42,640 nucleotides of DNA from assembly GCA_945862935.1 (NCBI GenBank), contig CAMBBO010000003.1, positions 1-42,640 on the forward strand, read 5' to 3'. Position numbers and translations under genes: made by a program. The notes beneath the pieces were generated by a model. The model did no database searches. It saw only the letters and a program-made list of their open reading frames with translations, and was not told the origin of the DNA. The stretch is from Pseudorhodoplanes sinuspersici (lineage in GTDB: Bacteria; Pseudomonadota; Alphaproteobacteria; Rhizobiales; Xanthobacteraceae). Every line of letters begins with the position of its first letter. Position 1 is the first letter of the stretch. Positions 1-42,640 of this stretch are shown here, in pieces.

Positions 1-1
1 A

Positions 2-205
2 CGCGGCGCGGTCGAGGTCAGCGACGACGAACGGCTGGTGGCACAACTCGGCGGGTGGCTCCGCAACGGCGAGGCGCGGCAACAAAGCGCGCAAGCCGGT
101 ATCAAGACCGTGACGCGGCTTGGTGGCGCACTGGAGCGAACGCTGCTGCAACTCCAGCCTTACCTGATGCAATTGCATATCAACTTGCGGCCGGGCGATG
201 CGTGA
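2..205 (+). CDS. waaA: 3-deoxy-D-manno-octulosonic-acid (Kdo) transferase, C-terminal fragment (5' truncated by window)
   Basis: Open frame from base 2 (RGAVEVSDDERLVAQLGGWLRNGEARQQSAQAGIKTV...NLRPGDA*) to TGA at 203-205, overlapping the lpxK start by 8 nt; resembles the WaaA C-terminus, and waaA-lpxK adjacency is common in alphaproteobacteria. Confidence 0.7.
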   Translation, partial: RGAVEVSDDERLVAQLGGWLRNGEARQQSAQAGIKTVTRLGGALERTLLQLQPYLMQLHINLRPGDA

Positions 206-1205
206 TCCCGATTTCTGGTGGGAGGATCGCTCCCTCGCGGCTCTGCTGCTGCGGCCTGCAGCCTTTTTCTACGGCGCGATCGCAGCAAACCGAATGCGCC
301 GGACAGGCAAGCGCGCAAATGTGCCGGTGATTTGTCTCGGCAATTTCACGCTTGGCGGCGCCGGCAAAACGCCAGCCGCCATCGCGGTCGCAAAGCTGCT
401 CGGCGATATGGGCGAGCGTCCTTATTTTCTTACGCGCGGCTATGGCGGCACGCTGTCCGGCCCGGTGCAGGTCGATCCGGCAAAACATGGCGCGCGGGAT
501 GTGGGCGACGAGCCCCTTTTGCTTGCGCGCCACGCACCGGTGATTGTCGCGCATGATCGCGCGGCGGGCGCTGGTTTCGCGGAAAGCCGCGGTGCGAGCG
601 CTATCGTGATGGATGACGGCTTGCAAAATCCGGCGCTGCAAAAAGATATTGTCATCGCGGTTGTCGATACGCGGCGGGGCATCGGCAATGCCAATGTCTT
701 TCCGGCGGGTCCCTTGCGCGCGCCACTCAACGCACAACTCGGCCTTGTCGATGCATTGCTCTGGATCGGTGAGCGGCCGCAGCGCGCGGCGGGCGTGATC
801 GAGAAAGCGCGTTCGCGCAACATTGCCGTGCTTCAAGCGCAACTGAAGCTCGACACAGCCGCGATCAAGGCGCTGGGACGCAAAAAGGTTCTTGCCTTTG
901 CAGGGATTGGCGACCCGGAGAAATTCTTCGCAGCGTTATCGGCAGCCGATATCGAAGCCGCCGTCGAGGAAAGCTTCCCCGACCATCATCCCTACAGCGC
1001 CGACGATGCGCGGCGGCTACTCGCCCGCTGCGACGAGCGCGGGTTGATTCCGGTGACGACAGAAAAAGATTTCGTGCGGCTCGCCGGAAGCAGCGAACTC
1101 AAAACGCTCGCGGCGCGGGCGAAAGCACTCCCGGCCAATCTCGAATTCAAGGATGAAAGCGCCGTGCGGAAATTGCTCGAAAAGGCGCGCACGCGGCGCA
1201 AGTAA
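198..1205 (+). CDS. lpxK: tetraacyldisaccharide 4'-kinase
   Basis: 335 aa; P-loop-like GNFTLGGAGKTPAAIAVAKLL, FLTRGYGG, DEPLLLARHAPVIVAHDR, VMDDGLQNPALQKD, TTEKDFVRL: characteristic LpxK motifs. Confidence 0.95.
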   Translation: MRDPDFWWEDRSLAALLLRPAAFFYGAIAANRMRRTGKRANVPVICLGNFTLGGAGKTPAAIAVAKLLGDMGERPYFLTRGYGGTLSGPVQVDPAKHGARDVGDEPLLLARHAPVIVAHDRAAGAGFAESRGASAIVMDDGLQNPALQKDIVIAVVDTRRGIGNANVFPAGPLRAPLNAQLGLVDALLWIGERPQRAAGVIEKARSRNIAVLQAQLKLDTAAIKALGRKKVLAFAGIGDPEKFFAALSAADIEAAVEESFPDHHPYSADDARRLLARCDERGLIPVTTEKDFVRLAGSSELKTLAARAKALPANLEFKDESAVRKLLEKARTRRK

Positions 1206-1207
1206 AA

Positions 1208-1438
1208 TTACTTCGCTGCGGATTCCTGGCGGATGACCGCCTCTGGCGAGGCATAGGCTTCCTGCCGGTCGACGCTCCAGTATTTCAGTTCTTCCAGCGG
1301 GATCGGAATGCCGGTCACGGCGCAACGCACGAATGCGCCGGGGCGCACGATGCGAAAATCGCCGTCGAGGAATTTCACCTCGGCTTCACCTGCCATTGGC
1401 GGGGGGCGATCGAACCGATTGAGCAAGAAAACCTCCAT
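1208..1438 (-). CDS. DUF2093 family small protein
   Basis: Within the 1208..1549 ORF, start chosen at MEVFLLNRFDRPPP; IVRPGAFVRCAVTGIPIPLEELKYWSVDRQEAYASPEA matches the DUF2093 pattern; sits just downstream of lpxK. Confidence 0.75.
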   Translation of the reverse strand: MEVFLLNRFDRPPPMAGEAEVKFLDGDFRIVRPGAFVRCAVTGIPIPLEELKYWSVDRQEAYASPEAVIRQESAAK

Positions 1439-1547
1439 AATGCCGCCGCCCCGTCGAGGGGGCCGCGCCTGCAAGATAGTCTCTGTCACGGCCGCTTGAA
1501 ACCCGCCCTTCGTGCTACACTCGCCATCTTCGCAGGGAGCAAAAGCC

Positions 1548-2366
1548 ATGCGCTTTTTCGCGGCGCTTCTTTTCGTCCTGTTGACTTCGACCTTCGCACG
1601 GGCGGCCGAACCGATGGAGATTGCCTTGGGCGATTTCCGCCTGAAGGCGATGCTTTACCAGCCCGCGGGCGATGGCCCATTCCCTGCGGTCGTCGCCCTG
1701 CATGGCTGCGGCGGATTGGTCAACGCCAACGGCAAGCATCGCCCGGAATACGACGACTGGGCCGACCTGCTCGTCAAAGCGGGTTTTGTCGTGATTTTCC
1801 CGGACAGCTATTCCTCGCGTGGCGTTGGCCCGCAATGCACGGTGCAACGCCGCCCGGTGCGGCCCGACCGCGAACGGCTTGCCGATGCGAATGCAGCCCG
1901 CTCCTGGCTGCAGCACCAGAAATTCGTGCAGGCCGACCGGGTGGGACTGCTTGGCTGGTCGCACGGCGCCATCGCCGCGCTATGGACAGTGCGTCCCAAT
2001 TCCGCGCCGAAGGACAGCCTGCCCGATTTTCGTGCCGCGATTGCGCTCTATCCGGGATGCCGGCGGCTGAACGATACGGCTTGGAGCGCCCGCATCCCGA
2101 CCTTGATCCTGCTTGGAGCGTCCGACGACTGGGTGCGCGCCCGCGACTGCGAACAGATGGTCGCTGAAGCGCGCGGACGAAGCGCGATGGCAACCATCGT
2201 CAAATACCGGGGCGCCTATCACTATTTCGACCGGGCCAATCTGCCCGTTCATGAGCGGACCGGGCGAGCCTTCACGCCCGATGGCAGCGGACGCGTGCAT
2301 GTCGGGACCAATGCCGAAGCCCGTGCGGATGCGCTGAAGCGCGTACCCGACTGGTTGTCGCGCTGA
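1548..2366 (+). CDS. dienelactone hydrolase-like alpha/beta hydrolase, secreted
   Basis: Start at MRFFAALLFVLLTSTFARA (signal peptide); ALHGCGGL oxyanion region, GLLGWSHGAIAAL nucleophile elbow, GASDDWV, H in AYHYFD. Confidence 0.8.
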   Translation: MRFFAALLFVLLTSTFARAAEPMEIALGDFRLKAMLYQPAGDGPFPAVVALHGCGGLVNANGKHRPEYDDWADLLVKAGFVVIFPDSYSSRGVGPQCTVQRRPVRPDRERLADANAARSWLQHQKFVQADRVGLLGWSHGAIAALWTVRPNSAPKDSLPDFRAAIALYPGCRRLNDTAWSARIPTLILLGASDDWVRARDCEQMVAEARGRSAMATIVKYRGAYHYFDRANLPVHERTGRAFTPDGSGRVHVGTNAEARADALKRVPDWLSR

Positions 2367-2414
2367 TCTGAAAATAAGCAGGCGTCGGCGACCACAGTAT
2401 CAAATTACCTATTT

Positions 2415-2435
2415 TACACATTTATAAAATGTGTA
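2415..2435. promoter_or_regulatory. perfect AT-rich inverted repeat TACACATTT-ATA-AAATGTGTA, candidate operator (or weak terminator)
   Basis: Read directly: tacacatttataaaatgtgta, followed by ttttt; located 107 nt upstream of the chosen start (2542) of the repeat protein. Confidence 0.4.
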
Positions 2436-2541
2436 TTTTTCGAAATGCCCCAGTTTTGGCGGGAACTGGAACGAAGTGGTTACCGCAAGCTTAACCCAGC
2501 GAATTGCGTTTTACCGTTTCGCAACCTGTTGGGAGTGGCAC

Positions 2542-4863
2542 ATGCAGACCCGAAAGATCCTGAACGGCGCCATCATGGGAGGATTGATCCTTCTCGGCAC
2601 CACAGCTTTGACAAGCCCGAGCTTCTCGGCCGGCAAAGGAGTCGGCGTTAGCCTCGGCGGAATTTCAGTCGGCGTTACCGTCGGCGGCGGTGGCGGAGCC
2701 TCGATCTCCACCGGCGGCCTCGGCGGCGCAGTTGGCTCCATCACGTCCGGCGTTAATGGCGCGGTCGGCGGCGTTGCCGGCGGCCTCGGTAATGCAAGTG
2801 GCGCGGGTGGCGGATTCTTCTCGGGCGGTGTTGGAGGCGCATCCGGCGGGGGTTCGGGCGGCGGCTTCTTCAGCGGCGGCTTCGGGCAGCCCATTTCACC
2901 GTCGGTCGGAGTCAATCGAAAAACCCGCAGCGTGAATGTTGGCGGCGACAACGGCGTCACCGTTGGCACTCGCTCATCGAAGCGCAAGCTCGGCGTCGCG
3001 GCCAAGGTTGGCCCCGATACGACGCGCGGCGCAAAGATCGGCACCGAGCTGAATGGAAATCGCGGCGCGACACCGATCACGACCGAGGCGAACGCCTTTA
3101 ACGCACCCGGCACCGATGCTGGCGGCAGCAAGGGCAATATCGCCGCGACCGATGTCGGCGTTCTCAACCGCGCTGGATCGTCCACCGGCAATACCGGCGG
3201 TAAGACCCCATTGGCTGGCACCAACGTTGGCGTTCTCAACAAGGACAGCAAGACCGGCGACACGAACGGACAATCGCAGCTTGGAGCCACCAATGTCAGT
3301 GCGCTCAACAACGGCGGCGAAACCGGCAATACCGGCGGCGTTAAGTCTCCGCTCGCAGGAACGAATGTCGGCGCGCTGAATAACGGCAGCAAAACCGGCG
3401 ACACCGGCACGAACGACGCGGCTCTTGGCGGCACCAATGCCGGTGTGCTGAACGGCCCCGGCAGCCAGACCGGCAACGGCGGCAATTCGGCTGCGAAGCC
3501 GGGCTTCGGGCTTGCATCCACCAATGCTGGCGCTCTCAACGGCGCGGGTAGCAAGACCGGAGACAGCGGCAATCGCACCAATCCGAATGGTATCGCCTCG
3601 ACCAACGCTGGCGTCCTGAACGGTGCAGGCTCGACCACGGGCGACACCGGCAATGCGAACGGCCGCACTATTCCAATCGGCTCGACCAATGCCGGCGTGC
3701 TGAATGGCGCGAACACTCAGACGGGTGACAACGGCAACGGCGCGCCGTCGTCGCTTGCATCAACCAACGCCGGCGTTCTCAACCAGGCCGGCAGCAAGAC
3801 GGGCGAAAGCGGAAACGGCAATGGCCGGTTCTTGCCCCTCACCGCGACCAACGCGGGCGTGCTGAACGGCCCGAACAGCAATACCGGTGACAGCGGCAAT
3901 GCGGCTCCGTCCGCTCTTGCTGCCACCAATGCCGGTATCCTGAACGGCGCAAACTCAAACACAGGTGACAGCGGCAACGGCACCAGCCGTCTCGTTCCGC
4001 TGGCCTCCTCGAACGCCGGCATCCTGAACGGTGCCGACAGCAACACCGGCAATTCGGGCGATCCGGGCGTCGCGGCACTTGCTGCGACCAATGCCGGCAT
4101 CCTGAACGGCGCGGAAACCTCGACCGGTCAGACCGGAACGGGAACTGGCCTTACGCCGCTCGCGGCAAGCAACATCGCGGCGCTGAACGACGTGGGTAGC
4201 AAGACCGGCGACAATGGCGGCGCTGGCAACCTGCTGTCGAACAACACCGCGCTGCTGAACGGCACGGATACGTCAACCGGCAATACCGGCGGCACAGGCA
4301 ACAATCCGATTGTTTCGGGCAACACCGCCATCCTTGACGGCGCTGGCTCGACCACCGGAACCGACGGCACGAACAGCAACAACTTCCCGGTTGTGACCGA
4401 CAACACCAGCATCCTCGGCGGCAATAACACCAACACGGGTGGCAATGCCGGCGACAACGGTTCGACGATTACCTCGGTCCTCGTCAGCATCCTTGCGGGC
4501 GAAGACGGTGGCGCCGGAACGCCGGGTCTGCCGGGCTTGCCGGGGCTTCCCGGAACGCCGGGCACACCGGGTACGAACGGCAACGATGGAAATGACGGCA
4601 CCAACGGTACGAACGGCACCAACGGTAGCGGCGGCGGCGGCGGTGGTGGCGGCGTCGAAATCGGTGGCAACACGTTCAACTACAGCAGCGGCGATGTGAG
4701 TGGTGCTGTTGCGGGCCTGAGCGATGCCGACCGGTCCCGGCTGTGGCGGCGCTGCCTGCTGATCCTCAAGGACCCGAAGCGTTATAAGGAACGTGACGTG
4801 TGGGTCTGCCGCGAGATCGCGAAGAAGCGGGATCTCAAGAAGGAAGCCGCAAACAAGCGCTAA
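2542..4863 (+). CDS. secreted Gly/Asn-rich tandem-repeat protein with collagen-like Gly-X-Y tract
   Basis: ORF 2431..4863; likely start MQTRKILNGAIMGGLILLGTTALTSPSFSAGKG (signal peptide). About 17 repeats of (S/A)TNAGVLNGAxSxTGDSGN..., then GTPGLPGLPGLPGTPGTPGTNGNDGNDGTNGTNGTNG, poly-Gly, and a basic C-terminus with two Cys. Confidence 0.8.
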   Translation: MQTRKILNGAIMGGLILLGTTALTSPSFSAGKGVGVSLGGISVGVTVGGGGGASISTGGLGGAVGSITSGVNGAVGGVAGGLGNASGAGGGFFSGGVGGASGGGSGGGFFSGGFGQPISPSVGVNRKTRSVNVGGDNGVTVGTRSSKRKLGVAAKVGPDTTRGAKIGTELNGNRGATPITTEANAFNAPGTDAGGSKGNIAATDVGVLNRAGSSTGNTGGKTPLAGTNVGVLNKDSKTGDTNGQSQLGATNVSALNNGGETGNTGGVKSPLAGTNVGALNNGSKTGDTGTNDAALGGTNAGVLNGPGSQTGNGGNSAAKPGFGLASTNAGALNGAGSKTGDSGNRTNPNGIASTNAGVLNGAGSTTGDTGNANGRTIPIGSTNAGVLNGANTQTGDNGNGAPSSLASTNAGVLNQAGSKTGESGNGNGRFLPLTATNAGVLNGPNSNTGDSGNAAPSALAATNAGILNGANSNTGDSGNGTSRLVPLASSNAGILNGADSNTGNSGDPGVAALAATNAGILNGAETSTGQTGTGTGLTPLAASNIAALNDVGSKTGDNGGAGNLLSNNTALLNGTDTSTGNTGGTGNNPIVSGNTAILDGAGSTTGTDGTNSNNFPVVTDNTSILGGNNTNTGGNAGDNGSTITSVLVSILAGEDGGAGTPGLPGLPGLPGTPGTPGTNGNDGNDGTNGTNGTNGSGGGGGGGGVEIGGNTFNYSSGDVSGAVAGLSDADRSRLWRRCLLILKDPKRYKERDVWVCREIAKKRDLKKEAANKR
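3142..4440 (+). repeat. degenerate protein-level tandem repeat array, about 17 units of 24-29 codons
   Basis: Aligned by eye from the translation: ATDVGVLNRAGSSTGNTGG..., STNAGVLNGAGSTTGDTGNANGRTIPIG, STNAGVLNGANTQTGDNGNGAPSSLA, ATNAGILNGANSNTGDSGNGTSRLVPLA, etc. Confidence 0.85.
4516..4652 (+). repeat. collagen-like Gly-X-Y tract followed by poly-glycine codons
   Basis: Translation GTPGLPGLPGLPGTPGTPGTNGNDGNDGTNGTNGTNGSGGGGGGGG. Confidence 0.85.
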
Positions 4864-4880
4864 TCGTTCAAACGATCAAT

Positions 4881-4917
4881 AAAAAAACCGGCCGCCGAAA
4901 GGCGGCCGGTTTCGTTT
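4881..4917. terminator. bidirectional intrinsic terminator between convergent genes
   Basis: Stem ACCGGCCGCC (4887-4896), loop GAAA, GGCGGCCGGT (4901-4910); A-run 5' (4881-4887) and T-rich 3' side (TTCGTTTT). Confidence 0.9.
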
Positions 4918-4936
4918 TGGCAATTCGTTGCCGCGA

Positions 4937-6328
4937 TCAGAGCCTCGCGTTGATCGAGAACATCACGACGTTGCGGTAATAATCCAGCACGCCGGTGCCG
5001 CTCGATCCGAAATTCACCCGGCGGTAATCGACGCCAGCGGTGACGAACGGGTTGATGAAATACTTGAGCGAAGCGAGCGGGCTGATGCTGCGATCGACGC
5101 GATTGCCAAGCCGGAAATCATCCTCCACATAGGAGACGCCGCCGCCGACCAGCCATTGCGGATGGAAGCGCCAGTCGAGACGCGCAGCCGCAGTGCTTTC
5201 GATAACGCTCACGCCCTGCGTCGCCGTGATGACGTTCATCAGAGCGGATTCTTTTGCCTCGCGGCTACCGAGCACGGTCGCTGTCCAGTTCGGCGCAAGT
5301 GCGAAGGCGAGAGCACCGCCATAGGTGTAGGTCGAGATATCTTCAAAGCCGAAGCCGGCATATTCCTGACGCATGTAGCCGGCATAGACTTCGCCCTTCA
5401 CGCGTGCGCTCGGCCCGTCTTCGAGCAGGATGCCGCCAACGGCGCGATAGCCGCGTGAATCGAAATCGTTGAGTGCGTTGGTGTTGAAGTCGCGGCGATT
5501 GCCGGTCCATTCCACGAACACGCTGGTCAGCGGAGCAACCACATAACCGAAGCGTTGCGTGACCGCGCCGATTTCGCCGTTGCGGTATTCCTGGCTGGAA
5601 ATCGTACCGTCCGTGAGCAGCGGATCCTGATAATGGACCCAGAGATTGGCGACACCGGTTGACGACCAGAACCGGCCGAAGCGGCGGTTCAGCGCGCCCG
5701 CCGCCTGGAACGTGTCATAGGCGATCGGTTCGGTGGGGGTCGGAGTTGCAGTGCCGTTGAACAATTCGGATTCACCCGAACCGCGATCTTCGTGCGCGCG
5801 GGTGTAACGGAAGCGGCCGATGACCTGCGTATCGTTGTCCGGCATCCAGAGGCTGTTCAGCGCGGCGCCGCCGTTGACCTGATTTTCGGTGATGTAAGTG
5901 CGGTGCTGGCGGTCTTCGATATAGCCCTGCGCGACAACAGTTGCGCGTTCACCGGCCCAGCGAAGTGCTGCTTCCGGGCGCACGAACGCGACCCAATCGC
6001 TGCGGCGATTTGAATTCGTTGCGAAGACGTTGTCATCGTAATACGCGCCCGCGGTGACGCCCGGATAAAAGACGGTGGCGTTGCCAAGCGCGATGCCGGC
6101 CGGCTGCGCCGGCGTGTTCCATGGATCGACCGCAGGAGCAGGATTCGCGTCGCCTTTGCGGCGTTGCGTTACCGGCTCAGGCGCGCCTTGTGTGGTCGGC
6201 TGAAAGCCATCGACCGACACGGGGGCGGACAAACGGCCGCTCGGTGAATCGACTTGCGCCATGGCGGCACTCGACAAAGCCAGCGTGCTCGCACTCGCGG
6301 CCAACGCTACCAATACAACTGACTTCAT
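4937..6328 (-). CDS. outer membrane beta-barrel protein (BBP2-like)
   Basis: Start at MKSVVLVALAASASTLALSSAAMAQVD (signal peptide) with purine-rich RBS upstream; alternating amphipathic strands with aromatics; PGVTAGAYYDDNVFATNSNRRSDWVAFVRPEA typical of the family. Confidence 0.8.
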   Translation of the reverse strand: MKSVVLVALAASASTLALSSAAMAQVDSPSGRLSAPVSVDGFQPTTQGAPEPVTQRRKGDANPAPAVDPWNTPAQPAGIALGNATVFYPGVTAGAYYDDNVFATNSNRRSDWVAFVRPEAALRWAGERATVVAQGYIEDRQHRTYITENQVNGGAALNSLWMPDNDTQVIGRFRYTRAHEDRGSGESELFNGTATPTPTEPIAYDTFQAAGALNRRFGRFWSSTGVANLWVHYQDPLLTDGTISSQEYRNGEIGAVTQRFGYVVAPLTSVFVEWTGNRRDFNTNALNDFDSRGYRAVGGILLEDGPSARVKGEVYAGYMRQEYAGFGFEDISTYTYGGALAFALAPNWTATVLGSREAKESALMNVITATQGVSVIESTAAARLDWRFHPQWLVGGGVSYVEDDFRLGNRVDRSISPLASLKYFINPFVTAGVDYRRVNFGSSGTGVLDYYRNVVMFSINARL

Positions 6329-6560
6329 CGACGCCCCCTCAACTGCACCAAATCGCTTTCCGCCGCTTGCACGCGTATCCCAAGCGCACCGCAGGATTCC
6401 GGTCGTTGAAAACCGGTATTTCCTTAAGGTCGGAAAACTATAGCCACAGCTTCGCGCTACCCGTGTCATCGGGCGAAATACGCTGAGAGGAGCGTGGATA
6501 AACGGCTAATAAGCTGTGCAGGGAACCGGGAAAATTGAGTTCCAGTATTTGCAACCAACT

Positions 6561-6579
6561 GAAAAGAAAAATTCTTTTC
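6561..6579. promoter_or_regulatory. perfect inverted repeat GAAAAGAA-AAA-TTCTTTTC in intergenic DNA
   Basis: Read directly in the intergenic region between the xseA 3' end and the beta-barrel gene 5' end. Confidence 0.35.
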
Positions 6580-6702
6580 GTGCGATGCATCACACAACTG
6601 AAGTTCCGTCGCTTGTGGATTAGCTGTGGAAAAACTGTTTGCAAGTTGCAGTCGTTCGAAAGTTCGCGAACGCGCATTGCATTTTTACAACAGAGTTCCG
6701 CG

Positions 6703-8145
6703 TCACGAGAACAGGCTGCCCTGTCCCGATGAACCGGTTCCACTTTTTCGTGGGCGCGGCCTTGCCGGCGTGTCCTCGGATTGCGCTGGCGGATTGTCAC
6801 CCGCCTGCGCGGTGACACGGCCGTCGGCAAATTCGATTTCAAGCGCCATTCCTGCTGCAACGGCTGCAACCGAATGAAGTGGTGCGCCTGCCGCATCGCG
6901 AACCAGCGCGAAGCCACGTCTCAACACGTCCTTGTAGGAAAACGCGTTGAGCAATTTGGCCAAACCTTGCAGGCGCTGGTCCAGCCGCAGGATGTAATTG
7001 CCATGTGCGCGCGCGCCGCGCTGCGCCAATGCCTGCACAAGTTCGCGGCCGCGCTGGGTGCGCTGGCGCAGGAGTTGCGGCGACAGCCGCCCGGACAGCC
7101 GCGAGAATTGCTGATGATGCACATGGGCGTTGGCGAGCAAGGCGCGCGGCAATTTATCCGACGCGGTGTCGAGCCGCTGGCGCGGAATGGATAACAGCGT
7201 GTCGAGTGTCGGCAGCGCGCGCATGGCTGCGCGCAATTCGTTGCGGCGCTCATCCTGTGCGCGCTTCCAAACCGCACGAATGCGGCGCACTTGGCTCTCC
7301 AGCCGCGCGCAAAGATCAGCGTGGACCGGCACCGCCATTTCGGCAGCCGCCGTTGGCGTCGGCGCGCGCTTGTCGGAGGCAAAGTCGATCAGCGTCACGT
7401 CGGTCTCGTGGCCGACCGCGGAGATCAGCGGGATCATGCTCTCGGCCGCGGCGCGAACGACGATTTCCTCGTTGAACGACCAGAGATCCTCAAGCGACCC
7501 GCCGCCGCGCGCAACGATCAGCACATCGGGGCGCGGAATTTTTCCGCCTTCGGGCAGCGCATTAAAGCCCCGGATCGCGGCCGCGATTTCCGCAGCAGCC
7601 GTCTCGCCCTGCACGCGCACCGGCCACACGATGACGTGACGCGCGAAGCGATCTTCTAACCGATGCAGGATGTCGCGGATCACGGCTCCTGTCGGAGAGG
7701 TCACGACGCCGATCACCTTCGGCAGGTATGGCAAAATCTGCTTGCGCGCCTCGTCGAACAAGCCTTCGGCGGCGAGCGTTTTCTTGCGTTGCTCAAGCAG
7801 CGCCATCAGCGCGCCAAGACCCGCGGGCTCAAGCGTCTCGATCACGATCTGATAATTCGAACGGCCGGGATAGGTGGTGATCTTGCCGGTGACGACGACT
7901 TCCATCCCCTCTTCCGGCTTGATGCGGAAGCGGTTGAACACCCCCTTCCAGATCACAGCATCGATGCGCGCGCCTTCGTCCTTCAGCGCGAAATAGACGT
8001 GGCCGGAAGAATGTGGCCCGCGATAGCCGGAGATTTCGCCGCGAATGCGGACATGGTCGAACTGGTCCTCGACCACGCGCTTGAGCGCCTGGGAAATCTC
8101 CGAGACGGTCAATTCCACAGCATTGACGAGCGCAGCTTCAGCCAT
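6703..8145 (-). CDS. xseA: exodeoxyribonuclease VII large subunit
   Basis: 480 aa; N-terminal OB fold ([37 protein letters not shown]), [13 protein letters not shown]-like [69 protein letters not shown]. Confidence 0.97.
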
Positions 8146-8231
8146 CGGTTGCGAATCGCTTGCGGGGGTTCTTTGTCATGATACATCGGCGTCCAAAGCT
8201 GGACTATGGCCGGGCCTAGAGAGACAGCGCA

Positions 8232-9512
8232 ATGAACATCCTCCTCCTCGGCTCCGGCGGACGCGAACACGCGCTGGCCTGGGCCATTGCAGCGAGCCCG
8301 CTCACCGACAAGCTTTGGTGTGCGCCCGGCAATGCCGGGATCGCGCAGGAAGCAGAAATTGTCCCGCTCGATCTGGGCGACCATGCGGCGGTGATCGCAT
8401 TTTGCCGCGCCAACAAAGTCGATTTTGTCGTGGTGGGGCCGGAAGGTCCGCTGGTCGAAGGGATCGTGGACGATCTCGAAGCTGCGGGCTTCAAGGCATT
8501 CGGGCCGAGCAAACTTGCGGCACGGCTCGAAGGCTCCAAGGGTTTCACCAAGGACCTCTGCCGCGCCAACAATATCCCGACCGCAGCCTACGAACGTTTC
8601 ACTGATGCGAATGCTGCGAAGGATTACGTCCGCAAGATGGGCGCGCCGATCGTGGTGAAAGCCGACGGCCTCGCAGCAGGCAAGGGCGTCGTGGTCGCCG
8701 AAAACGAAAAGGACGCGCTCGATGCCATCGACATGATGGCGGCGGGCGGATTGGGCGAAGCAGGTTCGTCGCTCGTGATCGAGGAATTCATGCGCGGTGA
8801 GGAAGCCTCCTTCTTCGCGCTCTGCGACGGCACCAACGCCATCGCGCTTGCATCCGCGCAGGATCACAAACGCGCTTTCGACAACGATCAGGGACCGAAT
8901 ACCGGCGGCATGGGCGCTTACTCGCCGGCGCCGGTGATGACGAAGGAAATCACACAGCGCACGATGGACGAAATCATCACGCCGACCATGCGCGCAATGA
9001 GCGCGATGGGCTGCCCGTTCAAGGGCATTCTGTTTGCCGGCCTGATGATTACCAAGGATGGTCCGAAGCTGATCGAATACAACACGCGCTTCGGCGACCC
9101 GGAATGTCAGGTCATGATGATGCGGCTGAAGTCCGACATCCTGCTGGCGCTGATTGCCTCGCGCGACGGCATGCTCAAAACATTCGATCTTCGCTGGCAT
9201 AGCGACCCGGCGCTGACCGTCGTGATGGCGGCAAAAGGTTATCCGGGCCATTACGCCAAGGGCACGCTGATCGAGAATCTCGACAAAGCGGGCGCAATCG
9301 ACGGCGTGCAGATTTTTCATGCCGGCACGAAAGCCGAAGGCGGAAAGATCCTCGCCAATGGCGGGCGCGTGCTGAATGTGTGCGCGCGCGGCAAGACGGT
9401 GGGCGAAGCGCAGACACTGGCCTACAAGGCGGTCGACACGATCCATTGGCCGGAAGGCTTCTGCCGCCGCGACATCGGCCAGCTTGCGGTGGACCGGGAA
9501 AAAAACGGATAA
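8232..9512 (+). CDS. purD: phosphoribosylamine--glycine ligase
   Basis: 426 aa; [85 protein letters not shown]. Confidence 0.98.
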
Positions 9513-9521
9513 GCTATCCGC

Positions 9522-10421
9522 ATGCCCGATCTCGCCGATCTCTATCCCGGCTTCGAGTCACACTGGATTGACACATCCATCGGCCGCATCTTTGCGCGCT
9601 CCGGCGGCGAAGGGCCACCGCTTCTGCTACTGCACGGCTATCCGCAATCCAACGTCATGTGGCATCGCGTAGCGCCCGAACTTGCAAAAAAATACACACT
9701 CGTCATTCCCGATTTGCCCGGCTACGGATGGTCGGTCGCGCCGGAATCCGGCAAGGGCCATTCTCCTTACGACAAGCGCTCGATGGCCAAGGTCATGGTC
9801 GAGGTGATGGAAAAGCTTGGGCATGTCCGCTTTAATCTCGCGGGGCATGACCGTGGCGGCCGGGTCGCGTATCGCATGGCGTTCGATCATCCGGGCAGGC
9901 TGATCAAGCTTGCCGTCCTCGACATCATCCCGACCTTCGAGATGTGGCATCGCATGGATCACACCATGGCCGTGAAGGTGTGGCACTGGCTTTCGATGGC
10001 ACAGAAATATCCGATGCCGGAAATGATGATCGTCAAAAATCCGGTCGAGTATCTCGACTGGAAAATGGCGAGTTGGTCCAAGGCGAAGACGCTCGCTGCG
10101 TTCGATCCACGCGCGATGGACCATTACCGCGCATTCTTCTCCGATCCGTCGCGCATCCACGCGACCTGCGAGGATTACCGCGCGGGCGAATCCACCGACC
10201 TTGCCTATGACGAAGTAGATCACGGCCAGCGCAACAAGATCGCCGTGCCGATGCTTGTCCTGTGGGGGACTTCCGGCATTCCCGATGCCGCGGGACCGCT
10301 CGACATCTGGCGCGATTGGACCAAGCAGGTGAGTGGCAAGCCGATCGATTCCGGGCATTTCCTCCCGGAAGAAAATCCCGATGCAACGTCGGCGGCCCTT
10401 CTGGAGTTTTTCCGTCCATGA
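9522..10421 (+). CDS. alpha/beta hydrolase, haloacetate (fluoroacetate) dehalogenase-like
   Basis: 299 aa; [14 protein letters not shown], nucleophile Asp in [50 protein letters not shown], matching the fluoroacetate dehalogenase pattern. Confidence 0.85.
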
Positions 10422-10876
10422 GCAACGAACTGGTACTCCGCAAAGCCTGGCGCGAGGACGTGCCGGCCATCGTTGCCATGCTTGCCGATGACGCGCTTGG
10501 CGCGACACGTGAGAGCCTCGACGACATGACGCCTTATTATAAAGCGTACGAAAAGATCGCGAACGATCAGAACAATCTGATCCTCGTTGCGGATTGCGGT
10601 GGCGATATTGTCGGAACGATACAACTCAATCTGCTGCACGGACTGTCACGCAAAGGCGCCACGCGCGGTCAAATCGAAGCGGTGCGGGTAGCGTCCGGGC
10701 ATCGCGGCAAAGGCCATGGCGAAAAGATCATCCGTGCCGCAATCGAGATGGCGCGCGCGAAAGGCTGCGTGCTGGTGCAGCTCACCACCGACAAGACGCG
10801 CAAGGACGCGCATCGCTTCTATGAGCGGCTCGGCTTCGTCGCGACTCATGAGGGGATGAAGCTCAATCTAACGTAA
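10418..10876 (+). CDS. GNAT family N-acetyltransferase
   Basis: Start [22 protein letters not shown] overlapping the upstream stop (ATGA); [54 protein letters not shown]. Confidence 0.9.
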
Positions 10877-10889
10877 TCTGGATTGCAGC

Positions 10890-11960
10890 ATGATCGACCG
10901 GCAGGCCGCCTATTCCGGCACCAAAGATGTTCCAACCGCGCTGACATTCGACGTCGCGCGGCTCGGGCAATATCTGGTGGCCAGCGTACAGGGTTTTGCA
11001 GGTCCGCTGACGGCAAAACAATTTCGCGGCGGGCAATCCAATCCGACTTATCTTCTGGAAACACCTTCGCGGCATTACGTGCTGCGCCGCAAGCCGCCGG
11101 GAAAGTTGCTGCCTTCCGCCCATGCGGTGGACCGTGAATTCCGGGTGATCTCGGCGTTGCACGCGCAAAGGTTTCCGGTCGCGCGGCCGCTGATCTATTG
11201 CGCGGACGAAAGCATTGCGGGCACGGCTTTTTATGTGATGGATTTCGTGGACGGCCGCGTGTTCTGGGAGCCGTCAATGCCCGGCTCAAATGCAAAGGAA
11301 CGCGCGACAATATTCGACGCGATGAACGCAACGCTGGCGCGGCTGCATTCCTTCGATCCGTCGGCTATCGGCTTGGCCGACTTCGGCAAGGGTGAGAATT
11401 ACGTCGCGCGGCAGGTGGAACGCTGGTCGAAACAATATCGCGCATCCGAAACCGAACGCATTCCCGAAATGGACAAACTGATCGACTGGCTGCCTGAGCA
11501 CCTGCCGCCCGCGCAACCTACGCGGCTCGTCCACGGTGATTTCCGGCTCGACAATTTGATTGTCGCAAAAGATGCGCCGTGCATCGAAGCCGTGCTCGAC
11601 TGGGAACTATCGACGCTCGGCGATCCGCTCGCCGATTTCACCTATCACCTGATGCAATGGCACATGCCGCATTCGGATTCAGGCGCTGGCACGGCATCGC
11701 TGATGGGTCACAATCTTGCGGCACTCGGCATCCCGGCGATGACGGATTATGTGGACGCATACGTCGCGCGCACCGGACTCGATCCCCGTCCGCACCTGCC
11801 GGTGTATCTTGCCTATAATTTCTTCCGGCTCGCCGCGATCCTGCAAGGCATTGTCGGGCGTGTGCGCGACGGCACGGCAACAAGCGAACACGCGACATCG
11901 CGCGCGGAAATGGTTCGCCCGCTCGCGGTGAGGGCGTGGGAATTTGCGCAGATCGCCTAG
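10890..11960 (+). CDS. phosphotransferase family protein (APH/ACAD10-like kinase fold)
   Basis: 356 aa; FRGGQSNPTYLL, YVLRRKPPGKLLPSAHAVDREFRVI, LVHGDFRLDNLIV, AVLDWELSTLGDPLADF. Confidence 0.9.
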   Translation: MIDRQAAYSGTKDVPTALTFDVARLGQYLVASVQGFAGPLTAKQFRGGQSNPTYLLETPSRHYVLRRKPPGKLLPSAHAVDREFRVISALHAQRFPVARPLIYCADESIAGTAFYVMDFVDGRVFWEPSMPGSNAKERATIFDAMNATLARLHSFDPSAIGLADFGKGENYVARQVERWSKQYRASETERIPEMDKLIDWLPEHLPPAQPTRLVHGDFRLDNLIVAKDAPCIEAVLDWELSTLGDPLADFTYHLMQWHMPHSDSGAGTASLMGHNLAALGIPAMTDYVDAYVARTGLDPRPHLPVYLAYNFFRLAAILQGIVGRVRDGTATSEHATSRAEMVRPLAVRAWEFAQIA

Positions 11961-12397
11961 CGGCGGGCTTGAAAGAAATCCTTCAGCAAAGCTGCAGCCT
12001 CGCTCTCGCTCATGCCGCCATAGACTTCCGGTTTGTGATGGCAGGTTTGCGCCGCGAAAAACTGAACGCCATTATCCACCGCGCCACCCTTCGGATCGGA
12101 CGCACCGTAGTAAAGACGCCGGATGCGCGCGAACGAAATCGCCGCCGCGCACATCGCGCAAGGTTCGAGCGTGACGTAAAGATCGCAATCGGTGAGCCGC
12201 TCGGAGCCGAGAGCCGCCGCGGCCTGCCGGATCGCCAATATCTCGGCATGAGCGGTCGGATCATGGTCACGCAAGGTGCGGTTTCCGGCGCGGGCGACGA
12301 TTTCGGTCCCGCGCACAATGACGCAACCGACCGGCACCTCGGCTGCGCCCGCCGCAGCGCGGGCCTCGTCGAGTGCCATTTCCATGAAGGTGGTCAT
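11957..12397 (-). CDS. tadA: tRNA adenosine(34) deaminase
   Basis: 146 aa; DPTAHAEILAIRQAA and TLEPCAMCAAAISFARIRRLYYGA zinc-deaminase motifs. Confidence 0.92.
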   Translation of the reverse strand: MTTFMEMALDEARAAAGAAEVPVGCVIVRGTEIVARAGNRTLRDHDPTAHAEILAIRQAAAALGSERLTDCDLYVTLEPCAMCAAAISFARIRRLYYGASDPKGGAVDNGVQFFAAQTCHHKPEVYGGMSESEAAALLKDFFQARR

Positions 12398-12467
12398 CGG
12401 TGATCCGCCTGTTTATACACCGTGCGAATAGAAGACGTGGACACCCGGCACAAGGCTGGGCGCGGCA

Positions 12468-13532
12468 TTGGCTGGCATGAGCGAAAAATCCGACGACAAA
12501 TCCGGTGAGCGCATCGCCAAGGTGATGGCGCGGGCGGGCCTGTGCTCACGCCGCGAGGCCGAGGCGTGGATTGCCGCCGGGCGCGTGCTGGTGAACGGCC
12601 AGAAGATTTCCTCGCCTGCGCTGAATGTCTCGCCCAGCGACCGCATCGTGGTGGACGGCAAGCCGATGCCACAGGCGGAGCGCACGCGGCTCTATCTCTA
12701 CCACAAGCCACGCGGGCTCGTGACGACGAGCGCCGACCCGGAAGGCCGTCCCACCATTTACGACGCGCTGCCGAAAGGCCTGCCGCGCCTCGTCACCGTT
12801 GGGCGCCTCGATCTCACGACCGAGGGGCTATTGCTGCTGACAAATGACGGCGGGCTTGCCCGCGTGCTGGAACATCCCGACACCGGCTGGCTGCGGCGCT
12901 ATCGCGTGCGCGCGCACGGCAAGGTCACGCAGGCGCAACTCGACGCGTTGCGCCCCGGCGTCACCGTTGACGGGATCCGCTACGGCCCGATCGAGGCGAC
13001 GATGGACCGCGAACAGGGCGCAAATAGCTGGATCACGTTCGCCATCCGCGAGGGCAAGAACCGCGAAGTGCGCAACGTGCTCGAACATCTCGGACTGCAG
13101 GTGAACCGGCTGATCCGCATTTCTTTCGGCCCGTTCCAGCTTGGCGATCTCGACGACGGCGCAGTGGAGGAAATCAGCACCAAGCATCTGCGCGAGCAGC
13201 TTGGCGAGAAGATCGCCGCCAAAGCGGGCGCGGATTTCGAAGGGCCAATGATGCCGGTCCACCCACATAAGAAAGATCCGCCAAAAGTAAAAACCGAAGA
13301 CACTTCGCGCGGTGGCAGGCCAGCAAGGGGCGCCGCGACGACGCGGCAGTCCCCACAGGCGAAAGATTCGGCCGTGTCACGCTCCACGCGCGAGACACGC
13401 TCAACACGCGAACTCCAAGGTAAAAAGCCGTTTCAAAAAGGGCGAACGCCAGAACGCGGCACGAGTGACCAGCCTGCCAAGCCTTATCGCGGGCGGCGAG
13501 GATCGCCCGACCGGGGCAAACGGAAGCGCTGA
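12468..13532 (+). CDS. rluB: pseudouridine synthase RluB-type with basic C-terminal tail
   Basis: S4 domain (GERIAKVMARAGLCSRREAEAWIAAGRVLVNG), GRLDLTTEGLLLLTNDG, EGKNREVRNVLEHLGLQVNRLIRISFGPFQL; Arg/Lys-rich tail. Confidence 0.88.
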   Translation: MAGMSEKSDDKSGERIAKVMARAGLCSRREAEAWIAAGRVLVNGQKISSPALNVSPSDRIVVDGKPMPQAERTRLYLYHKPRGLVTTSADPEGRPTIYDALPKGLPRLVTVGRLDLTTEGLLLLTNDGGLARVLEHPDTGWLRRYRVRAHGKVTQAQLDALRPGVTVDGIRYGPIEATMDREQGANSWITFAIREGKNREVRNVLEHLGLQVNRLIRISFGPFQLGDLDDGAVEEISTKHLREQLGEKIAAKAGADFEGPMMPVHPHKKDPPKVKTEDTSRGGRPARGAATTRQSPQAKDSAVSRSTRETRSTRELQGKKPFQKGRTPERGTSDQPAKPYRGRRGSPDRGKRKR

Positions 13533-14086
13533 TGCGGATTGTCGGCGGGCAATATCGCGGCCGCGCGCTGGCCGGCCCGAAGTCGCAGGCCATCCGCCCG
13601 ACCGCGGATCGTTTGCGCGAATCCGTCTTTAACATCCTGATGCACGGCTATGGCGACCCGGTCGGCGGCGCGCGCGTGCTCGATCTGTTTTCCGGAACTG
13701 GCGCGCTCGGCCTTGAAGCCCTGTCGCGCGGCGCGGCTTTCGTGCTGTTTGTCGATGACGGCGCGGAAGCGCGCGCATTGTTGCGCGAGAACACCACGGC
13801 GCTCGGCGCAGGCGGCGCGACCCGCATTTTCCGGCGCGATGCCACGAAGCTTGGACCCGCCCATCCGGTCGAGCCGTTCTCGCTTGTGTTTCTCGATCCG
13901 CCCTACGGCAAGGGCTTCGCCGAACAATCCCTCGCTTCGGCACGCGAAGGCGGATGGTTCACGGCTGATGCTTTGATTGTCGTCGAGGAGGCGGTCCTCT
14001 CAGCGTTCAAGGCGCCTGACGATTTCGAGGAGATCGAGCGGCGCGCTTATGACGACACGGAGTTCGTTTTCCTGCGCGCGCACTAG
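13532..14086 (+). CDS. rsmD: 16S rRNA (guanine(966)-N(2))-methyltransferase
   Basis: 184 aa; [67 protein letters not shown]. Confidence 0.96.
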
Positions 14087-15867
14087 CGCCGCCCGAACAA
14101 TCTCTCGATGTCGCTGAGTTTCAGTTCCACGTAAGTCGGGCGGCCGTGATTGCACTGGCCGGAATTTGGCGTGGATTCCATATCCCGCAGCAGCGCATTC
14201 ATTTCGTCAGGTTTTAGTCTCCGCCCGGCTCGCACCGAGCCGTAGCAAGCCATCGTCGCCGAGACATGCAGCAGGCGGCGTTCGAGCGGCAGGCCATCGT
14301 CCCATTCCGCCATATGCTCGGCGAGATCGCGCACGAGCGCGGCGGCGTCGATTTCGCCCAGCAACGACGGCGTTTCGCGCACCGCAACAGCGCCGGGTCC
14401 GAACGATTCAAGCACCAGCCCGAAACGCGCAAGATCGTCTACGCGCGCGGCAAGCCGTTCGACATCGGATTCGTCGAGTTCGACAATTTCCGGGATCAAC
14501 AATATCTGACGCGCCACGCCTTGCGCGTCGATCGCTGCTTTCAATCGCTCATACACAAGCCGCTCGTGCGCCGCGTGCTGATCGACAATCACGAGGCCAT
14601 CGCGGGTTTGCGAGACAATATAGGTTTCGTGAACCTGCGCGCGGGCGGCACCCAAGGGCCGGTCGAGCAATTCAGGCGCGGCCTCGGCGACAGCGGCACG
14701 CGCATCGGCGGAGGGGGCGACGGCGAATGCTTCCTGCACGACCTCGGCGAAACCGAGCGCCGTGTTGCCGCGCATGGCCGGCATCGCGGAAGGCCATTCA
14801 CGGCGCTGAGCGAATGCGGGACGGAACGCCGCAATCGTCGCATCGCCGCCGGTCGTCGAAACACGCCCGGCTTCGCGCGCGAGCGCTTCTCGCAGCGAAC
14901 CGACGATCAGGCTGCGGATCAGGCCCGGTTCGCGGAAGCGCACTTCGGTTTTCGCCGGATGCACGTTCACGTCGACCTCGCGCGGATCAACCGTGACAAA
15001 CAGCGCGACAACCGGATGGCGGTCGCGCGGCAGATAATCGGCGTAAGCGCCACGCACTGCGCCGACCAGCAGCTTGTCGCGCACCGGGCGGTCGTTCACG
15101 AACAGATATTGCCCGAGCGCATTGGCGCGGGTGTAGGTCGGCAAACCTGCAAAACCTTCGATCAGCAATCCCTCACGGCCCGCGCGCACCTCCACGGCAT
15201 TGGCGCTGAAATCCGCGCCGAGCACGTCACCCAATCGGGCAAGCCGTCCCGGCGCGCCGGGCAAGGCGGCAGCCCATGTCACCGGCGAACGCTCCTCGCC
15301 CGCAAGCGTGAACGCGACATCGGGCCTGCTCATGGCGAGACGGCGCACAACCTCGCGCACGGCCTCGGCCTCGCTGCGTTCGGTCTTGAGAAATTTCAGG
15401 CGCGCAGGCGTTGCGTAAAACAGATCGCGTACTTCGACGCGGGTGCCGCGCGTCAGCGCCGCCGGCATCGTTTCCGATTTCGCGCCGCCCTCGACCGACA
15501 GCGCCCACGCATGGGCCTCGCTCTCGTGGCGCGTAACGATGGATAATTTCGCGACCGAGCCGATGGAGGGCAACGCTTCGCCGCGAAAGCCGAGCGTGCC
15601 AATTGCCATGAGGTCGCTGTCGTCGGAAAGCTTCGAGGTCGCGTGGCGCTCAACGGCGAGTTCGAGATCGGCGCGGGGCATGCCGGAGCCGTCGTCGGTG
15701 ACGCGGATCAGCCTGCGGCCGCCGCCATCGGTCGCAACCTCGATACGGCGCGCACCGGCATCGAGCGCGTTCTCGACCAGTTCCTTCACGGCACTGGCAG
15801 GGCGCTCGACCACTTCGCCCGCGGCGATGCGGTTGACGAGGCCCTCTGAAAGCTGGCGAACGGGCAT
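14083..15867 (-). CDS. mutL: DNA mismatch repair protein MutL
   Basis: 594 aa; [86 protein letters not shown]-terminal [13 protein letters not shown] and [10 protein letters not shown]. Confidence 0.98.
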
Positions 15868-15950
15868 GCACGATCCTTGATTCGGACCTGACTCTAGCGG
15901 CGCGCAATGGCAGCCGCGAGGCGCGGACAGCGTGTATGCCCGCTATTCAG

Positions 15951-16373
15951 CTAGTCGAACGAAGGCTTGCCCTGCCGCAATTTCTTGATACCGCCGCGCT
16001 GCTTCTTGCCTTCGAGGCGCTTTTGTTTGGAGGCCTTGGTCGGCTTGGTGGCGCGGCGCGGCTTCGGCTTCACCGAGGCTTCGCGGATCAGATCGACCAG
16101 CCGGTCGAGCGCCTCCTCGCGGTTCTGCTTCTGGCTGCGTGCGCTCTGCGCGACAAGAACGATCACACCGTCCAGCGTCAGCCGCGAGCCTGCAAGCTTC
16201 ATCAGGCGCAGCGCGACATCGTTCGGCAGCGAACGCGAGCGGCGAACGTCGAATCGAAGCTGAACGGCGGTTTCAGTCTTGTTGACGTGCTGGCCGCCCG
16301 GACCCGAGGCGCGCACAAAGCTTTCCTCGATCTCACGCTCGTCGATGCTGATTGAGTCTGTGACGCGGATCAT
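15951..16373 (-). CDS. arfB: alternative ribosome-rescue peptidyl-tRNA hydrolase
   Basis: 140 aa; SFVRASGPGGQHVNKTETAVQLRFD (GGQ motif), basic C-terminal tail KQKRLEGKKQRGG. Confidence 0.93.
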   Translation of the reverse strand: MIRVTDSISIDEREIEESFVRASGPGGQHVNKTETAVQLRFDVRRSRSLPNDVALRLMKLAGSRLTLDGVIVLVAQSARSQKQNREEALDRLVDLIREASVKPKPRRATKPTKASKQKRLEGKKQRGGIKKLRQGKPSFD

Positions 16374-16397
16374 GCGCGCATTGTAACGAAGCGCGCG

Positions 16398-17729
16398 TCA
16401 GCCGCCTTCTTTTTTCGCAGCACGGCCGACCACCGTGAACAACATTCCGCCGTCGAGCAGGCGTTTGGCAACGCGTTTGACGTCGGCCAGCGTCACCGCC
16501 TCAATCAGCCCGTTGCGGCGGTCGATATAATCCATGCCGAGACTATCGAGCTGGATCTGCACCAGCTGCGACGCGATCTTGGTCGAGGTGTCGAAATTCA
16601 GAGCGTATGAACCCTTGAGATAGGACTTGGATTTTTCCAGTTCGTCCGCCGTCGGACCTTCTTCGGCCAGCCGCTTGATCTCGGCATGGATCAGGGTCTG
16701 CGTTTCGTTCACCCGGTCCGAGCGCGTCGCGGTACCGCCCTGGATCAGCGCCGTGTAATTGAGTGGCAGAAGATAAGTGTAGATCGAATAGGCAAGGCCG
16801 CGCTTCTCGCGCACTTCCTTGTAGAGGCGCGAGGAGAACGAACCGCCGCCGAGAATGTGATTGACGATGAAGGCAGCGATGAAGTCCGGGTCCTTGCGCG
16901 CGATGCCCGGACCACCAAAGGTCACAACCGCTTGCGGCACGTCGAGATCGACGAACACGCTCTTTCCAGCGTCCGCCATTACGGCGGGCTCGCTCGGACG
17001 CAGATCGCCCTTCGCGGGCAGCGAGCCGAAAATCTTGTCGAGCGTCGTCTTGAGAGTTTCCGGATCAATATCGCCAACAACCGCGACGGTGAGGCGCTCG
17101 CGGGTAATCACACGGCGCGTGTAGTCACGTAGGTCATCGGCGGTAATCAGCGGAACCGATTCCAGCGTGCCGTTAAGCGGCTGGCCATAAGGATGATTGG
17201 GAAACGCCGTGCGCCACCACAGCCTGCTCGCGATGTCGTTCGGGCTGGTGGTCTCCCGGTTCAGCGCGGTCATCATCTGCGCGCGAACGCGCTCCAGCGG
17301 TTCGGCATCGAAGCGCGGCGCGGTCAGCGACATCCGCAGCAACTCAAACGCTTCGTCCTTGCGCTCGGTCAGAACGCGCACCGATCCGTAGAATTCATCG
17401 CGCTGCGAGCGAAAGCGCAGCTCGATGGCGTTGCGCTCAAGGCGCTGCTGGAACGCAGACGAATCCAGATCGCCCGCACCCTCATCCAGCATTCCAGCGG
17501 TGAAATAGCCGACGCCCGGCTTCACCGCGGGATCCTGATTGGCGCCACCTTTTACGGCAAATTCGAGCGAGATCAGCGGCACTGAGGAATCGCGGACGAG
17601 CCACGCCTCGATCCCTCCGGGGCTGACGACGCGCTCGATCTTGGTGGCGTGCGCGTGACCTGCAAACGCAACACTCGCCAGCGCGACGATCGCGAAACGG
17701 AGAGAACGGAACGCGGGGGTGAATGTCAC
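16398..17729 (-). CDS. M16 family peptidase-like protein, apparently lacking the zinc-binding HxxEH
   Basis: 443 aa; M16 fold (LISLEFAVKGGANQDPAVKPGVGYFTAGMLDEGAG, SFSSRLYKEVREKRGLAYSIYTYL) but YFTAGML replaces HFLEHM. Confidence 0.88.
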   Translation of the reverse strand: MTFTPAFRSLRFAIVALASVAFAGHAHATKIERVVSPGGIEAWLVRDSSVPLISLEFAVKGGANQDPAVKPGVGYFTAGMLDEGAGDLDSSAFQQRLERNAIELRFRSQRDEFYGSVRVLTERKDEAFELLRMSLTAPRFDAEPLERVRAQMMTALNRETTSPNDIASRLWWRTAFPNHPYGQPLNGTLESVPLITADDLRDYTRRVITRERLTVAVVGDIDPETLKTTLDKIFGSLPAKGDLRPSEPAVMADAGKSVFVDLDVPQAVVTFGGPGIARKDPDFIAAFIVNHILGGGSFSSRLYKEVREKRGLAYSIYTYLLPLNYTALIQGGTATRSDRVNETQTLIHAEIKRLAEEGPTADELEKSKSYLKGSYALNFDTSTKIASQLVQIQLDSLGMDYIDRRNGLIEAVTLADVKRVAKRLLDGGMLFTVVGRAAKKEGG

Positions 17730-19081
17730 GAGCGTTTGTCCTCCGCGCGGGTAATTTGCTTGATGAGATAGCCTGTGACCGAGCGGCGCTTGTCGAGATA
17801 TTGCCGCGCAACGTCACGCACGGTGTCGGCCGTCACTTTCCCCACGCGGTCGGCCCAGCTTTGCACATCGGCTACGGTCGAGCCTGTGGTCAGCGACGCG
17901 CCATACCAGCGCGCGAGCGTCGCCTGGTTGTCCTGCGCGAAAACGGTGTCGGCCACGAGACGTGTCTTCGCCAGATCAAGCTCGTCGGCTGTCACGCCCT
18001 TGTCGATGACCTCGGCAATGACGGCGTCGATTGCGTCTTCAACCTGGGGAAGCGTCACGTTCGGCTTCGGCACGCCGTTCACGCCGAACTTGGTGTCGTC
18101 GAGCGATGTCCCCTGATACCAGGCACCGGCACTGACCGCGAGACCCTTATCGATCACAATGGCCTTGTAGAGGCGGCTGTTCGATCCGTGTCCGAGAATT
18201 TGCGACAGCACTTCAAGCGCCTCGGATTCACCGGCCTTGGCAGTCGATGACGATGGAACGAGATAGGAGCGCTGCAGGCTCGGCTGCACCACACGCGGGT
18301 CGGCAAGCGTTACCGTACGCGCTGCGGTCGGCTCCGGTTCTTGCGGGCGCTTGCGCGGCGCAACTTCGGCGACGCGCTTCACCTTGCCGTAGGTTTCGTT
18401 CGCGAGCTTTTTGACCTCATCGGCGGTTACGTCACCGGCGACAACAAGAATGGCGTTGTTGGGGGTGTAAAAGCGCCGGTAGAACGCAAGCGCACCGGCG
18501 CGGTCGAGTTTCTCGATCTCGTGGCGCCATCCGATCACCGGCTTGCCATAAGGATGATTGAGATAGAGCGCGGCATCCATCTGCTCGCCAAGCCGCGCGC
18601 CGGGATTATTGGCAACGCGCATGTTCTGCTCTTCGAGCACGACGTTGAGTTCGGGCTTCACGACATCGTCGGTGAGCACCAGTCCGGTCATGCGGTCGGA
18701 CTCGAACTCCATCAGCATCTTCAGCTTCTCCTTGGAGATGCGCTGGTAATAGCCGGTGTAGTCGCTGGAGGTGAATGCGTTTTCCTGGCCTCCAACCGTC
18801 CCGATGACTTGCGAGAAGCGGCCGGCCGGATTTTTTTCGGTGCCCTTGAACATCAGATGTTCGAGGAAATGCGCGAGGCCGGAATGTCCCGGCTCCTCGT
18901 CGGCAGCGCCGACGCGATACCAGACCATGTGCGTCACGACTGGCGTGCGGTGATCCGAAATGACGACGACCTCAAGGCCGTTCGCCAGTTTGAAATTCGA
19001 GACGACCGGCGCAGCAGCAGCATCGCCCCGCGCGGTCAGGAAAAGACACGCCGCGGTAGCGAGAATGACGATCGATCGCAT
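17726..19081 (-). CDS. M16 family zinc metallopeptidase, catalytic
   Basis: Start MRSIVILATAACLFLTARGDAAA (signal peptide); HSGLAHFLEHLMFKGTEKNPAGRFSQVIGTVGGQENAFTSSDYTGYY contains HxxEH; 4-nt overlap with the downstream paralogue. Confidence 0.93.
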   Translation of the reverse strand: MRSIVILATAACLFLTARGDAAAAPVVSNFKLANGLEVVVISDHRTPVVTHMVWYRVGAADEEPGHSGLAHFLEHLMFKGTEKNPAGRFSQVIGTVGGQENAFTSSDYTGYYQRISKEKLKMLMEFESDRMTGLVLTDDVVKPELNVVLEEQNMRVANNPGARLGEQMDAALYLNHPYGKPVIGWRHEIEKLDRAGALAFYRRFYTPNNAILVVAGDVTADEVKKLANETYGKVKRVAEVAPRKRPQEPEPTAARTVTLADPRVVQPSLQRSYLVPSSSTAKAGESEALEVLSQILGHGSNSRLYKAIVIDKGLAVSAGAWYQGTSLDDTKFGVNGVPKPNVTLPQVEDAIDAVIAEVIDKGVTADELDLAKTRLVADTVFAQDNQATLARWYGASLTTGSTVADVQSWADRVGKVTADTVRDVARQYLDKRRSVTGYLIKQITRAEDKRS

Positions 19082-19199
19082 TGATAAAATCCTGCAGGGC
19101 GACGCTGTTGCCCGGACCTGAAACGCGCGGCGGATCATTCCACCGGCGGTCTTCGACTAAACACGCCCCCGAAGCCCGGCCGTTCGTACCCGATCCGAA

Positions 19200-19898
19200 T
19201 TAGCGGGTTCCCAGATCCTGCACCTTCTGCTCATACGGCACCGGTATGACCTTCGTCGGCGACAGGCCGTACGGATAATTCGGTGACGGCGTCATATAGC
19301 CCTTGGGCGGCTCGGTGAGAGCCGCGCGCGGCGCCTCGCCGGGGAACACGGCGGATTCGGTTGCTTCCTTGGACGAGAAGATGGACCCGAAAAGGTTTCC
19401 CTTGCTTCCAAGCGCGGTGGGCGAAAGAGGCGCGCCCGCTGCATTGCGTTCGTTCTCGGCCGAACTTGGCGCTCCCACCCCTCCGTTACCGGGCCGCCCG
19501 GCCATTTCATACGGAGTGAGTGGCCGTCCGCTTTCTTCGAGGGCGCGCGTGTAGGGATCGTTGCGGCGCTTAACCTTCTTTGCCCGCTGTGCATCGGCAT
19601 CTTTCGGCCAAGACGGATCGGCGACCGATTTTCCAACCTCTGGCTGCGGCAAAGTGGACGTGGGAGGCACCACGAGCGGAGAACGCTCACGGTAGTCGAT
19701 CGAAGGCTTGTTGGTCCCCATCAGGTTCTGCAGGAGCTTCTCCTCGAACGGGGTGTCGTCCTCTTCGTCATCCGCCGCCACGGCAGCGGAACCTGCGAAC
19801 AGCATCAGCGCAAATGCTGCGCCCAAGACAATGCGAAGATGGGACTTCTTAAGCTCGTCGCGCACGGCGAAATCCTGATCTGGCAAAACCCGCTTCAT
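19200..19898 (-). CDS. hypothetical exported/membrane-anchored protein
   Basis: 232 aa; hydrophobic segment LRIVLGAAFALMLFAGSAAVAADDEEDD near the N-terminus, Pro-rich remainder; no recognised domain. Confidence 0.6.
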   Translation of the reverse strand: MKRVLPDQDFAVRDELKKSHLRIVLGAAFALMLFAGSAAVAADDEEDDTPFEEKLLQNLMGTNKPSIDYRERSPLVVPPTSTLPQPEVGKSVADPSWPKDADAQRAKKVKRRNDPYTRALEESGRPLTPYEMAGRPGNGGVGAPSSAENERNAAGAPLSPTALGSKGNLFGSIFSSKEATESAVFPGEAPRAALTEPPKGYMTPSPNYPYGLSPTKVIPVPYEQKVQDLGTR

Positions 19899-19937
19899 GC
19901 GGAAAGCGTCGTCCTCGGCAATCGTTTAAGAGGCAAT

Positions 19938-20459
19938 TCAGGGCGCTTTTGCGGCGCTTCCACCAGCCACTGAGTCATACAACAGTCCCGCCACCCCGGC
20001 AACGATCGCTGCGTCAGCGAGGTTAAAGACGTACCAGGTGAACTTGAAATCGAGCGTGTTGACGTAAAACAGCACGAAATCGGCCACCGCGCCGTAGGCC
20101 AGCCGGTCGATGCCGTTTCCCAAGGCACCCCCGATAATCAGGCCGATGGAAAGCGCCATGAGGCGTCCCGCCGCACCGGCGAGCCACAACCATAGCAGCG
20201 CCACGGCAATGACCTTGAAGGTCAGCAGCGCCCATTGGCCAAGCGCGCTGCTCTGCTGAAACATCCCGTAGCTGATGCCGGTATTCCAGGTCAGTACCAG
20301 ATCGAAGAAGGGCATGACGCTGACACGACCGCGCTCCCCGAGCCGGTACACGAACAGGAGCCAGAGCTTCACGCTCTGATCGATGGCGCAGACGGCCAGT
20401 GCTGCGAGCGCACCGATACGGGTGAACGGGCCCCAGAACCTTGAATGCAGAGCGATCAC
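19938..20459 (-). CDS. lspA: lipoprotein signal peptidase
   Basis: [52 protein letters not shown] start overlapping the ileS stop (GTGA) preferred over the upstream ATG at 20486. Confidence 0.9.
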
Positions 20460-23400
20460 TCCGCCGCCTTGCGGTTTGCATCCCATTCCCGCAACGCCTG
20501 CGCGTCACGCGACGACACATCGGGATAGGCAGGGTCTGCGCCGATGTTCGACAGCACCTTCCAAGAACGCGCGCATTTTTTTCCTTCGGCGAGTTGCGGC
20601 TCGACCGACACGCCCTTCACATCATCGAGACGGAACGCGCCTGCCGGTCCCTCGCCTTCGCGCAATATCGCGCCTGACGTGATGCAGATTTCGGCGAGGT
20701 CAATATCGACCAAAGCCGCGAACAATTCCTTGTCGGCAACGTGAACGATCGGGGCAGCTTCGAGCGAGGAGCCGATGCGCTTGCCGGCGCGTTCGAGTTC
20801 AAGCGCGCCGGTGACGGCGCGGCGGACGAGCTTTACCTTGCGCCACTTTTCCGCGAGGGCGTCGTTGCGCCACGACGCCGGAATGTCCGGGAAAGTTTGC
20901 AGGTGCACCGACGGGGCATTCGTGCCGAAACGCGCGAGCCACGCTTCTTCCGAGGAGAAGCACAGCATCGGCGCGAGCCACATCACCGTCGCCTTGAAGA
21001 TGTGGTCGATGACGGTGAGGCACGCCTTGCGCTTCACCGAGGAAATCGGTTCGCAGTAAAGCGCGTCCTTGCGGATGTCGAAATAGAATGCCGACAGATC
21101 GCTCGTCATGAACGCATTGAGTTGCGCGAAAATGCGCTTGTAGTCGAATGCCTCATACGCCTCGCGAACGAGCGCATCGAGTTCGGCAACCCGGTGCAGC
21201 ATCAACTGCTCCAGCTCCGGCATCTTCTCCAATGAAACGCGATCCTCCTCGCGGAAATGCGCGAGCGAGCCGAGCATCCAGCGGATGGTGTTCCGCAGCT
21301 TGCGATAGGTCTCGATGGTTGTCTTGAGAATCTCAGGGCCAATCCGCAGATCGTCGGCATAGTCGGACGCGCAGACCCACATCCGCAGAATGTCCGCGCC
21401 GGAATTCTTGATGACGTCCTGAGGAGCTGTGACGTTGCCGGTCGATTTCGACATTTTACGGCCCTGCTCGTCGAGCACGAAGCCGTGCGTCAGCACCACG
21501 TCGAACGGCGCACGACCGCGCGTGCCGCAGCTTTCCAGCAAGGAAGAATGAAACCAGCCGCGATGCTGGTCCGAGCCTTCGAGATACATCACGGTATCTT
21601 TGCCGCCTTCGGCCTTGCGCTTGATCCCGGCGAGCGAGGGAAAATGCTTTGGGTCTTCCAGCACGAAGGCGTGCGTCGAACCTGAGTCGAACCAGACATC
21701 GCAGATGTCGTCGACCTTCTTCCACGGCTCGCTCGCGCGCTCTGCGAGGAAACGCTCGCGCGCGCCTTGAGCATACCATGCGTCCGCGCCTTCCTTCTCG
21801 AAGGCTTCGGCAATGCGCTTGTTCACCGCATCGTCTTTGAGGATGGTCGCGCTGCCGTCGGCATTTTCCTGAACGAAGACGGCGATGGGAACGCCCCACG
21901 CGCGCTGGCGTGAGATCACCCAGTCGGGACGCCCGGAAATCATGCCGGTGATGCGGTTCTGTCCCGCCGCAGGCACCCAGCGCGTGACTTCGATGGCGTC
22001 GAGCGCGCGTTCGCGCAAAGTACGCTGGTCGTTCGCGGCAACGCCCGAATTCGACGCAGCCTTCGCACCGGACAGGCTGAAGCCCTTATCCATCGCAATA
22101 AACCACTGAGGCGTGTTGCGGAAGATGACCGGCTTCTTTGAGCGCCACGAGTGCGGGTACTGATGCTTCAATCGCCCGCGCGCGATGATGTTGCCGGCAG
22201 CCTGCAGCGCCTTGATGACGGCTTCGTTGGCGTCGCCCTTCTCGCCCTTGTCGTTGATGACGCGCTTGCCCTCGAATCCGGGAGCATGGCCGGTCAACGC
22301 GCCATTTTCGTCGACAGTATAAGGAATCGCGGGGTTGATGCCGCGCCCAGACAAATGGGTGTAGTTGCGAGACCAGATTTCAAAGTCATCTCGACCGTGT
22401 CCCGGGGCGGTGTGAACGAATCCGGTGCCTGTGTCGTCGGTAACATGTTCACCGGAAAGAAACGGAACGGCGAATGAGTAATACGGATCGAGTTGTGCCA
22501 ATGGATGATTGCAGACGATGTGCGGCAAGACGCGCTCGGTCAATTCACTGACGAGCTCGTATTTCGTTACCTTTGCTTGCTTGAATACGTCAGCCGCGAG
22601 TTTATCGGCAAGTACGAGCTTGTCGCCCACCTTGGCCCAGTTGCCGTCCGGAGCTTCTTTTACTTCGTACAGACCGTACTTGATGTGGGGGGAAAAGGAG
22701 ATAGCTCGATTGCCCGGCAGGGTCCAAGGAGTTGTGGTCCAAATCACCACCGACGCGTCTGCCAACAGGTCCGTCGCTTTGTCGATGTCGTCACCAGCGA
22801 CGCGGCCAAAAGCTGTAAGTCCTGAGGTGGATTGAGGCAGGGCAGATTTCGACAGTTTTTTATTCACCGGAAACTTCACCCACACCGTATCGCTCGTGTA
22901 ATCCTCGTACTCGACCTCGGCTTCCGCCAGCGCCGTCTTCTCCACCACGCTCCACATCACCGGCTTGCTGCCGCGATAGAGCGTGCCGTTGCCAGCGAAT
23001 TTCATCAGCTCGCGCGCGATCTGCGCTTCGGCGGGAAAACTCATCGTCGTGTAGGGATGATCCCAGTCGCCCTCGACGCCGAGCCGCTTGAACTCCTCGC
23101 GCTGCACATTGAGCCAATGCTCGGCATAGGCGCGGCATTCCTTGCGGAACGCGATCATCGCAGCGGGGTCGGAGAGATCCGGCTTCTTCTTGTTCTTCGA
23201 GCGATAATTTTCTTCCTCGATCTTCCATTCGATCGGAAGGCCGTGACAGTCCCAGCCGGGAACGTAGTTTGAGTCGTAGCCGAGCATCTGCTGGCTGCGC
23301 GTCACCACGTCTTTCAGAATTTTATTGAGCGCGTGCCCGATATGGATGTTGCCGTTGGCGTAGGGCGGGCCGTCGTGCAGCACGAACTTCTCGCGCCCCT

Positions 23401-23560
23401 TCCCGCTCGCGCGCAGCTTCCCGTACAGGTCCTCGGCCTTCCACCGCGCCAGAAGCTCCGGCTCCTTTTGCGGCAGGCCGGCCCGCATCGGGAAATCCGT
23501 CTGCGGCAGGAAAAGCGTCTTGGAATAATCGCGTTCTGGCTTCGTCATGTCAGGCTTCAT
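20456..23560 (-). CDS. ileS: isoleucyl-tRNA synthetase
   Basis: 1034 aa; [20 protein letters not shown] (HIGH), [22 protein letters not shown] (editing domain), [23 protein letters not shown]. Confidence 0.98.
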
Positions 23561-23600
23561 GGCGGGGTGTGTAGCAAGGGCAAGAGAGAGCGCAAAGGCG

Positions 23601-24584
23601 CTATTTTTGGAGCAATCCGAGCGGCGGAAACGCGTCCCCGGCCTGCATCAATTCCTCCTGCGCCCGTCGGGAATCCTCGTTCATCTGCCGCTTCAAGGCG
23701 TCGATGGATGGAAGCTTCAGCTCCGGCCGCAGCCAGGCGATGAAAGCGACATCGAGGGTCGCCCCATAGAGATCGCCCGCGAAATCGAACAGGAAGACTT
23801 CCAGAAGCGGCGGCCCATTGTCGAACATCGGACGCCGCCCGAAGCTCGCAACTCCGCCGTAAAGGGCCTCGCCGTGGGCGACCCGCACGGCATAGATGCC
23901 GTGGCGCAGCCCGCAAGCCGGGTCGAGCGCGATATTTGCGGTTGGAAATCCTAGCTCGCGCCCGCGCTTTTCGCCGTGGACGACTTCACCCGTGACGAAC
24001 CACGGATGGCCAAGCAACACGGCTGCGTCTTTCACCTTGCCCTCGGTCAGCGCTGCACGGATGACCCCGGACGAGACCTGCGCGCCGCCATCGCGGAATT
24101 CGGGGACCACGTCGACCGAGAATCCGAGCCTTGCGCCCTCGCCCGTCAGAAATTCCGGCGAACCCGCGCGCTTGCGGCCAAAATGAAAATCGTAGCCGAG
24201 CACGACGCCGCGAACGCCGAGCCGCTTCACCAGAATTTCCGAGACGAAATCCTCCGCAGATGTCGCGGCGAGGGCGGCGTTGAATGTCAGCACCACCGCG
24301 CCGTCGAGGCCGGTCGCGGCCATGAGACGAAGCTTGGCGTTCTCGTCTGTGAGCCGGAACAACTTTTCATCCGGCTTGAAGAACGTGCGCGGATGCGGCT
24401 CGAGCGTCAGCGCGGCAGCCGTGCAGCCGAACTCCCCCGCCCTGCGGATTGCCGTGTCGATAACCACCCGATGGCCGCGATGCACGCCGTCGAAATTGCC
24501 GATGGCGACCACAGCGCCGCGCAAGCGCTCGATTGCGGCGTCGGTGTCGCGCGCAACGATGAATGGTTTTGTGAAAGAAGGCAT
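23601..24584 (-). CDS. ribF: bifunctional riboflavin kinase/FAD synthetase
   Basis: 327 aa; [62 protein letters not shown]. Confidence 0.96.
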
Positions 24585-24641
24585 GGCTCAGGTCTCGGCG
24601 CGCACCGTGTCGTCCGGGCGGGCCTCCAAGTCAATACTGGG

Positions 24642-26051
24642 TCAGGCGGCGACCGCCGGTTCGACACGCGCGATAGCGGCGCGCAGGGCTTTGAAACACT
24701 CCGGGTCGATTTCGCTGCCCGCCATATCCGCCATGATCGAAAAGGCTTTCGACGCCGGCATCGCCGCGCGGTAGGGCCGGTCGGCGGTCAGCGCATCGAA
24801 AATGTCGGCGACAGTGATGATGCGGGTATCGAGCGCAATCTCGTCGCCTTTCAGGCCGCGCGGATAGCCCGATCCATCGAGTTTCTCGTGATGCGCGCCG
24901 GCGACAATGGCAAGATCGCCGAAGGCTGCGATCCGCGACAGGATCGTTTCGCTGTAGGCGGCATGCATCTGCATCGCCTTCCATTCGGCGGCATCGAGCT
25001 TGCCCGGCTTGTCGAGGATCGAATTGCTGACGCCAAGCTTACCGATGTCATGCAGCAAGGACGCGCGTTTCAGCCAGCGACGGCGCTGCGGGTCAAATCC
25101 CAATTCCTCGGCAATCAGATCGGCGAACAGCGTCACGCGCTCGCTATGGCCCGACGTGTACGGGCTTTTGGAGTCGACGACCTGCGCGAAAGCGGCGGCG
25201 ATGTCGTCGAGATAACCCTCATCGACGAGGGTGGCCTGTTGCGCCGGTTCGAGCGCGAATATCGCCAATTGCAGATCGCCGGAAGCAAGCCCGTTCCAGA
25301 AATCCGGTTGCGCCGCGACCCGCTCGAACGCCTCGCTCAGGCGCGGATCGAACCACGTTCCGGTCCGGTGGCGGATTTCGTTCTTCGCTGCGAGTGCGCC
25401 GTTGGTCGCATGAAAGACGTCCACGATTTGCGAAAGCAGGGCGATGCGCGAATAAACCGGAATGGCATCGCCGCTCTTGCCGCCCGGCATTCCATTGCCG
25501 TCCCAGTGTTCGTCGAGGCTGTGGATCGCCTGCGCGACCGTTTCGGAAAACCGCATCTTCCGCGCGATCTGCGCGCCGCGATCGCAGCGCGTCTCCATCA
25601 ATTCCTGTGCGATCTGTCCGCCATTCTGGAAAATGTTCACAAGCGCGCGAAAGCGGTCGGCAAGTCCCGCTTCCATGCCGGTATGCGACAGCACAAAGCG
25701 CAGCACCTGCGGCAGGCTGCCATTCACCGTCATGTAGTCGCGTTTGAAGGAGATGTCGTCGGTCATATAAAGCTGGCAGATGCGCGCCGCATTGCTGCTG
25801 CATCCAAGGTCCTTGAGCAGCAGCGTGTAATAGAGTTCGAAAATCTGCCGGTCGCTGAGACCGATTTCACGCCCGATGTGAATCCCGATCCAGCAGCAGC
25901 GCACGCAATGACCGGCCGGCTGGCCTTCGACCATGTCGGTCGCGTGGCTCAATGCGCTCAGAATTTCGGCGAGGCGAATTTGCGGAAATGCAGCCTGCCG
26001 GTCCAATGACGCCACGGGATTATCTCCGGGGCGCAGCATCTGCGGGGGCAC
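24642..26051 (-). CDS. HD-GYP domain phosphodiesterase-like protein with a second degenerate HD-like N-terminal half
   Basis: 469 aa; C-terminal SGHSERV...LLHDIGKLGVSNSILDKPGKL...HHEKLDGSGYPRGLKGDEI; N-terminal half has HWDGNGMPGGKSGDAIP. Start could be internal. Confidence 0.88.
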   Translation of the reverse strand: MPPQMLRPGDNPVASLDRQAAFPQIRLAEILSALSHATDMVEGQPAGHCVRCCWIGIHIGREIGLSDRQIFELYYTLLLKDLGCSSNAARICQLYMTDDISFKRDYMTVNGSLPQVLRFVLSHTGMEAGLADRFRALVNIFQNGGQIAQELMETRCDRGAQIARKMRFSETVAQAIHSLDEHWDGNGMPGGKSGDAIPVYSRIALLSQIVDVFHATNGALAAKNEIRHRTGTWFDPRLSEAFERVAAQPDFWNGLASGDLQLAIFALEPAQQATLVDEGYLDDIAAAFAQVVDSKSPYTSGHSERVTLFADLIAEELGFDPQRRRWLKRASLLHDIGKLGVSNSILDKPGKLDAAEWKAMQMHAAYSETILSRIAAFGDLAIVAGAHHEKLDGSGYPRGLKGDEIALDTRIITVADIFDALTADRPYRAAMPASKAFSIMADMAGSEIDPECFKALRAAIARVEPAVAA

Positions 26052-26096
26052 CCGGAGACAGACAAGCAGGTTACGCTTAACGGCGTATGAAACCGC

Positions 26097-26570
26097 TTAT
26101 TCTGTCGCGGGCTTCGGTTTGCCGGGTACGGAAATCACCGCTTCGCCGTCGAGTACGGTCTTGCCATCCACGAGCGCCTCGCAATGAAGCCGCGCCTTGC
26201 GGCCCTCCGGCACGAGTTCCACGACTTCGACAACGACAGTCACGACATCGCCGATCTTCACCGGCGCGTGGAAATTGAGCGTCTGCGAACGGTACACGGC
26301 CCCCGGTCCCGGCAGGCGCGTGCCGAGCACCGCCGAAATCAAACTCGCGGTGTAAAGTCCGTGCGCGATGCGCTGGCCAAAGCGCGTGCCGGCGGCCCAG
26401 TCCTCACAAAGATGGATCGGGTTGTCGTCGCCGGACAACTGGGCGAACCCGACGACATCGGTGTCCATCACCGTCTTCATCAGCGTCTCGCGCATGCCAA
26501 CGCGCAGGTCGTCGAAGGTCAGTGCCTTCACCATTCTCGGGTCGATGGCAGGCCGGGGCGGCGGCGTCAT
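26097..26570 (-). CDS. MaoC family hot-dog fold dehydratase
   Basis: 157 aa; FAQLSGDDNPIHLCEDWAAGTRFGQRIAHGLYTASLISAVLGTRLPGPGAVYRSQTLNFHAPVKIGD. Confidence 0.93.
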   Translation of the reverse strand: MTPPPRPAIDPRMVKALTFDDLRVGMRETLMKTVMDTDVVGFAQLSGDDNPIHLCEDWAAGTRFGQRIAHGLYTASLISAVLGTRLPGPGAVYRSQTLNFHAPVKIGDVVTVVVEVVELVPEGRKARLHCEALVDGKTVLDGEAVISVPGKPKPATE

Positions 26571-26583
26571 GGTCGGTCCAAGG

Positions 26584-26598
26584 TTAACAGAACCTTAC
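26584..26598. promoter_or_regulatory. CtrA-like site TTAA-N7-TTAC upstream of cheY-like gene
   Basis: TTAACAGAACCTTAC read directly; one mismatch to TTAA-N7-TTAA. Confidence 0.3.
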
Positions 26599-26766
26599 GA
26601 GTGGCAAGGCGCGCCGTCCGGTTCAACTAGCCTTTCGGACCGCCCCCGCACGATTAACGCGATCTTCAAAGGCGGTGGCTAGCTTATTGCGGGAAACGCC
26701 GCTCATTCGGCCGGTCCGGGGGGATCAGGCTGCCGTGGAAGCACGGTGCGGCGAGGAGTTGAGAAG

Positions 26767-27177
26767 ATGGCTATCGATCTAACAATGCCGATTCTCGTGG
26801 TCGACGACTACAACACGATGATCCGCATTATCCGCAACCTGCTCCGGCAGATCGGATTCACGCAGGTCGACGACGCATGCGACGGCGCAAGCGCGCTGAA
26901 GCTAATGCGCGCCCGCCAATACGGCCTCGTCATCTCCGACTGGAACATGGAGCCGATGACCGGCTACGACCTGCTCAAGGAAGTGCGCTCCGATCCGGTT
27001 CTGGCGAATACGCCATTCATCATGGTGACGGCGGAATCCCGCACCGAGAACGTGATCGCGGCGAAACAGGCGGGCGTCTCGAATTATATCGTCAAGCCGT
27101 TCAACGCGCAGACGCTGAAAAGCAAAATCGACGCGGTGTTCTCGGAAGCCCCGGAATCTCCGGCGTCAGCGGCGTAA
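26767..27177 (+). CDS. CheY-like single-domain response regulator
   Basis: MAIDLTMPILVVDDYNTMIRIIRNLLRQIGFTQVDDACDGASALKLMRARQYGLVISDWNMEPMTGYDLL...PFIMVTAESRTENVIAAKQAGVSNYIVKPF: receiver D, T and K residues present, no output domain. Confidence 0.93.
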   Translation: MAIDLTMPILVVDDYNTMIRIIRNLLRQIGFTQVDDACDGASALKLMRARQYGLVISDWNMEPMTGYDLLKEVRSDPVLANTPFIMVTAESRTENVIAAKQAGVSNYIVKPFNAQTLKSKIDAVFSEAPESPASAA

Positions 27178-28035
27178 TCACCATACCAGGTTTTTGATCG
27201 CAGCCTTCGGGCGGACGTCCTCTTTCGCAAAGATGCGTTCGAGTGCGTCGGCCTTTGGGTCCTCGCGGTGGCCGAGTTCTTCGGCGTGGATCCCCGCGGT
27301 CACGAACAGGCAATCGATCCCCATTGCCGCAGCACCCTTCACATCGGTGCGAAGCGAATCCCCGATCGCGAGTACACGGCGCAGATCTACCGGCTTTTTT
27401 CGCAACGTCTCCGCGAGGCGCAGGGCGTCCGAATAAATCGGCGCAAACGGCTTGCCTGCATAAATCACGTCACCGCCGAGCGCCGCGTAGAGATCAGCAA
27501 TCGCGCCCGCGCAATAGACCAGCTTGTCGCCGCGCTCGACCACGACATCGGGGTTGGCACAGATCATGGTCAGCGAGCGTTCGCGTATCTGCAACAGGAG
27601 GTCGCGGTAGTCTTCCGGCTTTTCCGTCTCGTCGTCGCGGAAACCCGAACACACGACATAATCCGCCTGATCGAGCGGCGCGAACACCGCGTCCATGCTG
27701 TCGAAGATCGGCAGGTCGCGCGGCGGCCCGATATGAAAAAGCCGCTGACCTTTGCGTTCCAGCACCAGCGTGCGCGTGACGTTGCCGGATGACACGACGC
27801 CGTCATAGGCATTTCGCGGCAGGCCAAGCGAGTCGAGATACAAGGACACTGTTTCGCCCGGACGCGGCGCATTGGTGAGCAGGATCGCCGTGCCGCCCGA
27901 TGCGCGATAACGCGTCAGTGCCATGTAGGCTTCCGGGTATGCGGAAATGCCCGCATGCAGCACGCCCCAGACGTCGCTCAGGACGACGTCGTAATCGGCG
28001 GCGATGGAGGAAAATCGGTCGATGAATTTTGTCAC
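27178..28035 (-). CDS. HAD superfamily hydrolase (TIGR01459-type, NagD-like)
   Basis: 285 aa; YDVVLSDVWGVLHAGISAYPEA, ILLTNAPRPGETV, ANPDVVVERGDKLVYCAGAIADLY, GKPFAPIYSDAL, LAIGDSLRTDVKGAAAMGIDCLFVTAGIH. Confidence 0.92.
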   Translation of the reverse strand: MTKFIDRFSSIAADYDVVLSDVWGVLHAGISAYPEAYMALTRYRASGGTAILLTNAPRPGETVSLYLDSLGLPRNAYDGVVSSGNVTRTLVLERKGQRLFHIGPPRDLPIFDSMDAVFAPLDQADYVVCSGFRDDETEKPEDYRDLLLQIRERSLTMICANPDVVVERGDKLVYCAGAIADLYAALGGDVIYAGKPFAPIYSDALRLAETLRKKPVDLRRVLAIGDSLRTDVKGAAAMGIDCLFVTAGIHAEELGHREDPKADALERIFAKEDVRPKAAIKNLVW

Positions 28036-28095
28036 GGCGATCAGTTTGAAATTCGTTTGGGGCGGCCCGTGTAAACTATCGGGCTCGCGCCGTCA

Positions 28096-29460
28096 CTAGA
28101 CCGCCTGCTGGTGCGGAACCATGTCGGGACTGTCGGTGCGCGACGTCCCTGACGACAGGCCCCCGTCGCGCGCGATCACGTCGTTGCGGTCGCCGACCCC
28201 TTGCAGCGCCTCGGCGCGTACCGGGCGCGGCGGCGAGAACAAGAAGCCCTGACCGAAGCGCACATCGAAGTCGAGCAGGTCGACCACCACCGCTTCGGTT
28301 TCGATCTTCTCGGCGATCAGGCTGATGCCGTGACGGCCGAGAAGGTCGGAAAGGTCCGCGGTGTGAATGTCCGTGCCCGCAACGCTGCGGTTGAGCAGGA
28401 GACCAGAGGCGACCTTCACGAAGCGGATGCCGCGCTCGGCAAGATTGCGCGGCTCCATGCGCACGTCGGTCACCTGATCCATCGAGAAACGGAAGCCGCG
28501 TTCGGCAAGCGCCGCCATGTTCTCCTGCTCGATTGGGCCAAAGCTTTCCATCGCGCTCTGCGAGAATTCCAGCATGAGCGAGGGCGCGAGCGCGCGATTG
28601 GCTTCCATGAACTGAGAAAATTGCGGAAAGAATTGCGGATCGGTCAGTGTCGATGCCGAGATGTTGCAGAACAATCCGATCTCGCGGTTCTTCGACAACA
28701 GGCGCCGCAGCACCTGCACGCAGCGGAACAGCAACAGGTTGTCGATCCGCGGCATCAAGCCTTCGGCTTCCGCGAGGGCGAGAAAATCGGCGGGCAGCAT
28801 CAATTCGCCGCTCGCGGTGCGCAGCCGCGTCATGCCTTCGTAATAGCGGACCTTGCGCTGCGGCAGCGTGAGGATCGGCTGCAGATAAAGATCAATGCGA
28901 TTGGAATCGATTGCTTCGCGGATGAGGGCAAGCATCTCCGACCGCAACTTGTCTTTGAACGGGCCGCCGCCGGCGGGTGCAGAAGCAATCGCCGGTGCTG
29001 CGCCCATTGCACTGGCGAGCGGCGAGGAGATTTCCATCTCACGCGTTTTTGGCGTGGCGGCGAGCGCGCTCTCGTGAGCGGCGACAGTTTCCGCAAGTTG
29101 CTTGATCAGGTTTCCAAGTTCGCCGATCTCGGCTGCGAGCGGGTCCGCCGCAGCCTTTGCCCGGCCGGCTGCGCCAAACTTGTCGCTTTCGACAGCGGAA
29201 AGACGCCGCCCATATTCCGACAATTGGCGGGAGAGATCGGCGGTGCCGCGCGACAGGTCGGCGATCTGGTCCTCGATATGCGCCCGGTCGCGCATGCGCG
29301 ACGACAGGATGTTGAAGAGCGCGAGGGTGAGCATAACGGCGAGCGCGACGATGGAAGATTCAACTCCGCTCACACCGAAAACGAGATAGACCACGGCACC
29401 GACCGATGCCGCGATGCAAATCACGCAAATCGCGATAAATATGGCAGCGATGCGCCGCAT
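28096..29460 (-). CDS. membrane-anchored EAL-domain protein with degenerate catalytic motifs, TipF-like
   Basis: 454 aa; two N-terminal TM segments, coiled coil (DQIADLSRGTADLSRQLSEYGRRLSAVES), EAL fold (LYLQPILTLPQRKVRYYEGMTRLR, LAEAEGLMPRIDNLLLFRCVQVL, LIAEKIETE, GQGFLFSPPRPV). Confidence 0.85.
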   Translation of the reverse strand: MRRIAAIFIAICVICIAASVGAVVYLVFGVSGVESSIVALAVMLTLALFNILSSRMRDRAHIEDQIADLSRGTADLSRQLSEYGRRLSAVESDKFGAAGRAKAAADPLAAEIGELGNLIKQLAETVAAHESALAATPKTREMEISSPLASAMGAAPAIASAPAGGGPFKDKLRSEMLALIREAIDSNRIDLYLQPILTLPQRKVRYYEGMTRLRTASGELMLPADFLALAEAEGLMPRIDNLLLFRCVQVLRRLLSKNREIGLFCNISASTLTDPQFFPQFSQFMEANRALAPSLMLEFSQSAMESFGPIEQENMAALAERGFRFSMDQVTDVRMEPRNLAERGIRFVKVASGLLLNRSVAGTDIHTADLSDLLGRHGISLIAEKIETEAVVVDLLDFDVRFGQGFLFSPPRPVRAEALQGVGDRNDVIARDGGLSSGTSRTDSPDMVPHQQAV

Positions 29461-29565
29461 AACCCCATCCAGCCCGAACCGGCGATAGTGACGATTCGCC
29501 AGCCCAAGCTACACTTTCTCCGAGCGGCGCGCGCCGCGCAAGTGAACTGATCGACGAGGCCGAAT

Positions 29566-31116
29566 TTGGCAAAGCCTGCGACGCATAAGCCCCAGCGGAG
29601 CGGGGTTCCCGCATCCATTTCGAGCTGGATCGCGGACAATCCCTGCAACACCTTCGGGGTGTTCGCGATCCTGCATTTGCTGGTCTGGACCGCGCTCCCG
29701 AGCCTCCTCTACCCGAACCTGCCGCTCGACCTGATCGAGGCGCTGACCTATGGGCGCGAATGGCAACTTGGCTATGACAAGCTGCCGCCGTTGCCGTGGT
29801 GGCTGATCGAGATCGTGTACCGGGTGGCGGGGCACGACTTCGCCTATTACGCGCTGGCGCAGGTCGCGGTGCTTGCAGGCTTCGCGCTGGTCTGGGCGAT
29901 GGCGCGGCCAGTCGTAGGCCCGCAGGGGGCGCTCGCCTCCGTGCTCATTCTCGATGGGCTGCACTATTTCAATTACACCGCAGCGAAGTTCAACCATGAC
30001 GTGATCCAGCTTCCGTTCTGGGCACTTGCGGGATTTTCGCTTCATCGCGCGCTGCGCGGCGGTGGCCTCGTCTATTGGTGCCTGCTGGGCGCCGGGATCG
30101 GCGGGGCGCTGTGGGCGAAATACTTTGTGGCGATGCTCGCAATCCCGATTGCGCTCTTTCTCCTGCTCGACGCGGACGCACGAAAATCGCTCCTCACACC
30201 CGGCCCGTGGATCGCAGCACTTGTTGCACTCGCAATCATGGCGCCGCATTTGTGGTGGCTCGTCACCAACGATTTTCTTCCCTTCGCCTATGCGGCGGCG
30301 CGCGCAACACCCGCACGCGGAATCTTCGATCACATCTTGCATCCACTGACGTTCGCTGCGGGACAGGCGGGATTTCTTGTTCCCGCATTGCTGATCGCGC
30401 TGCCACTGTTCTGGCCGCGCGTGAAAATGAGCAAAGAAGCGAACGCAAAATCTTTCGATTTCCGCATCATCACGCTGCTCGCCTTCGGTCCAGCCGCTGC
30501 GGTCATCGCGCTTTCCGCATTGAGCGGGCGCGGCACAATTGCAATGTGGGGTTATCCGCTCTGGCTGTTCCTCGGATTGTGGATCGTGATGCTTGCGCAG
30601 CGCGCGACGCGGCAAAAACGATTGCCGCGCATCGCAGCAACCTGGGCGATTGTGTTCGCAGTGATGGCGGGCGCATTCATCGTCAATTACGCGGTGCTGC
30701 CGCGTTTCGATCATCGCTATCGCGCCGCGTTCTTTCCCGGCGAGGCGATGGCCCGCGAAATCTCGCAACGCTATCGCGCGGTGGCGCAGCGTCCGCTCAC
30801 TTACGTCATCAGTTCAATGTGGGAGGGCGGCAATGTCGGACATTACGCGCCGGAACGTCCGCGCGTTCTGATCGACGGACGGCCTGTGCGTGCGCCATGG
30901 ATCGACCTTGCGGACCTTCGCAGCAAGGGTGCTGTGATCGTGTGGACTGATGGCGATCTGAAAACGCTGCCGCTCGCCTACCGGCAATTCTCCGACCGCG
31001 CCGTGGTGCAGGAGCCGTTCGAGGTTCCGTTCCGCAGAGGCGAGCGCACACTGAGTGTTGGCTGGGCGGTGTTGCCGCCGCAGCCGAGTTTTGCAGCGAT
31101 TACGCCAGCGCCTTGA
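29566..31116 (+). CDS. GT39 (ArnT/RgtA-like) polyprenyl-phosphate-sugar glycosyltransferase, multi-TM
   Basis: 516 aa, TTG start; EALTYGREWQLGYDKLPPLPWWLIEI, LILDGLHYFNYTAAKFNHDVIQLPFWALAGFSLHRAL, multiple TM helices and C-terminal soluble domain. Confidence 0.85.
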   Translation: MAKPATHKPQRSGVPASISSWIADNPCNTFGVFAILHLLVWTALPSLLYPNLPLDLIEALTYGREWQLGYDKLPPLPWWLIEIVYRVAGHDFAYYALAQVAVLAGFALVWAMARPVVGPQGALASVLILDGLHYFNYTAAKFNHDVIQLPFWALAGFSLHRALRGGGLVYWCLLGAGIGGALWAKYFVAMLAIPIALFLLLDADARKSLLTPGPWIAALVALAIMAPHLWWLVTNDFLPFAYAAARATPARGIFDHILHPLTFAAGQAGFLVPALLIALPLFWPRVKMSKEANAKSFDFRIITLLAFGPAAAVIALSALSGRGTIAMWGYPLWLFLGLWIVMLAQRATRQKRLPRIAATWAIVFAVMAGAFIVNYAVLPRFDHRYRAAFFPGEAMAREISQRYRAVAQRPLTYVISSMWEGGNVGHYAPERPRVLIDGRPVRAPWIDLADLRSKGAVIVWTDGDLKTLPLAYRQFSDRAVVQEPFEVPFRRGERTLSVGWAVLPPQPSFAAITPAP

Positions 31117-32446
31117 TGATCTTGCCGACCTTGCCGACAATCTCATCAATCTGATCTTCGCTGACGATCAGCGGCGGCGAGAATGCGAGCGAGTCACCGA
31201 CCGCGCGGAACATGATGCCTTCCTCGTGGAAGCCGCGATCCATCGCCTCGAAGCCGAGCTTGCCGACCGCATCCGGCTTCGACGCAAGGTCGATGCCGCA
31301 GGTGAGGCCAACGCAGCGAATGTCGAGAACGCGCGGCAAGCCTTTCAGGCTCATCACCGCATCGTACCATTTCGGTTCGATCGCCTTGGTGCGTTCGAAT
31401 AGTTTTTCGTCACGATAGACGTCGAGCGTCGCAAGACCCGCAGCGCATGCGAGCGGGTGCGCCGAATAGGTGTAGCCGTGGAAAAATTCCACGACATGCT
31501 CCGGTCCGTGCATGAACGCATCGTGGATGCCCTTGCGCGCGATCACGCCGCCCATCGGCACCGAACCCGATGTGATGCCCTTGGCAAAGGTAATCATGTC
31601 GGGGATGACGCCGTAGCGTTCGGCAGCGAAAGCATGACCCAGACGCCCGAAGCCGGTGATGACTTCGTCGAAAATCAAAAGGATGCCGTACTTGTCGCAA
31701 ATCTGGCGCAGGCGCTTCAGGTATCCCTGCGGCGAAGGAAGCACCGCAGTCGAACCCGCCATCGGCTCGACAATCACGCCGGCAATCGTCGTATCGCCAT
31801 GCAAGCCAACCAGACGTTCGAGATCGTCCGCAAGATGCGCGCCCCATTCCGGCTCGCCCTTGGAGAAAGCCTGCTGCTCACGATTATAAGTGTGCGGCAG
31901 ATGATCGACGCCCGGCAGCATGGGGCCGAAAGCCTTGCGGTTGTTCGGCAGTCCGCCGACCGACATGCCGCCGAAGCCGACGCCGTGATAGCCGCGCTCG
32001 CGGCCAATGAAACGCGTGCGCGTGCCTTGTCCTTTGGCGACGAAATAGGCGAGCGCAATCTTCATCGCGGTGTCGGCGGCTTCCGAACCGGAATTACAGA
32101 AGAACACGTTGTCGAGATCGCCCGGCGCGAGTGCCGCGATGCGGCTCGCAAGCTCGAAGGCGCGCGGATGGCCGAACTGGAAGGTCGGCGCAAAGTCGAG
32201 CTCGGCCGCCTGCTTCTGGATCGCGGCAACTACGCTGTCGCGGTTATGGCCCGCATTGGCGCACCACAGACCCGCCGACGCGTCGATGATCGCCCTGCCC
32301 TCCGGGGTGAAATAATGCATGTCCTTAGCGCGCGCGACCATGCGCGGGCGCGCCTTGAAGGAACGATTGGCCGTAAACGGCATCCAGAAGGCTTGCAGAT
32401 CGTTCGGAACGGCGATGTTTTCCGCCGTGTTGGTGGCGCGGGCCAT
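31100..32446 (-). CDS. class III PLP aminotransferase (omega-amino acid/beta-alanine--pyruvate transaminase-like)
   Basis: 448 aa; FWMPFTANRSFK, FFCNSGSEAADTAMKIALAYF, GYHGVGFGGMSVGG, LLIFDEVITGFGRLG, ITFAKGITSGSVPMGGVI (PLP Lys). Confidence 0.92.
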   Translation of the reverse strand: MARATNTAENIAVPNDLQAFWMPFTANRSFKARPRMVARAKDMHYFTPEGRAIIDASAGLWCANAGHNRDSVVAAIQKQAAELDFAPTFQFGHPRAFELASRIAALAPGDLDNVFFCNSGSEAADTAMKIALAYFVAKGQGTRTRFIGRERGYHGVGFGGMSVGGLPNNRKAFGPMLPGVDHLPHTYNREQQAFSKGEPEWGAHLADDLERLVGLHGDTTIAGVIVEPMAGSTAVLPSPQGYLKRLRQICDKYGILLIFDEVITGFGRLGHAFAAERYGVIPDMITFAKGITSGSVPMGGVIARKGIHDAFMHGPEHVVEFFHGYTYSAHPLACAAGLATLDVYRDEKLFERTKAIEPKWYDAVMSLKGLPRVLDIRCVGLTCGIDLASKPDAVGKLGFEAMDRGFHEEGIMFRAVGDSLAFSPPLIVSEDQIDEIVGKVGKIIKALA

Positions 32447-32564
32447 TGTGGGAATCTCCGGTTGTTGGCGGCATTGAACGCCCGCAGGGCATCCGTAGCA
32501 AGGGTGCGCCTTGCCGCCTTTTCAGGCCCTTGCTACCACCGCGCGGCCTCATCACGGAAGACCA

Positions 32565-34193
32565 ATGGCCAAGCCCCAAAAACTGAAAGCGCGCCTGCCG
32601 CGCGGCCTCGCCGACCGCAGCCCGTCCGACATTGCCGCCACGCGCGCCATGCTGGAAAAAATCCGCGAGGTGTACGAGCGCTATGGCTTCGATCCGGTCG
32701 AGACACCGGCCATCGAATACACCGACGCGCTCGGCAAGTTTTTGCCGGATCAGGACCGGCCGAACGAAGGCGTGTTCTCGTTTCAGGATGACGACGAGCA
32801 GTGGTTGAGCCTGCGCTACGATTTGACCGCGCCTCTCGCGCGCTATGTCGCCGAGAATTACCAGAACCTCGCGCTGCCTTATCGCAGCTATCGCGAGGGC
32901 TATGTTTTCAGAAACGAAAAGCCGGGACCGGGACGGTTTCGGCAATTCATGCAATTCGATGCGGACACGGTTGGCTCCGCGTCGATGGCGGCGGATGCCG
33001 AGATCTGCATGATGGCCGCCGACACGATGGAGGCGCTGGGTTTTGCGCGCGGCGAATATGTTGTGAAGGTGAATAATCGGAAGGTGCTCGATGGTGTGAT
33101 GGACGGCGCGCAAATCCCCGCAGATAAACGCCTTACGGTTCTGCGCGCCATCGACAAGCTCGATCGTCTGGGAATTGATGGCGTTGTCCAATTACTCGGC
33201 AAAGGGCGCAAAGATGAAAGCGGAGATTTCACAAAAGGCGCAGAACTCAACTCGGAACAAATTAGAGCAATTGAAGAACTGCTAGGCCTCCAAAAGCTGG
33301 CGTACACTCCGCTCACCGACCTCGACTACGCAACAAAAATTTTCAAAACTCTCCATCGTGAAAAATATAAAGATGTTCCTGACGCGGAGATCAAAAAGCA
33401 GCTATCCGACTTGCGAGAAAACGGTCGGCAAACCCTTTTTGAAGGAGTGCTTGCCCTTGTTGAGCAAAATGCGCTCGTTGTCACGTCGAATGAAAAATTC
33501 CTGGAAGGGATTCGAGAACTAAAGGCCGTCAATGAGATAGTTCAAGGCTGCGGATATCTAAGTAATCAAATAAAGATCGACTTCACCGTCGTCCGCGGCC
33601 TCGAATATTACACCGGCCCGGTTTACGAGGTCGAACTGCTCATCGACACGAAAGACGAAAAAGGCCGCCCTGTCCGCTTCGGCTCGGTCGGCGGCGGCGG
33701 GCGCTACGATGGACTCGTATCGCGCTTTCGTGGCGAGCCCGTTCCCGCAACCGGATTCTCCATCGGCGTCTCCCGGTTGCAAGCTGCGCTTGCATTGATC
33801 GGCAAGCAGGACTCTCAACAGAAATTTGGCCCCGTTGTCGTCACGATTTTCGACAAAGAACGAATCGCGGATTATCAAAAGATCGTTGCGACGCTTCGCA
33901 ACGCAAATATCCGCGCCGAGCTTTATCTTGGAAATCCGAAGAACAATCTGGGTCAACAGATGAAATATGCCGACAAGCGAAACTCCCCCTGCGCCATCGT
34001 CCAGGGCTCGGACGAAAAGGCGAAGGGTGTTGTGCAGATCAAGGACCTGATCGCGGGCGCAAACCTGTCGGAGATCAAGGACCGCGAGGAATATCTCAAA
34101 CGTCAGGCCGAGTCGCAGCAGGAATGCCCCGAGGACGATCTCGTCGCGCGCGTGCGCGAGGTGCTGGCGCGCCACGGGGTCAAGACGGCGTAA
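32565..34193 (+). CDS. hisS: histidyl-tRNA synthetase (long form)
   Basis: 542 aa from [114 protein letters not shown]. Confidence 0.96.
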
Positions 34194-34347
34194 TCCCGCA
34201 AGCGTACTCGGACGCCTCGCCTGATGCGGCGTTACATTGCCTCGAAAGCAGGCATTAAAAGCGTCCGTCGAGGGCGGGATAGGGATTGAATCGCGCCGCG
34301 ACAATTCCGATTTTCGCTCACCTTCGCATTTGCCGGTTTTCCGCTCC

Positions 34348-35226
34348 ATGAAAATTCTCACCGTCCATCACGCGACGAGCTATCGCTACGCGCGCCCGGT
34401 CAAATTCGGCGAGCACCGGCTGATGCTGCGCCCGCGCGACAGCCACGACTTGCGCCTCGTCGATGCGGAATTGCGCGTATACCCGCCGGCAAACCTGCGC
34501 TGGGTTCATGACGTGTTCGGAAATTCGGTCGCGCTCGCGCAGTTCGAATATCCGGCAGCGGAGTTATCCATTGTCAGCATGCTGAAGCTCCAACGCTTCG
34601 CGCTGGCGCGTCCGGTCTTTCCGATTTCCGCCGAGGCCGAGCTTTATCCCTTCATTTATTCTGCAAGCGACCGCACCGATCTCGGCCGTTTGCTGGAGCG
34701 GCATCATCCCGACACGACGGGCCGCGTCGAGGCTTGGGCGCAAAGCTTCATCACCGAGCGCCCGATGCCGACACTCGTGCTGCTGCAATCTATGAATTCG
34801 GCGATCCGGCAGCAGATCGAATATCGCGAGCGGTACGAAGAAGGCACGCAGCCGCCAAACGAAACGCTGGAAAAACGAAGCGGCACCTGCCGCGATTTCG
34901 CATTGCTGCTGATCGAGGCCGCGCGCAGCCTCGGCTTCGCGGCGCGTTTCGTGTCCGGGTATCTCTACGATCCGGCGCTCGATGGCGGCACGTCGTCGAT
35001 GCAGGGCGCGGGCGCAACGCATGCTTGGGCGGACATCTATCTGCCCGGTGCTGGATGGGTAGAATACGATCCGACCAATGGATTGATCGCCGGAGAGAAT
35101 CTCATTCGCATCGCGGTGACGCGCGACCCGGCGCAAGCCATTCCAGTTTCAGGATCGTTCGCGGGAACAACTGCGGATTTTCAGGGGATGGATGTGTCGG
35201 TCAGCGTCACGGCGGAAATCGTGTAG
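34348..35226 (+). CDS. transglutaminase-like cysteine protease family protein
   Basis: Start MKILTVHHATSYRYARPVKFGEHRLMLRPRDSHDLRL; KRSGTCRDFALLLIEAARSLGFAARFVSGYLYDP, ATHAWADIYLPGAGWVEYDPTNG (C/H/D triad). Confidence 0.95.
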   Translation: MKILTVHHATSYRYARPVKFGEHRLMLRPRDSHDLRLVDAELRVYPPANLRWVHDVFGNSVALAQFEYPAAELSIVSMLKLQRFALARPVFPISAEAELYPFIYSASDRTDLGRLLERHHPDTTGRVEAWAQSFITERPMPTLVLLQSMNSAIRQQIEYRERYEEGTQPPNETLEKRSGTCRDFALLLIEAARSLGFAARFVSGYLYDPALDGGTSSMQGAGATHAWADIYLPGAGWVEYDPTNGLIAGENLIRIAVTRDPAQAIPVSGSFAGTTADFQGMDVSVSVTAEIV

Positions 35227-35232
35227 GCAGAA

Positions 35233-35703
35233 TTAAACTGCGACGACGCCGAACTCGCTGAAGGCCGTGCGATCACGCGAAGACTGGGCGATCGGATGTC
35301 CGAGAACCTGTTCGGCGGCATCGAATGAATCGGTCAGCGAAGCGAACGAAACCACCCGGTCGTTCTGAAAGCGCACGAAATGCGCGCACATGTAGCTGAT
35401 GAGCCGGCCGGTGCTGCGCTGGACCGCAGATATGCGTCCAAACACCGCCGCGCGGTCGCCGTCGATGAGGAAGTCGCGCGGGTCGAAGCCTCTGAATTCG
35501 AAAAGCTTGGGCAGGATGCGCCCATAGAGGTCGACCACCGCGTCCTTGCCGCGGCGATACCCGCAATACTCAAGAAGATCGACCGGGCCGGTGACCAACC
35601 ATTCCACGTCGTCATCGAGGAAAGACGCCATACGCTCTGCGTCTCGCGAGACGTAGGCGAGATAGAAGCCTTGCACGATGCTAGGCGACACAGGCTGGGT
35701 CAT
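35233..35703 (-). CDS. nuclear transport factor 2 / SnoaL-like family protein
   Basis: 156 aa; FYLAYVSRDAERMASFLDDDVEWLVTGPVDLLEYCGYRRGKDAVVDLY...AHFVRFQNDRVVSFASLTDSFDAAEQVLG. Confidence 0.85.
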   Translation of the reverse strand: MTQPVSPSIVQGFYLAYVSRDAERMASFLDDDVEWLVTGPVDLLEYCGYRRGKDAVVDLYGRILPKLFEFRGFDPRDFLIDGDRAAVFGRISAVQRSTGRLISYMCAHFVRFQNDRVVSFASLTDSFDAAEQVLGHPIAQSSRDRTAFSEFGVVAV

Positions 35704-35768
35704 GGCAGGGCGGTGTTCCCGTAGGGATGCTCATTTGGCCACCGATTGGTTAATTTTTCCTATCGTCG

Positions 35769-35784
35769 TTAACGGCGGGTTAAC
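35769..35784. promoter_or_regulatory. candidate CtrA binding site TTAA-N7-TTAAC
   Basis: TTAACGGCGGGTTAAC read directly in the divergent promoter region between the NTF2-like gene and hisZ. Confidence 0.5.
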
Positions 35785-35888
35785 GCTGCCCCTTGCGGTC
35801 TTCCCGCTGCCTGGCTCGCAAGCCCCGCCGCGCTTGCCGTCGAATCCTTAAACAAGCCGTGCTAAAGGGCGCGCGCAATTAAACGAAA

Positions 35889-37049
35889 ATGACGGCGTCA
35901 CCGATGCTACCGAAGTCCGACAATCAGAAGGCCGATGCGCGCGCGCTGGCGCTGGTCGCATCCTATGAGCGTGCCGGTTACGCGCGGGCGGAGCCTGCCG
36001 TGCTCCAGCCGGCCGAGCCGTTCCTCGATCTGTCGGGCGAAGACATCCGCAGCCGTATGTATCTCACGACGGATGCGGATGGACGCGAGCTTTGCCTTCG
36101 CCCGGACTTCACGATCGCTGTGTCGCGCGATTATCTCGCCTCAAAGCAGGCCGGGCAGACCGCTTCGTTCTGCTACAGCGGACCGATTTTTCGCCAGTTG
36201 AGCGACGGCGCGGGCGAAGTGCTGCAGGCTGGCGTTGAATCCTTCGGCCGGCGCGACATCGCTGCTGCCGATGCGGAATGTTTGTCACTCGGACTGGAAG
36301 CGACCGCGTTATTCGGCATCGAAACGCCCGTCATCCGCATGGGCGACGTCGGATTATTCGCAGCCTTGGTCACGGCGCTTAAACTTGCGCCCGCGTGGAA
36401 GCGCCGCCTCGTGAAAGATTTCAACCGCAAGGCCGATCTTGCGCGCGATCTCGATCAGCTCACGCTCGGCTCGATGAACGACCGGCGCGATTATCAGGGC
36501 GTGCTTGCCGCAATGGCAGGCTCCGATCCGAAAGCCGCACACGCGCTTGTCACGGATCTACTTTCGATCGCAGGGATCTCCGCAGTCGGCGGACGCAGCG
36601 TCGGCGAGATCGCAGACCGCTTCCTTGAACAGGCAGCACTCGGCTCGACCGCGTCGTTGCCGAAGGAGATGCGCGTGCTGATCGAACGTTTCCTCGGTGT
36701 CACAGGCGACCCGGACGAATGCGCCGCCCAACTGCGCGCGCTTGCGAAGGACGCCAAGATCGACCTCACCGACGCACTTGATCTGTTCGAAAGTCGCGTC
36801 GGCTTCATTGCCGCGCGCGGCGTGAAAGTGAACGGCATCGACTTCTCGGCGGCGTTCTCGAACGGCCTCGATTATTACACCGGCTTTGAATTCCGCCTGC
36901 ACGATCCGAAGGGCCGCATCGACACGCCTCTCGCGGCGGGCGGCCGCTATGACAATCTGCTGACGCGGCTTGGCAGCGCGACGCCGATCCCCGCCGTCGG
37001 GCTTGGCGTATGGATCGAACGCCTCGCTCTCGCAGGAGGCGCCAAATGA
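35889..37049 (+). CDS. hisZ: ATP phosphoribosyltransferase regulatory subunit
   Basis: 386 aa HisRS-like protein; [72 protein letters not shown] overlap with hisG. Confidence 0.93.
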
Positions 37050-38017
37050 GCGCGCCATTCGTCATCGCGGTTCCGGCCAAGGGACGGCTGCAGGAAAACA
37101 CCGACGCGTTCTTTGCGCGTTCCGGCTTGCCGCTGGTGAAGCCGCGCGGCCAGCGCGAATATCGCGGCACGATTTCGGGCCTCGGCAATGTCGAGGTCGC
37201 GTATCTGTCGGCGGGCGACATCACGGCGCAGCTTGCGCAAGGTGCCGCGCATCTTGGTGTCACGGGGGAAGACCTCGTGCGCGAACTCATCCCCAATGCG
37301 GACAGCCGCGTGATCCTGCTCGACGGGCTGGGCTTCGGCTATGCCAACGTAGTGGTCGCGGTGCCGCAGGCGTGGATCGACGTGCGCAACATGTCCGATC
37401 TCGACGACGTCGCGACCGCGTTCCGCCTCAAGCACAACCGCAAGCTTCGGATTGCGACGAAATACGTCAACCTGACCCGGCATTTTTTCGCAAAACACGG
37501 CATCACCGATTACCGCATCGTCGAGAGCCTCGGCGCGACCGAAGGCGCGCCTGCGGCCGGTACGGCGGAGCTGATCGTGGACATCACGACGACCGGCGCG
37601 ACGCTTTCAGCCAACGCGCTGAAGATCGTCGAAGACGGCACAATGTTGCGTTCGCAGGCCAACCTTGTGGCCTCCCGCGCGGCGAAGTGGGACAGCGAAC
37701 AACTCGAAACCGCGCGGCTGATCCTCGACCGGATCGCGGCGCAACGGCGCGCGCGCGCCTATCGCGAAGTGCGAACGCGTTTCGCGGCATGCAACACCGC
37801 GCTGCTGGCGCAGGCCAAAGCCGCCTATGGCGTCGAAGCGCCGTTCGGCGGGCCGACTTCTTCGGGAATGCTGACGCTGCATTGTCCGCCGGATCAGGTG
37901 CACGCGCTGGCAAACTTCCTGCGCGAAAAGGGCGCCGAGGCGATTTCGGTCATCGGTCTCGATTACGTGTTCTCGCTCGACAATCCGCTATTCGCAAAGC
38001 TGAAAGCCGGATTGTAA
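37046..38017 (+). CDS. hisG: ATP phosphoribosyltransferase
   Basis: 323 aa; [82 protein letters not shown]. Confidence 0.95.
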
Positions 38018-38026
38018 CCGCGAGCC

Positions 38027-38539
38027 TTACCGGCGCGGACGGAACACGACGAAGTGCGACATCGAGAAATTGACGACGAAACCCGCGCCGATGGCGAGAA
38101 TTTTCGCGGCGACCACCGGCAAAAATCGCGACCCAATCAGGACCGTCGCGGTGTTGGCGATCCATCCGAGTACGCCTGAAGCAGCGAATGTGAGGTAAGC
38201 GCGCCATGTGAGCTTGCGCCCGGATTCGACGGCGAAAGTGACGTAGGAATTCATAACGTAAGAGCCGCTGACCGCGACCAGCCATGCAACGCCATTGGCT
38301 ATCACCAGCGCGATGTCGCCATCGGCAAATCCGGTGGACCGCGACAGCCCGGCAATTGCAGCCGTCACGCCCGGCACCGGGATGAGATGGCGCAGGGTCA
38401 GCAGGAACACGCCAAGATCGACCAGCGCATTCAGCACGCCAATCACGGCGAAGCTGACGGCCTTGAGGAGGAAAGCCTGCTTCCGGATGGCAGCAAGGCC
38501 GCGCCCGGCGAGGCTTTGTGACGTTGGGCTATTGTTCAT
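38027..38539 (-). CDS. GtrA family polyprenyl-linked sugar translocase-like membrane protein
   Basis: 170 aa, four predicted TM segments; FAVIGVLNALVDLGVFLLTL, NGVAWLVAVSGSYVMNSYVTFA, ILAIGAGFVVNFSMSHFVVFRPRR. Confidence 0.88.
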   Translation of the reverse strand: MNNSPTSQSLAGRGLAAIRKQAFLLKAVSFAVIGVLNALVDLGVFLLTLRHLIPVPGVTAAIAGLSRSTGFADGDIALVIANGVAWLVAVSGSYVMNSYVTFAVESGRKLTWRAYLTFAASGVLGWIANTATVLIGSRFLPVVAAKILAIGAGFVVNFSMSHFVVFRPRR

Positions 38540-38646
38540 CGCGGGCCTGTTAGCACGTCTCCCGGCGCCCGCCGAGGCTTTCCGGGGAATGGCGCTCGTG
38601 GGACAGCGCAGGGCTGTTGCGCTATAGATCGCGGCAAACAGGACGA

Positions 38647-39696
38647 ATGGTTGTGACCGGGAATACGGGGAAATTAGGTGGCCAAGCTGGTGGCGCGAAA
38701 ACGGGCGCAGCCGCCGGGCTGTCGGTCGTCGTGCCGTGCTTCAATGAAGCTGCGGGCCTGCCGGCTTTTCATCAGCGCCTGACGGACGCGCTGAAATCCG
38801 TCCGTGCCGCTCGCGGACTGAACAGCGAGATCGTCTATGTCGATGACGGCTCGCGGGACGAGACCTATGCCATCGCGAGCGCCCTGCCAGCCAACGGCAT
38901 CGACGTTCAGGTGATCGCGCTGTCGCGCAATTTCGGCAAGGAAGCCGCCCTGATGGCCGGGCTGCATCATGCCCGCAACGGCGCGGTCCTTTTCATGGAC
39001 GGCGACGGCCAGCATCCTCCGCAACTCATCGACACACTCGTGGAGCATTGGCTCGAGCGCGGCTATGACGTGGTTTACACCGCAAAGGCGCATCGTGACT
39101 CCGAGTCATGGCTGCGGCGTCTCGGCGTCAAATATTTCTACAAGCTCATCAACTGGCGCGCGCGCCAGGAAATACCGGAGGATGCCGGCGATTTCCGCCT
39201 GGTGTCGCCGCGCGCAGCGAACGCACTCCGTCAGCTTCCTGAGCGCAATCGCTTCTTCAAGGGGCTGGCAAGCTGGATCGGCTTCAAGCAGGTGCGGGTC
39301 GATTACGAGCCTGCGCCGCGCGCGCATGGCGCTTCGACATGGAATATGTCGTCGCTCATCGGACTATCGATCGAAGGACTGACGTCGTTCTCGGTCGCGC
39401 CGCTGCGGATCGCGAGCCTGCTCGGGCTCGTCATGGCAGGCGTCGCGCTCGTGTTCGGCGCATCAATCCTCTGGGAAACGGTGTTCTACGGAAAATCCGT
39501 ACCCGGCTATCCCTCCCTCGCGGTCGGCCTGATGGTGCTCGGCGGCGTGCAACTCATCATGATCGGCGTGGTCGGCGAATATGTCGGAAAGATTCTTTCC
39601 GAGCAGAAAGCGCGGCCGGTTTATTTCGTGGCCGAGCAAAGTCTGAAAAAAGCGGATGAAACGTCCGCCCCGACGCGGCAGACCGCAGCGGAATGA
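38647..39696 (+). CDS. DPM1-type family 2 glycosyltransferase (polyprenyl-phosphate sugar synthase)
   Basis: LSVVVPCFNEAAGLPAFHQRL, VYVDDGSRDETYAI, ALSRNFGKEAALMAGLHHARNGAVLFMDGDGQHPPQLID, DAGDFRLVSPRAANALRQLPERNRFFKGLASWIGFKQ, two C-terminal TM helices. Confidence 0.93.
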   Translation: MVVTGNTGKLGGQAGGAKTGAAAGLSVVVPCFNEAAGLPAFHQRLTDALKSVRAARGLNSEIVYVDDGSRDETYAIASALPANGIDVQVIALSRNFGKEAALMAGLHHARNGAVLFMDGDGQHPPQLIDTLVEHWLERGYDVVYTAKAHRDSESWLRRLGVKYFYKLINWRARQEIPEDAGDFRLVSPRAANALRQLPERNRFFKGLASWIGFKQVRVDYEPAPRAHGASTWNMSSLIGLSIEGLTSFSVAPLRIASLLGLVMAGVALVFGASILWETVFYGKSVPGYPSLAVGLMVLGGVQLIMIGVVGEYVGKILSEQKARPVYFVAEQSLKKADETSAPTRQTAAE

Positions 39697-40529
39697 CGGC
39701 CCTTCGACGCATTTTTTTGGTTGCTGACGATTACGGCATCTCGCCTGCGGTGAGTGCCGCGATCCGTGATCTCATCGCGCGCGGGCGGCTGAATGCAACG
39801 TCAGTTATGGTCGGCACTCCGAGCTTCGATCATTCCGAAGCCGTTTCGCTTTCAATGCTCAATGCGGCCGGCCCGCGCGTCGCCATCGGGTTGCATGTCA
39901 CGCTCACCGCGCCGTTCAAGCCGATGAGCGGCGATTATCGCCCGCTGAAAAACAATGCGTTCCTGCGTCTTGAGGATACCGGCGGCAGCGCGATGCTGCG
40001 CAAACTCGATCCGGCATCTCTTGCGCGCGAAGTCTCGGCGCAATTCGCAGCGTTCGCGCAGGCCTTCGGCCATCCGCCCGATTACGTTGACGGGCACCAG
40101 CACATGCATCTTTTTCCGCAAATCCGCGATGCCGTGCTGAACGCCACCAAGGACCACGCACCGAACGCCTGGATACGCCAATGCGGCCGCGTCACGCCGC
40201 TGCATAAGCGCATGTCCGATCCGAAGGGCATGTTCCTCGACTGGCTGAGCCGCGAATTCCGCCGTCGCGCGGCAAAGCTTGGCATCAAGACCAATCCGGC
40301 TTTCGCGGGTACCTATGACTTTGCCCCGCGCAGCGACTTCGCCGAATTGTTTCCCTCGTTCCTCGTCAACATGAGCGAAGGCGGCGTCGTCATGTGCCAT
40401 CCGGGGCACGTGGACGCAGAGCTACGTAGCCTCGATCCGGTCACCACTGCGCGCGAACGCGAATATGCCTATCTGGCAGGCGAGCTATTTCCCAAGCATC
40501 TGCAACAGCATGGGCTGACGCTTCGCTGA
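39693..40529 (+). CDS. ChbG/HpnK (YdjC) family carbohydrate deacetylase
   Basis: 278 aa; IFLVADDYGISPAVSAAIRDLIARGRLNATSVMVG, AIGLHVTLTAPF, PDYVDGHQHMHLFPQIRDAV, GGVVMCHPGHVDAEL; ATGA overlap with the upstream GT2. Confidence 0.93.
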   Translation: MTALRRIFLVADDYGISPAVSAAIRDLIARGRLNATSVMVGTPSFDHSEAVSLSMLNAAGPRVAIGLHVTLTAPFKPMSGDYRPLKNNAFLRLEDTGGSAMLRKLDPASLAREVSAQFAAFAQAFGHPPDYVDGHQHMHLFPQIRDAVLNATKDHAPNAWIRQCGRVTPLHKRMSDPKGMFLDWLSREFRRRAAKLGIKTNPAFAGTYDFAPRSDFAELFPSFLVNMSEGGVVMCHPGHVDAELRSLDPVTTAREREYAYLAGELFPKHLQQHGLTLR

Positions 40530-40619
40530 CACCGTGATTTTTTGTCGCGCCCATTCCGTTGCGCCTTCCGGGTGCCCACATTTCCCGCTGTCCTCGTCGG
40601 GAGGACATTGGAGGCCACG

Positions 40620-41327
40620 ATGACCCCGCAAGAACGCCAGCAGGTTTCAGAGCTTTTCGATCGTCTCGCGAGCCTTGAAAGCAACCGGCGCGATCCGGAG
40701 GCCGAACGGCAGATTGTGGATGAACTTCGCCGCGCGCCGAACGCAGTCTATGCGCTGGTACAGACCGTTCTTATTCAGGACGAGGCCCTGCGCGCAGCAC
40801 ACGAGCGACTGCGCGAATACGAAGGCGATGCCCCGCAGCAGCAGGGCGGTTTCCTCGACAACATGCGCAACTCGATCTTCGGACGATCCGCCGCCGGTCG
40901 AGGATCGGTGCCGTCAATCCGTCCGGGCGAACAGGGCAGCGCATGGCAAAGCGGTGCCAATGGACAGCAAGCGCCGCAACAGGGCGGATCGTTCCTTGGT
41001 ACGGCAGCCGCATCCGCAGCCGGCATGATCGGCGGCGCACTTTTGCTTAATTCGTTTCGCGGGATGTTCGGAGGCGGCGGTAACGCTCAAGGCGCACTCG
41101 ATTCCAGTGCAGGGCGTTCGCCATGGGGCGGCAACGAAGCCTCAGGCAGCGATCTTGCCCGCGATGCCGGCGTGAACGACATCGGCGGCAGCGGCAAACT
41201 CGCCGATGCAGGCGCGAGCCAGCAGCAAGGCGCATTCGATACCGCCGAAGCCGATCTCGACGATTCGGATGACGACGATTCAGACTTCGATTCGGATTTT
41301 GACGGCGGCGATTCCGATCTCGCCTGA
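40620..41327 (+). CDS. DUF2076 domain-containing protein
   Basis: Start MTPQERQQVSELFDRLASLESNRRDPEAERQIVDELRRAPNAVYALVQTVLIQDEAL; QQGGSFLGTAAASAAGMIGGALLLNSFRGMFGGGG; acidic Asp/Ser-rich tail. Confidence 0.9.
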   Translation: MTPQERQQVSELFDRLASLESNRRDPEAERQIVDELRRAPNAVYALVQTVLIQDEALRAAHERLREYEGDAPQQQGGFLDNMRNSIFGRSAAGRGSVPSIRPGEQGSAWQSGANGQQAPQQGGSFLGTAAASAAGMIGGALLLNSFRGMFGGGGNAQGALDSSAGRSPWGGNEASGSDLARDAGVNDIGGSGKLADAGASQQQGAFDTAEADLDDSDDDDSDFDSDFDGGDSDLA

Positions 41328-41349
41328 TTCCGTCCGCAGCTATAAAGCA

Positions 41350-41385
41350 AAAGGCCGCCGTTCATCACGGCGGCCTTTCTTCGTT
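41350..41385. terminator. bidirectional intrinsic terminator between convergent genes
   Basis: Stem AAGGCCGCCG (41351-41360), loop TTCATCA, CGGCGGCCTT (41368-41377), then TTCTTCGTT. Confidence 0.88.
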
Positions 41386-41400
41386 CCCCCCAACAATTCG

Positions 41401-42222
41401 TCAGATAACGATGACGCGGGTGCCGACTTTCACGCGCTCATAAAGATCGGTGACATCTTCGTTACGCATGCGGATGCAGCCGGATGACACCGCCTGCCCG
41501 ATGGTCCACGGCTCGTTCGATCCGTGAATGCGATAGAGTGAAGAACCGAGATACATCGCGCGCGCGCCGAGCGGATTTTCCGGACCGCCCGCCATGTAGC
41601 GCGGCAGATCGGGGCGGCGCTGCAGCATCTCATCCGGCGGACGCCAATCCGGCCATTCGCGCTTGAGCGAAACTGACTTCACGCCAGCCCAGGTGAACCC
41701 GGGGCGGCCGACGCCGATGCCATACCGCATCGCTTTGCCGCCGGGCTGTACCAGAAACAGAAACCGCTTCGGTGTGTCGATGATGACGGTGCCCGGCTTT
41801 TCCGGCCCGGCATAATCGACCATCTGCTTCATGTAGCGCGGATCCATCGCAGGCCGCGCAGGCGCGCCACCGGCACGCGCTGGTTCGCCGTAAGCATAAG
41901 CGGCCGGCGGCGCCATCGCCGGATCGGCTTGTTGCAACAGCGGCGGCTCGGCCGATTGCTGCATGACCGGCGGCTGCGCCATCGGCTGCATCACAACGGG
42001 AGGCTGCTGATATTGCTGGGCGCGGCCATCACCGGCGCCAAACAGGAACTCGATAAAGCCGCCGCCCATGTCACGCTGACTGCGATAGACATATTGCGGT
42101 TGCGCGGCCTGAACCACGACCGGCTGCGGCTGTTGCGTGGCATAGAGCGGCACGGGCTGGGCTGTCGCCGCATTCGTGCCAAGGGCGCTCAAGGAAAGCG
42201 CAATAACTGCGATACGCTGCAT
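41401..42222 (-). CDS. L,D-transpeptidase (YkuD domain) with Pro/Gln-rich N-terminal region
   Basis: 273 aa; signal peptide; ALYRIHGSNEPWTIGQAVSSGCIRMRNEDVTDLY-like HG...SSGCIRM catalytic motif. Confidence 0.94.
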   Translation of the reverse strand: MQRIAVIALSLSALGTNAATAQPVPLYATQQPQPVVVQAAQPQYVYRSQRDMGGGFIEFLFGAGDGRAQQYQQPPVVMQPMAQPPVMQQSAEPPLLQQADPAMAPPAAYAYGEPARAGGAPARPAMDPRYMKQMVDYAGPEKPGTVIIDTPKRFLFLVQPGGKAMRYGIGVGRPGFTWAGVKSVSLKREWPDWRPPDEMLQRRPDLPRYMAGGPENPLGARAMYLGSSLYRIHGSNEPWTIGQAVSSGCIRMRNEDVTDLYERVKVGTRVIVI

Positions 42223-42492
42223 CGACGTACTCTCTACTCAACTCGACTTCGCCGTCCGAAAGCGCAAATCACGCACGCCTTCACGAGCGTCCACTACACG
42301 GTGAAAATTATGCCGAATGGTAAATGCGCGCGGCGATGACCGCTGAACCGCGCAATCTGCGGAGTTTACCTCCGATTAGCGTTTATTTTGAGTTTAAGCG
42401 GAAACATCATGGTTAACGCTTCGTCCTCGCCGCGCGGCGCGGATGAACCGCGTGTTAAGCCGCGTCACCTAAACAGGTCGCAAGGATCGGTG

Positions 42493-42640
42493 ATGGCGAT
42501 GGCTGCACAGCGCAAGGTTTTTCGCATCGAGGAAATGCTGCATGGCGGGTCTCCCGCTGCGGCTGCGTCCACGAATGCTCCCGGCCATGTCGAGTTGATG
42601 CGTGAAGTCAAATTGCTGCGCGAATTGCTCGTTCAGGGAC
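42493..42640 (+). CDS. N-terminal fragment of unidentified protein, possibly CheZ-like phosphatase (3' truncated by window)
   Basis: ATG at 42493; MAMAAQRKVFRIEEMLHGGSPAAAASTNAPGHVELMREVKLLRELLVQG open to the window end; the RKxFRIEEM start and (E)LMREVKLLRELL helix resemble alphaproteobacterial CheZ-like proteins from memory. Confidence 0.4.
   Translation, partial: MAMAAQRKVFRIEEMLHGGSPAAAASTNAPGHVELMREVKLLRELLVQG

What the first reader, a model, noticed from the sequence alone, without database searches (positions are those of the whole stretch)
2542..4863. Secreted protein built from about 17 Asn/Gly repeats plus a collagen-like tract and a small Cys-containing C-terminal segment
Seen: a signal peptide, a Gly-rich N-terminus, about 17 copies of a motif (S/A)-T-N-A-G-(V/I)-L-N-G-x-x-S-x-T-G-(D/N)-S-G-N, about a dozen Gly-X-Y triplets, poly-Gly, then ADRSRLWRRCLLILKDPKRYKERDVWVCREIAKKRD. 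I do not recognise the repeat as a named family. Inference: the regular spacing of hydrophobic V/L after N-A-G and T-G-D/N-x-G-N turns would suit a beta-solenoid or stacked fibre, with the collagen tract as a trimerisation stalk and the C-terminal segment as an anchor or cap.
Basis: partly seen in the sequence, partly recalled or inferred. Interest (0 to 1): 0.72.

Follow-up and report, generated by a model that had tools for sequence, protein, structure and literature searches.

The report
Barrel-paired Asn/Gly repeat surface protein
A secreted bacterial protein made of 17 Asn/Gly-rich repeats belongs to an unnamed family whose gene sits tail-to-tail with one particular outer-membrane barrel in all 12 loci of that barrel found, so the two probably work together to put a repeat fibre or matrix protein on the cell surface.

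Summary
ORF 2542-4863 (+) encodes 773 aa: an apparent signal peptide, a Gly-rich start, exactly 17 Asn/Gly repeat units, 12 Gly-X-Y triplets, poly-Gly and a basic C-terminal segment with the only two cysteines. No Pfam, NCBIfam or PHROG family matches. Relatives in about a dozen Hyphomicrobiales genomes, in several families, show what is conserved: the N-x-G-V-L-N core, a poly-Gly/V-x-IGGFSGTY element and a Cys-x17-Cys helical hairpin. The collagen tract is not conserved. All 12 loci of this barrel clade have the convergent repeat gene, in at least 6 different gene neighbourhoods; none of 52 other barrels in the tree does. The barrel model is confident (pLDDT 82, 18 strands). The repeat model is weak (pLDDT 52), with about one strand per repeat in the first units. 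Best reading: a two-gene surface module in which the barrel exports or anchors a repeat fibre/matrix protein. Export versus anchoring, and whether polysaccharide is involved, is unresolved. It is neither Fap nor curli by the tests available.

The parts
2530..2534 (+). GGGAG, probable ribosome-binding site for the ATG at 2542
   Evidence: read from sequence
2542..4863 (+). repeat protein gene, 773 aa
   Evidence: homologues in 12 further loci
2542..2631 (+). apparent Sec signal peptide (MQTRKILNGAIMGGLILLGTTALTSPSFSA), residues 1-30
   Evidence: read from the translation; homologues also start with signal-like sequences; no signal-peptide predictor was available
2632..2901 (+). Gly-rich N-terminal region ending in the conserved FFSGG element
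   Evidence: F109 F110 S111 G112 invariant in alignment A3
3142..4476 (+). 17 repeat units, consensus A-S-T-N-A-G-V-L-N-G-A-G-S-x-T-G-D-S-G-N, spaced 23-29 residues
4516..4623 (+). 12 Gly-X-Y triplets (GTPGLPGLPGLPGTPGTPGTNGNDGNDGTNGTNGTN); not conserved in most homologues
   Evidence: sequence; weak C1q match E=0.0058; alignment A3
4630..4668 (+). poly-Gly plus V-E-I-G-G element (GGGGGG-V-x-IGGFSGTY in the family)
   Evidence: GGG...IGG invariant in 13 members
4696..4860 (+). C-terminal basic helical hairpin with Cys738 and Cys756, the only two cysteines
   Evidence: pLDDT about 88-93 over residues 731-760; pI 10.3
4884..4913 (.). 13-pair hairpin with T-tracts, probably a terminator shared by the two convergent genes
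4937..6328 (-). outer-membrane beta-barrel (BBP2_2, PF10082), 18 strands predicted, disordered 76-residue N-terminal tail; partner gene. The longest ORF starts at 6469, but the signal-like start is the ATG at 6328

Best explanation
The gene encodes the structural subunit of a two-gene cell-surface module. The repeat protein is exported by Sec (inferred). Its N-x-G-V-L-N repeats form short strands that stack, within and perhaps between molecules, into a beta-rich fibre or matrix material (inferred; weak model). Its conserved C-terminal part (poly-Gly, IGGFSGTY, disulfide-type helical hairpin) is the handle that stays with, or is recognised by, the dedicated BBP2_2 outer-membrane barrel encoded tail-to-tail with it. 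The barrel carries the protein across the outer membrane or holds it there (the genetic linkage is shown; the direction of action is inferred). The tract between repeats and C-terminus, collagen-like here, is a replaceable spacer. The likely role is adhesion or biofilm matrix (inferred).
For: All 12 distinct loci of the barrel clade (window; L076-L085; L093/L122) have the convergent repeat gene immediately 3', with 42-111 nt between stops in the 11 measured. None of the other barrels examined does. In a tree of 63 barrels the paired ones are one branch, SH-aLRT 100, one change of label. The pair is the only thing shared between the window, L082, L083, L085, L122 and the Pseudolabrys-type loci: at least 6 neighbourhoods. 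In 398 genomes of the order, the clade barrel and a strong match to the C-terminal domain occur in the same three genomes. C-terminal element: Gly-rich stretch, I-G-G and two Cys invariant in 13 members. The barrel model is a confident 18-stranded barrel. A second repeat protein without a barrel beside it (L039) sits in a genome that has a barrel-paired copy elsewhere, as expected if the barrel can serve in trans.
Against: Nothing tests the function directly. Convergent genes are not co-transcribed. The barrel's nearest NCBIfam models are polysaccharide-export-associated proteins (weak, below cut-off), and its fold resembles general porins and the alginate exporter AlgE rather than a known protein exporter. 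The repeat model is low-confidence. Part of the co-occurrence is common descent.
Confidence: 0.55

Rival explanations
1. The barrel exports a polysaccharide, and the repeat protein is a matrix protein that binds and cements that polysaccharide through its basic C-terminus and repeats; the two are linked because they build one matrix.
For: Barrel family BBP2_2, weak sub-threshold matches to the PEP-CTERM/EpsL exopolysaccharide models TIGR03016 and TIGR03014; AlgE among the fold matches; C-terminal pI 10.3.
Against: No glycosyltransferase or polysaccharide polymerase is shared by the 12 loci; the pair is the only shared unit. None of the flanking window genes tested is a capsule or exopolysaccharide gene.
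Confidence: 0.25
2. A trimeric adhesin with a collagen triple-helix stalk and beta-solenoid head.
For: 12 Gly-X-Y triplets in the window and a C1q match; similar tract in L010; some strands per repeat.
Against: The tract is replaced by unrelated low-complexity sequence in most homologues; no trimeric autotransporter anchor or other Pfam domain; C-terminus is predicted as a two-helix hairpin, not a membrane strand.
Confidence: 0.07
3. The two genes are merely neighbours by common descent with no working link.
For: Few deep lineages; convergent, not an operon.
Against: Flanking genes differ in at least 6 neighbourhoods while the pair stays; the label sits on one branch of the barrel tree, 11 of 11 rows against 0 of 52.
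Confidence: 0.08
4. A member of the Pseudomonas Fap or the curli amyloid systems.
For: Imperfect Asn/Gly repeats with variable linkers beside an outer-membrane barrel.
Against: No curlin-repeat or other Pfam hit in any member scanned; only two genes shared; barrel 18-stranded, whereas FapF is a 12-stranded plugged trimeric barrel with a coiled coil (PMC5557850).
Confidence: 0.03

Closest known systems
Pseudomonas Fap system (FapC fibre, FapF barrel; PMC3792158, PMC5557850)
   Same: Secreted repeat protein with conserved repeats and variable linkers, plus an outer-membrane barrel
   Different: No further gene is shared by these loci; no recognised Fap repeat; barrel predicted 18-stranded with no coiled coil, against 12-stranded, plugged and trimeric; 17 units instead of about 3 repeat regions
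Curli (CsgA/CsgB with CsgG)
   Same: Asn/Gly-rich strand-turn repeats of a little over 20 residues (curli period recalled)
   Different: No curlin Pfam match; partner is a single-chain barrel, not CsgG; extra Gly-rich head and Cys hairpin
BBP2_2 (PF10082) barrels; exopolysaccharide-associated TIGR03016/EpsL models
   Same: Barrel is a clear PF10082 member
   Different: This clade sits beside a repeat protein, not in a polysaccharide cluster; TIGR matches are below cut-off
Bacterial collagen-like proteins
   Same: 12 Gly-X-Y triplets in this copy
   Different: Tract absent or replaced in most homologues
Mycobacterial MPTR/pentapeptide_2 repeats (recalled)
   Same: Asn-x-Gly spacing
   Different: No Pfam match; 23-29 residue period, not 5

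Membership tests
BBP2_2 (PF10082), for the neighbour gene | Profile match above the curated cut-off | tested here: met
   177 bits against a cut-off of 23.7; 18-stranded barrel model
Fap system | FapB/C-type repeats | tested here: inconclusive
   no Pfam or NCBIfam match in the members scanned, but no direct comparison with a FapB/C profile was made
Fap system | FapF-type 12-stranded plugged barrel with N-terminal coiled coil | tested here: not met
   18 strands, disordered N-terminal tail; FapF not among the 50 best fold matches
Fap system | FapA/D/E genes in the locus | tested here: not met
   only barrel and repeat gene shared across loci
Functional amyloid (behaviour) | Cross-beta fibres, dye binding | not testable with these tools
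   needs purified protein or cells
Curli | Curlin repeats (PF07012) | tested here: not met
   no hit up to E=1 in A3 members or E=0.1 in 6 more relatives
Pentapeptide_2/MPTR | PF01469 match, 5-residue period | tested here: not met
Collagen-like protein | Gly-X-Y tract | tested here: met
   12 triplets at 4516-4623; C1q match E=0.0058
Collagen-like protein | Tract conserved as a functional stalk | tested here: not met
   replaced in most homologues
Phage tail fibre | Similarity to phage proteins | tested here: not met
   no PHROG match for the whole protein, no phage record

The most novel reading that the evidence does not exclude
A previously undescribed two-component outer-membrane secretion/assembly system of Hyphomicrobiales: an 18-stranded BBP2_2 barrel that exports or anchors a self-stacking Asn/Gly repeat fibre recognised by its C-terminal IGGFSGTY/Cys-hairpin signal, perhaps evolved from polysaccharide-type barrels.
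Probability: 0.3. Interest if true: 0.75.

Novelty: new variant of a known kind. Interest (0 to 1): 0.52.

Why it matters
If right, it gives a barrel family known only as 'putative porin 2' a defined protein partner, and adds a minimal two-gene surface-fibre system that can be tested by simple deletions. It also defines a C-terminal Cys-hairpin domain shared by many otherwise dissimilar Gly-rich secreted proteins in this order, a handle for annotating proteins that no library searched here names.

Tried and rejected
Whole-protein search of relatives missed all homologues, probably through low-complexity handling; searching with the C-terminal 66 aa found them. The N-terminal 195 aa gave one spurious hit to a secretin. 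The genome-contig scan with the C-terminus alone found nothing; the scan with the barrel profile worked. Foldseek with the repeat model: no match, model too weak. PDB profile searches with the repeat, the C-terminus and the barrel: nothing significant. Rfam: none in the window. Phage origin: no match. Plasmids hold only distant barrels. Literature searches found nothing on this pair or repeat. The two structure jobs went to the full repeat protein and the barrel; a cropped repeat alignment (A6) was prepared but not folded.

Full report
WHAT IS THERE. The ORF at 2542-4863 (+) encodes 773 residues: an apparent signal peptide ending ...SPSFSA, a Gly-rich region, 17 repeat units at residues 204-621, 12 Gly-X-Y triplets (659-694), poly-Gly, and a basic C-terminal segment (pI 10.3) that holds the protein's only two cysteines. 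The unit consensus is A-S-T-N-A-G-V-L-N-G-A-G-S-x-T-G-D-S-G-N; the leading N is present in 16/17 units and the L in 17/17. Twenty relaxed core motifs stand against a mean of 2.3 (maximum 9) in shuffles of the same composition. Codons at identical residues of different units agree only slightly more than the gene's codon usage predicts (0.53 against 0.46), so this is an old array whose protein pattern has been kept, not a recent DNA expansion.

NO KNOWN FAMILY. No Pfam or NCBIfam model matches the protein, and no PHROG matches the whole protein. The same holds in Pfam and NCBIfam for the homologues scanned. The only PDB signal is collagenous sequence, best C1q (E=0.0058).

RELATIVES. Whole-protein searches fail, probably because of low complexity, but the C-terminal 66 residues find relatives with the same architecture. 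Full-length members align over the N-terminal FFSG element, the repeats and the C-terminus. In 13 members the Gly-rich stretch, I-G-G and both cysteines are invariant, usually Cys-x17-Cys. AlphaFold gives this end as a two-helix hairpin with pLDDT about 90. The repeat core N-x-G-V-L-N varies: L083 and L122 have A-x-V-D-V-G-V-L-N without the S-x-T-G-D part. The collagen tract is not conserved: L010 has a similar tract, L009/L082 has LPTLPT, L085 GGPGD, L083 GNPGG, the rest Asn/Thr-rich sequence. It behaves as a replaceable spacer.

THE PARTNER. Facing the repeat gene tail-to-tail lies a BBP2_2 (PF10082) outer-membrane barrel (177 bits). The nearest barrel relatives in GTDB genomes, ten loci with 45-51% identity, each have a convergent repeat protein directly 3'; they include Methyloligella halotolerans and MAGs labelled Pseudolabrys, Rhodoplanes and Rhodopseudomonas. 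A separate search of 398 genomes of the order added G408. That makes 12 distinct loci of 12, window included. The more distant barrels, from three searches, have none. In a tree of 63 barrels the 11 paired barrels included form one branch with SH-aLRT 100 and one change of label (the Methyloligella barrel was left out because its frame changes). An all-against-all comparison of flanking ORFs shows that the pair is the only unit shared between the window, L082, L083, L085, L122 and the Pseudolabrys-type loci. Stops are 42-111 nt apart in the 11 loci measured, and here a 13-pair hairpin lies between them. In the 398-genome samples the clade barrel and a strong C-terminal-domain match fall in the same three genomes; one further genome has a weak, 211-residue member without the repeats. 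Limits: the neighbour scan used a motif and, for most loci, 1.5 kb flanks, so a neighbour of another kind or further away would be missed; part of the co-occurrence is common descent; the tree was a quick one and warns of long branches.

STRUCTURE. The barrel model is confident (mean pLDDT 82, 304 of 464 residues at 90 or more): 18 strands after a disordered N-terminal tail of about 76 residues. Fold matches are general porins, Occ/OprD-type channels, TonB-dependent receptors and the alginate exporter AlgE, all with modest TM-scores; FapF is not among the 50 best. The repeat protein model is poor (mean pLDDT 52, six sequences). It shows about one strand per repeat in the first units at pLDDT 65-80, and nothing in the PDB matches. 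Beta-solenoid or stacked strands remain plausible, not shown.

HOW IT MOST LIKELY WORKS. Shown: the protein family, its conserved parts, and the fixed genetic link with one barrel clade. Inferred: Sec export; the barrel as dedicated outer-membrane channel or anchor; the C-terminal element as the recognised handle; strand stacking of repeats into a fibre or matrix; adhesion or biofilm as the role. The main rival is that the barrel exports a polysaccharide and the repeat protein is its matrix protein. The barrel's weak, sub-threshold similarity to polysaccharide-export-associated models and the AlgE fold match keep this open. No polysaccharide gene is shared by the loci, which counts against it.

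COMPARISON. In plan it works like Fap or curli (repeat subunit plus outer-membrane protein), but it is not a member of either by the tests made. Fap has FapB/C repeats, FapF (12-stranded, plugged, coiled coil; PMC5557850) and further genes (PMC3792158); the barrel and the further genes are not met, and the repeat was tested only through Pfam and NCBIfam. The barrel is a true PF10082 member. I found no paper that describes this pair; the library holds only open-licence papers.

DISTRIBUTION. Patchy: none of seven other genomes of the window's genus has it, and the close barrel is in 2 of 150 genomes of the family, window included. GC3 of both genes is like that of their neighbours, so there is no sign of recent import.

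Noticed in passing
L020-L024, L031-L033, L044 (genus g23 of the same family): Secreted proteins with Gly-rich start, different repeats (GNIADVNANVLGRRGV...), long GPGGPGG tracts and a related Cys hairpin end (CTGVLSEPRAYDAGIVALCRDL), not beside a barrel where seen: a wider Cys-hairpin superfamily of Gly-rich secreted proteins.
   Followed up: partly
L004/L045, L016/L017/L034, L025, L127: Short (about 210-330 aa) secreted Gly-rich proteins with the same C-terminal hairpin but without the Asn/Gly repeats; G296 has two matches close together.
   Followed up: partly
L085 5900-7380 and 9800-10900 (Methyloligella halotolerans): Both genes of the pair change reading frame in this draft assembly; sequencing error or decay cannot be told apart here.
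   Followed up: partly
L039 9774-11723 (G130:C6): Second repeat protein in a genome that already has a barrel-paired one, with no barrel beside it.
   Followed up: partly
L048, L049, L060: The sister clade of barrels lies next to a calcineurin-like phosphoesterase and a small secreted protein, a different conserved context.
   Followed up: partly
window 16398-19138 (-): Two adjacent M16 peptidase-family genes.
   Followed up: no
window 10890-11957 (+): Phosphotransferase (APH) family kinase followed by further ORFs on the same strand; perhaps a cell-wall sugar kinase pair, not checked.
   Followed up: no

Follow-up and report, generated by a model that had tools for sequence, protein, structure and literature searches.

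The FlmF2/NaxD/FlmK system of Francisella and the LgmA-C system of Bordetella both include an undecaprenyl phosphate N-acetylhexosamine (Und-P-HexNAc) synthase and a deacetylase. The closest characterised systems act on lipid A, as reported for NaxD of Acinetobacter baumannii (PMC10927774, PMC6635527), lgmA-C of Bordetella (PMC4993483) and the Francisella enzymes (PMC8149597). PmrA boxes have been reported upstream of naxD (PMC10927774), and a published data set (PMC9083411) shows joint up-regulation of the A. baumannii YdjC, GT2 and GT39 genes at neighbouring locus tags. CsbB, GtcA and YfhO form a described three-part system for GlcNAc (PMC8035078). At an A. baumannii locus (L234) we identified YdjC, GT2, GtrA and GT39 genes as one run, with two overlapping, tandem matches to the published PmrA-box consensus of the naxD promoter ~90-110 bases before YdjC. 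A looser pattern gave three matches, a count also reached in 5 of 200 shuffles; taken alone, the number of matches is only moderately above chance. On the strength of the PmrA boxes, which sit as reported for naxD, we equate this YdjC with NaxD.

The window studied here is the whole 42,640-nucleotide stretch of DNA, from contig C3 of a 3.0 Mb, 87% complete assembly of a soil/water bacterium, from the genus to which Pseudorhodoplanes belongs. The open reading frames that an earlier note on this DNA had placed at 38027-38539, 38617-39696 and 39693-40529 are all present; the same note overlooked the PMT_2 gene. The features are as follows.

38027-38539, minus strand: GtrA-family small membrane protein, 170 aa (open reading frame and PF04138)
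38540-38646, no strand: divergent GtrA/GT2 intergenic region of 107 bp, presumed from the sequence to be a two-way promoter region
38647-39696, plus strand: GtrB/CsbB/ArnC-type GT2, from the likelier start (359 aa when called from 38617)
39693-40529, plus strand: YdjC-family deacetylase, 278 aa (open reading frame and PF04794)
29566-31116, plus strand: PMT_2 (GT-C fold) membrane glycosyltransferase, 516 aa (PF13231)

The bases at 39693-39696 are ATGA, in which the start codon of YdjC (ATG) and the stop codon of GT2 (TGA) share two bases, in agreement with the translational coupling noted earlier. The GT2 frame can be opened with TTG at 38617, but ATG at 38647 is the likelier start, because AGGACGA lies in front of it and the similarity of relatives begins only near residue 28-36 of the longer frame. 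The trio is flanked by hisZ and hisG upstream (named from sequence and synteny) and by genes for a DUF2076 protein and a YkuD L,D-transpeptidase downstream. The first gene of the window (198-1205) resembles, by eye, lpxK, the lipid A 4'-kinase gene.

The minus-strand gene, correctly described before as a GtrA-type gene divergent from GT2-YdjC, matches GtrA_DPMS_TM (PF04138) at 58 bits (cut-off 26.1) and encodes four hydrophobic segments (~4 TM helices); its product is the presumed flippase of a polyprenyl phosphate sugar. The GT2 matches Glycos_transf_2 (PF00535) at 109 bits and carries two C-terminal TM helices. Among the NCBIfam models, PgfS matched over the full length with 252 bits (cut-off 500) and ArnC with 152 bits (cut-off 529). 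The best solved structure was Synechocystis GtrB sll0501 (5ekp, 1e-77), followed by ArnC (6e-39), whereas dolichol-P-mannose synthase reached merely 2e-12. The GT2 assignment of the earlier note is thus supported by PF00535 but its ‘DPM1-type’ label is not, as the TM helices and the structure ranking fit a GtrB/CsbB/PgfS/ArnC-type enzyme better. We regard the protein as a presumed polyprenyl phosphate N-acetylhexosamine synthase. More than one sugar is compatible with the GT2 family, glucose being possible for GtrB relatives. The window contains two parts of a multi-component transmembrane glycosylation system: a GT-A synthase that ends in TM helices, and a presumed flippase of the GtrA type.

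The deacetylase belongs to the YdjC/ChbG family, as had been stated, with PF04794 covering 265 of 266 positions (173 bits). It has no TM helix and is cytoplasmic. It has the YdjC fold and the D-D, H, D-x-H-x-H and C-terminal H motifs of NaxD-type enzymes, and residues D12, D13, H68, D133, H135, H137 and H236 are conserved with NaxD. The folds nearest to its predicted model (pLDDT 92) are EF3048 (2i5i) and ChbG (7vi8). In a tree of 42 rows, a branch with support 98/97 places the window YdjC, A. baumannii NaxD and the GT2-linked YdjC proteins on one side and HpnK and ChbG on the other; as the root is unplaced, this split is a bipartition rather than a proven clade. Given this grouping, the model scores and the neighbourhood, which includes the ATGA overlap with a polyprenyl phosphate sugar GT2, the earlier proposal of a NaxD-like deacetylase is supported. 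The sequence evidence points to a presumed polyprenyl phosphate HexNAc deacetylase of the NaxD-containing group.

The gene order is conserved. Nearly all of 86 loci of relatives (L068-L153) have the order hisZ-hisG-GT2-YdjC-DUF2076-YkuD wherever the contig is long enough, with GtrA inserted divergently between hisG and GT2 in 25 of the 86 (Pseudolabrys, Rhodoplanes, Pseudorhodoplanes and their kin). YdjC identity across this conserved Xanthobacteraceae order, hisZ-hisG-(GtrA)-GT2-YdjC-DUF2076-YkuD, is 51-62%. As the order is kept in Xanthobacteraceae, the arrangement is not due to chance. GtrA is absent at the locus from Bradyrhizobium, Rhodopseudomonas, Tardiphaga and Afipia in this sample; three Bradyrhizobium-type genomes (G138, G242 and G034) have a single GtrA domain, located in a longer open frame adjoining a PMT_2 gene elsewhere.

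The linkage extends beyond the family. GT2 lies within ~0.5 kb of YdjC in 42 of 44 Hyphomicrobiales loci with this kind of YdjC; of the two loci that lack it there, L153 is a truncated contig. A further family of the order (f20) has the GtrA-GT2-YdjC trio too, with GtrA likewise divergent. Within 7 kb of YdjC, GtrA was present in 26 of 51 genomes, which represent 8 of 12 families and differing gene orders, and a YfhO-type GT-C in 16 of 51; the expected counts of 0.34 and 0.11, respectively, treat genomes as independent although they are related. YfhO-type proteins were assigned by Pfam PF09586 (of five hits, two exceeded the curated cut-off and three fell short of it) and by mutual protein similarity. 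A YfhO-type GT-C adjoins GT2-YdjC in three other Hyphomicrobiales families, and in one genome of the window's own family (G076) the genes GT2, PMT_2 and GtrA form a run that points away from YdjC. Of 13 loci sampled outside the order, 8 combine GT-C, GT2, GtrA and YdjC. GT39 and GT2-YdjC lie divergently in Variovorax, and Comamonas has a single GT2-GtrA-YdjC run.

Several related loci have features of their own. Four loci of family f40 (L184:5308-6141, L195:5244-6032, L196:4926-5714 and L199:5381-6178) encode a degenerate YdjC that has lost the D-D, H and DGHQH motifs. These proteins form their own group and are encoded directly downstream of PMT_2, with GT2 further upstream in three of the loci, and may be pseudo-deacetylases in glycosylation operons. 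In family f41 (L166:6220-7752, L176:5180-6715 and L049:5734-7308) the lipid II flippase gene murJ adjoins GT2, on the same strand with a 7-bp gap in L166. In family f20, a gene for an SbmA/BacA-like ABC transporter (L042:10443-12542) follows GT2-YdjC; BacA-like proteins handle antimicrobial peptides. One frame of 363 aa on contig C1 (L177:8817-9908) joins GT2 to a C-terminal GtrA domain, near genes that by eye appear to be ADP-heptose/LPS-core genes.

The module would need a GT-C transferase. No GT39 or other GT-C transferase was found within the window operon and the PMT_2 gene is ~7 kb from the trio; we therefore do not class the module as a complete lipid A modification operon. The PMT_2 protein matches PF13231 at 108.7 bits, and its sequence has no match among solved structures at E<=1. 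The best PDB fold match of its AF2 model (pLDDT 79) is ArnT with undecaprenyl phosphate (5f15, 3.9e-7, TM ~0.5). When the operonic GT-Cs of three distant GT2-YdjC loci (L259, L262 and L263) were compared with the PMT_2 proteins of the source genome, the window PMT_2 was the top match. Those of L264 and L265 instead matched a tandem PMT_2 pair on contig C140 better. Furthermore, in two genomes (G303 and G304, loci L148 and L149), PMT_2 is found ~9.8-11.5 kb upstream of YdjC together with a second, different GT2, between EAL and aminotransferase genes; the same slot in the window holds PMT_2 alone. This second GT2 (31-32% to the window GT2) may be the real partner of PMT_2. For these two reasons the window PMT_2 is proposed only as a candidate, albeit the strongest one that the window offers for the final transfer. 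We rejected it as a family-wide partner, as its close relatives (57-63%) are restricted to the genus. A YfhO-type partner in the source genome was also rejected, as none of the Xanthobacteraceae genomes tested gave a match. The type of GT-C differs between lineages (PMT_2, YfhO-type or ArnT/GT39-type).

We propose the following pathway. On the cytoplasmic face, the GT2 would transfer N-acetylhexosamine from UDP-HexNAc to polyprenyl phosphate, as its family suggests. The coupled YdjC enzyme, judging from its group and active site, would then remove the acetyl group to yield polyprenyl phosphate hexosamine, which GtrA would flip across the inner membrane. Finally, a GT-C, possibly PMT_2 (29566-31116) or one encoded elsewhere, would attach the sugar, with its positive charge, to an envelope glycan in the periplasm. 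This scheme, from the making of the lipid-linked hexosamine to its delivery to an envelope glycan, is the best explanation of the locus and we consider it probable; what the analysis shows directly is the identity of the genes, their conserved linkage and the group to which the deacetylase belongs. The synthesis, deacetylation and flipping had already been proposed in the earlier note, whose chemistry is largely upheld by the gene identities, the NaxD grouping and the matching set of genes in the naxD operon of A. baumannii; lipid A, the acceptor that it implied, is doubtful.

Transfer of the hexosamine to lipid A, leading to polymyxin resistance as in Francisella, Bordetella and Acinetobacter, is the alternative that survives best, and it would be in keeping with the acceptor of the closest characterised systems and with the ArnT-like fold of the PMT_2 model. 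Nevertheless, we consider it unlikely. Bradyrhizobium and Afipia, the latter being the genus in which Oligotropha carboxidovorans is now placed, carry GT2-YdjC loci. Yet the available text on Bradyrhizobium lipid A describes GalA and two Man (a mannose disaccharide), with no added hexosamine and none of the phosphates usually capped by such sugars (PMC6102379), and that on O. carboxidovorans describes two GalA and no added hexosamine (PMC7663294); this comparison involves strains other than those with the loci, relatives that lack GtrA, and a modification that may be conditional. In one study of A. baumannii, over-expressing naxD also did not suffice to make the cells resistant to colistin (PMC6635527). 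That relatives with GT2-YdjC have lipid A described, in the text available, as free of hexosamine argues against lipid A as a general acceptor. On present evidence the core, the capsule or another glycan is a more likely acceptor than the lipid A backbone.

Addition of GalA or Man to lipid A needs polyprenyl phosphate donors. The GT2 might therefore make polyprenyl phosphate uronic acid or mannose, as an RgtE-like enzyme, for the GalA and Man described on the lipid A of relatives, with YdjC as a bystander. This alternative, whose uronic acid form was also raised in the earlier note, is very unlikely, since such a pathway leaves nothing for a deacetylase to do. Moreover, the GT2-YdjC linkage spans many families and reaches the gamma- and betaproteobacteria, and the catalytic residues are intact, indicating that YdjC is not a bystander.

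The earlier note had also considered HpnK, a YdjC enzyme that deacetylates N-acetylglucosaminyl-bacteriohopanetetrol, and had suggested looking for an hpn cluster elsewhere. We found a squalene-hopene cyclase split over the ends of two contigs that resemble an hpn cluster, and hopanoids are therefore likely in this organism.

L155:7010-7903 and L156:5325-6401, at the ends of contigs C135 and C183: pieces of squalene-hopene cyclase, probably separated where the assembly breaks within an hpn cluster

The presence of the cyclase would favour HpnK, as would the finding of no second YdjC in the 87% complete assembly. However, the window YdjC scores 83.3 bits on the HpnK model (TIGR03473, cut-off 232.6), compared with 331-350 bits for four HpnK of the same order, and HpnK forms a separate tree group (support 100/100). 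The neighbours also differ: we found no GtrB-type GT2 near the HpnK loci of the order and no hpnI or hpnJ beside the window YdjC, which adjoins hisZ, hisG, GT2, DUF2076 and YkuD genes. The window GT2 itself scores 20.6 for HpnB (cut-off 379), with no HpnI model among the matches listed. The cut-off, tree and neighbours refute the HpnK reading at the family level. Equally improbable is a ChbG function, deacetylation of chitin oligosaccharides in sugar catabolism: the fold and active-site residues are the same, but the window YdjC scores 79.9 bits on NF002559 (cut-off 227) and falls outside the ChbG group, and ChbG neighbours are 6-phospho-beta-glucosidase and chbR genes and no GT2.

Returning to the lipid-linked hexosamine pathway, we tentatively suggest a broader reading, about as likely to fail as to hold, if not slightly more so. 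A NaxD-type module kept throughout Xanthobacteraceae, including Bradyrhizobium and Rhodopseudomonas, may decorate an acceptor other than lipid A with a positively charged amino sugar by means of lineage-specific, exchangeable GT-Cs (PMT_2, YfhO-type or ArnT-type). If so, plant symbionts and phototrophs would have an envelope modification not described so far; the lipid-linked amino sugar made by Bradyrhizobium, Rhodopseudomonas and their kin would have a destination that the published lipid A structures, as far as the available text gives them, do not show. Amino-sugar decoration usually blunts cationic peptides, which symbionts meet inside nodules. The two-gene operon beside hisG offers a direct genetic handle on envelope modification, and the common label ‘ChbG/HpnK family deacetylase’ is corrected for a large, separate group. 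In the literature we found nothing on ChbG with GtrA and lipid A in alphaproteobacteria, on the combination of GtrB, GtrA and a deacetylase, or on Bradyrhizobium lipid A glycosyltransferase genes.

Among the known systems, HpnK and ChbG share the YdjC superfamily fold and metal site with the window protein, but differ in tree group and neighbours, and the window protein falls below both curated cut-offs. The CsbB/GtcA(GtrA)/YfhO systems of Firmicutes likewise pair a GT-A synthase with a GtrA flippase, yet they add GlcNAc and have no deacetylase among their listed components (PMC8035078), whereas the window has YdjC and its family lacks YfhO. Francisella FlmF2/NaxD/FlmK and Bordetella LgmA-C, likened here by description, follow the same logic of Und-P-HexNAc synthase and deacetylase (PMC8149597, PMC4993483); their acceptor is lipid A, an unlikely one in the window's lineage. 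The A. baumannii naxD operon is similar in its YdjC (31.6% identity, with the same group and catalytic residues), its GT2 (42%) and its GtrA gene. It differs in that its GT39 is inside the operon and is not significantly similar to the PMT_2 of the window, its GtrA is part of the operon whereas the window GtrA is divergent and not co-transcribed, and its reported acceptor, lipid A, is doubtful in the window's lineage. Overall, we consider the module to be another case of the NaxD-type chemistry already known, with the proposed enzymology probably right.
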